From contig NZ_AUGX01000025.1 of assembly GCF_000422885.1 (NCBI RefSeq), forward strand, positions 1 to 64,000: a stretch of 64,000 bases of DNA. Reading direction: 5' to 3'. Positions 1-64,000 of the stretch are shown here, piece by piece. The notes below the pieces were generated by a model. That model was given only the letters and a program-made list of their open reading frames with translations. It had not been told where the DNA came from and searched no databases. The number at the start of each line of letters is the position of its first letter. Positions within the stretch are counted from its first letter, which is position 1. The DNA is from Ottowia thiooxydans DSM 14619 (GTDB taxonomy: Bacteria > Pseudomonadota > Gammaproteobacteria > Burkholderiales > Burkholderiaceae_C). Both the position numbers and the translations under genes were made by a program.

Positions 1-75
1 GGCACTGGCACTGGCACTGGCACTGGCACCGGCACTGGCACCGGCACTGGCACTGGCACCGGCACCGGCACTGGG
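1..75 (+). repeat. Hexanucleotide microsatellite coding for (Gly-Thr)n
   Basis: About twelve tandem units of GGCAC(T/C), interrupted only by T/C third-base changes, begin at or before the window start. Because the unit is six bases, gain or loss of units changes linker length by Gly-Thr pairs without shifting the frame. The repeat lies inside the coding sequence that ends at 897. Confidence 0.85.
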
Positions 76-897
76 GGCGACGGCACTGGAGGTGGTTCTG
101 GTACGAGCCGCTGCCAATCGATGTCTGATCAGAACGCAACTTACCAATGCGTCGGACGAGACGTGATCTCGCTTGTAGCGGGCGGCTTCACGACCTTTGT
201 GGGCAACACCAGCGAATACATCAATACCGGCACCCAGACAGTAGAAACGCGAGGCCCGGCGGCTCAACTATGCTCGGTAACCAAATCAGATGGAATATGG
301 CACTTCAATACGCCATTCCGTAATTTCACCATCCCTGCATTAGATGAAATGGTGACTACATTCAACGAAAATTTGAGAAATGGTTATGCGGCTATGCAAA
401 GCCTTACGCCATTGGGCGGTGGTGAAAATCTACTAACCTATACGATCTTGGTGGATAAAGAAGGCAGTGTTTATCGCACAGCAATGGTTACCACTAACAC
501 TAAAGAAACCTACGCCTGTACTTTTGATCCCAAGCAATCCACGTCATCACCGAATCAGCCATCCGCCGATGAGTTTATACCTTGGAACAACAGCAGAAAT
601 GGCACGGTTGTAAAAGATGCATCTGATAATAGTTTTTCTTTTCACCGTAAAGATGGCTGTATATATAGCCATAACATGAAAACTACGTATACAAATTTCT
701 GCCTGGTACCTGGATCTGAAAATAGAATACGCTTCAAGAATCAAGATTATTATGTGTTGCACATTGCTGCCCGCGATGGCGGGTGTATTACTGGGCTGGG
801 GTTGGATGATGGGAGGCAGGTCGACATCTTCACCACATCTGTGACAGAGGCAACCGCACAAGTGCTGCCCACTAAATGGGTTATGTGCCCGAAATAA
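1..897 (+). CDS. Unknown protein with Gly-Thr repeat linker, 5' end outside window
   Basis: The frame ending at the TAA at 895-897 stays open to base 1, so the gene begins upstream of the window. Its first 24 codons visible here are an alternating Gly-Thr run encoded by the hexanucleotide GGCAC(T/C)GGCAC(T/C), followed by a Gly/Ser-rich stretch and a Cys. An ATG at 121 exists, but the in-frame repeat argues that it is internal. The remaining ~258 residues are polar, with several Cys (for example CVGRD, LCSVT, YACTF, DGCIY, CLVPG, VMCPK) and many Asn/Thr, suggesting an exported, possibly disulfide-bonded domain after a flexible linker. I recognise no family. The body (about 280-760) is visibly AT-richer than the neighbours, which may indicate foreign origin. 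A strong terminator follows. Confidence 0.6.
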   Translation, partial: GTGTGTGTGTGTGTGTGTGTGTGTGGDGTGGGSGTSRCQSMSDQNATYQCVGRDVISLVAGGFTTFVGNTSEYINTGTQTVETRGPAAQLCSVTKSDGIWHFNTPFRNFTIPALDEMVTTFNENLRNGYAAMQSLTPLGGGENLLTYTILVDKEGSVYRTAMVTTNTKETYACTFDPKQSTSSPNQPSADEFIPWNNSRNGTVVKDASDNSFSFHRKDGCIYSHNMKTTYTNFCLVPGSENRIRFKNQDYYVLHIAARDGGCITGLGLDDGRQVDIFTTSVTEATAQVLPTKWVMCPK

Positions 898-951
898 ATT
901 AAAGGCAATTGATACTTCGCTGTTGTTCCAGCGACGGCAAGTATCTATTGT

Positions 952-979
952 TAAAAAATCCTCTTCGGAGGATTTTTTA
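952..979 (+). terminator. Rho-independent terminator with UUCG loop
   Basis: The arms AAAAAATCCTC (953-963) and GAGGATTTTTT (968-978) are perfectly complementary around a TTCG tetraloop. Because the A- and T-tracts are symmetrical, the hairpin can end transcription both of the unknown gene (stop at 897) and of the leftward LuxR gene that stops at 1071. Confidence 0.85.
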
Positions 980-1070
980 CGTGAATGACATAGTCACACC
1001 TGCGCGGTTCGCGGCGGCAACCGTCGGAATATGTGGGTCCACCCACCACCACATCGCTTCCTGCGCTTGC

Positions 1071-2180
1071 TCAGCCCTGCAAGGATTGCAGCAACTGCAA
1101 AAGCTCCACTTGCCTGTGGCAGCCGGTTTTACGCAACAGGTTTTTAAGATGCGTACGCGCCGTGTGCCAACTCATGTCCCCTTCAGAGGCGAAATCCTTA
1201 ACCGTTTCGCCTTTGACCAAACTCAGCGCAAGCTGCGCTTCGGTGGGTGAAAGGCCCAGCATCTCTCTCATCAGATGAGGGTCAAGGTGAGGTGCGGCAC
1301 CAGAAACGGCTGCGATGACCATGGCCATGGGTGCTTGTTGCTGAGAGGCGCAGATGTGCGAGGCATTCAGCGGCAAGATGTTGAGCGTTAAGCGCCGTTC
1401 GCCATCTCCCAAGATGAGGGCACCGGCCTTGCCAGGTAGAGCGCACGCACCGCGTACCAATTGCACCAGCCGGCCAGAGGCCTTCGCGTGCGCGCAATGA
1501 AGCCGCCCATACCGAACGGCTAGCGCGCTGGATTGGGCCAGTAGCTTCTCTGCCGCGGCGTTGGCGTGATGGATGCGGCAATCCAGGTCCACCACTGCAA
1601 CGCACTGCCGCAGCGTCTCCAGTGCCGCCATCCCCAGGCTGGCACTTCGTGAGAGTGCAAGGGTACCCGCGCGCAGTTTGGCTGCGCGGGTGATGTCAGG
1701 CATCAGCTGCTCTATGAAACGCTTGTCTTCCAAGGAGAACGGCTTGGCATCCCGGGGGCGGATGAAGCTCACAAGTTCGCGCGCGCTGCCCTCTGTGCGC
1801 ACCACAACCCCCGCCGTATGCTTGAGTCCCAGGGGTATGAGCCAGTCTGCGTACACGGAGTTGCGAAGCGCCTCGGCCTCACTCACGTGTTCATGATCCA
1901 GCATGATCTCTCCGGGGGCGAGACCTAACGTTGCCATCAGCCGAAGATCGTTGCCAGCATGCTCTGTTTCGTATTCGGCCATGTTACGGGCCTGCAGGCC
2001 AAACTCCTCCACATTGCCCACGCTCTCTGGGGTGGGTGTCTCGCCTGAAAACAGCGTGAAACCGTGGAATATGCCCGCCTGCAGGTGCGTGCACATGTCA
2101 TCCATCGCGGCATACCAGGCCCCAGGCTCCAGTACCCCGTCATAGAACCTCCCCGCAATAAGTTGTGCCTGCTCGTTCAT
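1071..2180 (-). CDS. LuxR-family regulator (paralogue 1 of 3)
   Basis: This 369-residue protein has a C-terminal LuxR/GerE helix-turn-helix at about residues 300-365 (LGLSPTEAQLALSLVKGET followed by the recognition helix in DMSWHTARTHLKNLLRKTG). The N-terminal ~250 residues are a sensor-like region I cannot assign to a named domain; its opening GRFYDGVLEPGAWYAAMDDM recurs in both neighbours. It is the last of three tandem paralogues reading left and is closest to the one at 2356-3465. A 175-bp gap separates it from that gene, so it may have its own promoter. The ligand is unknown. Start chosen at MNEQAQ because the paralogue has MNEQTQ at the same place. Confidence 0.8.
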   Translation of the reverse strand: MNEQAQLIAGRFYDGVLEPGAWYAAMDDMCTHLQAGIFHGFTLFSGETPTPESVGNVEEFGLQARNMAEYETEHAGNDLRLMATLGLAPGEIMLDHEHVSEAEALRNSVYADWLIPLGLKHTAGVVVRTEGSARELVSFIRPRDAKPFSLEDKRFIEQLMPDITRAAKLRAGTLALSRSASLGMAALETLRQCVAVVDLDCRIHHANAAAEKLLAQSSALAVRYGRLHCAHAKASGRLVQLVRGACALPGKAGALILGDGERRLTLNILPLNASHICASQQQAPMAMVIAAVSGAAPHLDPHLMREMLGLSPTEAQLALSLVKGETVKDFASEGDMSWHTARTHLKNLLRKTGCHRQVELLQLLQSLQG

Positions 2181-2317
2181 GGTGAGTCCACCCTTACTCA
2201 GTCACCCCAGGCAGGATGCCGTCACAACGTGAACCGCAGATCCTGTGCATCTTCGTGCTTGGGTTTCAGGAGGCTGTGTCAGAGCCTTCTGCTAATTTCT
2301 CATCCATTATTCGCTAC

Positions 2318-2337
2318 TTTTTTACGAATGTAAAAAA
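2318..2337. other. AT-rich inverted repeat between LuxR paralogues
   Basis: TTTTTTAC (2318-2325) and GTAAAAAA (2330-2337) are perfectly complementary around GAAT. The repeat lies just downstream of the stop of the middle LuxR gene (2356) and upstream of the start of the left one (2180). On the minus strand the second arm is T-rich, so it could act as a weak terminator, or it could be a regulator site. The assignment is uncertain. Confidence 0.4.
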
Positions 2338-2355
2338 ATGTGTGGGAATTCCCTC

Positions 2356-3465
2356 TCAGCCCTGCAAGGACTGCAGCAATTGCACCAACTCCACTTGCCG
2401 GTGGCAGCCGGATTTGCGCAAAAGGTTCTTGAGATGCGTACGTGCGGTGTGCCAACTCATTTCCCCCATAGAGGCGAAATCCTTGACAGTCTTGCCCTCA
2501 ACCAAAAGCAGAGCAAGCTGCGCTTCCATGGGCGAGAGGCCCAGCATCTCCCTCATCAGATGGGTGTCCAGGTTCGGCGTGGCGCCAGACACAGCTGCCA
2601 CGACCATGGCCATGGGCGCTTGGCGCAGAGAGGCGCAGATGTGTGAGGCATTCAGCGGCAGGATGTTGAGAGTTACCCGTTGCGCGCCGTTTCTCAGGAT
2701 GAGAGAGCCGGCCTTACCGGGGATGGCGCACGCCCGGCGTACCAACTGCACCAGCCGGCCAGAGGCCTCCGCTTGCGCACAGTGCAACCGCCCATACTGA
2801 ACAGTCAGCGCGCAGGTTTGGGCCAGTAGCCTCTCAGCTGCCGCATTGGCGTGATGGATGCGGCAATCCATGTCCACCACGGCAACGCATTGGCGCAGAG
2901 TCTCCAGGGCTGCCGTCCCCAGGCTTGCGCTTCTGGCGAGTGCGAGTGTGCCCGCGCGCAGCCTGGCAGCGCGGGTGATATCAGGCATCAGTTGCTGGAT
3001 GAACCGCTTGTCCTCCAAGGAGTACGGCTTGGCATCCCGAGGGCGCATGAAGCTGAAAATTTCTCGTGCACTTTCTTCCGCGCGCACCACAACAGCTGCA
3101 GTGTGTTTGAGCCCCAGGGGCATGAGCCAACCTGCATACACGGAGTTGCGAAGTGCCTCGGTCTCGCTCACGTGCTCATGATCCAGCATGATCTCCCCAG
3201 GGGCGATGCGCAGCGTTGCCTCCATTCGACAATCGTTGGCGGCGTGCTCTGTTTCATACTCGGCCATGTGCCTGGCCTGTAGGCCAAACACTTCCAGATT
3301 TCCAATGCTTTGGGGAACGAGCGCCTCACTTCCCACCAGCGTGAAGCTGTGGAATATGCCCGCTTCCAGGCGCGTGCACATGTCATTCATGGCGGCATAC
3401 CAGGCATTGGGCTCCAGCACCCCATCATAAAAACGCCCTGCTATATCCTGTGTCTGTTCGTTCAT
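2356..3465 (-). CDS. LuxR-family regulator (paralogue 2 of 3)
   Basis: This 369-residue protein is a close relative of the one at 1071-2180 over its whole length, with the same N-terminal region (MNEQTQDIAGRFYDG) and C-terminal LuxR HTH (LGLSPMEAQLALLLVEGKT, then SWHTARTHLKNLLRKSGCH). The frame is open for 20 further codons upstream to 3525, but those lie inside the gene at 3471-4589. The ATG at 3465 aligns with the paralogue start and falls 5 bp past the upstream stop, implying translational coupling. It is cotranscribed with its right-hand neighbour. Target and inducer are unknown. Confidence 0.8.
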   Translation of the reverse strand: MNEQTQDIAGRFYDGVLEPNAWYAAMNDMCTRLEAGIFHSFTLVGSEALVPQSIGNLEVFGLQARHMAEYETEHAANDCRMEATLRIAPGEIMLDHEHVSETEALRNSVYAGWLMPLGLKHTAAVVVRAEESAREIFSFMRPRDAKPYSLEDKRFIQQLMPDITRAARLRAGTLALARSASLGTAALETLRQCVAVVDMDCRIHHANAAAERLLAQTCALTVQYGRLHCAQAEASGRLVQLVRRACAIPGKAGSLILRNGAQRVTLNILPLNASHICASLRQAPMAMVVAAVSGATPNLDTHLMREMLGLSPMEAQLALLLVEGKTVKDFASMGEMSWHTARTHLKNLLRKSGCHRQVELVQLLQSLQG

Positions 3466-3470
3466 GGCGA

Positions 3471-4589
3471 TCAGCCCAGTCTCAGCGATTGCAAAAGGGC
3501 GACAAGTTCCAGCTGACGGTGACACCCTGACTTGCGCAACAGGTTCCGGATGTGCGTGCGTGCCGTGTGCCAGCTAATTTTTTCGCTTTCAGCGAAGTCT
3601 TTAACGGTCTTGCCTGCCTCTAGCGAGAGTGCCAACCGGGTTTCTACGGGCGACAGGCCCAGTATTTCGGCAATGACATGCGGATCAAGATCTCCGGGGG
3701 CTGTGGGCTTGCGCAGTATCAAGAGTGCCAGCGGACTTTGGTGCGAGGCTGCCAGGAGGTGTTGAGTGTTGACGGGCATCACCGTGATGACCAAACTGTT
3801 CAATCCAGGCCCGGAATGAAATGTTCCAGCCATTCCCGTTCCCTGGCGTGTGCAGGCCGCCGCTACGGTAGATTGCAGTCGGGCTTTCGTACTCTCGTCG
3901 TGGCAGGAAAGTTGGCCGTACTGCACCACCAAGGCGCCCGCACTTGCGAACATGCGCTCAGCTGTGGGGTTCGCGTATTGGATGCGGCATTGGGCATCAA
4001 CAAGCGCAATGCCTTGCGGTAGGGCGGCGAGCGCGGTGAGCCCCAGGGCTGCTTGCTGAGCCAAATCGCTGGCATGGGCGCGCAAGCGGGCAGCCCTTAT
4101 CAAATCTGGCATAAGTTGCGAAGCAAAATCACGCTCTCGTTGGCTGAAGTGCGCTTGGTCCTTGGCACGCATGAAGCCTAAATACTGTTGAACGCTACCC
4201 TCTACGCGCAGCATCAAGCCCATGGTGTATTTCATGCCCTGCGGGGCCAGGCAGTCTGCATATAGCGCACTGCGTGACATGTGGCGGTCACTGAAATGTT
4301 CGTGGTCCAGCATGACCTGGCCTTGGCCAAGCTGCATGGCAATAGGAACCCGTTCGTCGATCAAGGCATAGTGCCGGTCGTAGTTTTCTACAGCCTCTTC
4401 GTTGTGTTCGCTGGCAATGCTTTCAAGCACGGAACCTTGCCGCACATCCACGGTCAATTGGTGAAAATTGAGGCCACCCACGGCCTCGCTGAACGTGGCG
4501 ATGCCGTCGTACCAATCCTGCTTTGACAGGATCCCGTCATATAGCAAACTGCTGATCTTCCTCATCCCCGGTTGAATATGGCTTGTCAT
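3471..4589 (-). CDS. LuxR-family regulator (paralogue 3 of 3, most divergent)
   Basis: This 372-residue protein has the same plan as the two paralogues downstream: an N-terminal sensor-like region (KISSLLYDGILSKQDWYDG) and a C-terminal LuxR HTH (LGLSPVETRLALSLEAGKT, SWHTARTHIRNLLRKSGCH). It is clearly the most divergent of the three. Its ATG lies 27 bp downstream of the stop of the large propeller gene at 4617-7655, so all four genes may form one leftward transcript. No quorum-sensing synthase is present in the window, so a signal other than an acyl-homoserine lactone is likely. Confidence 0.8.
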   Translation of the reverse strand: MTSHIQPGMRKISSLLYDGILSKQDWYDGIATFSEAVGGLNFHQLTVDVRQGSVLESIASEHNEEAVENYDRHYALIDERVPIAMQLGQGQVMLDHEHFSDRHMSRSALYADCLAPQGMKYTMGLMLRVEGSVQQYLGFMRAKDQAHFSQRERDFASQLMPDLIRAARLRAHASDLAQQAALGLTALAALPQGIALVDAQCRIQYANPTAERMFASAGALVVQYGQLSCHDESTKARLQSTVAAACTRQGTGMAGTFHSGPGLNSLVITVMPVNTQHLLAASHQSPLALLILRKPTAPGDLDPHVIAEILGLSPVETRLALSLEAGKTVKDFAESEKISWHTARTHIRNLLRKSGCHRQLELVALLQSLRLG

Positions 4590-4616
4590 AGCGCATCCAT
4601 TTTTTTGGGGTTCATG

Positions 4617-7600
4617 TCATACCCCTATCTGGCGTCTCCGGCTGATCCCTAGCCAGGCGAGCGCCAGGCCAAGCATGGCCAAGGCCCATGTGGATAAGGT
4701 TGGTACGGGTACAGGGGTAACCAGCTGAGAGCTCATGACTCCCACCTGCCCTGGATCAACAATCCGGCCATTGACCTGCCCGTCGTCATCTCCCTGCCCG
4801 CCATCGCGCAGCGTTAGTGTCACGGTGCTGCTACCCGGCTGAGCCACTGCGTGGCTATAGGGCGCCCATACCCCAGCGTTCAGCTTCCAATACCGCACGC
4901 CCTGTGGCAAGGCGCTCGGATAGGTGAGCGTGAGCGTCACATCAGTTGGATCGCACCCTGCCAGCGCAAAGTCCAGCAGCCCGTGTGGGAAGCTCAAGCC
5001 CGTTGGTGGGGCAGTAGCGGCATCGCCTACTGGCAACACCCGCACATGCTCAAAGCGGCAGGTGCTGCCACCTCCGGTGACGCTTGCAGTCACAGTGCCG
5101 GAGCTGGTGGGCGAGGGGGCAGAGAATGAGCTTGAGTTAACCAAAGGTGTAGCCGGATTGGAAGGGGTAGGTGGTGTACCGGTGTCTGCGCTGCTGCCTG
5201 CTTCGTTAAGAGCTTCCACGGTGAAGGTATAGGTCTGTCCGTTGACCAAACCGGTGAATGTGCAGGTCGTGGCCGTGGCGGGGGTAGGCGTGCAGGTCTG
5301 GCCGCCTGGCTGCGCGGTGACCACGTAGCCGGTGATGCCACCGCCGGTATCGGCAGGCGGTGTCCACGTCACGGTCACTTGGCCTGATGTTGCGGGTGTG
5401 GCCTGCACGTTGGCGGGAGTACCTGGAGAGACTTGTCGAGTGATGGCGACGACATAGGTGCGTGTGGAGGTTTGATCGCCGGACGTGACTTCCACAGTTA
5501 CCGTGTTGGCGCCCGGATTAAGTGCGAGAGTGGTGGCATTGCCGCTGCTGGCCGCGCCACCGTTGATGGTGATGGTGGCATCACCAATCCATGCGGTTGG
5601 GGTGATCGTGGCGCTTGCGCTTTGCACAGTAGCGGAGTAGCTCGAGGTGGCGCTGTCGAAGGCCGGTAAAACGGCTACGGGGTTGCCGCTCGCGGCCAGT
5701 GCCAAGTTCAGCAGGCGTGATTCATTGGAGAGAGCGCCATTGGTGCGTTTGAAAACGCTGCGGCCACTGGTGCCTGCGAAGATCGTCTGGCCGTTATTGG
5801 CTACGGCCAGGGAGTACACGTTTAGGTGGATCAGCCCATTGTTGACGGCAGCCCAGGAGTTGCCCCCGTTGGTGCTTTTGAATACACCGGTGCCAGTGCC
5901 CGCGAAGATCGTCTGGCCGTCGCCGAAAAGCTTGAGAGACTGCACATTGGATGAGCCCATCAGCCCATTGTTTACGGCCGTCCAGGAGTTACCACCGTTG
6001 GTGCTTTTGAACACCTGGTTGCCAGTGCCCGCGAATATTGTCTGGCTGTCGCTGCTTAGCACAAGTGAGTACACAGATGGCCTGTTGTAGATCAAGGCCC
6101 AGGAGTTGCCACCGTCCGTGCTTTTGAACACGCCGCGAGAAGCGGTCCCCGCGAATATCGTCTGATTGTCGCTGCCGAGCGCCAGCGATCTCACATCTGT
6201 ATCGCTCAGCCCATTGTTGACGGTGGTCCAGGAGTCTCCGCCGTTGGTGCTTTTGAACACGCCTTCATAGTTGGTGCCCGCGAAGATCGTTTGACCATCG
6301 CTGCTTAGCGCTAGAGAGTGCACTATTTGATAGGAGAGCCCCTCGCCATTGTTGACGGCGGTCCAGGAGTTCCCGCCGTTGATGCTTTTGAAGACGCCGC
6401 TGTTGGTGCCAGCGAAAACTGTCAGGCCGTCGCTGCCCAGTGCCAGGGAAGGAATACGGGACGCGCTTAGGCCGTTGTTTGCGGTGGTCCATGAACTGCC
6501 GCCGTTGGTGCTTTTGAAGACGCCGTAATTCGTGCCGGCGAAGACCGTCTGGCCGTCGTTGTCCAGCGCCAAGGAAGGTACAGAGAGATAGTTCAGCCCA
6601 TTGTTGACTGCCTCCCAGGAGTTACCGCCGTTGGTGCTCTTGAATATGCCGCGGCCCCAGGTACCAGCGAAGATTGTTTGGCCGTTGGTGCTCAGTGCGT
6701 GTGCGTACACGGACAGGTTGGAGAGCCCATTGTTGACGGCCGCCCAAGAATTGCCGCTGTCGGTGCTCTTGAACACTCCACCACCGCTGGTACCGGCGAA
6801 GAGCGTTTGACTGTCGCTGCTCAGCGTAAGTGAGTACACGGAGAGGGCCAGGCTGTTGGACAGCCCGTTGCTGACGGAGGCCCAGGAGCTGCCTCCGTTG
6901 GTGCTTTTGAAGACGCCGCCGCCATCTGTGCCGGCGAAGAGTGTTTGACCATCGCTGCCCAGCGCCAGGGATCTCACATCGTTATCGGTCAGCCCATTGT
7001 TGACTGCGGTCCATGAGCTGCCGCCGTTCGTGCTTTTGAAGATGCCGCCGTAGGTGCCAGCGAAGACGGTCTGTCCGTCGCTGCTCAACCCCAGGGAGTA
7101 CACAGTCTGGTTGGTCAGCCCATTGTTGACGGCAGCCCAGGAAGTTCCGCCGTTAGTGCTTTTGAACACGCCTTCATAGCCGGTGCCCGCGAAGATCGTC
7201 TGACCATCGCTGCTCAGCGCCAGGGAGTACACAGACGCGGCGGTCAGCCCATTGTTGACGGCGGTCCATAAATTCCCTCCGTTGATGCTTTTGAATACGC
7301 CGCTCCCATCGGTGCCAGCGAAGATTGTTTCGCTGTCGCCGCTGAGCGTCAGGGCTTCCACCTTCCGATTTGGCAACCCATTGTTGACGGTGATCCAGGA
7401 GATACCGCCGTTGATGCTTTTGAACACGTCGCCACCGATGCCAGCGAAGACTGTCTGACCGTCGCTGCCCAGCGCCAGCGCCTGGATGAATCCTCCACCG
7501 CCAGGCCCGATAGGTTCCCACGCATTCACGGCCCAGGCCGTTGAGCTCACGCTCCCCCAAAGCAGCACAAACACCAACAGCCAACGCAACCACCAAGGTC

Positions 7601-7655
7601 TATCGTGATGTTTCCTTGCCCCAGCATTGAATGGGCAAACAGTGGCAGCGCTCAT
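4617..7655 (-). CDS. Exported propeller-repeat protein with IPTL-CTERM anchor
   Basis: The 1012-residue protein starts with a cleavable signal peptide (~1-42; WWLRWLLVFVLLWG core, cut near AWA/VN). Residues ~45-640 hold 14 tandem ~43-residue units of the form LALSSDGQTIFAGT...GVFKSTNGGNSW, which resemble BNR/Ycf48/sortilin-type beta-propeller blades. Then come a cadherin-like beta-sandwich (~645-735), a fibronectin type III domain (~740-830), a choice-of-anchor U-like domain (GLLDFALAGCDP, GGQGDDDGQVNG, VDPG) and a C-terminal IPTL-CTERM signal (VPTLSTW, hydrophobic helix, SRRRQ). Family knowledge suggests sorting to the envelope or matrix. It probably heads the transcript carrying three LuxR genes. 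The ligand is unknown. Confidence 0.8.
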   Translation of the reverse strand: MSAATVCPFNAGARKHHDRPWWLRWLLVFVLLWGSVSSTAWAVNAWEPIGPGGGGFIQALALGSDGQTVFAGIGGDVFKSINGGISWITVNNGLPNRKVEALTLSGDSETIFAGTDGSGVFKSINGGNLWTAVNNGLTAASVYSLALSSDGQTIFAGTGYEGVFKSTNGGTSWAAVNNGLTNQTVYSLGLSSDGQTVFAGTYGGIFKSTNGGSSWTAVNNGLTDNDVRSLALGSDGQTLFAGTDGGGVFKSTNGGSSWASVSNGLSNSLALSVYSLTLSSDSQTLFAGTSGGGVFKSTDSGNSWAAVNNGLSNLSVYAHALSTNGQTIFAGTWGRGIFKSTNGGNSWEAVNNGLNYLSVPSLALDNDGQTVFAGTNYGVFKSTNGGSSWTTANNGLSASRIPSLALGSDGLTVFAGTNSGVFKSINGGNSWTAVNNGEGLSYQIVHSLALSSDGQTIFAGTNYEGVFKSTNGGDSWTTVNNGLSDTDVRSLALGSDNQTIFAGTASRGVFKSTDGGNSWALIYNRPSVYSLVLSSDSQTIFAGTGNQVFKSTNGGNSWTAVNNGLMGSSNVQSLKLFGDGQTIFAGTGTGVFKSTNGGNSWAAVNNGLIHLNVYSLAVANNGQTIFAGTSGRSVFKRTNGALSNESRLLNLALAASGNPVAVLPAFDSATSSYSATVQSASATITPTAWIGDATITINGGAASSGNATTLALNPGANTVTVEVTSGDQTSTRTYVVAITRQVSPGTPANVQATPATSGQVTVTWTPPADTGGGITGYVVTAQPGGQTCTPTPATATTCTFTGLVNGQTYTFTVEALNEAGSSADTGTPPTPSNPATPLVNSSSFSAPSPTSSGTVTASVTGGGSTCRFEHVRVLPVGDAATAPPTGLSFPHGLLDFALAGCDPTDVTLTLTYPSALPQGVRYWKLNAGVWAPYSHAVAQPGSSTVTLTLRDGGQGDDDGQVNGRIVDPGQVGVMSSQLVTPVPVPTLSTWALAMLGLALAWLGISRRRQIGV

Positions 7656-8103
7656 GGTGACCTCGGATCAATCGAAAACATCCAAACACGAGCGCTCCGC
7701 AATTCGCATGGCGGGTAGCTGCAGGCCCCAGCAGGCGTATATGCCTGCGGCTATGAGCCCAACCAGGAATGGGACTGACCCATACAGGGCAAGGCAAACC
7801 TCCATATGGGTTTTCTCCCTCCCGGCTCCCTCGCTTCATGCGGGCGTCGCGCCCTCTTTGGGGGATATTCGTTGCAAAACGTGACGCGCGCCATACCGCA
7901 AATGAGGTATGTCGTGTTCAGGCGCTCTAGAGTCGTTTCCGCTGGCAGCCCTGGGACCGCCGAGCTCCCGCTTGGCTCTCTCGGCTAAAAAGTCCCAGCC
8001 AAGCCCCTTATCGACGCCATGAAGCTTTTGGCGTCAAGCGGGGTAAGGGTGTTTTCAGTGTCTTGTGCGCTGAAAGCCCACCACCACATCACCCTAAGGC
8101 AAA
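7656..8103. other. Intergenic region, no gene recognised
   Basis: These 448 bp lie between the start of the propeller gene and the stop of the TetR gene. They should contain the promoter for the leftward propeller/LuxR transcript, but no convincing -35/-10 pair stands out. A short perfect hairpin (GACGCC 8013-8018, GGCGTC 8030-8035) has no T-tract. Frames open here show no recognisable protein. Confidence 0.4.
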
Positions 8104-8802
8104 TCAACCAACCTTTTGCGCCATTAAAGTCGGCGCGGCTGCCAGGTAAGCCGATACGTGCAGCCGTATGACTGCATCAATGCCCATCGAAGTTGAGTTT
8201 CGATAAACGTGCCGCCTGATCGCAAGGTGCGAGATAGCGCCGTGGAGCAACCAACCGATTTCCTGGCGCAGATCCAATTGCGTTGGCAGCGCCAAGCCAG
8301 CATCAAAAGCCGTTTCTTCTACGATGGTGTCCAACAGCGTCTTGATGACGGCGGTGATATACGCCGGTGCCATTTCCACCTCTGCCAGGGAGGCATAGAG
8401 AAACAGCCTCAGCCAACCTCTGGTCAGAACGCCCTCGTAGTACTCCCTGTAAAACCAGAGCAGGCGTTGCTCCAGCGCAATATTGCGGTCGCGGAGCTTT
8501 TCCAGCCAGACGGCCTTGAAAGGGCCCGCGATGTTGGCTTCGTAAACGGCCTCGATCAGCGCAGCTTTGCTGGGGAATATGGTGTAGAGCAGCCGCTGAG
8601 ACACGCCGCAGGCATCGGCCAGGGCGCGGGTTTGAGCGGTTAACCCATATTCTGAGAAAAATTCGAACGCCTTCGCCAAAATTTGCGCCTTGCGCTCGCT
8701 GGCGGGCATGCGAGACGTGGCACGACGCTTGCTTGACGGGAGCGTCGGTGCCGGGGCCTTGTCTTGCCTGTTGGCCGCAAGAAGATCTGACTTTGCTTTC
8801 AT
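8104..8802 (-). CDS. TetR-family transcriptional regulator
   Basis: The protein has 232 residues from the ATG at 8802. The N-terminal HTH reads AFEFFSEYGLTAQTRALADA then CGVSQRLLYTIFPSKAALIE, a standard TetR DNA-binding domain; the rest is the helical ligand-binding domain, whose inducer is unknown. The frame is open to 8901, but the extra 33 codons overlap an intergenic repeat also found at 28.9 kb, so the internal ATG is preferred. It diverges from the NIPSNAP/ABC/molybdenum-hydroxylase genes. Two matching palindromes, 8969-8984 in the divergent promoter and 9391-9410 before the ABC operon, are its likely operators, implying self-control and local repression. Confidence 0.85.
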   Translation of the reverse strand: MKAKSDLLAANRQDKAPAPTLPSSKRRATSRMPASERKAQILAKAFEFFSEYGLTAQTRALADACGVSQRLLYTIFPSKAALIEAVYEANIAGPFKAVWLEKLRDRNIALEQRLLWFYREYYEGVLTRGWLRLFLYASLAEVEMAPAYITAVIKTLLDTIVEETAFDAGLALPTQLDLRQEIGWLLHGAISHLAIRRHVYRNSTSMGIDAVIRLHVSAYLAAAPTLMAQKVG

Positions 8803-8838
8803 CGTGGCGGTGCCCACTGCTTCGAATCCTGTTGAAGA

Positions 8839-8940
8839 GGCTATGGGCCTGTGAATTCCAGGGTCGGCCATCCGACAAAAACTGCCCTCGCTGAGGCCCA
8901 TTTTCGCTATCGGCGCTCCAAGTCCGGCAGCCTCCTGGAC
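8839..8940. repeat. Half copy of an intergenic inverted-repeat element
   Basis: The stretch contains GGCTATGGGCCTG, a run around CCTCGCTGAGGCCCATTTTC, and the end CGCTCCAAGTCCGGCAGCCTCCTGGAC. These match the right half of the element at 28900-29063 in the same order and orientation. The left arm is missing here. The copy sits in the TetR/NIPSNAP spacer and argues against the longer TetR start. Confidence 0.75.
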
Positions 8941-8968
8941 TTGGGATCACTTTACCTTGAAAATATAT

Positions 8969-8984
8969 ATCGTCAATTGACGAT
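8969..8984. promoter_or_regulatory. Palindromic operator, probable TetR site 1
   Basis: ATCGTCAATTGACGAT is a perfect 16-bp palindrome between the divergent TetR (start 8802) and NIPSNAP (start 9039) genes. The same half-site TTGACGAT recurs at 9391-9410. Position and duplication point to the TetR protein as the binding partner; this is inferred. Confidence 0.75.
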
Positions 8985-9038
8985 GTAATATCGCGAACCT
9001 ACTCATTTTTCCCTTCCTTCTTCCTTGAAAGGTCGTTC

Positions 9039-9350
9039 ATGATCTACGAAATGCGCACGTACCAGATCCAGCCGGGAAAAGCCGCTGAATTCCTCAAGTT
9101 TTACCAGGAGCAAGGCCTGGGCATCATCACGCGATATGCCAGCTTGGTGGGTTGCTGGGTCAAGGAATCCGGTGTGCTGAATTCCACTGTGTTCATATGG
9201 GCTTACGAAGATTTTGGTCACCGTACTGCTCAGCGCACCAAGCTGGCCCAAGACCCTGAATGGCAAAGCTTTGTGCCCTCTATGCTGCCCTATTTGGTGC
9301 ACCAGGAAAGCGTTTTCATGACGCCGGCTGCGTTCTCCCCCGCAAAGTGA
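9039..9350 (+). CDS. NIPSNAP-family protein
   Basis: This 103-residue protein fits a single NIPSNAP domain: it opens MIYEMRTYQIQPGKAAEFLK and has the central IWAYEDFGHRTAQRTKLAQD typical of the family. Family members adopt a dimeric alpha+beta-barrel fold and often sit in catabolic operons, but a defined reaction is rarely known. It lies first after the TetR promoter and is separated from the ABC importer by 184 bp holding the second palindrome, so it may be transcribed from both promoters. A role as a small decarboxylase-, isomerase- or binding-type accessory protein is possible but not shown by the sequence. Confidence 0.75.
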   Translation: MIYEMRTYQIQPGKAAEFLKFYQEQGLGIITRYASLVGCWVKESGVLNSTVFIWAYEDFGHRTAQRTKLAQDPEWQSFVPSMLPYLVHQESVFMTPAAFSPAK

Positions 9351-9390
9351 ACCGCACCGGGGTGACCATAACGGTGCAAAAGCGTCCCTA

Positions 9391-9410
9391 ATATCGTCAC
9401 TTGACGATAT
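9391..9410. promoter_or_regulatory. Palindromic operator, probable TetR site 2
   Basis: ATATCGTCACTTGACGATAT is a 20-bp palindrome broken only at its central pair. It shares ATCGTCA-TTGACGAT with site 1 and lies 125 bp before the start of the substrate-binding protein. It probably brings the transporter and hydroxylase genes under the same TetR repressor. Confidence 0.75.
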
Positions 9411-9534
9411 AGACAAACTGCGGCAACAATAACAACGGGTCGGGTCATTGGCGGAGCCGGTGATCTGCGAGCCCATCCGAACTTGCGCAAGCGCGCGAAC
9501 CAGCTTCGCGTACCACCCAAAGGGAGATTTTTCG

Positions 9535-10860
9535 ATGAGCCAGAACTGGACCAGCGACAGCAACCGTCGTGATTTCCTCAAGTACGCTGCGGCTGCGGGC
9601 GCCGCTTCCTCGGGTGCCCTTTCGCTTGATGCGTTGGCGCAAAACGCGCCCATTAACCTGTCTACCTGGTCTGCTGCGGTGGATCTGGTCAGGAGCCACG
9701 TCACGGCTTTCGAAAGCAAGATGGGGCTGAAGGTCAACTACAGCAATGCGCCCTGGGCTCAGTACCGTGAGGCCATGGTCACTAAGTTCGTGGGCAAGGC
9801 GCCTATGGATGTTCTCTGGGTTTCGGACAGTTGGCTGCCTGAGTGGGCAGATGCCGGCTGGATCGCCCCCATCAACAACTACCCGGAGTTGATGAAGTAC
9901 AACGCCGACGCAGATGACTTCTGTACGAAGTCCATGCAGTACAAAGGCAAGCAGTACGGCCTGACCTACTACTCAGACTATATGGCCTTCTTCTACGACG
10001 AAGAAATCCTCAAGAAAGCAGGCATTGCAGCGCCACCCAAAACCTGGGACGAGCTGCTGCAGCAATCTCTCAAGATCAAAGCCGCAGGCCTCTCTGAGTA
10101 TCCCATGATGCTTTCCATGGCTCGGGAAAGCTGGCTGATCGAGTTCCTCACGGCCATGGTGTATTCCAATGGCGGCCGTTTCACGGATGACAGCGGCGCT
10201 GCGGTGATGGCCGATCCCAAGAAAGGGGCGCAACAAGCTTTGCAGTGGATCGTAGATGCCGTGCAAAAGCACAAGATCATCTCTCCTGCATGCGTAGAGA
10301 CAGGTGAGCTCAACGGCTTGAAATCCTTCGGCTCAGGCAACCATGCGTTCGCCCTGCTCAGCCGGTATCGCATCCGCACGCTGAACGATCCCAAGCAATC
10401 GGCGGTGGCAGGCCGCATCAAGCAGGCACTGATACCCGCAGGCCCTGGCGGTTCTCACATGACCGTGGGTTGGATGCGCTTTCACGGGATGTCGGCCCAG
10501 GCCGCGGCGAACAAGGCGCGCGCGGCTAACGCGGTGAAGCTGATTGAATGGTTCGGCGGCAAGGCTGACGGCAAATACCAATTCCAGAAGCTGCTGTTCA
10601 ACGATCTGGGAACGGGTTTCGGTGTCAAAGAGCTGTTCCGTGACCCTGAAGTGCAGGCCAACTATGCCAAGTATTCGGATCTGTCGATGTACGAGGCGCA
10701 GCAGAAGCTTGTTCGCAAGAAAGACGTAATTACCCGTTGGTTCGGCGAGTGGGACGAAGTGAACGGCACAGCATGGCAATCAGCCGTGCTTGGCAAGACT
10801 CCAGTAGCGGCGGCACTTAAGAAATCCTCCGACGCCTGGAACGAAATGCGCAAGTCCTGA
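9535..10860 (+). CDS. ABC importer substrate-binding protein, family 1, Tat-exported
   Basis: The protein has 441 residues from the ATG at 9535, with GGGAG upstream. The N-terminus carries a twin-arginine signal (SNRRDFLKYAAAAGAAS...DALAQ), so it is exported folded. The mature part follows the extracellular solute-binding family 1 pattern (INLSTWSAAVDLVRSHVTAF, then SDSWLPEWADAGWIAPINNY), as in UgpB/MalE-like proteins. It supplies ligand to the permeases at 11008 and 11958 and the ATPase at 12905. The substrate is not deducible from sequence; the downstream molybdenum hydroxylase suggests it is oxidised after uptake. A short GC hairpin (GGCCG 10873-10877, CGGCC 10888-10892) follows the stop, which may help set a higher level for this gene than for those downstream. 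Confidence 0.85.
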   Translation: MSQNWTSDSNRRDFLKYAAAAGAASSGALSLDALAQNAPINLSTWSAAVDLVRSHVTAFESKMGLKVNYSNAPWAQYREAMVTKFVGKAPMDVLWVSDSWLPEWADAGWIAPINNYPELMKYNADADDFCTKSMQYKGKQYGLTYYSDYMAFFYDEEILKKAGIAAPPKTWDELLQQSLKIKAAGLSEYPMMLSMARESWLIEFLTAMVYSNGGRFTDDSGAAVMADPKKGAQQALQWIVDAVQKHKIISPACVETGELNGLKSFGSGNHAFALLSRYRIRTLNDPKQSAVAGRIKQALIPAGPGGSHMTVGWMRFHGMSAQAAANKARAANAVKLIEWFGGKADGKYQFQKLLFNDLGTGFGVKELFRDPEVQANYAKYSDLSMYEAQQKLVRKKDVITRWFGEWDEVNGTAWQSAVLGKTPVAAALKKSSDAWNEMRKS

Positions 10861-11007
10861 GGCGCGGGCGATGGCCGCACGGAGGTACGGCCTCGTCATA
10901 AGCTAAGGCGCCATGTGAAGCCGCGCAGCAGGCGTGATCACATGCGCAGATTTCCGTAAAAAGACACACCCAGTGTGGTGCGTCGTCGGTCTACTAAATT
11001 CAGCCCC

Positions 11008-11925
11008 ATGAACGCCCAAAAGCCCCAGCGCCGCCCCTGGTTGATCTTGCCATCGAGTCGGTACGACCAGCACAGCGCCATGCTGTTCCTGGCGCCGATG
11101 ATGGCCGTGCTCATGATCGTGGCTGTGTTTCCGGTGGTCTACTCGTTCTGGGTCAGCTTGCATGATTTGAAGCTCACCAGGCCACACCGCGTACCTTTCG
11201 TCTGGTTTGCCAATTACTTCAAGATTTTCCAGGACCCTCTTTTCTGGGAGTCGGTGGGTCGCACGTTCAGCTTTACTGTGATGTCCGTGCTGGCCATCAT
11301 GGTGATCGCCACCATGATGGCGATGCTGTTGAATGAGGAGTTCCGAGGTCGGAGAATTCTCTCGACCATTCTGCTGATCCCATGGGCGATTCCCTATGTG
11401 GCCAACGGACTGATGTGGAAGTGGATCTACGACTCCGGTTATGGCGCGCTGAATGGCCTGCTGCTGCAGTTGGGGTTCATCGACAAATACGTGGTGATGC
11501 TGGGGGATGTGAGCAAGACAATGCCTCTCATCACGAATGCCTTCGTCTGGAAAGAAGTGCCCCTGGCGACCATTCTTCTGCTGGTAACGCTCAAATCCAT
11601 TCGGCCCGATCTCTATAGCGCCGCGAAGGTAGATGGTGCGAATGCCTGGCAGCGCTTCGTTCACATCACCCTGCCCTCGTTGGTGCCAGGGTTCGCGCTC
11701 GTGATGATCTATGAATCCATGATGGCCATCCGCCATTTCGATCTGTTCTTCATCCTGACAGAAGGCGGCCCTGCAGATGCTTCCCACGTGCTGGCCTGGC
11801 AGGTGTACGTGGAAACCTTCCGCAAGCTGGCCTTCGGCACAGGCTCTGCGCTCGCCTACATCATGGCCATCGCCACTTTCACCTTGGCGTTTTTCATTAT
11901 CCGCAGCACCAGCCGAAAGCTTTGA
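11008..11925 (+). CDS. ABC importer permease, MalF/UgpA type
   Basis: The permease has 305 residues from the ATG at 11008 (a GTG at 10975 is an alternative; neither has a strong ribosome site). About six membrane helices are visible, beginning MLFLAPMMAVLMIVAVFPVV. The EAA loop that contacts the ATPase is present as SAAKVDGANAWQRFVHITLP at ~residues 203-222. It pairs with the second permease 32 bp downstream. Confidence 0.85.
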   Translation: MNAQKPQRRPWLILPSSRYDQHSAMLFLAPMMAVLMIVAVFPVVYSFWVSLHDLKLTRPHRVPFVWFANYFKIFQDPLFWESVGRTFSFTVMSVLAIMVIATMMAMLLNEEFRGRRILSTILLIPWAIPYVANGLMWKWIYDSGYGALNGLLLQLGFIDKYVVMLGDVSKTMPLITNAFVWKEVPLATILLLVTLKSIRPDLYSAAKVDGANAWQRFVHITLPSLVPGFALVMIYESMMAIRHFDLFFILTEGGPADASHVLAWQVYVETFRKLAFGTGSALAYIMAIATFTLAFFIIRSTSRKL

Positions 11926-11957
11926 TCGGCTCACCAACCCGCGGAGAAATAGTCACC

Positions 11958-12866
11958 ATGAAATACCTACCCTCGCCAAGGCAAGCACTGATCTTCTGTT
12001 GTTCGGTCGTCTTTGCGCTTTACGTCTTGGCCCCTGTGGCCTGGCTGGTGTCGTCGTCATTTCAGTCTGAAGCTGAAATCACGTCGGTGCCCCCGCACTG
12101 GGTGCCAGAGCAGCCCACGCTGGAAAACTTCTCGGCCATCTTCACCTCGGGGGACACAAAGATGACCTACGAGACTCGCAAGGAGGGCGATACCGCCACG
12201 GGAGGTTTCATCCCCTCCACTGCGAGCAACCTGCTGCCTTCCATGAAGAACAGCTTCATCGTGGCGTGCGCTGTGGTGGTGCTGAACTTGCTCATCGGTG
12301 TGCCAGCAGCGTATGCACTGGCCAAGATCCGCTTCATTGGCCGTTCGTCGTCCATCTACTTCATGCTGACCACGCGGGTGATTCCAGATATCGCCCTGGT
12401 CGTGCCCTTCTTCCTCTTCATTCAGAAGCTCGGGTTGATGGACACGCTTTCCTCACTGGTCATCACCTATCTGGCCATCACGGTGCCATTCACCGTGTTC
12501 ATTCTCCTGGGGTACTTTGAATCGCTCCCGGATGAGTTGGACAAGGCCGCACGCGTAGATGGATGCTCGCGTCTGCAGACCTTGTGGCTGGTCTATTTGC
12601 CATTGGCACTGCCTTCACTCGTGGCCGTTATCTTGTTCACCTTCCTGACCAGCTGGAACGAGTTCTTGCTGGCACTCATGTTTACGCAAACGACCGCCTC
12701 ACAGACCATGCCAATTGTGGTGGCTTCGTTCACCTCAGATTTCAACATCAGCTTTTCGTTCATCAACGCGGCTGGCGTCATGGCCATCATTCCCCCGGTG
12801 ATCGTCGCCATTTTGTTTGAGCGTTACATCGTTTCTGGTCTGACCGCAGGTGCGGTCAAGGGATAG
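11958..12866 (+). CDS. ABC importer permease, MalG/UgpE type
   Basis: The permease has 302 residues from the ATG at 11958, which has GGAGA nine bases upstream. It has an N-terminal membrane helix, a periplasmic loop, and five further helices. The EAA motif reads DKAARVDGCSRLQTLWLVYLP. An extended segment (~residues 60-90, MTYETRKEGDTATGG) between helices 1 and 2 is longer than in many MalG proteins. It forms the heterodimeric channel with the upstream permease. Confidence 0.85.
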   Translation: MKYLPSPRQALIFCCSVVFALYVLAPVAWLVSSSFQSEAEITSVPPHWVPEQPTLENFSAIFTSGDTKMTYETRKEGDTATGGFIPSTASNLLPSMKNSFIVACAVVVLNLLIGVPAAYALAKIRFIGRSSSIYFMLTTRVIPDIALVVPFFLFIQKLGLMDTLSSLVITYLAITVPFTVFILLGYFESLPDELDKAARVDGCSRLQTLWLVYLPLALPSLVAVILFTFLTSWNEFLLALMFTQTTASQTMPIVVASFTSDFNISFSFINAAGVMAIIPPVIVAILFERYIVSGLTAGAVKG

Positions 12867-12904
12867 ATCGCAAGCACGTTCCAAGAGCATTACAGGAGTA
12901 CAGA

Positions 12905-14005
12905 TTGGCCAGAATCAAGTTTGAATCTGTCGGCAAGCGTTATCCCAACGGTTATGTCGCACTCGAGAATCTGAACCTCGACATCGGGGACAAAGAATTT
13001 TTGGTGCTGCTGGGGCCATCAGGCTGTGGCAAGTCCACCACGCTCAACATGATCGCCGGTCTTGAAGATGTGACCGAAGGCGAGTTGACCTTCGATGGCG
13101 AAATCATGAACACGGTACCGCCTCACAAGCGAGACGTGGCCATGGTGTTCCAGAGCTACGCGCTTTATCCGCACAAGACGGTGTATGAAAACATTGCCTT
13201 CGGCCTGAGGATGCGCAAGTACGAAAAGGCCGAAATTGACCGTCGCGTGAGAGATGCGGCGCGCAAGCTGGCCATTGAGCCCCTGCTGGAGCGGCGCCCG
13301 GAGCAACTCTCGGGCGGGCAGCGTCAGCGGGTGGCACTGGGCCGTGCCATGGTCAGGCAACCTCAGGTGTTCCTGATGGATGAACCGCTCTCAAACCTTG
13401 ATGCGGCGCTGCGCATTTCCATGCGAGCCGAGATCAAGCAACTGCACCAGGCGATGCAGACGACCTTCGTCTACGTGACCCACGATCAAGCTGAAGCACT
13501 CACGCTGGCTGATCGGATCGTCGTGATGCAAAGCGGGGTGGTGCAGCAGATCGGCAGCCCGGACGCGATCTACGAGCGGCCACGAAACATGTTTGTAGCG
13601 TCATTCCTGGGCAACCCTCCAATCAACTTCATGGAAGGGTGCCTCACACCAGCAGGAGATGGCCTGAGCTTTGAACGCGGTGATCTGAAGATCTCCTTGC
13701 CCTCCGCTATGGCAGAACGCGTAAAGGCGCGTGCTGGTCAGGACGTGGTGCTTGGTTTGCGCGCGGAAGACGTTGTAGAGACAAGCGGGCCAGACCATAG
13801 CGCGTGCATTGCAGGCCGCGTGGTCTCGGTTCTGCCTGTGGGCTCTGATCAATTCATCGAAGTGGAGGTGGAGGGTGTGAAGCTTTTCCTGCGCCTTGGC
13901 AAGGAATACCGCCATCGTGAAGGCGAGCAGGCCACGTTGTATCTGAACCCCAACCGCCTGCACCTCTTTGACAAACAAACCACGCAGAGCTTGCTGTGGG
14001 ATTGA
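12905..14005 (+). CDS. ABC importer ATPase, MalK/UgpC type
   Basis: The ATPase has 366 residues. The start is a TTG at 12905, chosen because AGGAG lies 7 bases upstream and the sequence MARIKFESVGKRYPNG aligns with family starts. Walker A is GPSGCGKSTTLNMI, the signature LSGGQRQRVALGRAMVR and Walker B VFLMDEPLSNLD; the H-loop is YVTHDQAEALTLADR. The C-terminal ~120 residues form the TOBE/MOP-like regulatory domain of the MalK group. It powers import by the two permeases upstream. Confidence 0.9.
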   Translation: MARIKFESVGKRYPNGYVALENLNLDIGDKEFLVLLGPSGCGKSTTLNMIAGLEDVTEGELTFDGEIMNTVPPHKRDVAMVFQSYALYPHKTVYENIAFGLRMRKYEKAEIDRRVRDAARKLAIEPLLERRPEQLSGGQRQRVALGRAMVRQPQVFLMDEPLSNLDAALRISMRAEIKQLHQAMQTTFVYVTHDQAEALTLADRIVVMQSGVVQQIGSPDAIYERPRNMFVASFLGNPPINFMEGCLTPAGDGLSFERGDLKISLPSAMAERVKARAGQDVVLGLRAEDVVETSGPDHSACIAGRVVSVLPVGSDQFIEVEVEGVKLFLRLGKEYRHREGEQATLYLNPNRLHLFDKQTTQSLLWD

Positions 14006-14093
14006 TCTTGATCTCAAAGGCGGCAGTAAATCACATGTGGTCTTCACGGGCGCCGCATGCCTATTGATGTCCTTTGCCTGAATTGAGCGCGCG

Positions 14094-14969
14094 GTGAAGC
14101 CGGCATCCTTTGAATACCACCGTCCCGCCTCCATTGGTGAGGCGTTGACGTTGCTCGCGGAATACGGGGCTCAGGCGAAGCTGATCTCCGGAGGACAGAG
14201 CCTGATACCCATGATGAACATGCGCCTGGCCAGTCCTGCGCACCTGATCGATATCAATGATCTGTCTGAACTGGCTGGCGTGAAAGACCGCGGAGATCTC
14301 ATTGAGATCGGCACGCTCACTCGGCATCACGAAGTGGCCTCCTCTTCCCTGACGGCAGTACATTGCCCACTGGTGTCTCAAGCAGCCAGCACCATTGGGC
14401 ACTATGCGATCCGCCAGCGGGGCACCCTGGGCGGTAGCTTGGCGCATGCTGATCCGGCGGCGCAGATGGCATTGGTGGCATGTACGCTGGATGCGCGCAT
14501 CACCCTCGCAAGACATTCAGGTGAGCGCGAGCTCGCGAGCGCTGATTTCTTCGAAGGGGCCATGACCACCGCAGTCCGGCCCGATGAAATGATCGTGCGT
14601 GTGGGCTTTCCAAAGCAGCAACCAGGAGAGCGCTCCTCGTTCAAGTTGTTTTCGCGTCGCCACGGCGATTTCGCGGTCATTGCGGTAGCTATGGTGCTGG
14701 GCATGAAAGACGGAAAGGTCAATAAGCTGCACATAGGTGTAGGCGGTGCGTCGCCTGTACCTGTTCGCTTAGATGCGGCGCTCGAAGATTTCCTCGACAA
14801 GACACCAGATGCACCTTGGGTAGTGAGCGTGGGGCTGGCGGCGTATCACGCAATTGCACCAGAGGAATCTACCCGCATACCTGCGATCTACCGCAAGGAG
14901 CTGACTCAGAGTCTGGTCATGCACGCGCTGAATGACTTGCTGGCTGAACAAGGGATGGAAGCCGCATGA
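14094..14969 (+). CDS. Molybdenum hydroxylase FAD subunit (CoxM/XdhB-like)
   Basis: This 291-residue protein starts with GTG at 14094. It has the FAD-binding domain of the xanthine dehydrogenase/CO dehydrogenase medium subunit: KLISGGQSLIPMMNMRLA (FAD pyrophosphate loop) and HYAIRQRGTLGGSLAHADPA (second FAD loop), then the CODH flavoprotein C-terminal domain. It passes electrons from the iron-sulphur subunit to FAD. Its stop overlaps the next start by four bases, implying coupled translation. It opens the M-S-L enzyme set that follows the ABC importer. Confidence 0.9.
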   Translation: MKPASFEYHRPASIGEALTLLAEYGAQAKLISGGQSLIPMMNMRLASPAHLIDINDLSELAGVKDRGDLIEIGTLTRHHEVASSSLTAVHCPLVSQAASTIGHYAIRQRGTLGGSLAHADPAAQMALVACTLDARITLARHSGERELASADFFEGAMTTAVRPDEMIVRVGFPKQQPGERSSFKLFSRRHGDFAVIAVAMVLGMKDGKVNKLHIGVGGASPVPVRLDAALEDFLDKTPDAPWVVSVGLAAYHAIAPEESTRIPAIYRKELTQSLVMHALNDLLAEQGMEAA

Positions 14970-15574
14970 ACAAGTCCAGGATCATGCTGACGGTGAACGG
15001 CCAGAACATAGAGTTTGATGCCGAACCCAGGAAGCTGTTATCTGATGCACTGCGCGAGGACTGCAGGCTCACGGGCACCCATGTAGGGTGCGAACATGGT
15101 GTTTGTGGGGCCTGCACTGTGCTGGTGGATGGCCGGCCGCAGCGTGCTTGCCTTTCCTTTGCCATTCAGATGGAAGGCCACGAAGTCACCACGATCGAAG
15201 CCATAGGCTCGCCGACAGGCTTTTCCATCTTGCAGGAGGCGATGCATGTTGCCCACGGCTTGCAATGCGGCTTCTGTACGCCAGGCATTGTGATGACCTT
15301 CGAAGCGTTTCTGCGGGAGCATCCGGATCCTTCAGAGGCAGACATCAGAGAAGCGCTGTCGGGCAATCTATGCCGTTGTACGGGTTACCAGAATATTGTT
15401 AAAGCGATCGTTGATGCTGCACAGCGGATGAAGGGGGCGGGTTGTGTGCCTTTGGATACGGCATTGGCGAAAGAGGCTTGTCCTCACGCCGTAGCCGGCC
15501 GCCCCAACCCTATCCCAGAGGGAGAGGGCGTAAATCCAACACGACAGAACTTTGAACAGGCTCTCAAACCATGA
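14966..15574 (+). CDS. Molybdenum hydroxylase [2Fe-2S] subunit (CoxS/XdhC-like)
   Basis: This 202-residue protein has the two-cluster plan of the family. The plant-type ferredoxin site is CEHGVCGACTVLVDG plus the later RACLSFA, and the C-terminal helical [2Fe-2S] domain has CGFCTPG and LCRCTGYQNIV. About 35 residues beyond the usual end (from ~168, including PLDTALAKEACPHAVAGRPN) are not conserved in the family as I know it. The gene overlaps both neighbours by four bases. It relays electrons from the molybdenum centre to FAD. Confidence 0.9.
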   Translation: MNKSRIMLTVNGQNIEFDAEPRKLLSDALREDCRLTGTHVGCEHGVCGACTVLVDGRPQRACLSFAIQMEGHEVTTIEAIGSPTGFSILQEAMHVAHGLQCGFCTPGIVMTFEAFLREHPDPSEADIREALSGNLCRCTGYQNIVKAIVDAAQRMKGAGCVPLDTALAKEACPHAVAGRPNPIPEGEGVNPTRQNFEQALKP

Positions 15575-17955
15575 GCTCTTCAGAATTCCGCCATATCGGT
15601 GGCCACCAACCCCGAAAGGAAGACGCCCGCCTGCTCACCGGCAAAGGCCGCTACATCGACGACATCGTGGTCGACAATGCCCTCCACGCCTGCTTCATCA
15701 GATCCCCCCACGCCCACGCCCGCATTCTCTCCATCGACACCACAGCCGCGCAAGACATGCCCGGTGTCGTAACCGTAGTCACCGGTAGGGATCTGCAAGA
15801 TTGGACAACCAGGCACCGCATGGCCCCTCCGATCGACGGATTGCACCCCATGGAAATGGACACCTTGCCCATAGAAAAGGTTCGATTCCAGGGAGACCCC
15901 GTGGCTTGCGTGGTGGCCAATGACCGCTACCTCGCAGAAGATGCGGCAGAACAAGTGCAGGTCGAATACGAGCCCCTGCCTTCTGTGACCAATCTCTGGC
16001 GCGCGCTCGAACCCGACGCGCCGCGTGTGGATGAGTCCCTGCCGTCCAATCTGCTCTCGCATCAACAGGCGATGCATGGCGACGTAGCTGGCGCCATGAC
16101 ATCCGCCTTCCGGATCGTGGAGTCCACGTTCTCACAGCACCGGCAAACACACCTGCCAATTGAAACCAGAGGATGCATTGCGGAGTGGGACGAGGGGCGC
16201 GAGCACCTGTTGTTTCAGGTGGGCACACAGGTGCCTCATCCATACCGGACCACCTTGGCCGCGAGGTTGCGCCTGAAAGAAACCCAAGTCACGATTGCGT
16301 CGCCAGATGTGGGCGGCGCGTTTGGCCAGAAGATCGCGCTGTACCGTGAAGAGCTCACTGTGGCGGCCTTGGCCATCCAGCTCAAGCGCCCGGTTCGCTG
16401 GCGTGAAGACCGCATGGAAAACCTGCTGGCTTCGGCACAGTCTCGCGAGGACCATTGCCGCACCCGGGCCGCCGTGGATGAGCAAGGGCGGGTGTTGGCG
16501 CTGGAGATGGAGATGGTTGAAGACTTCGGCGCCTACAGCTTCTACCCCGGCAACTATCTGGCGCGCGTGGTCGCCATGATCCTGACCGGGCCTTACCGCA
16601 TTCACCATTACCGCTACGACGTGCGGGTCGTGCTTTCCAACAAAACCGGCAACGCGCCCATGCGTGCACCCATGGCCATTACCAGTTGGGTCATGGATGG
16701 CACCATGGATTCGATCGCCCGGACCCTGGGCCTCGACCCCATGGAAGTTCGGCGCATCAATATGCTCACGCGCGAGGAGATGCCCTTCACCATGCCCACT
16801 GGTGAGGTTCTGGTGGATGTCACGCCTCGTGAAACGATGGAAGGTGCGCTGCAAGCCATTGACTACCCCGCGTTTCGTGCGCGCCAAAGAAAGGCGCGTG
16901 AAGAGGGCCGTTTGTTGGGGCTAGGCCTTTGCAACGTGGTCGAATCAACTACCTATGGCTCCAAGTTCTACAAGGCAGCGGGCATATTGGGTTCCGGCCA
17001 TGAAGCGGCCTGGGTGCGCATAGAACCCTCTGGAGAAGTGAGTGCCGCCGTCGGTCTGGGGGCCTCCGGGCAGGGTTATGAGACTTCGCTCGCCAACGCC
17101 GTGGCCGATGGGTTGGGCGTCTCTCCTGCCTGCGTCAAGCTGCATCTCGGCCATACGGATATCGCTCCTTATGGCATGGGTAGTCGCGGCGCACGGGGTG
17201 GTACTGCCGGCGGTGGCGCGCTCTATCTGTGTGCTCAGATGGCACGCCAAGCCGTGCTTGAGATTGCGTGCAACTTGCTAGGGGACGTGGACACCAAGCA
17301 TCTTCGTCTCATGGATGGCCGCGTTCAAAGTTCGGCTGCAGGCCCATGGGAAGATACTCCCCTCACGCTGGCGGACATGGCACGCACGGCCTACCTGGAC
17401 CCGCTGGCGCTGCCACCGGGCATGAAGCCTGGCCTGGAGTTTCATACAACCTATGAACCCCCTCCCATGACCTACTCGAACTCGAGCCACGTATGCGTGC
17501 TGGAGATCGATGGTCAAACCGGAGCCATTTACTTTGAGCGCTACATCGTGGCCGAGGACTGCGGCACCGTACTCAATCAGTTTGTGGTGGAAGGCCAGCA
17601 GCACGGGGCGATTGCCATGGGCTTGTCGGGCGCCTTGTACGAACACGTGGAATACGACGACGTCACGGGCCAAAACCTTTCAGGCTCGCTGGCGGATTAC
17701 CTTGTCGCCACTGCGTGCGAACTGCCGCACTTCGAGTTGCTTCCCATGCACACACCCAATAGGCAAACGCCGGGTGGCATGAAAGGCATGGCTGAGGGGG
17801 GCGTCATGGGGGCCATCGGCGCCGTGACGAACGCGGTCAACGACGCGCTTTCTTTCCTGGGCGTGGTGGCCGAGCGCCAACCCCTCACGCCCATCTACAT
17901 CCGGGAGTTGCTGCGCAATTCTCCTCATTCCACTTTCACCAAGGTGCAATCATGA
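15571..17955 (+). CDS. Molybdenum hydroxylase large subunit (xanthine dehydrogenase/CoxL superfamily)
   Basis: This 794-residue catalytic subunit binds molybdopterin-cytosine dinucleotide-type cofactor. It opens with the a/b hammerhead (GHQPRKEDARLLTGKGRYID), continues with GGAFGQK and has the C-terminal catalytic Glu region GGMKGMAEGGVMGAIGAVTN (~733-752). It lacks the AYRCSFR loop of true CO dehydrogenase; the matching place (~362-368) reads APMRAPMAI, which also departs from the usual (A/P)(F/Y)RG of other hydroxylases. It therefore hydroxylates an unknown, probably heterocyclic or aldehyde-like, substrate. It overlaps both neighbours by four bases, placing a reductase directly after it. 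Confidence 0.85.
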   Translation: MSSSEFRHIGGHQPRKEDARLLTGKGRYIDDIVVDNALHACFIRSPHAHARILSIDTTAAQDMPGVVTVVTGRDLQDWTTRHRMAPPIDGLHPMEMDTLPIEKVRFQGDPVACVVANDRYLAEDAAEQVQVEYEPLPSVTNLWRALEPDAPRVDESLPSNLLSHQQAMHGDVAGAMTSAFRIVESTFSQHRQTHLPIETRGCIAEWDEGREHLLFQVGTQVPHPYRTTLAARLRLKETQVTIASPDVGGAFGQKIALYREELTVAALAIQLKRPVRWREDRMENLLASAQSREDHCRTRAAVDEQGRVLALEMEMVEDFGAYSFYPGNYLARVVAMILTGPYRIHHYRYDVRVVLSNKTGNAPMRAPMAITSWVMDGTMDSIARTLGLDPMEVRRINMLTREEMPFTMPTGEVLVDVTPRETMEGALQAIDYPAFRARQRKAREEGRLLGLGLCNVVESTTYGSKFYKAAGILGSGHEAAWVRIEPSGEVSAAVGLGASGQGYETSLANAVADGLGVSPACVKLHLGHTDIAPYGMGSRGARGGTAGGGALYLCAQMARQAVLEIACNLLGDVDTKHLRLMDGRVQSSAAGPWEDTPLTLADMARTAYLDPLALPPGMKPGLEFHTTYEPPPMTYSNSSHVCVLEIDGQTGAIYFERYIVAEDCGTVLNQFVVEGQQHGAIAMGLSGALYEHVEYDDVTGQNLSGSLADYLVATACELPHFELLPMHTPNRQTPGGMKGMAEGGVMGAIGAVTNAVNDALSFLGVVAERQPLTPIYIRELLRNSPHSTFTKVQS

Positions 17956-18833
17956 GTGCAAACCAATCAGATCTGCGCGTGGGCTTTGTCGGCCTAGGCA
18001 TCATGGGCCAAGCCATGGCTGGCCATCTTCTCGCTGCGGGGCATCCGCTGCGCATCTACAACCGCACGCGCTCCAAAGGCGATGCACTTGTTGAAAGAGG
18101 CGCTATGTGGTGCGACACACCCGCTGAGGTGGCTGCTTCCTCTGATGTGGTCATCACTATGGTGGGTTTTCCGAGCGATGTGGAGCAGGTCTGGCTCGGC
18201 GCAGAAGGCATTCTGAAAACCGCGCAAAAGGCCGTATTGATCGATATGAGCACTTCCAGCCCAGCTTTGGCGCAGGAGTTGGCCGCCGAGGCGTTGAAGC
18301 GTGGCTGCGTGGCTCTGGATGCTCCAGTTTCCGGTGGTGATGTGGGGGCGCGCGATGCCAAGCTTTCCATCATGGTGGGAGGCGATGAGGCCGCATTTAG
18401 CCGCGTGTTGCCAGTGCTCCAACTGATGGGAACCAATATTGCCCATGCCGGAGCAGCAGGGGCCGGACAACACACCAAGATGTGCAACCAGGTCGTCATT
18501 GCCTCGACCATCATGGGGGTATCTGAAGGTTTGGCTTATGCCAAGTCCGCCGGGCTGGATCCGGAGCGGGTGTTGCAAACCATAGGCTCAGGCGCAGCGG
18601 GTAGTTTTCAGCTCAACGTCTTGGGCGTGCGTATTGTCAAAGGTGATTTCGCACCAGGGTTTTTCATTGAGCACTTTCTCAAGGACCTGGGTATTGCCTT
18701 GTCAGAAGCAGAACGTATGGGCCTGGAGTTGCCGGGGGCGGGTCTGGCGCGGAAACTCTACGAACAACTCGCTGCAAGAGGCCTCAGCCGCCAGGGCACG
18801 CAGGCGCTTTATTGCCATTACGTTCAGGAGTGA
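17952..18833 (+). CDS. 3-hydroxyisobutyrate-dehydrogenase-family reductase
   Basis: This 293-residue NAD(P)-dependent enzyme has the dinucleotide site VGFVGLGIMGQAMAGHL, the substrate signature DAPVSGGDVGARDAKLSIMV and the catalytic-lysine region GAGQHTKMCNQ. The family includes tartronate semialdehyde reductase, 3-hydroxyisobutyrate dehydrogenase and 2-(hydroxymethyl)glutarate dehydrogenase; the last acts in nicotinate fermentation. Its four-base overlap with the large molybdenum subunit suggests it reduces an aldehyde or oxidises an alcohol in the same pathway. The exact substrate cannot be read from sequence. Confidence 0.85.
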   Translation: MSANQSDLRVGFVGLGIMGQAMAGHLLAAGHPLRIYNRTRSKGDALVERGAMWCDTPAEVAASSDVVITMVGFPSDVEQVWLGAEGILKTAQKAVLIDMSTSSPALAQELAAEALKRGCVALDAPVSGGDVGARDAKLSIMVGGDEAAFSRVLPVLQLMGTNIAHAGAAGAGQHTKMCNQVVIASTIMGVSEGLAYAKSAGLDPERVLQTIGSGAAGSFQLNVLGVRIVKGDFAPGFFIEHFLKDLGIALSEAERMGLELPGAGLARKLYEQLAARGLSRQGTQALYCHYVQE

Positions 18834-18835
18834 GC

Positions 18836-19465
18836 ATGGAGTTCTTCGGCGAATACCGCATCGCGGCTCCCCAGCAGCGCGTATGGGAGGCGCTGAATGA
18901 TCCGGCGATCTTGAAGGCCAGCATTGCTGGTTGCCAATCACTTGAGAAAACAGGTGAAAACAGCTTTGCCGCCATCGTGACCACCAAAGTGGGGCCTATC
19001 TCCGCCACATTCCGGGGCTCGCTGGAGTTTTCAGAAATAGACGCTCCCAATGGCTACACGCTCACCGGTCGCGGGCAAGGCGGTGCGGCAGGGTTTGCCA
19101 AGATGAGTGCCAGCGTGGGTTTGCGTCCGGACGGCGAGTCGACCATATTGCGCTACACCGCCGGAGCGGAAGTGGGCGGCAAGTTGGCCAGTGTGGGCAG
19201 TCGCTTGATCCAATCGGTGGCCAAGAAGAATGCGGACGATTTTTTCTTAGCCTTTGCCAGGCAATTGACAGGCGAAACACAAGACTCTTCCCTCGCTGCA
19301 ACGCAAGGGGGGGGCGCTATGCAAGCGCAAAAGTCCGTGCAGGCAACGCCGTCGATCAGCACCGGCTCCAGTGGTTATGGGCAAACCGCCCCAGCGTGGC
19401 TGGTCGTTTTTGGAACTGCGGTTGGCGTGGCCTTGGGGTATTGCCTGGCGTTGGTCATGCGCTGA
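18836..19465 (+). CDS. CoxG-like SRPBCC protein with C-terminal membrane anchor
   Basis: The protein has 209 residues from the ATG at 18836, preceded by CAGGAG overlapping the upstream stop. The first ~145 residues are the CoxG/SRPBCC fold (MEFFGEYRIAAPQQRVWEAL, CQSLEKTGE), then comes a Ser/Gln-rich linker and one membrane helix (PAWLVVFGTAVGVALGYCLA). CoxG of CO dehydrogenase operons anchors or recruits the enzyme to the membrane or to quinones. This supports a membrane-associated molybdenum hydroxylase. It ends the operon, meeting the convergent LysR gene two bases later. Confidence 0.85.
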   Translation: MEFFGEYRIAAPQQRVWEALNDPAILKASIAGCQSLEKTGENSFAAIVTTKVGPISATFRGSLEFSEIDAPNGYTLTGRGQGGAAGFAKMSASVGLRPDGESTILRYTAGAEVGGKLASVGSRLIQSVAKKNADDFFLAFARQLTGETQDSSLAATQGGGAMQAQKSVQATPSISTGSSGYGQTAPAWLVVFGTAVGVALGYCLALVMR

Positions 19466-19467
19466 GC

Positions 19468-20430
19468 TCACCGGCCGGAAAAACGCCCCGGAAGTGCCTC
19501 TATCCAGGCATCCATGGCCGCGTTGCGTTCCTTCAATGCTTCCCCCACGTACTCAACAAAGGTGTGGATGCGCGCACTGAGATGCCGCCGGTGGTGATAA
19601 ACCGCCAGAACCGGGTGCACTTCAAAAGAGCGGTTGGTAAAGAGCGGAATCAAGGCGCCGGAATCAATATCGGGGCGCACATGAAAATCCCCTAGCCGGG
19701 CAATTCCCGCGCCCTGCCTTGCCATTTCAATCAGAGCGCCGCCATCGCTCGCGGAGAAGTTACCCATCGTGGCTTGCTCATGCGTTTCCTGCGCCAAACT
19801 CATCTGCCACTGGTTCCATGCATCCTTCACGGTGAAGTTCAGGCAGTTGTGCTGCACCAGGTCTTCCGGTTGCAAAGGCATGCCGCATCTGGCCAGGTAG
19901 CTTGGAGATGCGCACACGATCCAGCGAACCGTAGACAGTGGTTTGGAGACCATGGATGAATCCGGCAGGCGTCCGGAATGAATGAGCAGATCCAGCCCGC
20001 GTTCTGCGAGGCTTGGTGCGTCAAGTCCCATGAACATCTCTATGCGTACCTCTGGGTACTTTGCAAGAAATGAGGCGATGACTTTCGTCAACTCGATCCT
20101 GCCAAACACAGGCGCCGCATGAAGTCGCAAGTTGCCGCGAACATCTTCCTGCGCTTGCGTGGCAGCACTTTGGGCGCTCTCCGCCGCATCCAGCAATGCC
20201 TGTGCCTTGCCGTAGAAGGCACGCCCGGACGGCGTGAGCGTCACGGCGCGTGAGGTTCTGTCGAACAAGCGAACCTTGAGCCGGCTCTCCAGGCGATCAA
20301 TGGCTTTACTCACTGTGGAGGGCGAGAAGTGCCAGTCCATGGCGGCCGCTGAAAAATTGCCTCGTTCGGCCACGCGGACGAACAACGCCACATCGCTGAT
20401 TCGATCAATCTGCTGGGCTCGGTTATTCAT
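19468..20430 (-). CDS. LysR-family transcriptional regulator
   Basis: This 320-residue protein has the N-terminal LysR winged HTH (VALFVRVAERGNFSAAAMDW, FSPSTVSKAIDRLESRLKVR) and the periplasmic-binding-like effector domain from ~90. The C-terminal tail extends past ~300 (ERNAAMDAWIEALPGRFSGR). It diverges from the Bug/AtuA operon at 20597 and has a T-N11-A dyad in the spacer (20489-20505), so it most likely controls that operon. Its effector may be the acid captured by the Bug receptor. Confidence 0.85.
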   Translation of the reverse strand: MNNRAQQIDRISDVALFVRVAERGNFSAAAMDWHFSPSTVSKAIDRLESRLKVRLFDRTSRAVTLTPSGRAFYGKAQALLDAAESAQSAATQAQEDVRGNLRLHAAPVFGRIELTKVIASFLAKYPEVRIEMFMGLDAPSLAERGLDLLIHSGRLPDSSMVSKPLSTVRWIVCASPSYLARCGMPLQPEDLVQHNCLNFTVKDAWNQWQMSLAQETHEQATMGNFSASDGGALIEMARQGAGIARLGDFHVRPDIDSGALIPLFTNRSFEVHPVLAVYHHRRHLSARIHTFVEYVGEALKERNAAMDAWIEALPGRFSGR

Positions 20431-20488
20431 AGTTCTATCGTAGGAAGTGGATCAGCTGAAGCCAGTTTTGCACAGATCGTGCCGCATC

Positions 20489-20505
20489 TGTGAAGAATTT
20501 TCACA
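20489..20505. promoter_or_regulatory. LysR-type binding site
   Basis: TGTGAA-GAATT-TTCACA is a perfect interrupted dyad that fits the LysR T-N11-A box. It lies between the divergent LysR start (20430) and the Bug start (20597). Confidence 0.65.
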
Positions 20506-20596
20506 ATAGCTTTTCCATGGATTCGTTTGCCGCTAACCGGGGCAGGGGTGCACGATCGGGCATCGGGGCGGGTAAGCCCTTCTAACGGAGACAAAA

Positions 20597-21562
20597 ATGA
20601 AAACTCAAATGGCAGCGGCTGCCCTGACCGCTCTTCTTGCTGTGGGCATGAATGCCCAAGCTGCAGAATTTGCGCCCACCCGCCCTCTGGTCATCGTGGT
20701 GCCGGTTCCCCCTGGCGGCACCACAGATATTCTGGCGCGCCTGCTGGCAGACAAGCTCACCACCACCTTCAAACAACCTGTAGTGGTAGAGAACCGGCCG
20801 GGTGGAGCCACGGTCATTGGCGCCCGCCAAGTGTTGAATGCACCCGCAGATGGCCAGACCATGTTCCTGGGAACGTTTGCCACCATTGCCAATACTTACT
20901 TGAGCAAATCCAGCAAGGTGGCCTACACCGATTTTGATCCGGTGTCCTTGGTTATCAACACACCCAATGTGTTGAACGTGGGGCCGGGAGCCAACTACAA
21001 AAGCGTGGGGGATCTGGTGAACGCGGAAAAGGCCAAACCGGGCAGCGTGAGCTTTGCATCCACAAGCAATGGTGGCTCGCCCCATCTCTCAGGCGCCTTG
21101 TTCAACAGCATGGCCAAGACCCAGATGGTTCATGTGCCTTACCCAGGTTCTGCCCCGGCCATTGCAGATCTCCTGGGCGGGCATATTGGGGTGATGTTCG
21201 ACAACCTGCCTGCGGCGCTGGCTCAGATCAATGCAGGAAAGCTTCGGCCTCTGGCGGTTACCACCAAGCAAAGAGTCCCAGCCCTGCCTAATGTGCCTAC
21301 CTTGGCGGAGTCCGGCTTTCCTGATTACGAAGTTAACGCCTGGTTTGGCATGCTTGCGCGCAAGGGCACGCCGCCGGAGGCCATCTCCGCGTGGAGCGAT
21401 GGCATCAAGGCGGCACTGGATTCGCCAGATGTCAAACAGAAGCTGATTTCTTTGGGCGCCATACCGGTTGGCAGCACGCCTGCAAACTTTGCGGCGTATC
21501 TCAAAGCGGAAGACGAAAAATGGGCGCGCGTTATTCGTGAAGCCAACATCAAACTGGATTGA
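20597..21562 (+). CDS. Bug-type tripartite tricarboxylate receptor
   Basis: This 321-residue protein has a ribosome site GGAG upstream, a signal peptide cut near QAA/EF, and the Bug hallmarks PLVIVVPVPPGGTTDILARL and ENRPGG. Bug proteins bind carboxylates, amino acids or aromatic acids with their periplasmic Venus-flytrap fold. No TctA/TctB membrane partner is nearby, as is common in Burkholderiales, so it may feed a distant transporter or act as a sensor. It is coupled to the AtuA-like gene and controlled by the divergent LysR. Confidence 0.9.
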   Translation: MKTQMAAAALTALLAVGMNAQAAEFAPTRPLVIVVPVPPGGTTDILARLLADKLTTTFKQPVVVENRPGGATVIGARQVLNAPADGQTMFLGTFATIANTYLSKSSKVAYTDFDPVSLVINTPNVLNVGPGANYKSVGDLVNAEKAKPGSVSFASTSNGGSPHLSGALFNSMAKTQMVHVPYPGSAPAIADLLGGHIGVMFDNLPAALAQINAGKLRPLAVTTKQRVPALPNVPTLAESGFPDYEVNAWFGMLARKGTPPEAISAWSDGIKAALDSPDVKQKLISLGAIPVGSTPANFAAYLKAEDEKWARVIREANIKLD

Positions 21563-21570
21563 GTGAAGCC

Positions 21571-22929
21571 ATGCAAGCTCAAACGATTCGAATTGGATGC
21601 GGCTCTGGTTGGTGGCGTGACCGGGTGGAGCCGGCTGTGGTCAACGCCAGAGACGGGAAGCTGGACTTCCTTTGCTTTGAGACCATGGCGGAAGCCACGG
21701 TGTCTTTCGCGCAGACCCGCAAGCGCCAGGACCCCTCCTTCCCCGGCTACGAGACGCTGTTGGAAGAGCGAATGCGCAAGGTCATTCCGCACTGCATGGC
21801 CAATGGAACGCGCATCATCACCAATGGTGGGTGGATCAATCCTCTCGCGGCGGCGCAGGCCACGGCGCGGATTTGTGCGGAGCTGGGGTTTCCCGGCGTC
21901 AAGATCACGGCGGTCATTGGGGATGATTTGAGTGAGCGCGTCTTTACCCTGGCCGACAAGATCATGGAAACGGGCGCACCGGTGAGTACCTTGCGCGAGA
22001 CCTTGATCTCCGCAGAGGCCTACGCCGGGGTGGATGGCATTGTGCAGGCGCTCAATGAGGGCGCGCAGATCGTGATCACCGGCCGCGTGTCTGACCCTTC
22101 GCTTTTCCTGGCCCCAATGATCCACGCCTTCAATTGGTCAGTGGATGACGCCAACCTCATGGCGCAGGGCTCGGCTGTAGGGCATCTGCTGGAATGCGGC
22201 GCGCAAGTCACCGGAGGGTATTTCAGCGACCCTGGCTTCAAGGATGTTCCAGACCCCTGGAATCTTGGGCTACCCATCGCCGAGGTGAGCAGATCAGGAG
22301 ACACCGTGATCACCAAGGTTGGTGGAACCGGTGGGCGCGTCAATGCGCAGACCGTGAAGGAGCAGATGTTCTATGAGGTCGGAGATCCATCTGCCTATCT
22401 CACTCCAGATGCGGTGGTTAATTTCTTGACCGCTCGCGTAGAAGAAATTGGTGAAGACCGTGTGCGCTTTTCTGGCGTTACGGGCCGGCCCAAACCTCAA
22501 ACGTTGAAGGTATCCATGGGGTGCAAGGAAGGCTTCATTGGAGAAGATTGGTTCTTCTATGCGGGCCCTGGGGCGCTGGCGCGCGCAAAACTGGCCAAGC
22601 GAATGCTGGAAGAGCGATTCAAGATGGTGGGCTTGGAAGCGCAAGACTTGCGGATTGATTTCCTGGGGGTTAATGCCGTGCACCGGGAGGCCTCACCCCC
22701 TGTGGAGCATGAGCCTTATGAACTCGCCGTGCGGGTGTCGGCGCGAACAAAAACGCGCGAGATGGCGGAAAAAATAGGTGGCGAAGTCGATGGCATGGCG
22801 GTATCTGGCATCGCGGCTACGGGCAAGCGTTTGCCTTTCAACGAGCGCACCCGGGAGGTCATTGGGATCTGGTCCACGCTCGTGGACCGGGGCGCGATTG
22901 GTGTTCAACTGCATTCGCTTGAAAGCTGA
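21571..22929 (+). CDS. AtuA/DUF1446-family protein
   Basis: The protein has 452 residues from the ATG at 21571; a TTG at 21559 overlapping the upstream stop is an alternative. It matches the acyclic terpene utilisation AtuA family (DUF1446): IRIGCGSGWWRDRVEPA near the start, ITNGGWINPLAAAQ and ITGRVSDPSLFLAP in the middle. AtuA is needed for citronellol/geraniol growth in Pseudomonas, but its reaction is not established. Here the neighbours are a Bug receptor and a small partner, without other atu genes, so a different acid substrate is likely. Confidence 0.8.
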   Translation: MQAQTIRIGCGSGWWRDRVEPAVVNARDGKLDFLCFETMAEATVSFAQTRKRQDPSFPGYETLLEERMRKVIPHCMANGTRIITNGGWINPLAAAQATARICAELGFPGVKITAVIGDDLSERVFTLADKIMETGAPVSTLRETLISAEAYAGVDGIVQALNEGAQIVITGRVSDPSLFLAPMIHAFNWSVDDANLMAQGSAVGHLLECGAQVTGGYFSDPGFKDVPDPWNLGLPIAEVSRSGDTVITKVGGTGGRVNAQTVKEQMFYEVGDPSAYLTPDAVVNFLTARVEEIGEDRVRFSGVTGRPKPQTLKVSMGCKEGFIGEDWFFYAGPGALARAKLAKRMLEERFKMVGLEAQDLRIDFLGVNAVHREASPPVEHEPYELAVRVSARTKTREMAEKIGGEVDGMAVSGIAATGKRLPFNERTREVIGIWSTLVDRGAIGVQLHSLES

Positions 22930-22931
22930 CT

Positions 22932-23291
22932 ATGGAAATAGCACTGCGCTACCTTGCCCACAGCCGTTCGGGAGACAAGGGCAATATCTTTAACGTGGGC
23001 GTCTTCGCCTATGAGCCGTCTGCCTATCCGTATCTGGTGGAACAGCTCACCGCTGAAAAAGTCTGCGCCTTTTACAAGGTGGCCGAGCGTGTAGACCGCC
23101 ACCTTGCAGACAACATCTGCGGCATGAATTTTGTGATGCACAACGCATTGGCAGGTGGGGTGTCGCGCACCCTGGCTTTGGACAACTATGGAAAAGCCAT
23201 GTCCAGCGCGATCTTGCGCATGCCCATCGATCTGCCCGAGGAGCTGGCGGAGCAGGCGCTGAAGCGATTTTCAGCGGTACTCCAAAGCTGA
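22932..23291 (+). CDS. Small AtuA-partner protein (AtuA-like ferredoxin-fold)
   Basis: This 119-residue protein carries the motif AHSRSGDKGNIFNVGVFAY, which is usual for the small domain that is either fused to AtuA or encoded next to it. Here it is a separate gene two bases after AtuA. It probably forms a complex with the AtuA-like protein. Despite the fold name it has no ferredoxin cysteine set (only two Cys). Confidence 0.75.
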   Translation: MEIALRYLAHSRSGDKGNIFNVGVFAYEPSAYPYLVEQLTAEKVCAFYKVAERVDRHLADNICGMNFVMHNALAGGVSRTLALDNYGKAMSSAILRMPIDLPEELAEQALKRFSAVLQS

Positions 23292-23457
23292 TCAACGTGC
23301 GTTGGCGGGCCTGTGGTCCATAGATGCACACATTAGCTCGCACTGACTCTATGAACCTTCAGTGCGAGCGCGAGAAGTAAAGACGGGCGAGATCGCGTTT
23401 CACGCCCTGCACTAGTCGTATCATTAGTGTTACTTTTTTTTGTGCGCCGCCTTTTCT

Positions 23458-24201
23458 ATGGAAGAGAACACTCCCAACGAACGGCCCATCAGCCCGCCTG
23501 TCGAGACCGGAAACTCGCCCACGCGCTGGATCGTTGTCTTTTTTGCCCTGGCGCTTTTGGTGCTGGGCGGATACGAGGGCTACCGGTGGTGGTCAGCCAG
23601 CGCTGAGCGCGCTGAAACCGCAACTACCGAACCCGTGGCAGAAGTAGCGCCTGCAGTGCCCTCTATAGCTTCGGCACCGGCAGCAGCGCCCCAGCCAGTG
23701 CCCGTGCAGCCAGCGCAGGCCAGCCCCCCACCTGTGACAGAAGCCGGCATTCAGGCCCCTGCCGTGGTTGGCACCAACATCATCAACAAGTGCCAGCTGG
23801 ATGGGCAGGTGACCTTCACCAATGAGCCTTGCCCGGAAGGTGCGGTAGCGGTGATCACTCCAGCAGAAGCCACGGCGATGGACCCCAATGGTGTTTCTGG
23901 CTCCACCGGCGACAAAGCCTCAACGGATATCGCGCGAGCCCCTCTTGGCGGAGAGCCTAGCCAGCAAGAGGCCGAGTGTCGCTACCTGGCAGCGGAGATC
24001 ACGCGCCTGAACTATGAATTCCAGCAATCGCTCCCGCCGCCGGTGCTCGATCAGATTGCCACCCGTCTCAAAGGCACGCGTGATCGCAGTGCGGGTTTGA
24101 AGTGTGCTGGCGCTCCCAAGGAGGCTGCTTCCAAACCGGCACCTTCCACACGTCGTGCGGCTTCTGCGCCGGCATCTAAGATGTTGGAAGAGAAGGGCTG
24201 A
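23458..24201 (+). CDS. Membrane-anchored protein with DUF4124-like segment
   Basis: The protein has 247 residues from the ATG at 23458. A cytoplasmic N-terminus is followed by one membrane helix (RWIVVFFALALLVLGGYEGY) and a long Ala/Pro-rich periplasmic linker. At ~residues 107-125 it has INKCQLDGQVTFTNEPCPEG, which resembles the DUF4124 pattern K-C...G-x-x-T-[YF]-[ST]-[ND]-x-P-C-P. A helical region with two more Cys and a basic tail follow. It is typical of small beta-proteobacterial envelope proteins of unknown role and looks unrelated to the catabolic genes. Confidence 0.65.
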   Translation: MEENTPNERPISPPVETGNSPTRWIVVFFALALLVLGGYEGYRWWSASAERAETATTEPVAEVAPAVPSIASAPAAAPQPVPVQPAQASPPPVTEAGIQAPAVVGTNIINKCQLDGQVTFTNEPCPEGAVAVITPAEATAMDPNGVSGSTGDKASTDIARAPLGGEPSQQEAECRYLAAEITRLNYEFQQSLPPPVLDQIATRLKGTRDRSAGLKCAGAPKEAASKPAPSTRRAASAPASKMLEEKG

Positions 24202-24261
24202 TACCGAAAGGCGGTTCATCGAATGAACGCCATTCGTTATGAGCCCACTGAAGCTTAGCTG

Positions 24262-25416
24262 TCAGCTCCCCGTACCAGCGTATTCCGCGCGAATCTCGTC
24301 AGTGTGCTGACCCAGACCAGGCGGCGCGCGGCGGACTGCAAAGCCCTCACCGTTCAGCCGGATGGGAGAGGTGAAGGTCTGCGTTTTCTGGCCGTTGGGC
24401 AATTCCAGCGGCTGCACCCAACCCATATGAATAGCTTGTGGATCAGCCAGCGCGGCTGCGTAGTCGTTGATGCGGGCATGGGGAACACCGGCTGCGTTGA
24501 AGGCGTTGATCCAGTGGTCCACCGGCTTGGTGGTGAACTCAGCTTCCAGCAGGTCTTTCAGCGCCCCCTGGTTCTTGGCTCGATCGGTGGTGGTGAGAAA
24601 GCGGGCGTCTTCAGCCAATTGCGGCATGCTCACTACGCGCAGCACATCCAGCCACAGCTTGTGGTTACCCGCCGCAATGGCGAAATAGCCATCTTTCGCC
24701 GCGAACGCCTGATATGGCGCGTTGCGCGGGTGAGCAGAGCCCAGCTTGCCCGGGCTGCGACCATTGCCAAAGAATTCGCTGGTCTGCAAAGCGGCAATAC
24801 CCAGCGTGCACCCAAACATGGGAATATCAATGTGCGCACCCTTACCCCCGGCCCGCACGTGTACCAGCATCGATGCGATTGAAAAGGCCGCATACAGGCC
24901 GGAGGCGAAGTCCGACACGGGCACGCCGCATTTCACCGGCGCTCCATCAGGCTCGCCGGTGACACTCATCACCCCTGCAGCCGCCTGAATGGTGAGATCG
25001 AAGCCGCCTTCGCCTGAGCGTGGGCCACTTTGCCCGTATGCGGAGATGGAGCAATACACCAAGGAGGGCTTTTCAACCGACATGGCGGCGTGGCCCAGGC
25101 CCAGCCTATCCATCACCCCCGGGCGGTTGTTCTCCACCACCACTTCGGCCTCCAAGATGAGCTTGCGTGCCAGCGCCACGTCCGTGGCGTCTTTGAGGTT
25201 CAGAACCGCCGAGCGTTTGTTCCTGTTGAGCGAAGCAAAGTTCTCGCTATAGCCATTGTTCAGCGGCGGCCATTGGCGAAGGCCATCGCCTGCGGGCGGT
25301 TCGATCTTCACGACCTCAGCGCCCATATCTGACAGCAGCATGGTGGAGAAAGGGCCTGAGGCGGTAGAGCAAAACTCCACCACGCGGACACCGGCAAGGG
25401 GCAACAAAGCGTTCAT
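24262..25416 (-). CDS. CoA transferase, family III (CaiB/BaiF)
   Basis: This 384-residue enzyme opens with LPLAGVRVVEFCSTASGPFS and has VPVSDFASGLYAAFSIASML, whose Asp matches the CaiB nucleophile. Family III enzymes move CoA between a donor thioester and a carboxylic acid. It is last in the leftward operon led by the enamidase-like gene, 32 bp after the PLP enzyme stop, so it may activate the acid product of that pathway. The donor and acceptor are unknown. Confidence 0.85.
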   Translation of the reverse strand: MNALLPLAGVRVVEFCSTASGPFSTMLLSDMGAEVVKIEPPAGDGLRQWPPLNNGYSENFASLNRNKRSAVLNLKDATDVALARKLILEAEVVVENNRPGVMDRLGLGHAAMSVEKPSLVYCSISAYGQSGPRSGEGGFDLTIQAAAGVMSVTGEPDGAPVKCGVPVSDFASGLYAAFSIASMLVHVRAGGKGAHIDIPMFGCTLGIAALQTSEFFGNGRSPGKLGSAHPRNAPYQAFAAKDGYFAIAAGNHKLWLDVLRVVSMPQLAEDARFLTTTDRAKNQGALKDLLEAEFTTKPVDHWINAFNAAGVPHARINDYAAALADPQAIHMGWVQPLELPNGQKTQTFTSPIRLNGEGFAVRRAPPGLGQHTDEIRAEYAGTGS

Positions 25417-25448
25417 GAGCTAAGTGGGTATTGAATTAAAAAAGAGAA

Positions 25449-26642
25449 TCAGGATGCGATTGCAGCCATAGCGGCAAAGCCGTCTTCGAGATCGGCAATA
25501 AGTTCTGCGGGGTTGTCTAGACCCGCATGCACGCGGATCAAGGGGCCGCCTGACCAGGGGGCCGCAGTGCGCAAGCCTGCCAGGTTGCCCGGCATGATCA
25601 GGCTCTCAAAGCCACCCCAGGAAAATCCCAGTTTGAAGTGCTTGCGGTGATCACACAGCGCACTGACCTGCTCAGCGGTGGCCGCGCGCAGCTCAAACGA
25701 GAACAGGCCGCTGGCGCCACGGAAGTCGCGTTTCCACAGGGCGTGCTGTGGGTGCGAAGGCAGTGCTGGGTGAAGCACGCGGGCTACTTCGGGGCGTGAC
25801 TGCAGCCATTGAGCCAGCGTGATGCCATGGCTCTCGTGCGCACGCATGCGCACTTCCAGGGTGCGCATGCCGCGCATGATGAGCCACGCGTCATCGCCCC
25901 CTACGCACAAGCCCTGCTGCCGCACAGACTGGTGCAGCTTGGGCCACAACTCTTCACGCACCACGGCGGCGCCCATCAGCACGTCTGCATGGCCGCTCCA
26001 GTATTTGGTGAGGGGAATAACCGAGATGTCCACGCCCCAATCAAACGGGCGAGCCAGCACGGGGGATGCCCATGCGTTGTCAATCGCCGTCAGAATGCCG
26101 TGCCGCTTCGCGACGGCGCAGATGGCTGGTACGTCCTGAATTTCAAAGGTGTAGCTCCCCGGGCTTTCCAGGTAGATCATGCGGGTGTTGGGCTGCAGCA
26201 GCTCTTCAATCGCTGCGCCCACGCAGGGATCGTAGAAAGTGGTCTGCACCCCAAAGCGAGCAAGCATGCCCTGCACAAACAGGCGCGCCGGGCCGTACAC
26301 CGAATCGCTCATCAGTAAATGATCGCCAGGCGAGAGAAAGGCGAACAGGGTGGCCGCAATGGCGGACAAGCCACTTGGCATCAGGGCTGCACGTGCCGCG
26401 TGCGGGCCGGCTTCCAGCTGTGCCACGGCCTCGGCCAGTGCAAAGGTGGTTGGCGTGCCTGCGGTGGCGTAATTGGCCGCACGCCGTTGGCCCGCCGCTG
26501 TGGCGGTCACCTCAGCGCGCATGTCCGCCACGTTGGAAAACAGCACGCTGGAAGCCCGCCATACCGGCAGGTTCACGCTTTCGTACGGTTTGCCAGGATC
26601 GCGTGCGATCGAAACAACGTCCAAATCAGTGTCTTTTTTCAT
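25449..26642 (-). CDS. PLP enzyme of the Cys/Met metabolism family (MetC/CGS-like)
   Basis: The protein has 397 residues from the internal ATG at 26642; the frame is open to 26720, but the extension overlaps the neighbouring gene. Family features are LEAGPHAARAALMPSGLSAI, YLESPGSYTFEIQDVPAICA and the PLP lysine in SVIPLTKYWSGHADVLMG. It opens DTDLDVVSIARDPGKPYESV, as in cystathionine beta-lyases. In this operon it may cleave or exchange a beta/gamma substituent of an amino acid formed by the upstream enzymes, rather than make methionine. Alternatives are cystathionine beta- or gamma-lyase. Confidence 0.8.
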   Translation of the reverse strand: MKKDTDLDVVSIARDPGKPYESVNLPVWRASSVLFSNVADMRAEVTATAAGQRRAANYATAGTPTTFALAEAVAQLEAGPHAARAALMPSGLSAIAATLFAFLSPGDHLLMSDSVYGPARLFVQGMLARFGVQTTFYDPCVGAAIEELLQPNTRMIYLESPGSYTFEIQDVPAICAVAKRHGILTAIDNAWASPVLARPFDWGVDISVIPLTKYWSGHADVLMGAAVVREELWPKLHQSVRQQGLCVGGDDAWLIMRGMRTLEVRMRAHESHGITLAQWLQSRPEVARVLHPALPSHPQHALWKRDFRGASGLFSFELRAATAEQVSALCDHRKHFKLGFSWGGFESLIMPGNLAGLRTAAPWSGGPLIRVHAGLDNPAELIADLEDGFAAMAAIAS

Positions 26643-26703
26643 CGAAGGGAAATGTGGGTTCAACGGACCGCGCGAAGCGGGGGAGCGTGGGGGCCAACAA
26701 CGC

Positions 26704-27672
26704 TTAGGACCATGACACAAGCTTCCCTAAACCTGAGGCAAGCGCTTTGTCGGCGGCCAACTCGATGGCACCCAAATCAAGCGCGCCAAATCCAAGCGAT
26801 TTGTAGAGCGTGATCTCGTCCGTGCTGACGCGCCCCTGGGCGCAGCCCAGCAGCACTTCACCCAGCTCAGCCCGGATATGCTGCTCGGTGATGGCACCGG
26901 CGGCGATGGCCCGGCGTACATCACCCGATTCAGCCAGCGCGGCGTCTCTGCGGTCTACAAACAAAAGCGCTGCGGCCATCAGTGCGGGATCAATCTCGCA
27001 GGCAGCAGGCGTGCTGGAGCCCACCGCGTTCACATGGCAGCCTGGAGCGATCCACTCTTTCTTCAGGATGGGATCATGCGCTGCGGTAACCGTGCACACC
27101 ACATCGGCATCACGCACAGCGGCTTCGATGCTGGTGAAGGGCTCGCACCCCATCTCACGCGCCAGTTCTGCGGCTTTCTCCGGCGAGCGGCCCCAGAGGC
27201 GGATCTGCGCGTTAGGCAAGATGGCTCTCATGGCAGCGGCATGAGTGCGGCCTTGCACCCCGGCGCCAATGATGGCCACCGTGCGCGCATCCGGCCGGGC
27301 GAACGCGCGGGTGGCTAGCGCGGTGGTGGCTGCAGTCCGCAAGGTGGTCAGCTCAGGAGCATCTGCAATGGCCAGCACCTGGCCGTTGTCTCCATCGTGC
27401 AGCAACACCACGCCTTGCAAGGGGTCCAGGCCTACTGCAGAGTTCTGCGGTGTGACCACCATTTGCTTAAGACACCACCGGCGCGGGGATTTCATGCGCA
27501 GCGTGGGCATGAGCGTCATTCCGTTGGGGCTCTCGCCTTCCGGACGCACGCGTGTTCGTACGGGGGCGTAGAAGCCACCTTCTGCGGTGTCCATGAAGAC
27601 CTGGCGCATGGCTTCCACGCAATCCGCGGTGGTCAGCACGGCACGCAGGGTAGGCGCGTCCAGTAGGATCAT
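26704..27672 (-). CDS. Ornithine cyclodeaminase/mu-crystallin family protein
   Basis: This 322-residue protein has the Rossmann motif VAIIGAGVQGRTHAAAM at ~residues 131-147 and the family opening MILLDAPTLRAVLTTADCVE. The family contains ornithine cyclodeaminase, ketimine reductases and alanine dehydrogenases, so reduction or hydrolysis of a cyclic imine is plausible. Its ATG overlaps the stop of the enamidase-like gene by four bases, which ties the two reactions together. The substrate is not deducible. Confidence 0.85.
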   Translation of the reverse strand: MILLDAPTLRAVLTTADCVEAMRQVFMDTAEGGFYAPVRTRVRPEGESPNGMTLMPTLRMKSPRRWCLKQMVVTPQNSAVGLDPLQGVVLLHDGDNGQVLAIADAPELTTLRTAATTALATRAFARPDARTVAIIGAGVQGRTHAAAMRAILPNAQIRLWGRSPEKAAELAREMGCEPFTSIEAAVRDADVVCTVTAAHDPILKKEWIAPGCHVNAVGSSTPAACEIDPALMAAALLFVDRRDAALAESGDVRRAIAAGAITEQHIRAELGEVLLGCAQGRVSTDEITLYKSLGFGALDLGAIELAADKALASGLGKLVSWS

Positions 27673-28868
27673 GGGCGACTCCGGATGAAATCAGGCCCGC
27701 AGCAATTCACCACGGGGCGCAGGCGCGGAGGAGGCGTCTGCCGGCTGCGCCCGGAAACAACGGCTTGGCCATCGATCAGCACATGGGTGATGCCTGGCAG
27801 ATCGCCATGGGCCACAGCGTCTGCGAGCGAGGTGCCGGCAGAGCCTTCCACCGGGCCGCACAAGGCCAGATCGGCGGGCCGTCCGGGAGCCAGAATGCCT
27901 TCTTGCAACCCGTGGGCACGGCCGGTGTTGCCGGTGGCCACTGCAATGGCCACCGCTGGCGAGAGGCCACACATCGAGGATAGAAAGAGAATGTTGCGCC
28001 AGGCGCCGCGTGGAATGATGCCTGTGCCGCCAGGGGTGTCGCTGCCCAAGGTCAAGCGATCGAGCCGGCCGCGCTCCACCAGGCGCCGCACCGCGCGATG
28101 GCCCGAGGCGTAGTTGCCGGAGGAGCAGATTTCAAGAGGAAACTCCAGCTCATCAATCACGCGGTCAAGGTCTTCATCGCACATAGGGATGGGGCCGCCC
28201 GAGACATGCGCCGCAATGTCTGGCTGCAACCAGGACAAGATTTCGAAGCCGCAAATCTGGCTCACGCCCGAACGTGACACGCCTCCGGTATGCACCTTGC
28301 TCCGCAGCCCGCGCTCACGGGCCCAACGCACATAGCGCTTGGCCTCCTCAGGGTCTTGCGCAAATGGATAGAACAGAAACTTCACCAGCTTTGCGCCTGC
28401 TCGTGCAAGGCGATCAAAGTGAGCTTCTGTCATGCCCGGCACCAACAATGCAGTGCCCGCATGAAGCTTGACACCACTGGCGCGGTCATTGGCAAAGGTA
28501 TTGGCAGTGACTTCGGCGAGCGAGGTGATGAGATCGGGCGTTAAATTTCCATAATCCAACCCGGGCATGTGCAATTCACCGGCAGAGAGCATGGTGGTCG
28601 TGCCGCCATGCAGGTAATTGCTCACCCAGCCTATGGCATCTTGCGTGGGCGTCCATTCGCCGGCCACGGGGTGCACGTGGCCATCAATCAAACCGGGGAC
28701 CACGGCAAGGCCACCCGCATCAATGACGGTATCAAACCCTTCATGAGAGCTTGGGTCCAGGGCCTCAACGAGCCCCTTGGCAATGGCAATGGACTTGACC
28801 GGCAAGCTGGGCTGCGCCAGATCGCCCGTATAGAACTCTCCAATGTTGTGGATCAAAACACGCTGCAT
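27669..28868 (-). CDS. Enamidase-like amidohydrolase
   Basis: The protein has 399 residues. The start is ATG 28868 because AAGGAG lies eight bases upstream; the in-frame ATG at 28874 is only two bases from it. It follows the amidohydrolase pattern: metal ligands in DGHVHP (His64, His66), VHTGG (His193), HVSGG (His221) and GSDTPGGTG (Asp277). From memory the layout (LHGGTTTMLSAGE, SGVKLHAG, RAHGLQEGILAPGRPADL, LPGITHVLIDGQAVV) is strikingly like the enamidase of Eubacterium barkeri nicotinate fermentation, which opens 6-oxo-tetrahydronicotinate to 2-formylglutarate and ammonia. It heads an operon with an imine-acting enzyme, PLP enzyme and CoA transferase. Confidence 0.8.
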   Translation of the reverse strand: MQRVLIHNIGEFYTGDLAQPSLPVKSIAIAKGLVEALDPSSHEGFDTVIDAGGLAVVPGLIDGHVHPVAGEWTPTQDAIGWVSNYLHGGTTTMLSAGELHMPGLDYGNLTPDLITSLAEVTANTFANDRASGVKLHAGTALLVPGMTEAHFDRLARAGAKLVKFLFYPFAQDPEEAKRYVRWARERGLRSKVHTGGVSRSGVSQICGFEILSWLQPDIAAHVSGGPIPMCDEDLDRVIDELEFPLEICSSGNYASGHRAVRRLVERGRLDRLTLGSDTPGGTGIIPRGAWRNILFLSSMCGLSPAVAIAVATGNTGRAHGLQEGILAPGRPADLALCGPVEGSAGTSLADAVAHGDLPGITHVLIDGQAVVSGRSRQTPPPRLRPVVNCCGPDFIRSRP

Positions 28869-28899
28869 CACCATTACTCCTTAAGTTTGTCGAAGCCAA

Positions 28900-29063
28900 G
28901 GAGGCTGTCGGACTTGGAAATCGCCGGCTGCAAATGGGCCGCAGCGGTCCATTTTTCACCGTCTTTTTGACCCATAGCTTGGCTATGGGCCTGCAAATCC
29001 AGCGAAAACTGTCCTCGCTGGGGCCCATTTTCGCTATCGGCGCTCCAAGTCAGACAGCCTCCT
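28900..29063. repeat. Intergenic inverted-repeat element, complete copy
   Basis: The left arm (28900-28940, beginning GGAGGCTGTCGGACTTGG) is the inverse of the right arm (29022-29062, ending CAGACAGCCTCC) with a few mismatches. Between them is a small perfect hairpin CCCATAG-CTTGG-CTATGGG (28971-28989). The right half recurs at 8839-8940. It lies between the enamidase and IclR genes, outside the putative IclR operator. It has no coding capacity and resembles a MITE-like or structured intergenic repeat. Confidence 0.75.
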
Positions 29064-29073
29064 AGACGTTAAT

Positions 29074-29088
29074 GACCGATAATCGGAC
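29074..29088. promoter_or_regulatory. Probable IclR operator (PcaU/PobR-like)
   Basis: GACCGATAATCGGAC contains the 11-bp palindrome CCGAT-A-ATCGG and differs at three of 15 positions from the PcaU/PobR-type site GTTCGATAATCGCAC, as I recall it. It lies 30 bp before the IclR start and 205 bp before the enamidase operon. Confidence 0.65.
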
Positions 29089-29117
29089 ATCATCTCCATA
29101 GGCACCATCACTGAGTT

Positions 29118-29834
29118 ATGCCCGAAATTTCCAAGACAGCCGATCAGGCGCTCGTCCTGCTGGCCTATATTGCCGAACACGGTCCGCTGGGAACCACCGA
29201 TCTCGCACGTGTTCTCGACATGCATCGCACCGTAGTGCATCGGCTGCTTGCAACGCTCCAGGGGCGCGGCTTTGTGCGCCGCGTGGAGGCAGGTTACTTG
29301 CCTGGCACGGCGCTTTTGCACCTGGCGCAGTTTGTGGAACCCGAGCTGATCGCGTCGGCCCGCCCTATCCTGGACACGTTGGCTCAGGAGTTTGGCGAGA
29401 CCTTCATTCTGACCGCCTTGCAAGGCAGCCATGAGGCGATCCAGATCGAGCAGGCCGTGGGCGGCCATCATTTCATGCGGGTGCAATTGACGCGAGGCTT
29501 TCGCCACCCTCTCTCCAAGGGGGCCAGTGGGCGCTCCATCCTGGCCTTTTGCGAAGCTCCCACGGTTGCGTACGCGTTGCAGCATTCCGAAGACCCGGAT
29601 CACTTGTCTCAATTGCTGAGCGAAGTGCGCGAATTGGGTTACGCCGTATCGCACGACGAGCTCTCGCCGGGCGTGCACGGTGTGTCCGTGCCCATCATGC
29701 AGGATAAGTTGCCCATCGCCTCGATTGGCGTGGTTTACCCGGCTGTACGTGCCGAGGCGGTGGAGACCTATGTCAAGGCACTTAAAAAAGCCGCCACAGC
29801 CATTGCTCGCGCCCTCAAGCAGCAGAGCGCCTGA
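29118..29834 (+). CDS. IclR-family transcriptional regulator
   Basis: This 238-residue protein has the N-terminal winged HTH (KTADQALVLLAYIAEHGPLG, TTDLARVLDMHRTVVHRLLA) and the IclR ligand domain from ~75 (FGETFILTALQGSHEAIQIE, GASGRSILAF, GVSVPIM). It diverges from the four-gene enamidase operon and has a PcaU/PobR-like palindrome at its own promoter, so it most likely activates or represses that operon in response to a pathway acid. Confidence 0.85.
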   Translation: MPEISKTADQALVLLAYIAEHGPLGTTDLARVLDMHRTVVHRLLATLQGRGFVRRVEAGYLPGTALLHLAQFVEPELIASARPILDTLAQEFGETFILTALQGSHEAIQIEQAVGGHHFMRVQLTRGFRHPLSKGASGRSILAFCEAPTVAYALQHSEDPDHLSQLLSEVRELGYAVSHDELSPGVHGVSVPIMQDKLPIASIGVVYPAVRAEAVETYVKALKKAATAIARALKQQSA

Positions 29835-29915
29835 GACCAAGGCACACCGGAGCTGAACCTGGTTGCGATTGCCTGTGCGCCGCGCTTTCATACCAAGCCG
29901 CTCGGAAACACAAAT

Positions 29916-29999
29916 CCGTTCACGCTGAGCCTGTGGAAGCGCTGCGCGAGGCTTCGACCCTTCGTCAAGCTCAGGACAGGCCAAGCTCAGCCCGAACGG
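29916..29999. repeat. Intergenic repeat CCGTTCACGCTGAG...CTCAGCCCGAACGG
   Basis: Inverted arms CCGTTCACGCTGAGC and AGCTCAGCCCGAACGG enclose GCTTCGACCCTTCGTCAAGC, which is itself part of the dispersed Burkholderiales-type repeat. Related sequence occurs at 57351-57460 and 62382-62404. It lies between the convergent ends of the IclR and DUF2783 genes and may serve as a transcription stop. Confidence 0.7.
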
Positions 30000-30026
30000 T
30001 GTGGGTGGAGTGAACGCAATGCGGTA

Positions 30027-30239
30027 TCAAAACGGGCTTTCCACCGCCACGGTTTCCGGAAAATCCTTGATCGCATCCTGAATGGCCTTGCGAACCCGCT
30101 GCGCATCGCCCACCTCATGCATGAGCAAGAGCGTCAGGCGCGCCAAAATTTGTGGGGTGGCTTCCTCGCCGGTGCGGGCCATGCTGTAGCAGAGCTCAGT
30201 GTAGAGATCGTCCAGATCCTGGGGAGCGAGTGCGGTCAC
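30027..30239 (-). CDS. DUF2783-like small protein
   Basis: This 70-residue protein opens MTALAPQDLDDLYTELCYSM and fits the DUF2783 pattern. It overlaps the FAD monooxygenase upstream by four bases. DUF2783 genes commonly follow such monooxygenases, which suggests an accessory role for the enzyme, but no function is known to me. Confidence 0.6.
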   Translation of the reverse strand: MTALAPQDLDDLYTELCYSMARTGEEATPQILARLTLLLMHEVGDAQRVRKAIQDAIKDFPETVAVESPF

Positions 30240-31855
30240 AGAGAGCCTCCTTGGCAGCAGAGTTCGATGGCTTGGCGAATAGCAGGGGCGTCCGCCTGGC
30301 GCCAGCGGGCCAGAACGTTTCCGTCCGGGCGAATAAGGTACACCGTGCCGGGTTTGGCGTCGTAGCGCTGGCCAAGATCGCTCTTGGTTTCAAGCGACAA
30401 CTGGGTTAGCGGCAGATTCAGCTCAGACACTTGTGCGGTCCAGGCCGGTGTTGGCTCGAACGCCATCAGGGTGAATTGCGGGCCTATGTGTTGGCACAGG
30501 TGGCCGCCTTGGGGCAGAGGCGCATCAATGAAGGCAAAGCCGCTTCGAGGGCCTGCCGTGAATGCCGCATCTTGCGCAGCTTGATTCAGCGGCGAATCCG
30601 GATAGCCCACCGTGGTGCTCTGGCGGGGATCGATCAGGCGGCGAACCCAGGGGTGTTCCGCTGCCAGCCCCAGCACCGCCGAACGCATCAGCGCGAACGC
30701 CGGTGCAGGTGGTGCCATGAATTCAGCGCTCTTGGAGGCATGGCGCATGTTCTCGCGCGTGGCAAACACACGCTCAGGCGTATAGGTATCCAGCAGGCGT
30801 TCATTGGCCTGGCCTCGCATCACGAAAGCCAGCTTCCAGACCAGGTTGTTCACATCTTCCATGCCGGAGTTGAGTCCGCGCACTCCGAAGATGGGCACTA
30901 GGTGGGCAGCGTCGCCCGCCAGCAACACCCGGCCATGCCGATAGTCCTCAAGCGTCAGGCAACTGGCCCGGTACAAGGTGATCCATACCGGTTGCCAGGG
31001 TGCGTGTTCGCCAATGAGTTCCAGGTGGCTTCGAATACGCTCCAGCACGTTCTCAGGCTTCACCGCCTCTTCTGGGTCTTCGTCTTCGCGCAATTGATAG
31101 TCAAAGCGCCAAAGATCGTCCCGATGTTTGTGCAAAAGCAGTGTGGCACCCGGGTTGGAAGGTGGATCAAACCACGCGCGGCGCCCCGCGGGGAGCTCGC
31201 TTTTCATCTTGATGTCCGCAATGATGTACTGGCCGTCGTAGCGTGTGCCCACAAAGCGGGCGCCCAGAGCCTTGCGCACTGCGCTGTGGGCGCCATCGGT
31301 GCCCACTACCCAGTCAGCGTTCAGTGTGTAGGTGCCTTCCGGTGTGGACACATCCAGCTCTACACCTCCATCGACCTGGCGCATCGCTTCCATGCGGTTT
31401 TGCCAGCGGATTTCAATCAGGTCGGCGTAGTTCGCCCTGATCGAGTCCAGCATGTACTGCTCTATATAGCACTGCTGAATATTCACCAGCCTGGGGAACT
31501 TCGCGACGGGATCTTGCGGCACCTCCAGGTGCAACACCTCCTCTGTGCGGTAGTAGCTCCACCCCTCTGCCCAGGGCAAACCCTGGCGCATGATGGGCTC
31601 GGCCACCCCCGTCTGCTCGAAGATCTCCAGTGTTCGAGACGTGACGCACCCTGCACGGCTGCCCAGACAAACGCTGTCGTCCGCCTCCAGCACCACGCTG
31701 GCGATTCCCTGGCGAGCCAGGCCCAACGCCACCGCAAAGCCCACAGGGCCTCCACCCACCACCGCCACGCGGTGGCGGACCTGATCGCGCCCTTGTTGGG
31801 TCTTTGGGACTACGGGCGCGAATTTCTCGTAGTCGAAATATGAAACGAACTCCAT
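30236..31855 (-). CDS. FAD-dependent aromatic monooxygenase (MhpA/PheA-like)
   Basis: The protein has 539 residues from the ATG at 31855, which has AAGGAC upstream; the frame is open to 31942, but that extension has no support. FAD motifs are VAVVGGGPVGFAVALGLARQ (GXGXXG), VGTDGAHSAVRKALG (DG motif) and VLLAGDAAHLVPIFGVRGLN (GD motif). It belongs to group A flavoprotein hydroxylases such as 3-(3-hydroxyphenyl)propionate hydroxylase, and probably hydroxylates a phenolic acid using NAD(P)H and oxygen. The genes diverging from it (VOC protein, alpha/beta hydrolase) fit later ring-cleavage and hydrolysis steps. Confidence 0.85.
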   Translation of the reverse strand: MEFVSYFDYEKFAPVVPKTQQGRDQVRHRVAVVGGGPVGFAVALGLARQGIASVVLEADDSVCLGSRAGCVTSRTLEIFEQTGVAEPIMRQGLPWAEGWSYYRTEEVLHLEVPQDPVAKFPRLVNIQQCYIEQYMLDSIRANYADLIEIRWQNRMEAMRQVDGGVELDVSTPEGTYTLNADWVVGTDGAHSAVRKALGARFVGTRYDGQYIIADIKMKSELPAGRRAWFDPPSNPGATLLLHKHRDDLWRFDYQLREDEDPEEAVKPENVLERIRSHLELIGEHAPWQPVWITLYRASCLTLEDYRHGRVLLAGDAAHLVPIFGVRGLNSGMEDVNNLVWKLAFVMRGQANERLLDTYTPERVFATRENMRHASKSAEFMAPPAPAFALMRSAVLGLAAEHPWVRRLIDPRQSTTVGYPDSPLNQAAQDAAFTAGPRSGFAFIDAPLPQGGHLCQHIGPQFTLMAFEPTPAWTAQVSELNLPLTQLSLETKSDLGQRYDAKPGTVYLIRPDGNVLARWRQADAPAIRQAIELCCQGGSL

Positions 31856-31901
31856 CAATGTCCTTGGCCGTTGAGAGAAATTGTGGCAGACTGACGTCCT
31901 A

Positions 31902-31934
31902 TATTTGAACAGTGTCATCCTGTATTCGGACAGT
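31902..31934. promoter_or_regulatory. Direct-repeat operator in the divergent promoter
   Basis: TATTTGAACAGT (31902-31913) and TATTCGGACAGT (31923-31934) are 12-bp direct repeats with start points 21 bp apart, two turns of the helix. They lie between the divergent FAD monooxygenase (31855) and VOC (31990) genes. No regulator is adjacent; the IclR at 29.1 kb is the nearest candidate. Confidence 0.55.
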
Positions 31935-31989
31935 CTAACCAAGACAACCGATTTTCGTCAACTATCGTCAACCCCATCGTGAGGACGCC

Positions 31990-32505
31990 ATGCACCCGCC
32001 GGAATTCAACGTTAATCGACTGAATCATGTCGCCTGGCGCTGCCGCGACGCAGAAGAGACCCGGGCTTTCTATGAAGATGTGCTCGGTCTGCCTCTTGCG
32101 CACGTGGTGCGCGAAGATCGAGTCCCCTCCACTGGAGAGGAAAGCTCGTTCGCGCATCTGTTCTTCCAGATGCGCGATGGCTCTTATGTTGCCTTTTTTG
32201 ATCTCGGCGATGGCCAGGGCGCCTCTGACCCCACCACGCCCGCCTGGGTCAACCATCTGGCCATGTCGGTCGGCTCTCGCGAAGAGCTTGAAAGCGCACG
32301 CCAGCGCCTGTTGGATGCGAATGTCAAAGTGATCGGTATCGTGGATCACAGCTGGCTGCAATCTATCTATTTCCATGATCCCAATGGCCTGCGCCTGGAG
32401 CTTTCCTGGCAAGTGGGCGGCGCGGATGTGCTGGATGATTTCTCCCGCAAGGCCCATTCCACACTGGCGCAATGGACGGCAGACAAAGCAGAGGGGCGCG
32501 CATGA
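31990..32505 (+). CDS. VOC-family (glyoxalase/extradiol dioxygenase-like) protein
   Basis: This 171-residue protein has two vicinal-oxygen-chelate modules: LNHVAWRCRDAEETRAFYED, then WVNHLAMSVGSREELESARQ and a closing SIYFHDPNGLRLELSW. The potential metal ligands (His in LNHVAW, His in VNHLAM, Glu in RLELSW) match the His-His-Glu triad of extradiol dioxygenases and glyoxalases. It is a paralogue of the VOC protein at 47227-47769; both sit beside an FAD monooxygenase. Ring cleavage is possible, but the gene is shorter than classical extradiol enzymes. Confidence 0.75.
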   Translation: MHPPEFNVNRLNHVAWRCRDAEETRAFYEDVLGLPLAHVVREDRVPSTGEESSFAHLFFQMRDGSYVAFFDLGDGQGASDPTTPAWVNHLAMSVGSREELESARQRLLDANVKVIGIVDHSWLQSIYFHDPNGLRLELSWQVGGADVLDDFSRKAHSTLAQWTADKAEGRA

Positions 32506-33632
32506 CTTCCTTGACTAAAGAGCTCGTGGTCCTGGATGTCAAGCCAAGCATATCCATGGATTCGCAGTCTGGCATTGCCCAACTGTGGCCCAAAATTTAT
32601 GGCGCCATTGTGCGGGCCAAGGATCGCAAGACAGCGGCGATCGTCATGCACCCCGCCAGCAATTTCATGGGCCACTATTTGCTGGAGCCTATGGCAGAGG
32701 CCGGCATCACCATGCTGGGGCTCAACTCCCGCTACGTGAACAACGACTCCCAGCTCATCATGGAGCGGGTGCTCCAGGATCTGGGCGCCGGCGTACGCTA
32801 TCTGCGAGAGCAAGGCTACGAGAAGATCATCCTGATCGGCAACTCCGGTGGTGCCGCGCTCGCCTCTTACTACCAGGCGCAGGCCGAGAAGTTCACCGCC
32901 ACCCATACGCCTGCGGGAGACCCAACAGGGCTGGTGGCTGAAGATTTGCCTCCGGTCGACGGCATCGTGCTCACAGCGGCGCACCCCGGCCGTTCGCGTC
33001 TGTTTGCCGACTGGCTTGATCCCTCGGTGATCGATGAGCGCGACGCTTTCTCCGCCAACCCCGAGCTGGACATGTTCAACACAGCCAACGGCCCGGCCTA
33101 TAGCGCTGAATGGCTGACCCGTTACCGGGCTGCCCAGGTGGAACGCAATGCGCGCATAGAACAATGGGCACGCGCACAACTGGCCTTTATCCGCGCCATG
33201 CCAGTACCCGTGCGCGATATGGCTTTCATCATCTATCGCACGGCGGCGGACCCCAGGCACCTGGACTCCAGCCTGGACCCGAATGACCGGCCTGCCGGCA
33301 GCAACATCTGGGGCAACCCGCGCGAAGTCAACTATGGCGCCAACAATATTGGCCGCTACACCACAATCACGGCCTACTTGAGCCAGTGGGCGGAATGCAC
33401 CAAGGCAGATGGCCCCAGCAACCTCATCGAAACCACTGTGCCGGTGTTGTCCATCGAACACACGGCAGATGCTTCAGTGGTGCCTGCGATGAACTTACTG
33501 TGGAAGTCACGCCAGCCTGGCCGCATCTCGCGTCATGAGCTGAAAGGCGGCACTCACTACTTGGCTGGTCAACCTGAAAAGGTGCGCGAGACCATAGATG
33601 CCATCCTGGATTGGGTCGCACGGGCGGTCTGA
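32502..33632 (+). CDS. Alpha/beta hydrolase
   Basis: The protein has 376 residues from the ATG at 32502, overlapping the VOC stop by four bases. The nucleophile elbow is LIGNSGGAALASYY (Ser in GNSGG) and a late His lies in LKGGTHYLAGQP. It is longer than MhpC-type C-C hydrolases (~285 residues), with an insert around residues 130-290. In context it probably hydrolyses the product made by the monooxygenase/VOC steps. A good terminator follows. Confidence 0.75.
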   Translation: MTSLTKELVVLDVKPSISMDSQSGIAQLWPKIYGAIVRAKDRKTAAIVMHPASNFMGHYLLEPMAEAGITMLGLNSRYVNNDSQLIMERVLQDLGAGVRYLREQGYEKIILIGNSGGAALASYYQAQAEKFTATHTPAGDPTGLVAEDLPPVDGIVLTAAHPGRSRLFADWLDPSVIDERDAFSANPELDMFNTANGPAYSAEWLTRYRAAQVERNARIEQWARAQLAFIRAMPVPVRDMAFIIYRTAADPRHLDSSLDPNDRPAGSNIWGNPREVNYGANNIGRYTTITAYLSQWAECTKADGPSNLIETTVPVLSIEHTADASVVPAMNLLWKSRQPGRISRHELKGGTHYLAGQPEKVRETIDAILDWVARAV

Positions 33633-33639
33633 AAACCTC

Positions 33640-33670
33640 GCGATACCACTCGGTATCGCTGCGTTTTTTT
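33640..33670 (+). terminator. Rho-independent terminator after the VOC/hydrolase operon
   Basis: GCGATACC (33640-33647), loop ACTC, GGTATCGC (33652-33659), then TGCG and a run of seven T. It lies eight bases after the hydrolase stop. Confidence 0.85.
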
Positions 33671-33810
33671 GCCTTGCCCCGAGTAAGAATGCATAGATTT
33701 CATTCTGTGCAGCTATTTGCGGGGCAGCACACTAGCCGGAGGGGCGCGGGATACCTGAACCGTCTGCGGCAGCCTCAGCCGGCAGTTCAAGCGTTGTAGT
33801 CTTTGTGATC

Positions 33811-35421
33811 TCAGACTTTCGTCAGATTCGCGATCATGTGCGCCAAGCGCGAAAGAAGGCTACGCGGGTTGTCGGTAATGCAATAGTTTCGCCAGCCGAA
33901 GATGCGTCGCACGTACGCGTCAGCTGAGTTGTCCACCGCGATGCAGGCCGTGCGTACGCCTGCTTCGCGCGCTTCGGAGACCGCCTGGCGGGCGTCCTCG
34001 ATCAGGTAGGCAGGGTCGTGTACGTCGATGTCGCTTGGCGCGCCGTCGGTCACAAGTAGCAGCGCGCGCTGTCCGCGCGGCTCTGTCTGCAACAGCGAAG
34101 CGGCATGGCGCAAAGCGGCGCCCATGCGAGTCGAATAGCGCCCGCGCACCGCACCGATCATGGCCCGCGCGGGTGCATCAAGCGGCCGGCCAAACTCGAG
34201 CAAGCGGTAGTAGTACACCTCAGCGCGAGTGTTCGACGAGAAGCCGTGCACGGCTATGCGGCATGTGCCGCGCGCGTTTGAGGCAGCCAGCAGCAATGCC
34301 GCTTGCTTCTCAAGGTCGAGCAGCGATGCATGTCCCGTATCGGTATCGTTCGTGGATTCGGAGAGGTCGAGCAATACCAGCACGCTCGAAGAGCGCGGTC
34401 CCTTGCCCGCGCGCATGAAGATGCGTGGGTCGGGCCGCAGCTGGAGCCGACGGTCAATCAACACCTCTACGGCCGCATTGAGGTCGATATCATCACCCTC
34501 CGGCTGCCGGCGCAGACGGCGCTTGCGGTCGAGGTGGCGGGGCAACGCTAGTGGAGCAACGTACTCTCTGTTTGCGCTGGCCTGCGCATGCGTCACAGGC
34601 AGCCCCTGCCATGTCGGCATCTTCTCGATCACCGTGCACCAGTCAGGGCGTAGGCGTTCCAGCTTGCGGTCCCATTCGGGGTAGCTGTAGCTGCGAAGAT
34701 TCATCTCGACAGTGGCCTCGGGCGAGGTCATGACATCTTCGCTCGCAGATTTCGAAGGCGGTGATCGTGTGTTCGGCTGCTGCAGAGCGATGGCCTCTTC
34801 GGGCGGGACTTCGGCCTCATCAAAATCCCAGAGGTAGCTGTTGTCGTCACGCCAGCGCGCGGGCACCGTGTAGCCGTGGGGCTCGAAGCGCACACGCATC
34901 TGGCCGAGGTCGTTGGCGAGGATCGACGCGATGCTGCGGAAGGCGCTGTAATCTTCCAACCCCGCCCGGGACACGGTCTCGTCGAACAGCCGGCGCGCCT
35001 TATTTACCCAGTGGTTATCGTCCTGCGCATCGTGCAGAAGGAGTATGCGGTCCATGCGGGCTGCGAGCGCGGCGAAGCGCAGATCCAACGAGTCGGGCAT
35101 GGGCGCGAGCGATGTGGCGAACCAGCCATGCAACCCAGGGAAGTCGCGGCACAACAGGCGCTCAACGCGCGCGTCTTCGATCGCTGAGACCAGGGCGATG
35201 CCCATGGGCTTGAGTGGGTGCGCTGGGCGCGCAGGTTGTGAGTGGCGCAGGTGTGCAACGGCGTGGGCGACCATGGCGCGGCGCAAACCATCTGCGCCTT
35301 CGGGCAGCAGTAACCGCCTGCCGACGAGTACTGCCCGTGGTCCCTGCTGTGTCTGTAACTCCAGGTCGATGCCGGCCAGCCCGCGCGCCAGCAGCGACAG
35401 CGAGAGCAAGCCGTCGCTCAT
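33811..35421 (-). CDS. VWA-domain protein of the NorD/CbbO type
   Basis: This 536-residue protein has a C-terminal von Willebrand factor A domain with the MIDAS motif in SSVLVLLDLSESTNDT and LLLVTDGAPSDIDVHD. The N-terminal ~300 residues are the helical region shared by NorD/CbbO proteins. Its start overlaps the stop of the AAA+ ATPase upstream by four bases. Such MoxR-AAA/VWA pairs remodel or activate a partner enzyme; here the partner gene is the amidase AmiE rather than nitric oxide reductase or RubisCO, neither of which is in the window. Confidence 0.8.
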   Translation of the reverse strand: MSDGLLSLSLLARGLAGIDLELQTQQGPRAVLVGRRLLLPEGADGLRRAMVAHAVAHLRHSQPARPAHPLKPMGIALVSAIEDARVERLLCRDFPGLHGWFATSLAPMPDSLDLRFAALAARMDRILLLHDAQDDNHWVNKARRLFDETVSRAGLEDYSAFRSIASILANDLGQMRVRFEPHGYTVPARWRDDNSYLWDFDEAEVPPEEAIALQQPNTRSPPSKSASEDVMTSPEATVEMNLRSYSYPEWDRKLERLRPDWCTVIEKMPTWQGLPVTHAQASANREYVAPLALPRHLDRKRRLRRQPEGDDIDLNAAVEVLIDRRLQLRPDPRIFMRAGKGPRSSSVLVLLDLSESTNDTDTGHASLLDLEKQAALLLAASNARGTCRIAVHGFSSNTRAEVYYYRLLEFGRPLDAPARAMIGAVRGRYSTRMGAALRHAASLLQTEPRGQRALLLVTDGAPSDIDVHDPAYLIEDARQAVSEAREAGVRTACIAVDNSADAYVRRIFGWRNYCITDNPRSLLSRLAHMIANLTKV

Positions 35422-36236
35422 CCGAACTGGGCCTCTACAAAGCCCTGCAGCGCAGCCTCCATGTCGGGGTCGTCAGTGAGCGCGCGTGTCATCGTCATAT
35501 CGCAGCTCTCACGAGGCGTGACGCCATTGCGGATGAGCGCGCCCGCGTAGATCAGCATGCGGGTCGACACGCCTTCGTCAAGCCCTCGGTGCTTCAGCTC
35601 GCGTGAGCAGTGCGCAATGGCCACCAGCTTCGCGGCAAGGTCAAGCCCGATCTGCGCCTCGTGAGCAACGATTTCCGCTTCGAGACTGCTATCGGGATAG
35701 TCAAACGCCAACGCCGCGAAGCGCTGGCGCGTCGAGGGTTTCATGTCCTTCGCGCTGCTCTGATAGCCGGGGTTGTACGACACCACCAACTGAAAATCGG
35801 GGTGCGCACGCACCATCTCCCCCCTCTTGTCGAGTGGCAGGATGCGCCGCGCATCGGTCAGCGGATGGATCACAATGGTGGTGTCTTGCCGCGCCTCCAC
35901 AACCTCGTCGAGGTAGCAAATGCCGCCGTGGCGCACGGCCAGCGTCAGCGACCCATCCTGCCAGGCCGTGCCGTTGGCATCGAGCAAGTAGCGCCCCACA
36001 AGGTCTGAGGCTGTCATGTCCTCGTTGCACGCCAGCGTGACCAACGGGCGACCCAGCGACCACGCCATGTGTTCCACGAAACGGGTCTTACCGCAACCGG
36101 TCGGCCCCTTCAGGATCAGTGGCATGCGGTGGTGATAGGCCTGTTGGTACAGGCTGACTTCATTGCCCGCTGGCCGGTAGAAGGGTTCGGTCTCGATGCG
36201 ATAGCTCGCAAGCGGATCCGGAGTGGATGCGGTCAT
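35418..36236 (-). CDS. MoxR/CbbQ-type AAA+ ATPase (AmiB-like by context)
   Basis: The protein has 272 residues from the ATG at 36236; upstream in-frame codons run through the amidase gene and are not credible. Walker A is GPTGCGKT (44-51), Walker B GGICYLDEVVEA and sensor 1 VVSYNPGY. The chain LGRPLVTLACNEDMTASDLV GRYLL is typical of CbbQ/NorQ. In Pseudomonas aeruginosa the amidase operon also has an ATPase, AmiB, after amiE. The gene lies 20 bp after amiE and overlaps the VWA gene, so the three are one transcript. Its likely job is remodelling or quality control of the amidase. Confidence 0.8.
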   Translation of the reverse strand: MTASTPDPLASYRIETEPFYRPAGNEVSLYQQAYHHRMPLILKGPTGCGKTRFVEHMAWSLGRPLVTLACNEDMTASDLVGRYLLDANGTAWQDGSLTLAVRHGGICYLDEVVEARQDTTIVIHPLTDARRILPLDKRGEMVRAHPDFQLVVSYNPGYQSSAKDMKPSTRQRFAALAFDYPDSSLEAEIVAHEAQIGLDLAAKLVAIAHCSRELKHRGLDEGVSTRMLIYAGALIRNGVTPRESCDMTMTRALTDDPDMEAALQGFVEAQFG

Positions 36237-36255
36237 CGTGTGTCGCGCTCCTCTC

Positions 36256-37293
36256 TCAACGGTGCTTGGCAGGCTCGTTCGGAATGCCCTCAATCGGACA
36301 CTCCGGCGTACCCACGGTGGTGCGCGTAAACGACTCCACCATTTCACGTGTGCCCTCGGGATCGCTGATCCACTGCGTGTAGAAGTTATACGGACAGGCC
36401 GCCACACCCTTGTCACCGTCGCCGGAGTTGATGGTGCCTGTGTAGCCACGATGCACGAGCTTGAACAGGTGGTTTTGCGATTGGCCGTTCTTGCGCGCAT
36501 CACGGATCAAGCTCATGGACAGCTCTCCGTACTGGATGCCCATCGCTTCCTCGCCGCATTCGCCCAGCGTACGCCCGTCAAAGCCGATGATGGCCGAATG
36601 CCCGAAGTAGGAATACACACCATCGAAGCCCGCAGCATTGGCCACAGCGACGTAGGTATTGTTCATGAACGCCATGGCCTTGGATATCATGATCTGTTGT
36701 TCCTTGGCAGGGTACATATAGCCTTGGCAGCGGATGATGAGCTCGGCTCCTTTCATCGCGCAGTCGCGCCAAATTTCGGGATAGTTGCCGTCGTCACAGA
36801 TGATCAGGCTCATCTTCATGCCCTTGGGGCCTTCGCTCACGTAAGTGCAGTCACCCGGATACCAGCCCTCGATGGGCACCCACGGCATGATCTTGCGATA
36901 CTTCTGGACGATTTCCCCCTGATCGTTCATGAGTATGAGCGTGTTGTACGGCGCTTTGTTCGGATGCTCTTCATGCCGCTCACCTGTGAGCGAGAACACC
37001 CCCCACACCTTGGCCTTGCGGCAGGCGGCGGCGAATATCTCCGTCTCCTCTCCTGGCACGGTCGACGCTGTGTCATACATCTCCTTGGCGTCGTACATGA
37101 TTCCGTGCGTGGAATACTCGGGAAAAATCACCAAGTCCATGCCCGGAAGGCCTCGTTTCATGCCGACCATCATGTCGGCGATCTTGCGCGCGTTGTCCAA
37201 CACCTCGGCCTTGGTGTGCAAGGAAGGCATGGTGTAGTTGACCACGGCGACGCCCACGCAATCGTTGCTGCTCGATATATCTCCATGTCTCAT
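36256..37293 (-). CDS. amiE: Aliphatic amidase
   Basis: This 345-residue member of the nitrilase superfamily matches Pseudomonas aliphatic amidase along its full length ([37 protein letters not shown]). The catalytic residues fall at the same numbers: Glu59 in FPEY, Lys134 in KYRK, Cys166 in IICDDGN, plus Glu142. It hydrolyses short amides such as acetamide or propionamide to acid and ammonia in the cytoplasm. A clear AGGAG lies before the ATG. It is preceded by a cupin gene and followed by AAA+ and VWA genes; no AmiC/AmiR sensor pair or AmiS channel is present. Confidence 0.93.
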
Positions 37294-37456
37294 GACGGTG
37301 CTCCTGAAGGGGGAAAGGGATAGGGAGTGAAAGAAATGAAGCCGCCGGGCTTATGCGGGAACGCAGAAAGGCCGCGACGAAGCTCATGCTGTCGCGTGCT
37401 CCGAGGTTCTCTTGCGCACAGCATCAGCAAGCGATGCCGCTACCGTTAGCGCCGTG

Positions 37457-37894
37457 TCAGCTTTCCACCACCGATACCAAAATGCGTTTGCCGGTATCGG
37501 GGTCGATGAAGCCGGGGCCGTCAACGTTCATCACAGTCTCGCCGACCCCGAGGCGCACAAAGACATAGCGCACGTCTTCCCCCTCAATGATCTGTGCGCG
37601 ATGGATCGCTCCGCGTGGGAAGAACGCGTAGTCCCCCTTGCCGATTTCAAAGGATCTTTCGCCTTCTTGGCCCCAATCGACGCGGATTCGACCAGACAGC
37701 ATGTACATCACGCTGTCGTAGTTGGCATGGTGATGCCACTGGCTAGGGTCGTCGTACGCGGTGACATGGCACTCGCCGACCCACAGGCCGTCCGTTGCAA
37801 ATGCCTTCATCCGGTTCTGACCGGGCGTAATGGGCCCTTGGGTGAGCGTCTCTTTTGTAACGTACGAAATAGTGTTGAAAATGCCTTGAGCCAT
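37457..37894 (-). CDS. Cupin-domain protein
   Basis: This 145-residue protein has a single cupin barrel: motif 1 WHHHANYDSVMYMLSGRIRV and motif 2 FFPRGAIHRAQIIEG. Two or three His plus the Tyr/Asp in motif 1 can bind a metal. AGGAGG lies seven bases before the ATG. It lies 163 bp upstream of amiE on the same strand, so it may be a cotranscribed small dioxygenase, isomerase or binding protein. No substrate can be inferred. Confidence 0.75.
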   Translation of the reverse strand: MAQGIFNTISYVTKETLTQGPITPGQNRMKAFATDGLWVGECHVTAYDDPSQWHHHANYDSVMYMLSGRIRVDWGQEGERSFEIGKGDYAFFPRGAIHRAQIIEGEDVRYVFVRLGVGETVMNVDGPGFIDPDTGKRILVSVVES

Positions 37895-38102
37895 GGGAAG
37901 CCTCCTGCTTTATGGTGCGCAGCCGATTGCTGCCGAGGCAATCGTAGAGGTCCAATGTGCTGAAGAAAATGTCCACTTTCCTACCGCATACAAGACCATT
38001 TCAGCACGTCCAATGACTACGCTTTCTCTGGTGAGCTAGACCGGATATGAAACTCAAGAGGCGCGATGTGCCGAAGCGCAAACCTTGCAAAAGGAAAGGC
38101 CT

Positions 38103-39599
38103 TCAGCGGCGGCTAGCTACATGCCGAACGGAGTCACCAAGGCGGGTAGCTGCGGTCATGAGCAGCGTGCGGTCGTAACCTGTGAAGCATATGTCCAGCC
38201 CTGACCGTCCACCGCCGTCCAGATACATTGGTGAGATGGGTCTGACGACTACCCCGCGGCGTGCTGCTTCGGCGGCAACTTCCCGATCATCGATGTCTTC
38301 TCTCAGATACGCAACGAAGCGCATGCCGCAGTCAGGCGTGGCGATCGTTGCAAAAGGCTCTAGTGCCGAGCGCAAATGCGGCACGAATTCTTCGAGAATG
38401 CTGCTGTAGCGCTGCCGCATCCGACGAATGTGGCTGGTGAAATAGCCTTCCCGCATAAATTCCTCAAGCACGCCGTGATGCGCGGCTGGTGGCCCGCGAT
38501 CGGTCAGAAAGCGTGCGCCGCGAAATGCCTCTACCAAATCGAGTGGCACCACTAGAAATCCAGTCCGGATGCCAGGGAATAAAACTTTGCTGAGTGTGCC
38601 GACGTAGATCACGCGTGACGACTGATCCAAGCCCTGCAACGAAGGAAGGGGCGCTCCCTCGTAACGAAACTCGCTGTCGTAGTCGTCCTCTACGACCCAT
38701 GCATCGGCCTCGTTGGCTGCATGGAGCAACTCGTACCGGCGCTCGATAGACATGACCGCACCAGTGGGATACTGATGCGACGGTGTCACAAAGATAGCCC
38801 TCGGGCGCGGCTCTTTCTCAAGGCCGACTTTGACGCAGAGCCCGCTCTCATCGACGGGCACTGGAACTGTAATGATGTTGGCTGCCCTCAATGCCGTCTG
38901 CACGGCCCTGTACCCGGGCTCCTCGATCCACACGGGGTCCTCGGCATTGAGGAGCACGCGGATGGCCAAATCGATGCCTTGCTGTGCTCCTGATGTCACG
39001 ATGACCTGGTCGGCAGTGCAGTTGACTGATCGGAAGGCGCGCAGATATTCGGCGATCACCTGCCGAAAAGACTCGCGCCCGAAGAGATCGCCATAGCCCA
39101 GTACATCCGTGGCAATCGATTTCGCCTGGCGCACCGTGATCTGACGCCAAGCCTCGATCGTTGGGACGTCTACGGAAACGCGACCTGGGCTGAATGGTCG
39201 ATCGTTAAAGACGGTGCTCTCGCGTAGAACATCTTGATAGCGATAGCCAGCATCCGAAAGCATTCGAAGAGACGCGCTGTCGGAGGCTGCCGCACGCATC
39301 AACCCGCGTCCACCCACCGTTGGAAGATGCTCGGCGATGAATGTGCCAGAGCCCTTTTTTCCTTCGATAAAGCCTTCGGCGAGAAGATTGTCGAATGCCG
39401 TGACGACCGACGTGCGCGAGACCTGCAAGCGCTCCGACAAAATTCTGGATGAGGGAAGTCTGCTGCCCGCGGGAAGGGCGCGGCTGATAATCGCTTGCCT
39501 CAGCTGCAGGTAGATTTGACGAGAAATTTGCGTGGTCGAATCACGGTCAACGGTAATCTCGCGCAGTTCTGCCCACTTGGTTTGGCCTGTTCTCCTCAT
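38103..39599 (-). CDS. MocR/PdxR-type regulator (GntR HTH + aminotransferase domain)
   Basis: This 498-residue fusion has an N-terminal GntR winged HTH (~20-90; ISRQIYLQLRQAIISRALPA, SRTSVVTAFDNLLAEGFIEG) joined to a fold-type I aminotransferase domain from ~120, with the PLP lysine in YVGTLSKVLFPGIRTGF. MocR proteins use PLP or an amino-acid adduct as signal. GGAG lies six bases before the ATG. It follows the peptide ABC genes by 71 bp on the same strand and may be the last gene of that operon; alternatively it controls the cupin/amiE genes. Confidence 0.85.
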   Translation of the reverse strand: MRRTGQTKWAELREITVDRDSTTQISRQIYLQLRQAIISRALPAGSRLPSSRILSERLQVSRTSVVTAFDNLLAEGFIEGKKGSGTFIAEHLPTVGGRGLMRAAASDSASLRMLSDAGYRYQDVLRESTVFNDRPFSPGRVSVDVPTIEAWRQITVRQAKSIATDVLGYGDLFGRESFRQVIAEYLRAFRSVNCTADQVIVTSGAQQGIDLAIRVLLNAEDPVWIEEPGYRAVQTALRAANIITVPVPVDESGLCVKVGLEKEPRPRAIFVTPSHQYPTGAVMSIERRYELLHAANEADAWVVEDDYDSEFRYEGAPLPSLQGLDQSSRVIYVGTLSKVLFPGIRTGFLVVPLDLVEAFRGARFLTDRGPPAAHHGVLEEFMREGYFTSHIRRMRQRYSSILEEFVPHLRSALEPFATIATPDCGMRFVAYLREDIDDREVAAEAARRGVVVRPISPMYLDGGGRSGLDICFTGYDRTLLMTAATRLGDSVRHVASRR

Positions 39600-39670
39600 T
39601 CAATCTCCAATCCAAGGTTCAGCAGACATTCTTGCTCTATCCTGGAACAAGTTCGTAGGTAGGGCGCAGC

Positions 39671-41350
39671 TTATGCAATCTGAAATTTCGCTTCGCTCGC
39701 GACTTCAATCGGACGACTCAACGGCGTTTCCGGCTCGCATCCGAACGAGAAGCTTCGACCCGGCGCGGCGGCAAGCAGTGTCTGTGTGTACTCGTGCTTC
39801 GGTGCGCTGAACACTTGCTCTGCCGAACCATACTCCACCACACGACCTCGCGACATGACCGCGACGTGGTCGCAGATCTGCGCCGCCACCCGCAGATCGT
39901 GCGTAATGAACAGCATCGCCAGTTGCATGCTCGAGCGAATCTCATCCAGCAGTGCCAAAACCTGCGCCTGGACCGACACATCCAACGCTGAAACCGCTTC
40001 GTCAGCTATCAGAAGTTCTGGCTCCATCGCGAGTGCTCTGGCAATACAGATCCTTTGACGTTGTCCTCCAGAAAATTGGTGGGGATAGCGGTCAAGCGCC
40101 CGCGCATCAAGTTGAACAGTTTCCATCAAAGTCCGTGCTCGCCGCATTGCGGCGTCTTTCGACACGCCAAAATTGAGCGGGCCTTCTATGATGGAGTCGC
40201 CCACCGTCCAACGCGGGTTAAGGCTGCGATACGGATCCTGGAACACCATTTGTACACGGCGACGTAGCGGGCGAAGTTGACCTGCCCTCATGGTGGCGAT
40301 CTCGCTGCCGTTGAGCTGGACTGAGCCCGAACTTGGCGTGATGAGTCGCGCAACGCAGCGTGCGAGCGTAGATTTTCCCGAGCCCGATTCTCCTACGATG
40401 CCAAGCGTCTGGCCTCGCCCGATTTGAAGGTCCACACCATCGACCGCGCGTAAGCCCGCAGTCTTGGAAAAAAAGCCCCGGCGCTCATACTCCTTCTTCA
40501 AGCCTGTGACCTTCAGCACAGTCTCAGGGGCCTCAGCGGTCTTGGCGGGTATGCGCTGGCGCGGCTTCAGTGAAGGGACCGCGTCTATCAGCATACGGGT
40601 ATATGCCTGCTTTGGTGAGTTGAGCAGGGCGAGAGTTTGTTGTGTCTCAACCAGGTCCCCAAGGTGCAAGACCACCACGCGATCCGCGATGTCGGCGACG
40701 ACACCGAAGTCGTGCGTAATGAACAGAACGCCGGTGCCCTTTTTCCTTTGCAAGTCTCGAATGAGGCGCAAAATTTGCGCCTGGGTTGTGACGTCCAACG
40801 CCGTAGTGGGCTCATCTGCGATCAAGAGCACCGGCTCCATGATGAGAGCCATGGCGATCATGATCCGCTGGCGCTGGCCACCCGAGAGCTGATGCGGAAA
40901 GGAGTTGATCACTCGATCGGGGTCCGGCAACTGCACCTCATCGATAATTTCACGAATGCGGCTGCGTCGCTTTTCGGGCGCCCAGTCAGTGTGCATACGA
41001 AGAACTTCGTCAAGTTGAGCACCGCATCTCATGACAGGGTTCAGGGCCGTCATCGGTTCTTGGAACACCATCGACATCCGAACACAGCGCAGCTCTCGTA
41101 ACCGGGACTGCGAGGCCTTCAGCAGGTTCTCGCCCTCTAGCAGGATTTCGCCGGACAGTACTGGTAGCTCATCCGGGGAAAGGCCCATGATCGTGTGAGC
41201 AATCACGGACTTGCCAGAACCCGACTCGCCAACGAGGCATACGACCTCGCCCGGGTTGACAATCAAGTTGACGTTAGTCACGGCACGTTGTCGGTCTCCA
41301 CCTGCCGGTAACGCCACGTTCAAGTTACTGATGCTCAATACGGGCTTCAT
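39671..41350 (-). CDS. Fused dual ATPase of a peptide/nickel-type ABC importer (DppD-DppF)
   Basis: This 559-residue protein has two complete ABC ATPase modules. Module 1 has GESGSGKSVIAHTI, LSGGQRQRIMIAMAL and ADEPTTALDV; module 2 (~from 285) has GESGSGKSTLARCVAR, FSGGQRQRICIARAL and ADEAVSALDV. Each ends with the oligopeptide-type C-terminal extension. In many systems these are separate genes. Its ATG overlaps the stop of the DppC-like permease. It energises the importer encoded at 41347-44896. Confidence 0.9.
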   Translation of the reverse strand: MKPVLSISNLNVALPAGGDRQRAVTNVNLIVNPGEVVCLVGESGSGKSVIAHTIMGLSPDELPVLSGEILLEGENLLKASQSRLRELRCVRMSMVFQEPMTALNPVMRCGAQLDEVLRMHTDWAPEKRRSRIREIIDEVQLPDPDRVINSFPHQLSGGQRQRIMIAMALIMEPVLLIADEPTTALDVTTQAQILRLIRDLQRKKGTGVLFITHDFGVVADIADRVVVLHLGDLVETQQTLALLNSPKQAYTRMLIDAVPSLKPRQRIPAKTAEAPETVLKVTGLKKEYERRGFFSKTAGLRAVDGVDLQIGRGQTLGIVGESGSGKSTLARCVARLITPSSGSVQLNGSEIATMRAGQLRPLRRRVQMVFQDPYRSLNPRWTVGDSIIEGPLNFGVSKDAAMRRARTLMETVQLDARALDRYPHQFSGGQRQRICIARALAMEPELLIADEAVSALDVSVQAQVLALLDEIRSSMQLAMLFITHDLRVAAQICDHVAVMSRGRVVEYGSAEQVFSAPKHEYTQTLLAAAPGRSFSFGCEPETPLSRPIEVASEAKFQIA

Positions 41351-42300
41351 CGCTTTGCTTTCTTGGGATCCAGGGTGTCGCGCAGGCCATCCCCTAAGAT
41401 GTTTACCGCCAGGACGGTTAGAGCCAGGGCAATGCCGGCAAATAGCACGTTATGTGGGTACTGCTGGAAGCTTGCACGTCCCTCAGCCATGATGTTGCCC
41501 CAGGTAGGAAGCTCGGCGGGCAAGCCTACGCCAAGGAAAGACAACACCGACTCGGTCAACATGGCAGACGCGCACACATAGGTGCCCTGCACGATCAGCG
41601 GGGCAGCGGTATTGGGCAGCAAGTGCTTGAAGATCACACCAAACGAACGTGTGCCCAGTGAAATGGCGGCTTCAACGTAGGGTTCTTCGCGAAGAGAAAG
41701 TACGAGCGAGCGCACCAGGCGAGTCACGCGGGGTATTTCAGGTATGGCCACCGCCACGATGACTGTGGTGAGCGAGCCTTTCCACAAAGACACCAGCGCG
41801 ATGGCTACAAGAATTCCGGGGACAGCCATGATGCCGTCCATCAGGCGCATGATCGCCATGTCAAACCATTTGAAGTAACCGGCGGCCAATCCCGCGAGCA
41901 ATCCAAAGAAAAGAGCAATAGCCGCACAGGCCGCCCCAATGGACAGCGAAATTTGAGCGCCATAGACCACGCGGCTGTAGATGTCGCGTCCAAGCGAGTC
42001 CGATCCCAGCCAGAAGTGGTGCGGTGCGACATCCCCCTCAAGCGAAGTCATCTCCCCTACTGCACTAGGCAACAGGTTGCGACTTCCTGCGTCGAAAAGC
42101 GTGGGATCCACGGTGCCAAGCCAGGGAGCCGTGAGGGAAACGCAGAGCAAAAATACCAGCACGGCACCGCCCGCCCGCACGGACCAGTTATTTCGTACGC
42201 GGCTCCATATGCCTGTGCGCTTTTTCTGCACCATTGCATCACCGCAGCGGTTTGGCAGCGATGAAGCAGCTACTGCAACTATTGTGGCTTTAGTGTTCAT
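41347..42300 (-). CDS. Peptide-type ABC permease (DppC-like)
   Basis: The permease has 317 residues, beginning with a polar ~30-residue N-terminus followed by the first helix (GGAVLVFLLCVSLTAPWLG). The membrane domain has the EAA-type loop YVEAAISLGTRSFGVIFKHL. Its start lies 12 bp after the DppB stop and its end overlaps the ATPase start. It pairs with DppB in the channel. Confidence 0.88.
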   Translation of the reverse strand: MNTKATIVAVAASSLPNRCGDAMVQKKRTGIWSRVRNNWSVRAGGAVLVFLLCVSLTAPWLGTVDPTLFDAGSRNLLPSAVGEMTSLEGDVAPHHFWLGSDSLGRDIYSRVVYGAQISLSIGAACAAIALFFGLLAGLAAGYFKWFDMAIMRLMDGIMAVPGILVAIALVSLWKGSLTTVIVAVAIPEIPRVTRLVRSLVLSLREEPYVEAAISLGTRSFGVIFKHLLPNTAAPLIVQGTYVCASAMLTESVLSFLGVGLPAELPTWGNIMAEGRASFQQYPHNVLFAGIALALTVLAVNILGDGLRDTLDPKKAKR

Positions 42301-42312
42301 GAAGACGTTTAA

Positions 42313-43254
42313 CTAGTAGCGGATCCGTGGATCCAACAGGAGATATGACAGGTCAACGAGCAGGTTGATCAGCACATACACCATGGAGAAGAACAGAATC
42401 ACTCCCTGTACGGTGGGAAAGTCACGCGCAAGCACCGCATCGACGGTCAGACGGCCCAGGCCCGGAATCCCGTAAACCGACTCGGTGACAACCACCCCGC
42501 CCATGAGCAAGGCAATTCCGATGCCGATCACGGTCACGATCGGCACGGCAGCATTGGACAGTGCGTGCACGATCAACACGCGCATTTCTGTCAGGCCTTT
42601 GGAACGTGCGGTGCGCACGTGGTCCTGAGAAAGTACCTCTTGAACGCTGGCGCGCGTGACACGCGCGATCAGCGCGATATAGACGATGGAGAGTGTCAGG
42701 GACGGAAGGATCAGATGGTAGAAAAATGGACCTACCCCGTCGCTGAGACGTCGATACCCCTGTACCGGGAGCCAGCCCAACTTCATGGATACCAGCCAGA
42801 TCAGCATGTAACCGAGCACAAATGAAGGGATGGAAAATCCCAACACCGAGAAGCTCATCAATGCACGATCAAGCCAGCCTCCTTGCCGCCACGCTGCCAG
42901 TACGCCAAGAGGCACTGCAAAGCACACGGCGAGAACGATGGAAAAGAGAGACAACGCAAATGTTGGCTCAATACGATGAGCAATCAGTTCGCTGACCGGA
43001 GCCTTGTAGTAGTAGGACTGCCCCAGATCGCCGCCAAGCACATGGCCAATCCATAGCCCGAACTGTGTCGTTAGCGGTTCAGAAAGCCCAAGCGCGGCGC
43101 GAATCTCCGCCACGTTTTCCGCCGAAGCCGCATCGCCGGCCAAGATACTGGCCGGGTCACCCGGGGTGAGCCGTAGCAACAGGAACACGCCCACCGCCAC
43201 GATGAACATGACAGGGATCGTCGCAGCGATCCGCTTCAGAACGAAGTTCAGCAT
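42313..43254 (-). CDS. Peptide-type ABC permease (DppB-like)
   Basis: The permease has 313 residues from the ATG at 43254; a TTG six bases further upstream is possible. It opens MLNFVLKRIAATIPVMFIVA and has the DppB signature LLRLTPGDPASILAGDAAS and the loop YVLINLLVDLSYLLLDPRI at the C-terminus. Six helices are visible. It lies 50 bp after the substrate-binding gene. Confidence 0.88.
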   Translation of the reverse strand: MLNFVLKRIAATIPVMFIVAVGVFLLLRLTPGDPASILAGDAASAENVAEIRAALGLSEPLTTQFGLWIGHVLGGDLGQSYYYKAPVSELIAHRIEPTFALSLFSIVLAVCFAVPLGVLAAWRQGGWLDRALMSFSVLGFSIPSFVLGYMLIWLVSMKLGWLPVQGYRRLSDGVGPFFYHLILPSLTLSIVYIALIARVTRASVQEVLSQDHVRTARSKGLTEMRVLIVHALSNAAVPIVTVIGIGIALLMGGVVVTESVYGIPGLGRLTVDAVLARDFPTVQGVILFFSMVYVLINLLVDLSYLLLDPRIRY

Positions 43255-43303
43255 GGGCAATCCAGTCCGCGTTCAGGGGGGGCACAGCAAGAAGTGCGCT
43301 CGT

Positions 43304-44896
43304 TCACTTCTTCAGGTTCCAGTAGAAGTTGCCAGGCCCGGTCACCAGACCAGTGACCTCCTTGCGCATGGCCGCCGGATTGACGTATTCCCCGAGCGGG
43401 ACGTACATGACCACCTCATAAGCGCGCGCTTGCATCGCCTCTGCAATAGCGACGCGCTTTGCCATATCCGGCTCGACAGCGAACTGCTTGCGCAATGCCA
43501 CCAGTTCCGAGTCTGAAGGCCAACCAAACCATGATTTCTCACCCTCGGCACTCAACGTCAGGCTCGACGCGGGGCTCCAGAGATCAGGCGAGACGATAGT
43601 TGTTGTAAAAATACTCCAACCTCCGGCGGCCACCGGATCTTTTTTGGCGCGCCGCGTCACGACAGAATTCCAGTCCATGGCAGCAAGCTCCACCTTGAAG
43701 CCAGCCTGGCGCAACAATTGAGCTGCGACGTCAGGTAGTTTGTCGATGGATGGCAGATCGGTTGGTTTCATGATCAGGACTGTGGTGCCGTCGTAGCCTG
43801 ATGCCTTGAGCAAGTCCCGTGCCATCTTCATGTTTGATTTCGAGAACGATTCGGAGCCCTTGGTAGAGCCGTACGGCGTTCCGCAAATGAACATGGAATA
43901 GCAGATCTTGTAATACCCCTTGATGCCGACCTGTGCCTTCAAGAACGCCTCTTGATTGCTCAATGCAGCAAGTGCGGCTTGGCGAACCTTGATGTTGTTG
44001 AACGGTGGCTGCAGGTGATTGAATCGCAGTGAGAACTGACTGCCTAGCGTGTTGCCGTTGACGCTCTTGATGTCTTTGTCGGCAGAGAGTGCCGCGTACG
44101 AATCGAAACCGGGTTGCTCGATCATGTCGACCTCCCCGTTCCTCAGGGCGTTCACCTGCGACTGCGGATCGCGTAATGCGAGGTTCCACTCCACACGATC
44201 AACGTAAACATGTTTCCCTCCCGTGGTGCCGGAGGCCGGCTCTTGACGAGGTACGTATTTGGCGAATTTGACGTAGACGGATTTGTCACCAGGCTTGAAT
44301 TCGTCGCGCTTGAATACGTAAGGGCCAGAACCGATGTAGTCCTCGATTTGCTTGAACGGATCCGTCTCTGCAATGCGTTTTGGCATGATGAATGGGACGC
44401 TCGAGGACGGTTTTCCAAGTGCGTCAAGCATGATGCCGGTGGGCTGCTTTAGATGGATGCGAAAGGTATCCGCTGTCGGTGCGTCAAGCTTGTCAATGAA
44501 GCTGTAGAGCAGCTGTCCCATTGGATCGCGCTTACCCCACCTGGTTAGCGACGCCGTTACGTCCTCAGCAGTTACGGGCGCGCCGTCGTGGAACTGCAGT
44601 CCCTTGCGCAATGTGAAATTCCACAGCAAACCATCGGGGCTGACGCTCCATGTGTCCACCATTTGGGGCTTGATCGCACCTTTCTCATCCGTTCCAAACA
44701 GAGTGTCATAGATCATGTAGCCGTGATTGCGAACGACGTAGGCTGTGGTCCAGATCGGGTCGAGAACCGACAGATTGGTCTGCGGAACGACCTTGAGGAC
44801 TTTGTTCTGTGCGGCAGCTGCGCTTGATAGCAGCAGACTCGCGGCCGCAGTCAGGAATAAGGATGTGAGCAAGGATTTTCTGTTCTGCGATTTCAT
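43304..44896 (-). CDS. Peptide-type ABC substrate-binding protein (SBP family 5)
   Basis: The protein has 530 residues from the internal ATG at 44896, chosen because it begins a good signal peptide (MKSQNRKSLLTSLFLTAAAS..., cut near AAA/QN); the frame is open to 44989. Family 5 features include LDPIWTTAYVVRNHGYMIYD, WNFTLRKGLQFHDGAPVTAE and IGSGPYVFKRDEF. It delivers a peptide, opine or amide-like ligand to the DppBC/ATPase complex. Closeness to amiE and MocR hints at nitrogen compounds, but that is speculative. Confidence 0.88.
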   Translation of the reverse strand: MKSQNRKSLLTSLFLTAAASLLLSSAAAAQNKVLKVVPQTNLSVLDPIWTTAYVVRNHGYMIYDTLFGTDEKGAIKPQMVDTWSVSPDGLLWNFTLRKGLQFHDGAPVTAEDVTASLTRWGKRDPMGQLLYSFIDKLDAPTADTFRIHLKQPTGIMLDALGKPSSSVPFIMPKRIAETDPFKQIEDYIGSGPYVFKRDEFKPGDKSVYVKFAKYVPRQEPASGTTGGKHVYVDRVEWNLALRDPQSQVNALRNGEVDMIEQPGFDSYAALSADKDIKSVNGNTLGSQFSLRFNHLQPPFNNIKVRQAALAALSNQEAFLKAQVGIKGYYKICYSMFICGTPYGSTKGSESFSKSNMKMARDLLKASGYDGTTVLIMKPTDLPSIDKLPDVAAQLLRQAGFKVELAAMDWNSVVTRRAKKDPVAAGGWSIFTTTIVSPDLWSPASSLTLSAEGEKSWFGWPSDSELVALRKQFAVEPDMAKRVAIAEAMQARAYEVVMYVPLGEYVNPAAMRKEVTGLVTGPGNFYWNLKK

Positions 44897-45139
44897 TTGG
44901 GCTTTCAAGGTTCGTGGAAAGGGCCATCTCGGCAGCGAGCTCGGCTTCTTAGATCGTGAATACGTTCTTAGGGCGAAGGAATTACACACTCGATGGTTCG
45001 CCCGCCATCAATCCACTTCAGGTGTGAATCCAAGTCCACTTTGTTCTTGAATGCTGTGAGTTAGAGGCCCATTGAGCCGTTGCCGAGCCTGGGCGGCTCT
45101 CCTGTGCTGTGTGTACTCGGCGAAGCTTCCACGAGTGGA

Positions 45140-45540
45140 ATGCCCCAATCAACATGGGCTTTGACTGAAGCTAAGCGCCAGGAGATCAAGCCGCTGGAGC
45201 TGCGAGCGTGCATCGTGCAGGCCTGCGCTGGTGGGAAGAGCAACAACGTGCTGATAGCTCGTCAGCGCGTCACTTCGTTGACGGTGATCAAGCGGAGGCA
45301 CGGTTCGTCAAACATCGACTCAGCGGCCTGATGGGCGTGCCCCATTCTGGGGCGCTAGGGTCATCGGCGATGCCCCAGGAAGTGGTCTACCCGTCGTTGA
45401 CCAAATACCCGGAGCCTCTCCGGTTAGAACGCAGAGGAAGTCGGCCGGGTGTTCAACGTACCCTCACTTCACTCGGTGCAGCCGCACAGCAAAGACTGCG
45501 GCCGCCACCAGCGCAAGGGAAAGCAACAGCTTCTCCTACG
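45140..45540 (+). pseudogene. IS630-family transposase remnant
   Basis: One frame reads WALTEAKRQEIKPLELRACI followed by VQACAGGKSNNVLIARQRVT and SLTVIKRR, which matches the N-terminal HTH of IS630-type transposases. The match then moves to another frame as FVKHRLSGLMGVPHSGA, and later to QPHSKD-like sequence. At least two frameshifts and an internal loss of a segment after IKPLE make it non-functional. The DDE catalytic part and terminal repeats were not found. The rest of 44897-45800 holds nothing else I recognise. Confidence 0.6.
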
Positions 45541-45800
45541 CGCTATCCAACAAGGGCACAGTAGCGATCTTTGTGCGCAGCGCGGCATCCAACCGTGATG
45601 CAGGCGGTCTGCTCTAGCGCCTTGCTATTGTGTTTGGACCCACGCCGGGTTGATTGGCGCGAACATATCCGCCTTCCAGCTATCTGGGAAGGACGAGAAC
45701 AAGATCTCGGATCCATCCAACACCCACAAGCTGAGAATCTAATGCAAGTGTCATCCGTCTCAATACAGCAACCACGGGCGTTGCCGTATGGGGATGCAGG

Positions 45801-45869
45801 TCTCAATCCACGTGAATGTTCTTCGCCTTGATGAGCGCAGCCTACCGCACACGCTCCGTTTCAGCAAAA
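45801..45869 (-). pseudogene. Duplicated 3' end of a Bug gene (left copy of direct repeat)
   Basis: These 69 bp match 56133-56201 at 66 positions by eye and in the same orientation. Read on the minus strand they give the final ~20 codons of the Bug receptor at 56135-57115 (AETERVR-stop-AALIKAKNIHVD), with the Trp codon TGG changed to TAG. Nothing of the rest of the Bug gene lies upstream. It marks the left edge of the catabolic island that starts with the fumarylacetoacetase stop at 45902. Confidence 0.8.
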
Positions 45870-45901
45870 TGACGACGGTGGCAGACACGAAGTGTCGAAC
45901 G

Positions 45902-47218
45902 TTAGAGTCGCGCTGGAAGCAGCGTCCCCCAACATTCACCGAAACCGATCCGCGTCGCACCAGGCCGCTCGCACCAGCCTCTCAAGACCACCGAGTCACC
46001 GTCTTCCAGGAAGATGCGTTTTTCACCCGATGAGAGGTGAACGGGACGTTTTCCCCCTGCCGTGAGTTCGATCAAGGCGCCGGCCTGGTTTGTCCCTGGT
46101 CCAGAGAGCGTGCCGGTGCCCAGCAGGTCACCGGGCCGTAGATCACACCCGTTGACTGAATGGTGCGTGACCATCTGTGCCATCGTCCAGTACGCGTGGT
46201 GATAGCTGGTTTCGGCGATGTAGTCTGCGTGCGCGCCTGCAGCCTGCATGCCGACCGTTAGCAGTCCGACCTGCAGTCGGATGTCGATCGCTCCGGACGC
46301 GCGGTTCAGCGTACTGTCCAGATACGGGAGCGGTTGGGGATCTGCTGTTTCACGCGTGAACGGCAGCCGAAACGGAACGAGCGCTTCTAGCGTCACAATC
46401 CACGGCGAAATGGTAGTCGCGAAGTTCTTGGACAAGAACGGGCCGAGGGGCTGGTATTCCCATCCTTGCAGGTCACGCGCTGACCAGTCGTTGAGCAGGC
46501 AGATGCCGAATACGTGCTCTTCGGCATCTGTAATGGGGATGGGATCGCCCGGACGATTGCCCATCCCGACGAATATTCCCAGCTCGAGTTCGAAGTCCAG
46601 GCTGCGCGTCGGTGTGAGCACGGGTGTTGTTGTCTCTGCGTCCTTGACCTGGCCTAACGGCCGGCGAAAGCTCTGCCCGGATACGCCGATACTCGAAGCT
46701 CGGCCATGGTACGCGATGGGCACCCACTTGTAATTTTGCAGAAGTGGATTGTTCGGACGGAACTGCTTGCCGATATTGGTGGCGTGGTGGACGGAAGTGT
46801 AGAAGTCCGTGTAGTCACCAATGTGCGCGGGCAAGTCGTACTCCACGTCATTCATAGGGACTAGGCACGAACCTACTAGTGCCTGGCCCGCCGCGCCGTC
46901 CCGCAGGAGGCGCGACAGGGCGAGACGCAGTGCACTCCAGGCAGAAGGACCCAATGCCATCAGCGCGTTCAGATTTTTCATTCCCCCGGCCTCGGCAGCC
47001 TGCTTCGCCTGATCGGAAACGAGGCACGAGGCGGCGATACGTGGAAGATCCACGATCTGGTCGCCGATGGCGACACCTCCACGAAACGGCTCGCTGCTGC
47101 CTTTGCGTCGGAACACCCCGAATGGCAGATTCTGAATCGGGAAGTCCGTATCGCCCTGGTTCGCTGATACGACCCAGCTGGCAAGTGTCGGGTTATGCGT
47201 TTCGTTCAGTTCTCGCAT
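45902..47218 (-). CDS. fahA: Fumarylacetoacetase
   Basis: This 438-residue protein fits full-length fumarylacetoacetase: an N-terminal SH3-like domain (FPIQNLPFGVFRR) and the catalytic FAH domain with DYTDFYTSVHHATNIGKQFR (Asp, catalytic His), SLDFELELGIFVG, LLNDWSARDLQGWEYQPLG and GTGTLSGPG. It hydrolyses 4-fumarylacetoacetate or a close analogue to fumarate and acetoacetate, the last step of homogentisate-type ring degradation. Homogentisate dioxygenase and the isomerase are not in the window. It is the last gene of the leftward operon that starts at 50459, eight bases after the VOC stop. Confidence 0.88.
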   Translation of the reverse strand: MRELNETHNPTLASWVVSANQGDTDFPIQNLPFGVFRRKGSSEPFRGGVAIGDQIVDLPRIAASCLVSDQAKQAAEAGGMKNLNALMALGPSAWSALRLALSRLLRDGAAGQALVGSCLVPMNDVEYDLPAHIGDYTDFYTSVHHATNIGKQFRPNNPLLQNYKWVPIAYHGRASSIGVSGQSFRRPLGQVKDAETTTPVLTPTRSLDFELELGIFVGMGNRPGDPIPITDAEEHVFGICLLNDWSARDLQGWEYQPLGPFLSKNFATTISPWIVTLEALVPFRLPFTRETADPQPLPYLDSTLNRASGAIDIRLQVGLLTVGMQAAGAHADYIAETSYHHAYWTMAQMVTHHSVNGCDLRPGDLLGTGTLSGPGTNQAGALIELTAGGKRPVHLSSGEKRIFLEDGDSVVLRGWCERPGATRIGFGECWGTLLPARL

Positions 47219-47226
47219 CGAGACGC

Positions 47227-47769
47227 CTACAAAGCGAGGCTACTGTCATGCATCCACGCGGCGTGTTGCGGGGCACGCCGCGTGCGATCCCACTCGTCAA
47301 GCATCAGCCACTTTACCTCGTCCAGCCTCTGATGCATCGCCGGCGTTCCGCAATCCCAGGCCAACTCCAGGCGGTGGCCGTTGGGGTCGAAGAAGTAGAT
47401 GCTCTTGAACAGGGCATGATCGGCCGGACCGATGACTTCAATGCCATCTGCCTCTAGTCGCGCTTTGGTTGCGAGCAGTGCGTCCATCGATGCTACCTTG
47501 AAGGCGACATGCTGTACCCATTTGGGCGTATTGCGGTCTCGGTCCATGGACGGTGATGACGGGATCTCGAAGAACGCCAACACGTTGCCACCACCAGCAT
47601 CCAGGAACACATGCATGTAAGGGTCCGATGCACCAGTGGAAGGCACCTGATTCTCGGCGATGGCGAGCACGAATGGCATCTTCAGGAAGTGTCCATACCA
47701 TTCCACTGTCTTCTTCGCATCAACGCATCGGTACGCGACGTGGTGGACGCCCTGGGTAATCATTGTCAT
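47227..47769 (-). CDS. VOC-family protein, paralogue of 31990-32505
   Basis: This 180-residue protein shares with the other VOC protein the marks HHVAYRC, QVPSTG, WVQHVAFKVASMD, VIG-x-x-DH and SIYFFDPNGHRLELAWD. The His-His-Glu metal triad is conserved (HHVAY, QHVAF, RLELAW). It sits between a Bug receptor and fumarylacetoacetase in an operon headed by an FAD monooxygenase, so ring cleavage or isomerisation of a hydroxylated aromatic is plausible. No experimental function is known to me for this subgroup. Confidence 0.75.
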   Translation of the reverse strand: MTMITQGVHHVAYRCVDAKKTVEWYGHFLKMPFVLAIAENQVPSTGASDPYMHVFLDAGGGNVLAFFEIPSSPSMDRDRNTPKWVQHVAFKVASMDALLATKARLEADGIEVIGPADHALFKSIYFFDPNGHRLELAWDCGTPAMHQRLDEVKWLMLDEWDRTRRAPQHAAWMHDSSLAL

Positions 47770-47794
47770 TATTAGAAGTCCTGTGCGGTCGCGC

Positions 47795-48778
47795 TCATTC
47801 GGCAGTGATCTTGCTGTTGATGATGATGTGCGACCAACGGGCCGACTCCGACTGGATCGCCGATCTAAGCTCTGCAGGGGAACCTGCCACGGATTGCAGT
47901 CCCTGGGCCTCCAGCTTCGCTATAACTTGCGGATCCTTGGCTGCCCTTGCCAGGCTCTGGCGAACTTTCTCAGTGACGGCGCTGGGAGTGCCTGCTGGGG
48001 CCATGAGTGCGATCCAGAGCTCGGAGGAGAAACCTGGATAGGCACCAGCCACTGTGGGAATGCCCGGGAGGCTAGCCACCGTATCCTTACTGGTTACCGC
48101 GAGCGCCTTGAGTTGCCCGGTCCTGACGAAGGGCATGAGCGAATTTGGAATGCCGAACATCATCTGGACCTCACCTCCCACCAGATCCGTTACTGCCGAA
48201 GCTGCACCTCGGTAGGGAACGTGCAGTGCATCGATACCAGCTTCCGACTTGAACAGTTCAGCGGTCAGGTGGTGGGGTGTTCCTACACCCGCTGACGCAT
48301 AACTTAGCTTGCCAGCATTGGCCTTCGCGTAGGTGACGAGTTCACGCACCGAGTTCACCGGCAGCTTTGCGTTCACGGTGAGCAGGATTGGCCCCTGGGC
48401 CATCATCGATATGGGTTCGAAGTCCTTGGCGACATCGTAGCCCAGCTTCTCCTTGGCGTACATGTACGGATTCATGGTTGGCAGGTTATTCGGCGTGATC
48501 AACAGCGTGTATCCGTCTGCCAGAGACTTCGCCACGAACGCTGCACCGAGGTTCCCGCCTACGCCGGGTCGATTCTCTACGATGACCGGCTGTCCCCAGT
48601 AGGCAGACAGCCTTTCTCCGTAGACGCGGGCTACCACGTCATTGCTGCCACCGGCGGTGTAGGGCACGATCAGGCGCACGGGCTTGTGCGGCCACGAGTC
48701 CGCCGCGAACACGACGCTTGCAGCGAAGGTTGCGGCCGCAGCGCAGAAAAATCGTTTGGTAGTGGGGAATATCTTCAT
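47795..48778 (-). CDS. Bug-type tripartite tricarboxylate receptor
   Basis: This 327-residue protein has AGGAG before the ATG, a signal peptide cut near VFA/AD, and Bug hallmarks PVRLIVPYTAGGSNDVVARV, ENRPGVGGNLGA and GKLSYASAGVGTPHHLTAEL. It probably binds the aromatic acid degraded by the operon in which it sits, between the monooxygenase (23-bp gap) and VOC genes. Confidence 0.9.
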   Translation of the reverse strand: MKIFPTTKRFFCAAAATFAASVVFAADSWPHKPVRLIVPYTAGGSNDVVARVYGERLSAYWGQPVIVENRPGVGGNLGAAFVAKSLADGYTLLITPNNLPTMNPYMYAKEKLGYDVAKDFEPISMMAQGPILLTVNAKLPVNSVRELVTYAKANAGKLSYASAGVGTPHHLTAELFKSEAGIDALHVPYRGAASAVTDLVGGEVQMMFGIPNSLMPFVRTGQLKALAVTSKDTVASLPGIPTVAGAYPGFSSELWIALMAPAGTPSAVTEKVRQSLARAAKDPQVIAKLEAQGLQSVAGSPAELRSAIQSESARWSHIIINSKITAE

Positions 48779-48800
48779 TTTTTGTCTCCTGGAATAATCG

Positions 48801-50459
48801 TCAATGCGGGGCGGTTGCGTTGATCAACGCGCCGCGCACGGTGTCAGCGATTCGCGCGGCGCAATCCACTTCGTTTCCGCGCCAGGCGACGTGCCCATCG
48901 GGCCGGATGAGAACCATTGGTTGCTCATACAACTGGGCTGCTTCGTCGCTTTGTAGCGGGATAACCTCTAGCGGGATACCGTGGGTGCTGAACTCCCTTC
49001 GGATGGCTTCAACGGATCGCTGCTGCGCGGTCGGGAACGTCACTAGCGCAAAGCTCTTGCCGAAGAGGTCAAGGGTGGACTGGCGCTCCGCCAACCAGCA
49101 ATGAGGTGCACGCGACCCGGGCCGTGTGGTCGGAACGTAGATCCGGAAATCGTCGGGCGTTGGAGGCGAACCGTCTGCCACGCACACTGGCGAGTCTTCG
49201 TAACGGTGGCCGATCTGAAGGCCAATCGACTCCCATTCGATACGAGTCGACTCGCGCAGACGCCGACCTAGAGCGGCGCGAACGCGCTGGCCTTCTTCTG
49301 TGTCGTCGCAGACTGCGGCGGTGTCGGGAGTGTCTCGCCACGCATTGAAGTTCTGCGTGGAGAAGCTGATATTGCGCGCGGCTATCGGCAGTCGCTCGAT
49401 CTCGTAGCTTTCCAGTAGATCAGGATGGGCCCACCCGGCAAGCACGCCCTGCAGTTTCCAGCCGAGGTTCGTGACCTCCTGGATGCCGGTGTTCATACCC
49501 ATGCCCCCTGTTGGCGACATGGTGTGGGCGGAGTCGCCTACGAGAATCACTCGCCCCTTTTGGTACTTCTCGGCCAGCATCTCCGTCCGTCGCCACGGAA
49601 TGACCGACGAGACTTCGTACGGTATCTGGCCCGGATTCGCCTCGGTGCCGAGCGCTCGCTGGATCCAGCTATCGGCATTGAACTCGGCAAGATTCATTTT
49701 TTCTTCCGCGCCTAGCACCGTAAGCCGCCAAGTAGCGTCACCATCGACCACGGTCAGGTTTCCCCACATCCCCTCGGAACCGACGAACATGTACCGCTCG
49801 GCCTCGCCCATAGCATGCTTGCCTACGAGGCCGGGACAGTGGAACAGGATATTGACGGAATAACTCAACAGCTTGCCGCGCATGGAGATACCGGCCTGCT
49901 CACGTACAGAACTCGTCGCTCCGTCGCATGCGATCAGATAGGGTGTGGCAAACTTGCTGAGGTCGCCGGACCGCAGGTTCCTGACGGTGACCGTCACGGA
50001 ATCTTCGCTTTCCTCGAAGCTCAAAAATTCGTGCTCGTAGAGCAGCTGTACCCCGGCCTGAGTAGCGGCCACTTGCTGAAGGATGGGCTGTAACCACAAC
50101 TGCGGACAACGCTGCTTTTTCTCTGGCGTCTCGGGGGGAGTCGTGGCGTCCGCCATGCTGGGGTATGGTTCCTTATCCAGCAGTCGGCCGTTCAGCGACG
50201 TGCAGAAGACCATCGATAGCTCGTAGTCTGCGGGAAAGCCGCAGTCGCGCACAGCCTCTGCGATGCCCCAATTGCGGAAAGTCTCCATTGTGCGAATGGC
50301 GACCAAGCCGGTCCTGGGGTGCTCGATCGTGCCGTCGCCGCGATCAATGACGATGCAATTTATGCCACGGTTGCCTAACTCGATGGCCATGGCTAGGCCC
50401 ACCGGCCCCGCGCCGATAATAAGGATGGTGTTTTCCATGGCTGTCATGGTAGACCCCAT
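48801..50459 (-). CDS. FAD-dependent aromatic monooxygenase, first gene of the island operon
   Basis: This 552-residue group A flavoprotein hydroxylase has ILIIGAGPVGLAMAIELGNR (FAD dinucleotide site), LIACDGATSSVREQAGISM (DG motif) and VILVGDSAHTMSPTGGMGMN (GD motif). The C-terminal thioredoxin-like domain typical of phenol hydroxylase-type enzymes is present. Three in-frame ATGs (50459, 50447, 50438) are possible; the first is used here, although the third begins right before the FAD motif. It probably hydroxylates the ring of an aromatic acid. Two palindromes lie upstream. Confidence 0.85.
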   Translation of the reverse strand: MGSTMTAMENTILIIGAGPVGLAMAIELGNRGINCIVIDRGDGTIEHPRTGLVAIRTMETFRNWGIAEAVRDCGFPADYELSMVFCTSLNGRLLDKEPYPSMADATTPPETPEKKQRCPQLWLQPILQQVAATQAGVQLLYEHEFLSFEESEDSVTVTVRNLRSGDLSKFATPYLIACDGATSSVREQAGISMRGKLLSYSVNILFHCPGLVGKHAMGEAERYMFVGSEGMWGNLTVVDGDATWRLTVLGAEEKMNLAEFNADSWIQRALGTEANPGQIPYEVSSVIPWRRTEMLAEKYQKGRVILVGDSAHTMSPTGGMGMNTGIQEVTNLGWKLQGVLAGWAHPDLLESYEIERLPIAARNISFSTQNFNAWRDTPDTAAVCDDTEEGQRVRAALGRRLRESTRIEWESIGLQIGHRYEDSPVCVADGSPPTPDDFRIYVPTTRPGSRAPHCWLAERQSTLDLFGKSFALVTFPTAQQRSVEAIRREFSTHGIPLEVIPLQSDEAAQLYEQPMVLIRPDGHVAWRGNEVDCAARIADTVRGALINATAPH

Positions 50460-50461
50460 GC

Positions 50462-50475
50462 TTGACCATGGTCAA
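50462..50475. promoter_or_regulatory. Palindrome TTGACCATGGTCAA at the monooxygenase start
   Basis: This perfect 14-bp palindrome lies three bases before the first candidate ATG of the leftward monooxygenase operon, where a bound protein would block transcription or initiation. No binding family is assigned. Confidence 0.5.
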
Positions 50476-50496
50476 ATCAGATTTTAAGCGAGTTAG

Positions 50497-50513
50497 TATT
50501 CACGTCGTGAATA
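50497..50513. promoter_or_regulatory. Palindrome TATTCACG-T-CGTGAATA upstream of the monooxygenase operon
   Basis: Perfect 8-bp arms flank a single T. It lies 38 bp upstream of the monooxygenase start, between that gene and the stop of the HTH-citrate-synthase gene, so it is a good candidate operator for the monooxygenase-to-fahA operon. Confidence 0.6.
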
Positions 50514-50552
50514 TTTTCGGGGGCGCACATGCTTTACGGTCGTCGAGGCTCA

Positions 50553-51824
50553 TTACCCTCCCATGTACCTCGCGCGCGGGCGCAGCATGGAGCCGGCATG
50601 ACGTTGCTCGACCGCATGCGCGATCCAGCCCGCGGTACGCCCCACGGTGTTGATCAGTGAAGCGGCGCCTGGCGGAAGCCCGAGGGCGCGGGCCATGATC
50701 ACTAGGGCGCCGAACAGATTGGGATATCGGCCGGTATCGGTACGCAGTGATTCAATGGCCTCAAGCAATCGGCGTCCTGGCCCCGTCACCGAAGTGCAGC
50801 GCGCGGTAACAGCCAACAGGCATTCGGCCCGGGGATCCGTGGCGTAGAGGGGATGACCGAAGCAGGGGGCATCCAGCGAGGACACGAGTGGGGACGGGTC
50901 ACCTGATTGCAGCATGTCTTCGAGATCCGCGGCACCCCCCATCTGCATCGGGCCGCAGTGCGCCATTAGGGCTGCAACTACACAGGCGTATAGATCCACC
51001 CCGGTTGAGGCGCAGATCCGAGCGACAAATGTGGGCGCTGATAACTCGTGGTCTGCACTGAGCACCAGCGCGGTGTTGAGTACATTGATGGCCGAAGGAT
51101 CGTTGCCAGCACCTCCGAGCCCTCGCAACAGGAAGGCCGCGACGTGTTCGCTGTCACCCTGCGGTTCCGGAGCGCGTCGTGGTCCCAGGTAACCCGCGGC
51201 TGCTGCGAAGGCCTGGATCAGGCGTATGCCGGCTGTGCGTCCGAGATAAGCCGTCTCACTAGATGGACGCTCCAGAGAAGTCATCGCCAGCGCCGTGCGC
51301 GCCAGCAGCCGCGTAGCCGATTCGTGACCACGCGATTCAAACCCTGCTGGGCCGGCTAGACCTTCGACACCGAACACTCCCGGCTCCCTAACCCATGCGC
51401 TGTCCCGCAGGCGCGGCAAGCCACCCCAGATTAGTTCGGCTACGTATTCGAAGGACCTGCGCGCTTCCACCAGGTCCAGCGCCAGATGGCCACGGTAGCG
51501 GGGGCCGGCCGGTGTGATGTCGCAGATCCAACTCTGGACGACCGGGTCGCCGTAGCGCAGGCTGTGCGAGATAGTGGGGCCGCCCGCGCCGTCGCCGCCC
51601 CGAGTGCGCAATGCATCGACATCCGCCTTCAGGTACAGGTTGGCCTTCTTCTGTCCCGGTTGCTTGATCGTCCTCACCAGACCGCGGCTGACGTACGTGT
51701 ACAGCGATGCCTTTTTGATACCCAGCACCTTCATGACCTCCTCGCTGCTCAGGTAGTCGACGTCGTTTACACGTCGATCGGGGGACTCGTGGCGGAATGG
51801 CTGCGTTGTGATGGCGGCTGTCAT
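50553..51824 (-). CDS. HTH-citrate synthase fusion, probably a non-catalytic regulator
   Basis: This 423-residue protein has an N-terminal MerR/HTH_17-type DNA-binding domain (~24-75; YLSSEEVMKVLGIKKASLYT, SRGLVRT) joined to a citrate-synthase fold (~90-420). Of the three catalytic citrate-synthase residues, only the His in FGHPLYATDPRAE (His324) remains. The His of the usual GPLHGGAN loop is replaced in GPMQMGGA (291-298), and the Asp of the usual PNVDFYSG loop is replaced in PNLFGALV (368-375). The oxaloacetate-contact ADHEL (His259) is kept. It probably senses an acyl-CoA or oxoacid and binds DNA. It diverges from the Rieske operon. Confidence 0.75.
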   Translation of the reverse strand: MTAAITTQPFRHESPDRRVNDVDYLSSEEVMKVLGIKKASLYTYVSRGLVRTIKQPGQKKANLYLKADVDALRTRGGDGAGGPTISHSLRYGDPVVQSWICDITPAGPRYRGHLALDLVEARRSFEYVAELIWGGLPRLRDSAWVREPGVFGVEGLAGPAGFESRGHESATRLLARTALAMTSLERPSSETAYLGRTAGIRLIQAFAAAAGYLGPRRAPEPQGDSEHVAAFLLRGLGGAGNDPSAINVLNTALVLSADHELSAPTFVARICASTGVDLYACVVAALMAHCGPMQMGGAADLEDMLQSGDPSPLVSSLDAPCFGHPLYATDPRAECLLAVTARCTSVTGPGRRLLEAIESLRTDTGRYPNLFGALVIMARALGLPPGAASLINTVGRTAGWIAHAVEQRHAGSMLRPRARYMGG

Positions 51825-51848
51825 GGTGGGTCTGGAAATGGGAAATGG

Positions 51849-51908
51849 ATCGATTTTAATATCGATCTATACATCGATCAAGTCAATTAATAGAATCAAT
51901 GCATCGAT
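51849..51908. promoter_or_regulatory. Array of four ATCGAT sites in the divergent Rieske/HTH-CS promoter
   Basis: ATCGAT occurs at 51849, 51861, 51873 and 51903, that is at 12-, 12- and 30-bp steps, within an AT-rich stretch between the divergent starts at 51824 and 51929. The third and fourth copies flank AATTAATAGAATCAA-type sequence. The likely ligand is the HTH-citrate-synthase protein or the island LysR. Confidence 0.6.
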
Positions 51909-51928
51909 ACGACCTACCTGGAGATGCA

Positions 51929-53065
51929 ATGACCAACGCCTGCGAACAACTAGCCGTCCTGGCCCCCAAATTCAAGCTGACGCGCGAAAAGCTGCTGCGC
52001 GCCCGCCACCTCCCCGGCCACGTCTACAGCTCGCCGGAGCTGTATGCAATGGAGAAAGAGCGCATCTTCATGACGCACTGGCTGTCGGTCGCGAGGGTCG
52101 AGGAAGTCCCCAACGTGGGCGACTACCTAACGTTCGAAGTGATGAACGAGCCAATCATCATTTCGCGGCCGAATCCCGACGAGATCTCCGTCTGCATGAA
52201 CATGTGCTTGCACCGCGGTGTAGCGGTGGCTAGCGGCTGTGGCCATGCGAAGGATTTCAGCTGCCCTTACCACGCTTGGACGTTCAGCGTGGACGGTAAG
52301 CTGATCGCCGCTCCAGGCATGAAGGAGTCGGAGGTGGACATGAAGAACGCGCGCCTGAAGAAGTTGCAAGTAAAGATCTGGCGCGGTTGGGTGTTCGTGA
52401 ACTTCGCGGAGGACCCGATACCGTTTGAGGAGTACATGGGTGTCATGGAAGACAAACTGTGGTGGTTCCAGTCTGACCAGTGCAAGGTAGCACGCAAGGC
52501 CATAATCGACGTCAAGTGCAACTGGAAATTCTTGGTCGAAAATCTTATCGACATTTATCACGTTGGTGTCATCCACCGCAGCACCTTCGGTGGCTTTGTT
52601 AAGGGCGAGAAGCTGAGGTTTAACCTGGAGGCTAACGGTGCTTGGCACACGCGCTACGAAGCGCGCCCGCACAGCAAGGGTGGTGAGCAGGTGTTTCCTA
52701 CCCTGCCCTGGGCCACTGAAGAGTCGCCCGGCATCGCCTGCAAGGCCGGAATCTATCCGAACATAAATCTCTCCATGCGGGCCGACAGCCTGCGGATGTG
52801 GCATATCTGGCCAATTTCACCCGGCGAGACACGCGTGGTCTGCTACATGCTCTTCCCCGAAGGCGCTTCCTCCATCCCCAACTACGACGCGGAGATGGAG
52901 AAGTACGTGGCATTCGTCAAACAGATCATCGCCGAAGACGCGATGATGGTGGAGTCATTGCAGAACGCGTCTGGCTCGAAGTTTTTCGAGCCGGGGCCCA
53001 TGGCGCCGTTAGAAGAGGCTCTCCACCACATGGAGAACCACTATGTCGACCTGATGACAGCGTGA
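51929..53065 (+). CDS. Rieske non-heme iron oxygenase, alpha subunit
   Basis: The protein has 378 residues from the ATG at 51929, chosen because GGAG lies six bases upstream. The Rieske [2Fe-2S] site is CLHRG...CPYH (Cys93, His95, Cys112, His115). The catalytic domain has NWKFLVENLIDIYHVGVIH, with the bridging Asp208 and iron ligands His211 and His216. It dioxygenates or mono-oxygenates an aromatic ring, or demethylates it. No beta-subunit gene follows; the next genes are ferredoxin and reductase, which suggests an alpha-only oxygenase. Confidence 0.9.
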   Translation: MTNACEQLAVLAPKFKLTREKLLRARHLPGHVYSSPELYAMEKERIFMTHWLSVARVEEVPNVGDYLTFEVMNEPIIISRPNPDEISVCMNMCLHRGVAVASGCGHAKDFSCPYHAWTFSVDGKLIAAPGMKESEVDMKNARLKKLQVKIWRGWVFVNFAEDPIPFEEYMGVMEDKLWWFQSDQCKVARKAIIDVKCNWKFLVENLIDIYHVGVIHRSTFGGFVKGEKLRFNLEANGAWHTRYEARPHSKGGEQVFPTLPWATEESPGIACKAGIYPNINLSMRADSLRMWHIWPISPGETRVVCYMLFPEGASSIPNYDAEMEKYVAFVKQIIAEDAMMVESLQNASGSKFFEPGPMAPLEEALHHMENHYVDLMTA

Positions 53066-53071
53066 ACGGCC

Positions 53072-53449
53072 ATGGAGCACATAAAGAGTCCGGTGCATAC
53101 CGGCGGCGGCACACCACAGGGCTGGGTTGAGGTCGCGCGGTATGACCAATTGGGCGAGGACGAAACGCTAGCCATCGAGCTCGACGGGTGTGAAGTCTGC
53201 GTCTACAACGTCGCCGGGGAGATATTCGCAACCGACAACAGGTGTACCCACGGGGATGCCGACCTATCCGACGGTCTAATCCTGGACGGCTGCATCATCG
53301 AGTGTCCACTGCACGAGGGGACGTTCAATATTCGTACCGGGGAACCGGTGGGACTACCCTGTACCGAAGCGCTGCGCTGTCATGAGGTTCGTGTCGATGC
53401 CAACTCGATCTTCCTGCGTGCGCGCCCGAGCGCAAAGGAACTCGCATGA
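53072..53449 (+). CDS. Rieske ferredoxin
   Basis: This 125-residue protein has the Rieske cluster ligands in CTHGDADLSDG (Cys58, His60) and CPLHEGTF (Cys78, His81), the usual layout of BphF/CarAc-type ferredoxins. It starts six bases after the oxygenase stop and overlaps the reductase by four bases. It carries electrons from the reductase to the oxygenase. Confidence 0.9.
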   Translation: MEHIKSPVHTGGGTPQGWVEVARYDQLGEDETLAIELDGCEVCVYNVAGEIFATDNRCTHGDADLSDGLILDGCIIECPLHEGTFNIRTGEPVGLPCTEALRCHEVRVDANSIFLRARPSAKELA

Positions 53450-54648
53450 GGGTTGTCATTGTCGGTGCTGGCCAGGCAGGAGCCTGGGTGGTGCAACGGC
53501 TTCGTGCAAACGATCCAGATTGTGTTATCACCCTGGTGGGCGAGGAGCCGTGGGCTCCATACGAGAGGCCGCCGCTATCCAAAGCCTCCTTCGTGACCGA
53601 CGACAGTGCGCCGCGCTTCATTTTATCCGTCGAGCAGGCCGCGAAACTGAACGTAAGCTTGCTGCTCGGCACGACCGTCGTTCAAATCGACCGAGCCCGC
53701 AAGTGTGCCGTCACCCGTGGACATGGCGAGCTGGCCTACGACAAACTGGTGCTTGCCACGGGGGGCTCGGCGCGCCGGTTGCAGGTGCCGGGTCACGATC
53801 TTCCAGGAGTCTGCTATCTGCGCACATGGGAGGATGCCACACAGCTGCGCGGGCGCCTGAATCGCGCGCGGACCTTGTTGGTGGTCGGGGGCGGATGGAT
53901 CGGCCTGGAAGTGGCCGCATCCGCTCGCATGCTTGGATGTAACGTCGTGCTCGTCGAGAGCTCTGAGCGGCTCTGCGCGCGCACTGTGCCACCGTGGGTC
54001 TCAGGGTACTTGGCGCGACAGCACGAACTGCGGGGAGTGACCGTCAAGCTATCCTGCGAGGTGAGCAAAATCGAACTCTCTACTGAAGGGGGACTGGTCG
54101 CGCACACGAGTGATGGAGCACTGGACGCCGACCTAATCGCGGTGGGCGTCGGATTGCAACCTAACATCGGCCTCGCAGCGGCCTGCGGTCTCGAGGTTGC
54201 TAATGGTATTCTGGTGGATGCTTTCGGCGGCACCTCCGATCCGGACATCTACGCGTGCGGCGACGTTGCCAATCAGCCACTCGCGACCAGCGGCGAGCGC
54301 ATTCGCATCGAGTCCTATGCCAATGCCATTAATCACGCAGTGACGGTCGCGGATCATCTCAGCGGCCGACCCCAAGATGGCAAGGATGTTCCTTGGTTTT
54401 GGTCCGACCAATTTGACTTCCAGCTCCAGGTCCTCGGCTATCCCAGCGGCGACGGGGAGTGGGTAACACGCGGTGATGAAGGGCAGGGCAAATTCTGCTT
54501 GTTCCAGATCCAGGGGGGTGTGCTCCAGTCCGTGATTTCTGTGAACATGGCCAGAGAATTGAAGCTTGCTAAGCGATGGATGAAGGCCGGCGTCTGCCCG
54601 CCGGCGCATGTCCTTCGCGACTTGACAGTGCGGCTCGACAAGGTTTGA
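53446..54648 (+). CDS. Ferredoxin reductase of the Rieske system (FAD/NADH)
   Basis: This 400-residue flavoprotein has an N-terminal FAD site (VVIVGAGQAGAWVVQRLRAN), a central NAD site (LLVVGGGWIGLEVAASARML) and the late FAD contact DIYACGDVAN, as in BphA4/HcaD reductases. It oxidises NADH and reduces the ferredoxin encoded just upstream. It completes a three-component oxygenase and converges with the LysR gene nine bases later. Confidence 0.9.
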   Translation: MRVVIVGAGQAGAWVVQRLRANDPDCVITLVGEEPWAPYERPPLSKASFVTDDSAPRFILSVEQAAKLNVSLLLGTTVVQIDRARKCAVTRGHGELAYDKLVLATGGSARRLQVPGHDLPGVCYLRTWEDATQLRGRLNRARTLLVVGGGWIGLEVAASARMLGCNVVLVESSERLCARTVPPWVSGYLARQHELRGVTVKLSCEVSKIELSTEGGLVAHTSDGALDADLIAVGVGLQPNIGLAAACGLEVANGILVDAFGGTSDPDIYACGDVANQPLATSGERIRIESYANAINHAVTVADHLSGRPQDGKDVPWFWSDQFDFQLQVLGYPSGDGEWVTRGDEGQGKFCLFQIQGGVLQSVISVNMARELKLAKRWMKAGVCPPAHVLRDLTVRLDKV

Positions 54649-54657
54649 TGTACCTGC

Positions 54658-55563
54658 TCAATCTTCTCGAGCTTCGTTGGTCATCAGCGCGGAAATAGTG
54701 CTTCGTAGCCACTTATTGGCAGGATCGACATGGACACGTCGGTGCCAGCACTGACGGACTGCTGCGCGGGGCAGCTCGAACGGCAAAGGCAGTATGCGCA
54801 GTCCGCCTATGCCGCGCACGGTGTTCTCGGGGACTGTGGCAATCAGCCTCGTTTTGGCGACAACCAGCGCCGCCATGTGGTAATGGACGACAGATAGTCG
54901 GACATTCCTGCTCATGCGCTGCGCAGCAAGGTGCTGCTGGAGCACGGATTCCGCGTTGCCGCCGGTTGCGATTACGTGCTCCAGTGAGAGGAAGCGTTCC
55001 AGCGTGATCGGCTCGTCCGCCAGAGGATGGCCGTGGGCGAGGATGCACACGTAGCGGTCGCTGAAAAGATGCTGCTGGAAGAAGTTCACCTCAGGCAGGG
55101 AGACGTTACCTATGGACAGGTCTAGTGCGCCAGTGCGGAGTGCATCAGGGTACATCGACGTTGCCATCCTTAGGGCGTCGATGCGAATGCCCGGTGCGAC
55201 GGACACGAGATGGTCGGTCAGCACCGGCAGCAGCACCTTTTCGCCGACGTCGGACATGGCGATATTGAAAACGTGCTTGCTAGAGGTGGGGTTGAACCCT
55301 GTGGCGAGTGTCAGGCTTGCTTCCATGAGCCTGAGCGCTTGGTGGATAGGATCAGTCATGGCCAGCGCAAGGGGCGTCGGCTCCATTGCCCGCCCGCCTC
55401 GCACGAACAGGGGGTCGTTGCACTGCTGTCTCAGACGCTGCAATGCATTGCTAATGGATGGCTGCGTCAGCCCGAGGGTGTCTGCGGCGCGGGACACGTT
55501 CCGTTCACGCTCAAGTGCCGCGAACACCCGCAGAAGGTTGAGATCAAAATTCCTGATGTTCAT
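54658..55563 (-). CDS. LysR-family regulator (NahR/LinR-like)
   Basis: The protein has 301 residues from the ATG at 55563 (MNIRNFDLNLLRVFAALERE). The HTH is NVSRAADTLGLTQPSISNAL and the opening NFDLNLLRVFAALE is typical of the NahR/NodD-like aromatic group. It is convergent with the Rieske operon rather than divergent from it, so it may act on the ATCGAT array or on the palindromes at 50.5 kb from a distance. The effector is probably an aromatic acid. Confidence 0.85.
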   Translation of the reverse strand: MNIRNFDLNLLRVFAALERERNVSRAADTLGLTQPSISNALQRLRQQCNDPLFVRGGRAMEPTPLALAMTDPIHQALRLMEASLTLATGFNPTSSKHVFNIAMSDVGEKVLLPVLTDHLVSVAPGIRIDALRMATSMYPDALRTGALDLSIGNVSLPEVNFFQQHLFSDRYVCILAHGHPLADEPITLERFLSLEHVIATGGNAESVLQQHLAAQRMSRNVRLSVVHYHMAALVVAKTRLIATVPENTVRGIGGLRILPLPFELPRAAVRQCWHRRVHVDPANKWLRSTISALMTNEARED

Positions 55564-56132
55564 GCGGTAGGCTGGCTTAAACACGTATCTAGGTGGTCGT
55601 CCATCACCAACAAGCTCAGGAACTCTGGTTGCATATAGCCTAGCTTGCGAGACTAGCGCCTAGTTTTCCTATGACGTCCTGCACTCGCGCTCGCGCATGA
55701 CCATTTTCATGCAAGGTTTTCCGCAGAAAATTTCATCGCTCAATTCGTGACGTTCTTATCTTCGAAAGCTGCTGCTAGCGCATGCGCCGACCTTCGGCGA
55801 GTTGATGACGATCAGGCGACACTTAATCGTAGGACGTGTAGCGAACTAAAAAGTACCAGAGCGGGTTGTGCGGAGAAAGGAAGCGTCACAGCCGCGACTG
55901 CAGACATTCTATCCAGAACGTGTGCAAAGTTCGCATGGCGCGATGCGTTCGAGCCGAGCCCGCGGCCAATTAAAAGTCCGCGGTCTTTGGGCTCTACGGA
56001 ATCGGGCGCAATGCAAATTAACGCCGGTCGAGGCCTTCACCGAACCGAACTGGGGGTTGACCCAGCCGTGTCCTGCGTCGTGGGGGAGCTTGACCTGTCA
56101 TGCGGCTTTCCTCTGCGGAATAACCGGAGGAG
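55564..56132. other. Intergenic region at the right edge of the island, no gene recognised
   Basis: These 569 bp lie between the LysR start and the right direct repeat. Open frames here are short and show no family. The stretch should contain the LysR promoter; from ~55.7 to 56.1 kb it looks like worn sequence without gene structure. It has no visible match to the region left of the other repeat copy. Confidence 0.4.
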
Positions 56133-56201
56133 TCTCAATCCACGTGAATGTTCTTCGCCTTGATGAGCGCAGCCCACCGAACACGCTCGGTTTCAGCAAA
56201 A
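56133..56201. repeat. Right copy of the 69-bp direct repeat bounding the catabolic island
   Basis: This is the intact 3' end of the Bug gene at 56135-57115, repeated with three mismatches at 45801-45869 in the same orientation. Between the copies lie the ~10-kb Rieske/monooxygenase/fumarylacetoacetase genes. Confidence 0.85.
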
Positions 56202-57115
56202 CGTTCGAATTCCGCGGTGGACTTGCTGGTCACTGGCTCCAGCCCCATACCGCGCAATTTTTGCGCTACATCCGGGCTTTCGATGGCGTCACGAATACCG
56301 GCGAAAAGTTTTTCCACAATGGCGGGCGGTGTGCCACGCGCCACTGCAAACCCCATCCACGAAATGGCTGAGAAGTTCGGATAGCCCTGCTCTGCGATGG
56401 TGGGCACGTCGGGTGCGACTGCCGCACGTGCAGGCGTTGAAATGCCCAGCGCCCGCAGCTTGCTCCCCTTGATCTGTGGCAGCGCCGTGGGGGACTCCAG
56501 CATCGCCACATCTATGACGCCCGCCAGCAGGTCCGCCACTGCGGGGCCCGAACCGCGGTAGGCCACATGCTTGATGTCTACCTTGGCTTGTTCTGCAAGG
56601 CCTTCCATCGACATGTGGTGGATGGTCCCTATGCCTGCCGAGCCATAAGACAAGCGGCCAGGGTTCTTGCGCGCTGCTTCTATGAAATCAGACAAGTTCT
56701 TGTATGGGCTATCCATCTTCACCGCGATGAGAAGCGGGGTGCGAACGATCTGCGTCAGTGGCAGGAGTGTCTTCTCAGGCAGCGTGATGGGCTTGCTCTG
56801 CAACGCCGCAGCGACGGCCAATGTGTCTGCCGTGGCTGCCAGCAAGGTATAGCCATCTGCGGGCGCTGTGGCCACGGCGTGGGCACCGATCAGAGTGCCT
56901 GCACCGGGTTTGTTGTCCATCACCACCGGCTGGCCCCAATCTGTGCTCAGCTTGTTACCCACCATGCGCGCAATTACATCCACACCGCCCCCTGGAGGAA
57001 ACGGCACGATGACCTTCACGGGTTTGTTCGGAAAATTGTCTTGCGCAAAGCTGGGAGCTTGCGTGACAAGCAGCGCGCAAGCGAGCAAAGTGCGTACAGC
57101 GTGGATCGACTTCAT
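56135..57115 (-). CDS. Bug-type tripartite tricarboxylate receptor
   Basis: The protein has 326 residues from the ATG at 57115 (a longer frame to 57145 has no good signal peptide). The signal peptide is cut near SFA/QD, and the Bug hallmarks are PVKVIVPFPPGGGVDVIARM and DNKPGAGTLIGAH. It is probably the last gene of the leftward SDR/TPP/ALDH set, although 390 bp and a repeat separate it from the SDR gene. A perfect palindrome lies 76 bp upstream. Its 3' end is duplicated at 45.8 kb. Confidence 0.9.
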   Translation of the reverse strand: MKSIHAVRTLLACALLVTQAPSFAQDNFPNKPVKVIVPFPPGGGVDVIARMVGNKLSTDWGQPVVMDNKPGAGTLIGAHAVATAPADGYTLLAATADTLAVAAALQSKPITLPEKTLLPLTQIVRTPLLIAVKMDSPYKNLSDFIEAARKNPGRLSYGSAGIGTIHHMSMEGLAEQAKVDIKHVAYRGSGPAVADLLAGVIDVAMLESPTALPQIKGSKLRALGISTPARAAVAPDVPTIAEQGYPNFSAISWMGFAVARGTPPAIVEKLFAGIRDAIESPDVAQKLRGMGLEPVTSKSTAEFERFAETERVRWAALIKAKNIHVD

Positions 57116-57190
57116 CGTGGGGTACCTCAAAACGGTGGCGGTCACACACCCGCTACAAAGTCAGCTATCCAGTCTTCGAGCGGGGCTATT

Positions 57191-57205
57191 GATATTCCGA
57201 ATATC
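57191..57205. promoter_or_regulatory. Palindrome GATATTC-C-GAATATC upstream of the Bug gene
   Basis: This perfect 15-bp dyad, followed by CGGAC and, 20 bp on, CTATTCGGATA, lies in front of the leftward Bug gene. TATTCGGA also occurs in the direct repeat at 31923. This suggests a shared regulator, which is not identified. Confidence 0.5.
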
Positions 57206-57350
57206 GGACGCGCGAATGCGCTATTCGGATAAAACAATATTGCCATGCCCAGGCCACATTGACAAGGGGAAATGAAGACAAAAGCCCTGCCCGACAAGGC
57301 TTCAATCGGCTGATTTTCCACACAGCCGTTTACAGCGAGCTTATTTAGAA

Positions 57351-57460
57351 CCGTTCACGCTGAGGTTCAACGGTTTCTCGCAAGCGTTGAGAGGGATTCA
57401 ATCAATACACACCGTTCGGGCTGAGCTTGTCGAAGCCTTGTGCAACGCGTCGACAGGCTC
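57351..57460. repeat. Dispersed intergenic repeat, second copy
   Basis: Contains CCGTTCACGCTGAGGTTC and the inverse-type ACCGTTCGGGCTGAGCTTGT, then CGAAGCC and GTCGACAGGCTCGAGC. It belongs to the same repeat group as 29916-29999. It fills the spacer between the SDR stop and the Bug start. Confidence 0.65.
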
Positions 57461-57505
57461 GAGCAGTGTTTATCGATCAAGAGCAACACCGTCTCAATCC
57501 CCAAT

Positions 57506-58264
57506 TCAGTGCGCCAACCAACCCCCGTCAATGGCGATAGTGCTGCCCGTCATATAGCTGGCATGGGAAGAGCAAGCGAACAACACGGCGCCGGCCATTT
57601 CCTCTGGGCGGCTGGCCCGGCCCATGGGGATCCGCTTCAAGAAGTCAGCCAGCGCCTGTGGGTTGGCGAGCAAACCCGCAGTCAAGCCCGATTCAGTCAC
57701 ACCAGGCGCCAGCATATTGACGCGAACACCACGTGGTGCCAGCTCGATGGCCAGGGACTGGGTTACGTTGTGCACGGCTGCCTTGGAAGCTGCGTAAGCG
57801 ACGGACCTCGGCTTTCCCAGGAAAGACAGTGTGGAGCCGACATTCAAAATCGTACCGCGCGTTTCCAGCACATGGGGCACGAATGCCGCGATCATGTTGT
57901 GCAAGCCATTGAGGTTGACATTGATGACGCGATCCCAAACGGCATCCGCTTCTTCCGTGCCCACATCCGCTTTGCCATCTGTGCCTGCGTTGTTGATCAG
58001 ATGATGGACTGCGCCAGCTTCTGACATCACTTTGGCGGCCAAGGCCCTGCATCCCGCCCGGTCCGTAATGTCCAGTTCATGCACGAACGGCTCAGCCCCT
58101 CCCTTGGCCTTGATCTCCGCGGCAGTGGCGGCCAGTTGGTCGGCCGAGCGGTCTACCAGCACCAAGCGCGCGCCCGCCTCCGCAAAAGCAATCGCAAGCG
58201 AGCGGCCAATGCCACTAGCCGCACCTGTGACCAGCACGAGTTCGTTGTCAAAGCGAATTTGCAT
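57506..58264 (-). CDS. Short-chain dehydrogenase/reductase
   Basis: This 252-residue classical SDR has the cofactor motif TGAASGIG, NNAG, the catalytic Ser in NVGSTLSF and YAASK. Asp at the end of beta-2 (LVLVDRSADQ) favours NAD(H). It lies in the leftward set with a TPP enzyme and aldehyde dehydrogenase and may oxidise an alcohol to the ketone or oxoacid used by those enzymes. Confidence 0.85.
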   Translation of the reverse strand: MQIRFDNELVLVTGAASGIGRSLAIAFAEAGARLVLVDRSADQLAATAAEIKAKGGAEPFVHELDITDRAGCRALAAKVMSEAGAVHHLINNAGTDGKADVGTEEADAVWDRVINVNLNGLHNMIAAFVPHVLETRGTILNVGSTLSFLGKPRSVAYAASKAAVHNVTQSLAIELAPRGVRVNMLAPGVTESGLTAGLLANPQALADFLKRIPMGRASRPEEMAGAVLFACSSHASYMTGSTIAIDGGWLAH

Positions 58265-58354
58265 AGTGACCTTTCATTTTTTAGGTTCAACCTGAAGGCA
58301 ATCGAGGTGCGGATCGTTCAAATTCATGAAGAATGCGCTAGCAGTATCAAGCGT

Positions 58355-58897
58355 TCAACTGCCGCTTCTAGGTTGTACATGTAAGTGGCAGCAGCCCTGA
58401 CCGCCTGGTGCCCAGGTATCGTTCCTGATGGCAAAGCCGGCGCCTTCAAACAAGCCTACATCTCCGCCTCCGGCAATGCGAAGCAGCACCTGCATGCGTT
58501 CCGGCGAGAGCTTCGCTTCTTCGTAGGCCTCCTTGATGGGGCACGTATGGAACTTCAGATCCAGTTTGCGTGCATCGCATTGCGCGACCTCGATTTCGAA
58601 CAGGCCACCATGGTCTGGAAGAAAGTCGATGAAGCGGTCGCGCAGCGCCGGCATGTTGCTGGGCGCGCAGTCAGAGAAAAAGCGTTTGCCCGCGCCCTCG
58701 CTGCGCTTGTGCATGACACGCCGGAGCAATGCTTCAGCGCGCTCCAAACCCATCTCGGGTTCCAGCTCGTCCAAAAGCGCCGCCATCAGCATGGCGCGGC
58801 TCTTGAGCAGGTTCTTCACTTGAGTGCGTAAATCAGCTACCGCGGGATCGACGGCAGTGGTTTTGGCTTGATCTGCTTGAGCTTGATCTGGCTGCAT
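58355..58897 (-). CDS. L-2-amino-thiazoline-4-carboxylate hydrolase-like protein
   Basis: This 180-residue protein has the C-terminal pattern of the ATC hydrolase family (PF14196): CPIKEAYEEAKLSPERMQVL, then GDVGLFEGAGFAIRND and GCCHLHV. ATC hydrolase opens a thiazoline ring to N-carbamoyl-cysteine in one Pseudomonas pathway, but most family members are uncharacterised. Its 20-bp spacing from the TPP gene points to a joint pathway. The assignment rests on the C-terminal half. Confidence 0.6.
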   Translation of the reverse strand: MQPDQAQADQAKTTAVDPAVADLRTQVKNLLKSRAMLMAALLDELEPEMGLERAEALLRRVMHKRSEGAGKRFFSDCAPSNMPALRDRFIDFLPDHGGLFEIEVAQCDARKLDLKFHTCPIKEAYEEAKLSPERMQVLLRIAGGGDVGLFEGAGFAIRNDTWAPGGQGCCHLHVQPRSGS

Positions 58898-58917
58898 GGA
58901 ATCTCCGATCTTGAACT

Positions 58918-60594
58918 TCAGTTCTTCAACAAATTGGCGATAGGGTCCGCCGGTTCAGGCGAAGGTCTTTTGAAAACGCTGTTGTAGCCAATGAGATGCC
59001 AGGCGCTGGGCATAGGCCCCACACGAACTTCCAGCAGACTCGGCCCACCACGCGAGAGTGCGCCGCGCAGGGCGGTCTCCATTTCGGCCGATGATGACAC
59101 CGTGGCCGAAGGAATTCCGAACGCATCCGCCAGCTTGGGGAAATCCGGGTTGCACAGCTCAACACCCACCGTGTGGCCAAAGGTTTGTTGCTGAAGTAAA
59201 CGGACGTTGCCAAAATGTCCATCATTGAACACGATCACCACCATGTTCAGCCCATAGCGGCGTGCCGTGGCCAACTCCTGCATCCCCCACCCGAAGCCAC
59301 CATCCCCGGTGATACACACCACGGCGCGGTCGGGCATGGCGGCGGCCACACCCAGCGCTGTGGGGAAGCCAAAGCCCAGTGTGCCTTGGTAGCCTGGGGT
59401 GACCAGGGTTCTGGGCTGATGTACCGGGTAGGCCACGGTGGAGAGGTAGCCCACCTGGGTCAGTTCGTTGATGAGGAAGCCATCATCTGGAATGGCGCGG
59501 CGCAATGCCTGCACATAGGAGAACTGAGGCTCCACTTCACGGATCTGTTGCGCTGCCCATTGGCGCGCCGCTTCGACTACATGCACACGCGAAGTGTTGC
59601 TTGCAGGCAAAGCGCGTGTGAGCGCTTCCAACCCCAGGCATGCGTCGGCTTGTACCAGCAGACCCGGCTTGCGCGGAGGCGCCGCCGCCTCAGCTTCCAC
59701 GTTCAGATAAATGAACTGGGTGTCTGGAGAAGCCCACTGCGGCACAGGCGCCATTCGGTTCATGAAGCGGCTTCCCACCACCAGCACCACATCCGCATGG
59801 CGTATGACGGCACGCCCCGCCACGGAGGTAACGGCCATAGGATGCCGATCAGAGATCGCCCCACGGCTGGTCTCCGCCATGATCACAGGCGCTTGCAAGC
59901 GCGAAGCCAGTTCTTCCAACGCGGCGGAAGCATCCGCCGCGAGCACACCGCCACCGGCGTGAATGACTGGAAACTTCGCAGCAGCCAGCACTGCCGCTGC
60001 AGCTTCGATTTGCGAGGCATCGGGTGCGAGCCGGCCGTCGGTGTTCAGCGGCGGCTGAACCAGCTCTACCTCGGCAGCGGTGCTCAGCACGTCGTGGGGA
60101 ATTTCAATGCCCACGGGTTGCGGGCGACCGCTGCGGATTTTTGAAACTGCTTCACGCACCAGCGCCGGAACCTGGCTAGGCGTGGTGGCCATGCCATGCC
60201 ATTTGGTCACACTGCCTATCAGCTCAGACTGCCCCTTGATCTCATGCAGCATGCCGTAGCCCGCACCAATCGTGGTGGAGTGGATCTGCCCCGTGATCGA
60301 CAGCAATGGCGATGAGCACGCATAGGCCGTGGAAAGCCCTGCCATGGCATTGGTGAGACCCGGGCCGGGCACGGTCATGCACACACCAATTTTTCCGCTG
60401 GCGCGTGCGTAGCCATCCGCCATATAGCTCGTGGTTTGTTCGTGCCTGGGAATCAACAAGCGAAACGCATCGCCCATCTCGCGGATGCCATCCACCGCCC
60501 AGTCCAGTTGAACCCCGGGTACCAGAAAGATGTCTTGCAGACCTTCCAACGCCAACTGCTTGGCCAGTGCCTGCCCACCTGTCATTTTTGACAT
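58918..60594 (-). CDS. TPP-dependent enzyme (acetolactate synthase/benzoylformate decarboxylase family)
   Basis: This 558-residue protein has AAGGAA before the ATG. The catalytic Glu lies in IPRHEQTTSYMADGYARASG, and the TPP-Mg motif reads CITGDGGFGWGMQELATARR to NDGHFGN. The central domain keeps the FAD/ADP-like fold of the family. It may decarboxylate a 2-oxo acid or join two carbonyl compounds. With an aldehyde dehydrogenase directly upstream, decarboxylation to an aldehyde followed by oxidation is the simplest reading. Confidence 0.85.
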   Translation of the reverse strand: MSKMTGGQALAKQLALEGLQDIFLVPGVQLDWAVDGIREMGDAFRLLIPRHEQTTSYMADGYARASGKIGVCMTVPGPGLTNAMAGLSTAYACSSPLLSITGQIHSTTIGAGYGMLHEIKGQSELIGSVTKWHGMATTPSQVPALVREAVSKIRSGRPQPVGIEIPHDVLSTAAEVELVQPPLNTDGRLAPDASQIEAAAAVLAAAKFPVIHAGGGVLAADASAALEELASRLQAPVIMAETSRGAISDRHPMAVTSVAGRAVIRHADVVLVVGSRFMNRMAPVPQWASPDTQFIYLNVEAEAAAPPRKPGLLVQADACLGLEALTRALPASNTSRVHVVEAARQWAAQQIREVEPQFSYVQALRRAIPDDGFLINELTQVGYLSTVAYPVHQPRTLVTPGYQGTLGFGFPTALGVAAAMPDRAVVCITGDGGFGWGMQELATARRYGLNMVVIVFNDGHFGNVRLLQQQTFGHTVGVELCNPDFPKLADAFGIPSATVSSSAEMETALRGALSRGGPSLLEVRVGPMPSAWHLIGYNSVFKRPSPEPADPIANLLKN

Positions 60595-60730
60595 ACGAAA
60601 ATTCCTTACTCTCGTTTTCTATTTCATGACATCCGCCACCTGCCTAAAGGAACCCTCCTTCTCACCATCACAGCTACTGGGCGAAAGAATTTTTTCTCCT
60701 TCATCACAGCGGCTACCGGTAAAAAGAAAC

Positions 60731-60753
60731 GCCCTCTCCCTCTGGGAGAGGGC
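60731..60753 (-). terminator. Terminator-like hairpin, also a dispersed repeat
   Basis: GCCCTCTCCC-TCT-GGGAGAGGGC is a perfect 10-bp stem. On the minus strand it is followed by GTTTCTTTTTA, so it can end transcription after the aldehyde dehydrogenase (stop 60817) and separate it in part from the TPP gene. The flanking GGGGGTGAGGG is typical of a widespread proteobacterial intergenic repeat. Confidence 0.7.
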
Positions 60754-60816
60754 GGGGGTGAGGGCAAGCGGCGTGTCCTGATGTATGGACTCTCAATAGA
60801 ACGTGAACCGCCCTAC

Positions 60817-62250
60817 CTATGATTTCTGCATGCTGATCACATGAGGACGTGTGACCGATTTCAGGCCTTCCACACCAAACTCCACGCCCCAGCCTGAACG
60901 CTTGCTTCCACCGAACGGCACCAAGGGATGAATCACCCCATGCTGGTTGATCCACACCGTTCCGGCCTGCAAGCGCATCGCCACCGCGCGTGCCTTTTCG
61001 GCATCACGCGACCACACCGAGGCACCCAGCCCCACGTCCAAGCGATTGGCTCTGGCCACCACATCATCAACATCTGTATAGCGAATGATGGGTAGCACCG
61101 GCCCGAACTGCTCTTCATCGACCAGTGGATTGCCGTCGTCGATATCCGTCACCAACGTCAGTGGATAAAAGTTGCCAGGCCCCTCTGATGGTTGACCGCC
61201 ACAAACAATGGTCGCGCCCGCCGAACGGGCAGCCTCCACCAGCTTCGTGACTTTGTCGAACTGCATACGGTTCTGGATAGGGCCCATGGCCGTGCCTGGC
61301 AACATGCCATCGCCCATGGGCATGGCGCTGGCCAGCTTGGCCAGCGCGGAAACGATCTGATCATGCAGCGATGCCGGCACATATAGCCGCTTCACGCAGG
61401 CACAGGTCTGCCCCATGTTCAGAAACGCTCCCCAGAAGAGCCCCATGGCGATCGATTCCGGATCTGCATCAGCTAAGACTATGGCGGCGTCGTTGCCTCC
61501 CAATTCCAGCGTCGTCGGCGTGAGGTTCCGCGCCGCTGCAGCAGCCACCTTGGACCCGGTGGAAGCCGATCCCGTGAACATGATCTTGCCGATTCGAGCA
61601 TCGTCTGAGAGCCAGCCACCCACGTCGCCAAAGCCGCTCACCGTATTGAGCACGCCTGGAGGCAAGACTTCAGCGATGAGCCTGAACAACTCCAGTGAGC
61701 AGGCGCTGGTGTATTCGGAAGGTTTGATCACCACCGTGTTGCCCATTCGCAATGAGGGCACGATCTGCCACATCGCAATCAACAGCGGCCAGTTCCAGGG
61801 GGCGATCGCGGCCACCACGCCATAGGGTTGACGGTGCACTTCGTCGCGCCGCTGCTCGTTCTCGAATACGACCTCCACAGGCACATCAATTGCTGCCGTG
61901 GCGCGCGTCCACCCTTCACAGCCCATGAGCTCGAAACGCGAACCTGGAACGGAGCCCCGGCCATCCCCACCCAACGGTTTTCCCTGTTCGCGTGTGACCC
62001 ACTCGGCCAGCGGCTCGGCGTGGGCTTTGATGGCATCAGCGATCTTCACCAGGTAGGCGCGGCGCTGCGCATCGGTCAGTGCCGCCCAGGCGGGTTGGGC
62101 CTTGTGTGCGGTGGCGATGGCCTGGTCTACCTCTTCGCGGGTGCTGTAGGCCACCTTGGCGATCACCTCGCCGGTGGCCGGATTCAAAGAGTCAAAAGTC
62201 TTCCCGGCTGCTACAGGCTGGCCGTTCACGGTGTTCAGAAATGTCTGCAT
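60817..62250 (-). CDS. NAD(P)-dependent aldehyde dehydrogenase
   Basis: This 477-residue ALDH has APWNWPLLIAMWQIVPSLRM, the general base Glu in TLELGGNDAAIVLADADPES, the catalytic Cys in GQTCACVKR and the C-terminal EEQFGPVLPIIRY. It oxidises an aldehyde to the acid; the neighbours suggest the aldehyde comes from the TPP enzyme. It lacks a targeting signal and so is cytoplasmic. AGGTGAG precedes the ATG. Confidence 0.88.
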   Translation of the reverse strand: MQTFLNTVNGQPVAAGKTFDSLNPATGEVIAKVAYSTREEVDQAIATAHKAQPAWAALTDAQRRAYLVKIADAIKAHAEPLAEWVTREQGKPLGGDGRGSVPGSRFELMGCEGWTRATAAIDVPVEVVFENEQRRDEVHRQPYGVVAAIAPWNWPLLIAMWQIVPSLRMGNTVVIKPSEYTSACSLELFRLIAEVLPPGVLNTVSGFGDVGGWLSDDARIGKIMFTGSASTGSKVAAAAARNLTPTTLELGGNDAAIVLADADPESIAMGLFWGAFLNMGQTCACVKRLYVPASLHDQIVSALAKLASAMPMGDGMLPGTAMGPIQNRMQFDKVTKLVEAARSAGATIVCGGQPSEGPGNFYPLTLVTDIDDGNPLVDEEQFGPVLPIIRYTDVDDVVARANRLDVGLGASVWSRDAEKARAVAMRLQAGTVWINQHGVIHPLVPFGGSKRSGWGVEFGVEGLKSVTRPHVISMQKS

Positions 62251-62381
62251 AACTCACCTTTTTTCGTTCCAGATCGTTCCCGACCTTTTATGACTTCGAT
62301 TCCGTTGGGTCTGAGGTACTGCGGTTTCCGTCAAGCGGCAAATGTCGTTCGAACTAAAACCACCGTCCGGGATAGGAACCA

Positions 62382-62404
62382 CCGCCCGGGCTCAGCCCGA
62401 ACGG
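62382..62404. repeat. Short fragment of the dispersed intergenic repeat
   Basis: GCCCGGGCTCAGCCCGAACGG matches one arm of the repeat at 29916-29999. It lies in the spacer before the aldehyde dehydrogenase. Confidence 0.5.
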
Positions 62405-62425
62405 CCAAGACATCACAGCGCCGCA

Positions 62426-63316
62426 TCAACGAGCTCCGCCCACTTTGGAGGTCACTTCAGCCAGATAGTCCTGAACGGTCCGTGGCGATCGCCCCAGCAC
62501 GCTCTCAAAATCGGTGCTCACTCGCTCCCCCACGCCCTCGCGCAAGACCGTGAGCACCTCCGTTTGGTGCCGCAAGGTGAAGTCATCTGCCCCGCTTGCT
62601 TTGGCTCTGGCCATCGCTTCGTGGATTTCGAGCGGTTTATAGTGAATGGGCTTGCCCAGCATCTGCGTCAGAAGAGCGGCGATCTTCACACCGTCCATTG
62701 CTTCGGGGCCGGTCACTTCTATCGTGGATGGCGTTGAGCTGGCCGCCATCGCATGCGCACAAGCGGCCGCAATATCTCTTATGTCTGCAAAAGCTACACG
62801 CGCAGGACCTATCCCCAGAGAGAAGATATCTCCGGCTGACAACTCGGTGCCTATCCGCCCCAGTATTCCCTGCAAGAAGGCATTGGGCCGAATGCAGATG
62901 CACTCCGGGCCACCCGATTCCTGCACCGCACGCATGGCGGCCTCCACTTGAGCATGTGCGGCGCCAACGGTCGTCATGCGGCCATCCACCATCGTCCAGG
63001 CCGAGCCAGACAGTTTGACAATGCGCCTCACCCCCGCGTCTGCCGCAGCGCGCACAGCCTGGCACTGCCAGGCTGCCATCTCTGGATGAACGGGGGACGA
63101 GATGAAGGCCACTCCCACCCCCTGCATGGCCGACACAATCGATGCAGGCGCGTCAAACTCGCCAATGACCGGCACCACCGCCGAGGGCCACATGGGAGCT
63201 GCCCGCTGAGCATCACGCACCAAGCCCGCAACGGGCAAACCGCGATCAGACAGCTCTCGCACCACGAGGCTGCCTATGCGCCCCGTTGCGCCAAGGACTA
63301 GATAAGGCTGGCTCAT
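62426..63316 (-). CDS. NmrA-like NAD(P)-binding protein
   Basis: This 296-residue atypical SDR opens with YLVLGATGRIGSLVVRELSD (NmrA/TMR-type dinucleotide site) and lacks the YxxxK pair of classical SDRs. Members sense NADP or reduce quinones. Its ATG overlaps the stop of the upstream Bug gene by four bases, indicating coupled translation. Confidence 0.8.
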   Translation of the reverse strand: MSQPYLVLGATGRIGSLVVRELSDRGLPVAGLVRDAQRAAPMWPSAVVPVIGEFDAPASIVSAMQGVGVAFISSPVHPEMAAWQCQAVRAAADAGVRRIVKLSGSAWTMVDGRMTTVGAAHAQVEAAMRAVQESGGPECICIRPNAFLQGILGRIGTELSAGDIFSLGIGPARVAFADIRDIAAACAHAMAASSTPSTIEVTGPEAMDGVKIAALLTQMLGKPIHYKPLEIHEAMARAKASGADDFTLRHQTEVLTVLREGVGERVSTDFESVLGRSPRTVQDYLAEVTSKVGGAR

Positions 63317-64000
63317 TCGAGCACAAGATTCAGCCGCTTCACCAACGGACTCCAGATCTTCATCTCGTCCGAGATTTTCTGCGCGAACTTGTCAGCCGAG
63401 CCACCCGCCGGGGTATTGCCCGTGCCACGCAAAAATTTATCTACCGAGTCTATGGCTAGAGTTTTCTGGAACTCGTTGTTCAGTCGCGTCACAACCTCTG
63501 CAGGCATGCCTGCCGGACCGAAGACGCCTATGTAGCCTTCACTCTCGATCCCGGTGACGCCCTGCTCAGTAATGGTGGGCACATCAGGCATGGCAGCATT
63601 GCGGGTGTGCGAAGCAACCCCTATGGGCTTCACTTGCTTGGTGGCCAGCGCGGCGATGGCTGTCCCGAAGCCGTCAAACATGATGGGCACCTGGCCACCA
63701 ATAAGATCCTGGCCTGCTTGTGCGCTTCCCTTGTACGGCACATGCGTCATCGTGATGCCGGTTTTCTGTGAGAACAACTCACCCAGCAAATGCGCGGTAG
63801 ATCCTGTACCAATGGAGGCGTAACTGAGCTTGCCGGGGTTGGCCTTGCCGTAGGCCACCAGCTCTTGCACGTTGTTGAATGGCTGCGCGGAGTTCGCAAT
63901 CAACACCACGCCGGAGCCCACGATCTGGAAGATGGGGGTGAACTTCGAGGCATCGTAGGGCAGCTTGGGCCGCATGAGCGGGTTTTGCACATGCGTCAGG
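63313..64000 (-). CDS. Bug-type receptor, N-terminus outside window
   Basis: The frame is open to the window end (…LTHVQNPLMRPKLPYDASKF), so the signal peptide and first ~100 residues are missing. Bug features are GKLSYASIGTGSTAHLLGEL, MTHVPYKGSAQAGQDLIGGQ and MPDVPTITEQG. It is coupled to the NmrA-like gene and probably opens the leftward Bug/NmrA/ALDH/TPP set. Confidence 0.88.
   Translation of the reverse strand, partial: LTHVQNPLMRPKLPYDASKFTPIFQIVGSGVVLIANSAQPFNNVQELVAYGKANPGKLSYASIGTGSTAHLLGELFSQKTGITMTHVPYKGSAQAGQDLIGGQVPIMFDGFGTAIAALATKQVKPIGVASHTRNAAMPDVPTITEQGVTGIESEGYIGVFGPAGMPAEVVTRLNNEFQKTLAIDSVDKFLRGTGNTPAGGSADKFAQKISDEMKIWSPLVKRLNLVLE

Follow-up and report, generated by a model that had tools for sequence, protein, structure and literature searches.

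A predicted ligand-released repressor with a citrate-synthase fold that has probably lost catalysis, and the wider family to which it belongs

The open reading frame (ORF) on the minus strand at 50553-51824 of the window, the whole 64,000-nucleotide stretch of Ottowia thiooxydans DSM 14619 DNA analysed here, encodes a MerR/Xis-like winged helix-turn-helix (HTH) fused to a citrate-synthase (CS) fold. It is likely (probability about 0.75) that the product is not an enzyme but a local repressor, released by a ligand, in which a dead CS domain serves as an oxoacid-like sensor. The domains, the residue losses, the clade, the operator footprint and the genomic context are shown by sequence comparison; DNA binding, repression, oligomeric state and ligand are inferred. 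In the mechanism proposed, the N-terminal winged HTH would bind an ATCGAT array in the gap to a divergent Rieske oxygenase operon, and the bound regulator would cover promoter-like sites of both genes, most likely repressing both. The CS domain, which keeps its fold and its carboxylate-binding arginines, would most likely bind a dicarboxylate- or oxoacid-like intermediate of an aromatic pathway, and in its ligand-bound form would release the operator. The gene and its domains are as follows.

50553..51824, minus strand: HTH-CS gene, proposed regulator (423-aa ORF; Pfam; AlphaFold model)
51594..51755, minus strand: winged HTH, residues 24-77, with recognition helix 38-46 including Thr43 (profiles and models)
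50556..51569, minus strand: citrate-synthase fold, residues 86-423 (Pfam and model)

An initial annotation had proposed an N-terminal HTH joined to a CS fold, and this is upheld by Pfam, by profiles run on the isolated domain and by AlphaFold. The Pfam family Citrate_synt covers residues 94-417 (E 2.2e-41). HTH_17 matches residues 24-74, with 26.1 bits on the full-length protein, just below the 27-bit cutoff, and with 30.7 bits on the isolated 66-aa N-terminal domain. HTH_17 was found in 44/44 of the relatives scanned, on which ground a chance HTH was rejected, and MerR_1 in 41/44. The AlphaFold model (46 sequences, mean pLDDT 84.7) shows a winged HTH with helix 38-46; a loose linker (77-94) connects it to the CS fold, which superimposes on 1a59 with a Z of 34.5 and an rmsd of 2.9 over 332 residues. 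The solved structures closest in sequence are methylcitrate and citrate synthases; the curated synthase models are nevertheless not met, the best NCBIfam model scoring 103.7 bits against a cutoff of 332. When the N-terminal domain is modelled alone, Xis, BldC and MerR chains lead with modest scores (Z no higher than 7.9, no Foldseek E below 0.001). The HTH assignment rests more firmly on profiles than on fold comparison.

The alignment also bears out the earlier claim that His259 and His324 are kept while the catalytic His and Asp are lost, the motifs GPMQMGGA and PNLFGALV occupying the places of the synthase catalytic His and Asp motifs.

50943..50945, minus strand: codon of Q294, which replaces the catalytic His (pig H274) (alignment)
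50712..50714, minus strand: codon of F371, which replaces the catalytic Asp (pig D375) (alignment)

The protein retains H259, H324, R332, R396 and R415, which we take to be the equivalents of pig H238, H320, R329, R401 and R421. The two histidines are taken to be oxaloacetate contacts and the three arginines to be carboxylate-binding, with H274 and D375 as the catalytic residues.

A survey of 399 genomes of the taxonomic family, of a genome collection (80 loci) and of plasmids recovered at least 122 non-identical HTH-CS proteins, some of them near-copies. Eighteen short duplicate loci were left out, as were L131, which has an in-frame stop, from the tree and counts, and L137 from the clade counts. 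The initial annotation had asked whether both catalytic residues are lost throughout such proteins. They are not: the class is larger than was then supposed, and the majority of those found (87/122) still have the catalytic His, which is absent from the other 35. Among these, 34 form one clade that includes the window protein (SH-aLRT support 99, and 100 after removal of five motif regions), while L137 represents a separate loss outside it. The named members of the clade are Burkholderiales, except for one Betaproteobacteria bin without an order name. A later search gave a match at E 1e-90 in 8/399 genomes of the order, the window's own among them, and the His was absent from all nine loci examined from this search, two of which repeat known proteins. 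When 398 Pseudomonadota genomes were sampled, the HTH-CS profile matched 57 with an E of 1e-60 or lower, and in 53 of the 57 the match extended over the HTH part. One genome, G056, carries four HTH-CS matches (L128, L129, L130 and L131), of which L131 has an in-frame TAG.

Within the 34-row clade the catalytic-His position is occupied by T (10), V (9), L (6), I (5) or Q (4), and the catalytic-Asp position by E (21), A (7), F (4) or S (2). The arginine triad is almost invariant (R332 34/34, R396 33/34, R415 33/34), and the histidines equivalent to pig H238 and H320 are kept in 27/34 and 28/34 rows. Conserved columns altered in the clade are N262, S264, H294, G296, G323 and D371, which we take to be active-site columns, together with W236, A285 and I414. 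Among the residues changed are two of the HEL-NAST motif, Asn and Ser, which 86/87 intact members retain. Because Glu is usual at the catalytic-Asp position of HTH-less CS genes from the same loci (46/57 rows), a change of Asp to Glu does not by itself show a dead enzyme, and loss of the His is therefore the firmer sign in the clade. The window protein has Phe at this position, not Glu. Its CS domain is likely to be catalytically dead, an inference from the lost residues, since synthase activity has not been assayed; an active synthase was rejected for this protein on the residue losses and the context. The initial annotation had named an acyl-CoA or an oxoacid as the suggested signal. The retained arginine triad favours a carboxylate or oxoacid ligand, which is probably not oxaloacetate itself because the HEL-NAST Asn and Ser are altered in the clade; the ligand is inferred, and a CoA ester is not excluded.

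The divergent placement of the gene against a Rieske oxygenase, as annotated, was confirmed, and a Rieske oxygenase gene likewise lies opposite the HTH-CS gene in each of the three closest relatives.

51899..53065, plus strand: Rieske oxygenase alpha subunit, divergent, proposed target (ORF and Pfam)
53072..53449, plus strand: Rieske-type ferredoxin (profile matches)
53446..54648, plus strand: ferredoxin reductase (profile matches)

The true start of the alpha subunit may be the ATG at 51929, behind GGAG. Downstream of the HTH-CS gene lie genes for an FAD monooxygenase, a 327-aa ORF, a glyoxalase-fold protein and a fumarylacetoacetase; judged from its sequence alone, the 327-aa ORF, which was not scanned, possibly encodes a TctC receptor. 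Around the homologue on Acidovorax carolinensis pACP3.2 are Rieske genes, an FAD oxidoreductase, a TctC-like protein and fahA, and pACP4.2 is similar. The Paraburkholderia fungorum locus has all three Rieske-system genes, and at L118 the alpha gene, the sole Rieske gene scanned there, was identified. The Rieske/HTH-CS cluster is present in near-identical copies on two Acidovorax carolinensis plasmids (L114 and L188), close to an integrase gene. Two further regulator genes were observed in the window. A LysR-type gene at 54658-55584 (minus strand) lies right behind the Rieske operon and is a possible second regulator of it. A MocR/PdxR-like gene at 38103-39599 (minus strand; NF052282, 400.8 bits, cutoff 320) would be a second regulator of the enzyme-fold type.

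Other clade members face genes for TPP enzymes, isochorismatase, SDR, TctC receptors, MFS transporters, FAA hydrolases, a Rieske ferredoxin and a cupin protein, and such varied catabolic neighbours fit a local regulator. By crude gene calling, the upstream ORF of the 34 clade genes is divergent in 22 cases and on the same strand in 10, with no data for two. The divergent neighbours comprise 18 that were scanned and the window's own, two taken from record annotation (L114, L115) and one left unscanned (L138); that of L123 has no Pfam match and is probably spurious. Divergent neighbours of intact genes, 55 of 67 having been scanned, are CS genes in 24/55 cases and family III CoA-transferases in 15/55. 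This provides a hint, and no more than that, that CoA-ester or oxoacid metabolism is the source of the ancestral signal. L046, L061 and L136 are among the loci at which an intact HTH-CS gene is divergent to an HTH-less citrate synthase or a family III CoA-transferase.

The 104-bp gap between the HTH-CS and Rieske genes contains the array that the initial annotation had placed at 51849-51908, which held up with four ATCGAT copies in shuffle tests.

51847..51874, minus strand: operator core ATGTATAGATCGAT-N5-AATCGATCC (comparison with the three closest relatives and shuffles)
51849..51908, no strand assigned: ATCGAT array, copies at 51849, 51861, 51873 and 51903 (word positions and shuffles)
51858..51886, minus strand: promoter-like TTGACT-17-GATATT, towards the HTH-CS gene, overlapped by the array (consensus match only)
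51868..51896, plus strand: promoter-like TATACA-17-TAGAAT, towards the Rieske gene, overlapped by the array (consensus match only)

Four copies in a gap of this length have a P of 5e-5. The copies at 51849, 51861 and 51873 are in 12-bp phase, and two phased pairs occurred in 0/20,000 dinucleotide shuffles. The 7.05-Mb genome contains five occurrences of ATCGAT-N6-ATCGAT; two are in this gap and the other three lie within long ORFs. Promoter-like sites overlapping the array on both strands number three against 0.3 expected. Because the array lies across promoter-like sites for the two genes, binding would most likely repress both, a prediction that rests on consensus promoter matches.

Upstream of HTH-CS genes across the family there is a footprint of the form TCAATcTTGAT, 6-7 nt, ATCAAtaT. 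In a k-mer count AAGATTGA occurs in 54/87 intact upstream regions against 0.5 expected. A matrix trained on the upstream regions of intact genes exceeded all 60 shuffles in 81/87 of these, which are the training set. Outside the training set it did so in 21/33 upstream regions of His-less genes, the remaining 12 not beating their shuffles; L048 was left out of the upstream tests because of too little DNA. Loci fetched later gave 30/30 by the same measure, with L168 repeating L127; most are more than 70% identical to a surveyed protein, and the six below 70% all match as well. Over 1.744 Mb the matrix matched at 98 places upstream of the gene, four just behind it and five elsewhere (training sites included; L036_808 left out). 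Rows with good scores carry the labels Pseudomonadota, Myxococcota, Chloroflexota, Gemmatimonadota and Verrucomicrobiota; these labels may err, several of the operator-scoring rows being metagenome bins. The sole Actinomycetota row, L104, scored below threshold. The idea that the motif serves autoregulation alone was rejected, because in four clade members (L126, L123, L038 and L036) it is located downstream of the gene, at the following gene or ahead of it. Of these, L126, L038 and probably L123 are same-strand members; in L038 the next gene, at the motif, encodes a TctC receptor.

The window and its three closest relatives have in common the block ATGTATAGATCGAT-N5-AATCGA, the rest of the gaps being different. 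The family matrix is weak on the window site (6.4, z 2.6), and on those of the three nearest relatives z is 2.8 to 3.2. The array is likely to be a diverged TCGAT variant of the family operator; there are no binding data. A conserved operator common to the HTH-CS family likewise makes the transcription-factor reading a likely one, with DNA binding inferred by computation.

In most rows the sequence of the recognition helix is LYAYVSRG. It is LYTYVSRG in the window protein, in L114, L115, L118, L116, L119, L120, L034 and L043, and in a group of six rows (L040, L042, L044, L047, L050 and L055), of which five are Myxococcaceae. When the matrix carried no preference at the bases under test, TCGAT/ATCGA half-sites were found in 12/12 Thr rows and 3/90 other rows with a scored operator (Fisher 3e-13, a value that ignores relatedness). 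Below the threshold of 12, and so uncounted, were 20/122 rows, including the Thr rows L114 (10.9), L043 and L050. Two Thr members were found later, L180 with TCGAT half-sites and L181 without a scored operator. On the tree there are three residue changes, giving 2-3 independent Ala/Thr pairs, all concordant and too few for significance. The pattern might reflect direct reading of the base by the recognition helix, a possibility that depends on a small phylogenetic sample.

Several observations may weaken the main reading. The window site scores poorly, 12/33 His-less upstream regions miss, and L043, L181 and L050 lack a scored operator; there are only 2-3 independent Ala/Thr switches, and 10/34 clade genes lie on the same strand as the preceding gene. 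All of the evidence is computational, with no experiment. It is also possible that the LysR gene behind the Rieske operon is the operon's regulator instead. A stronger form of this objection, that the array is read by that LysR protein or by an AphS/BphS-type GntR regulator and that HTH-CS is a bystander, can draw on the position of the LysR gene and on the similarity of part of the array to the AphS/BphS motif AAATmTCGAkATTT (PMC6449761). However, the motif accompanies HTH-CS genes in a wide variety of neighbourhoods and under five or more phylum labels, and the base it carries varies with an HTH residue, which makes this very unlikely. Nor is the gene plausibly a decaying pseudogene. Its catalytic residues are lost and L131, a related copy in another genome, has an in-frame stop, but the 34 clade rows used have open frames, a near-invariant HTH, and retained arginines and context, and decay is all but excluded.

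It could be supposed instead that the protein is a trigger enzyme, which binds DNA and still catalyses some CS-like reaction. The CS fold and arginine triad are retained, and the 87/122 HTH-CS proteins that keep the catalytic His share the operator, so that bifunctional members are plausible. The window protein, though, is without both catalytic residues, and the altered conserved columns concentrate in the active site; for this protein the idea is very unlikely. Activation or DNA looping, in place of simple repression, would accord with the three half-sites of the operator, and MerR relatives are often activators. Against this, the array overlaps the promoter-like sites of both genes, and such a mode of action is considered unlikely. 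The reading initially proposed and preferred here, in which a former CS fold has become part of a transcription factor, is supported computationally by the footprint, the link between helix residue and base, the divergent catabolic neighbours and the clade-wide loss of the His, with DNA binding inferred.

A bolder reading, towards which the balance tips only slightly, is that HTH-CS proteins are an undescribed transcription-factor family, which occurs under five or more phylum labels, has a single ancestral operator and uses a CS fold as sensor. Catalytically intact members, whose divergent neighbour is often an HTH-less CS or a CoA-transferase gene, may be bifunctional, and one Burkholderiales branch would have lost catalysis in a single event and have spread to numerous catabolic operons. 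Were this so, the family would provide a natural series from enzyme to pure sensor. The operator supplies directly testable targets. HTH-CS-type genes are labelled citrate synthase in plasmid records, and if such genes are regulators these labels would mislead metabolic models. The initial suggestion of a possible new sensor class is supported: the class proved wider than first thought, and no CS-based regulator was found in the open-access PMC literature searched, which excludes subscription papers and most preprints. The family is apparently undescribed; enzyme-derived regulators as such are already known.

The HTH and the sensor each have familiar relatives. With MerR, Xis and BldC domains the protein has in common the profiles HTH_17 and MerR_1, the fold comparison giving modest scores (Z up to 7.9); unlike them, its HTH is fused to a CS fold, and the family operator is TCAAT-C-TTGAT with a third half-site. 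With methylcitrate and citrate synthases (3o8j, 6s6f, 1a59) it has the fold and arginine triad in common, but these enzymes possess both catalytic residues and lack an HTH of this kind, the reverse of the window protein. MocR/GabR/PdxR proteins are a large family in which an HTH is joined to an enzyme-fold sensor domain; theirs are a GntR-type HTH and an aminotransferase fold. PspR, a PEP-synthase-like repressor of haloarchaea whose DNA binding has been shown experimentally (PMC10948481), is likewise an enzyme-derived protein turned repressor, although it differs in fold and in domain of life.

The closest parallel is with BzdR and BoxR, repressors of benzoate pathways that combine an HTH with a former shikimate-kinase domain and respond to benzoyl-CoA (PMC3602430; PMC6449761). 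In these, as is predicted here, an HTH is coupled to an enzyme domain without activity that senses a pathway compound and controls aromatic catabolism. Their HTH is of the XRE type and their sensor a shikimate-kinase fold, in contrast to the MerR/Xis-like HTH and CS fold of the window protein, for which no ligand has been identified. The protein is likely, by analogy, to work like BzdR, but its sensor domain is not a shikimate kinase and it lies outside the BzdR family. The step from enzyme to regulator has been reconstructed for BzdR with chimeras (PMC3602430); with intact and dead HTH-CS members side by side, it is open to study on natural proteins.
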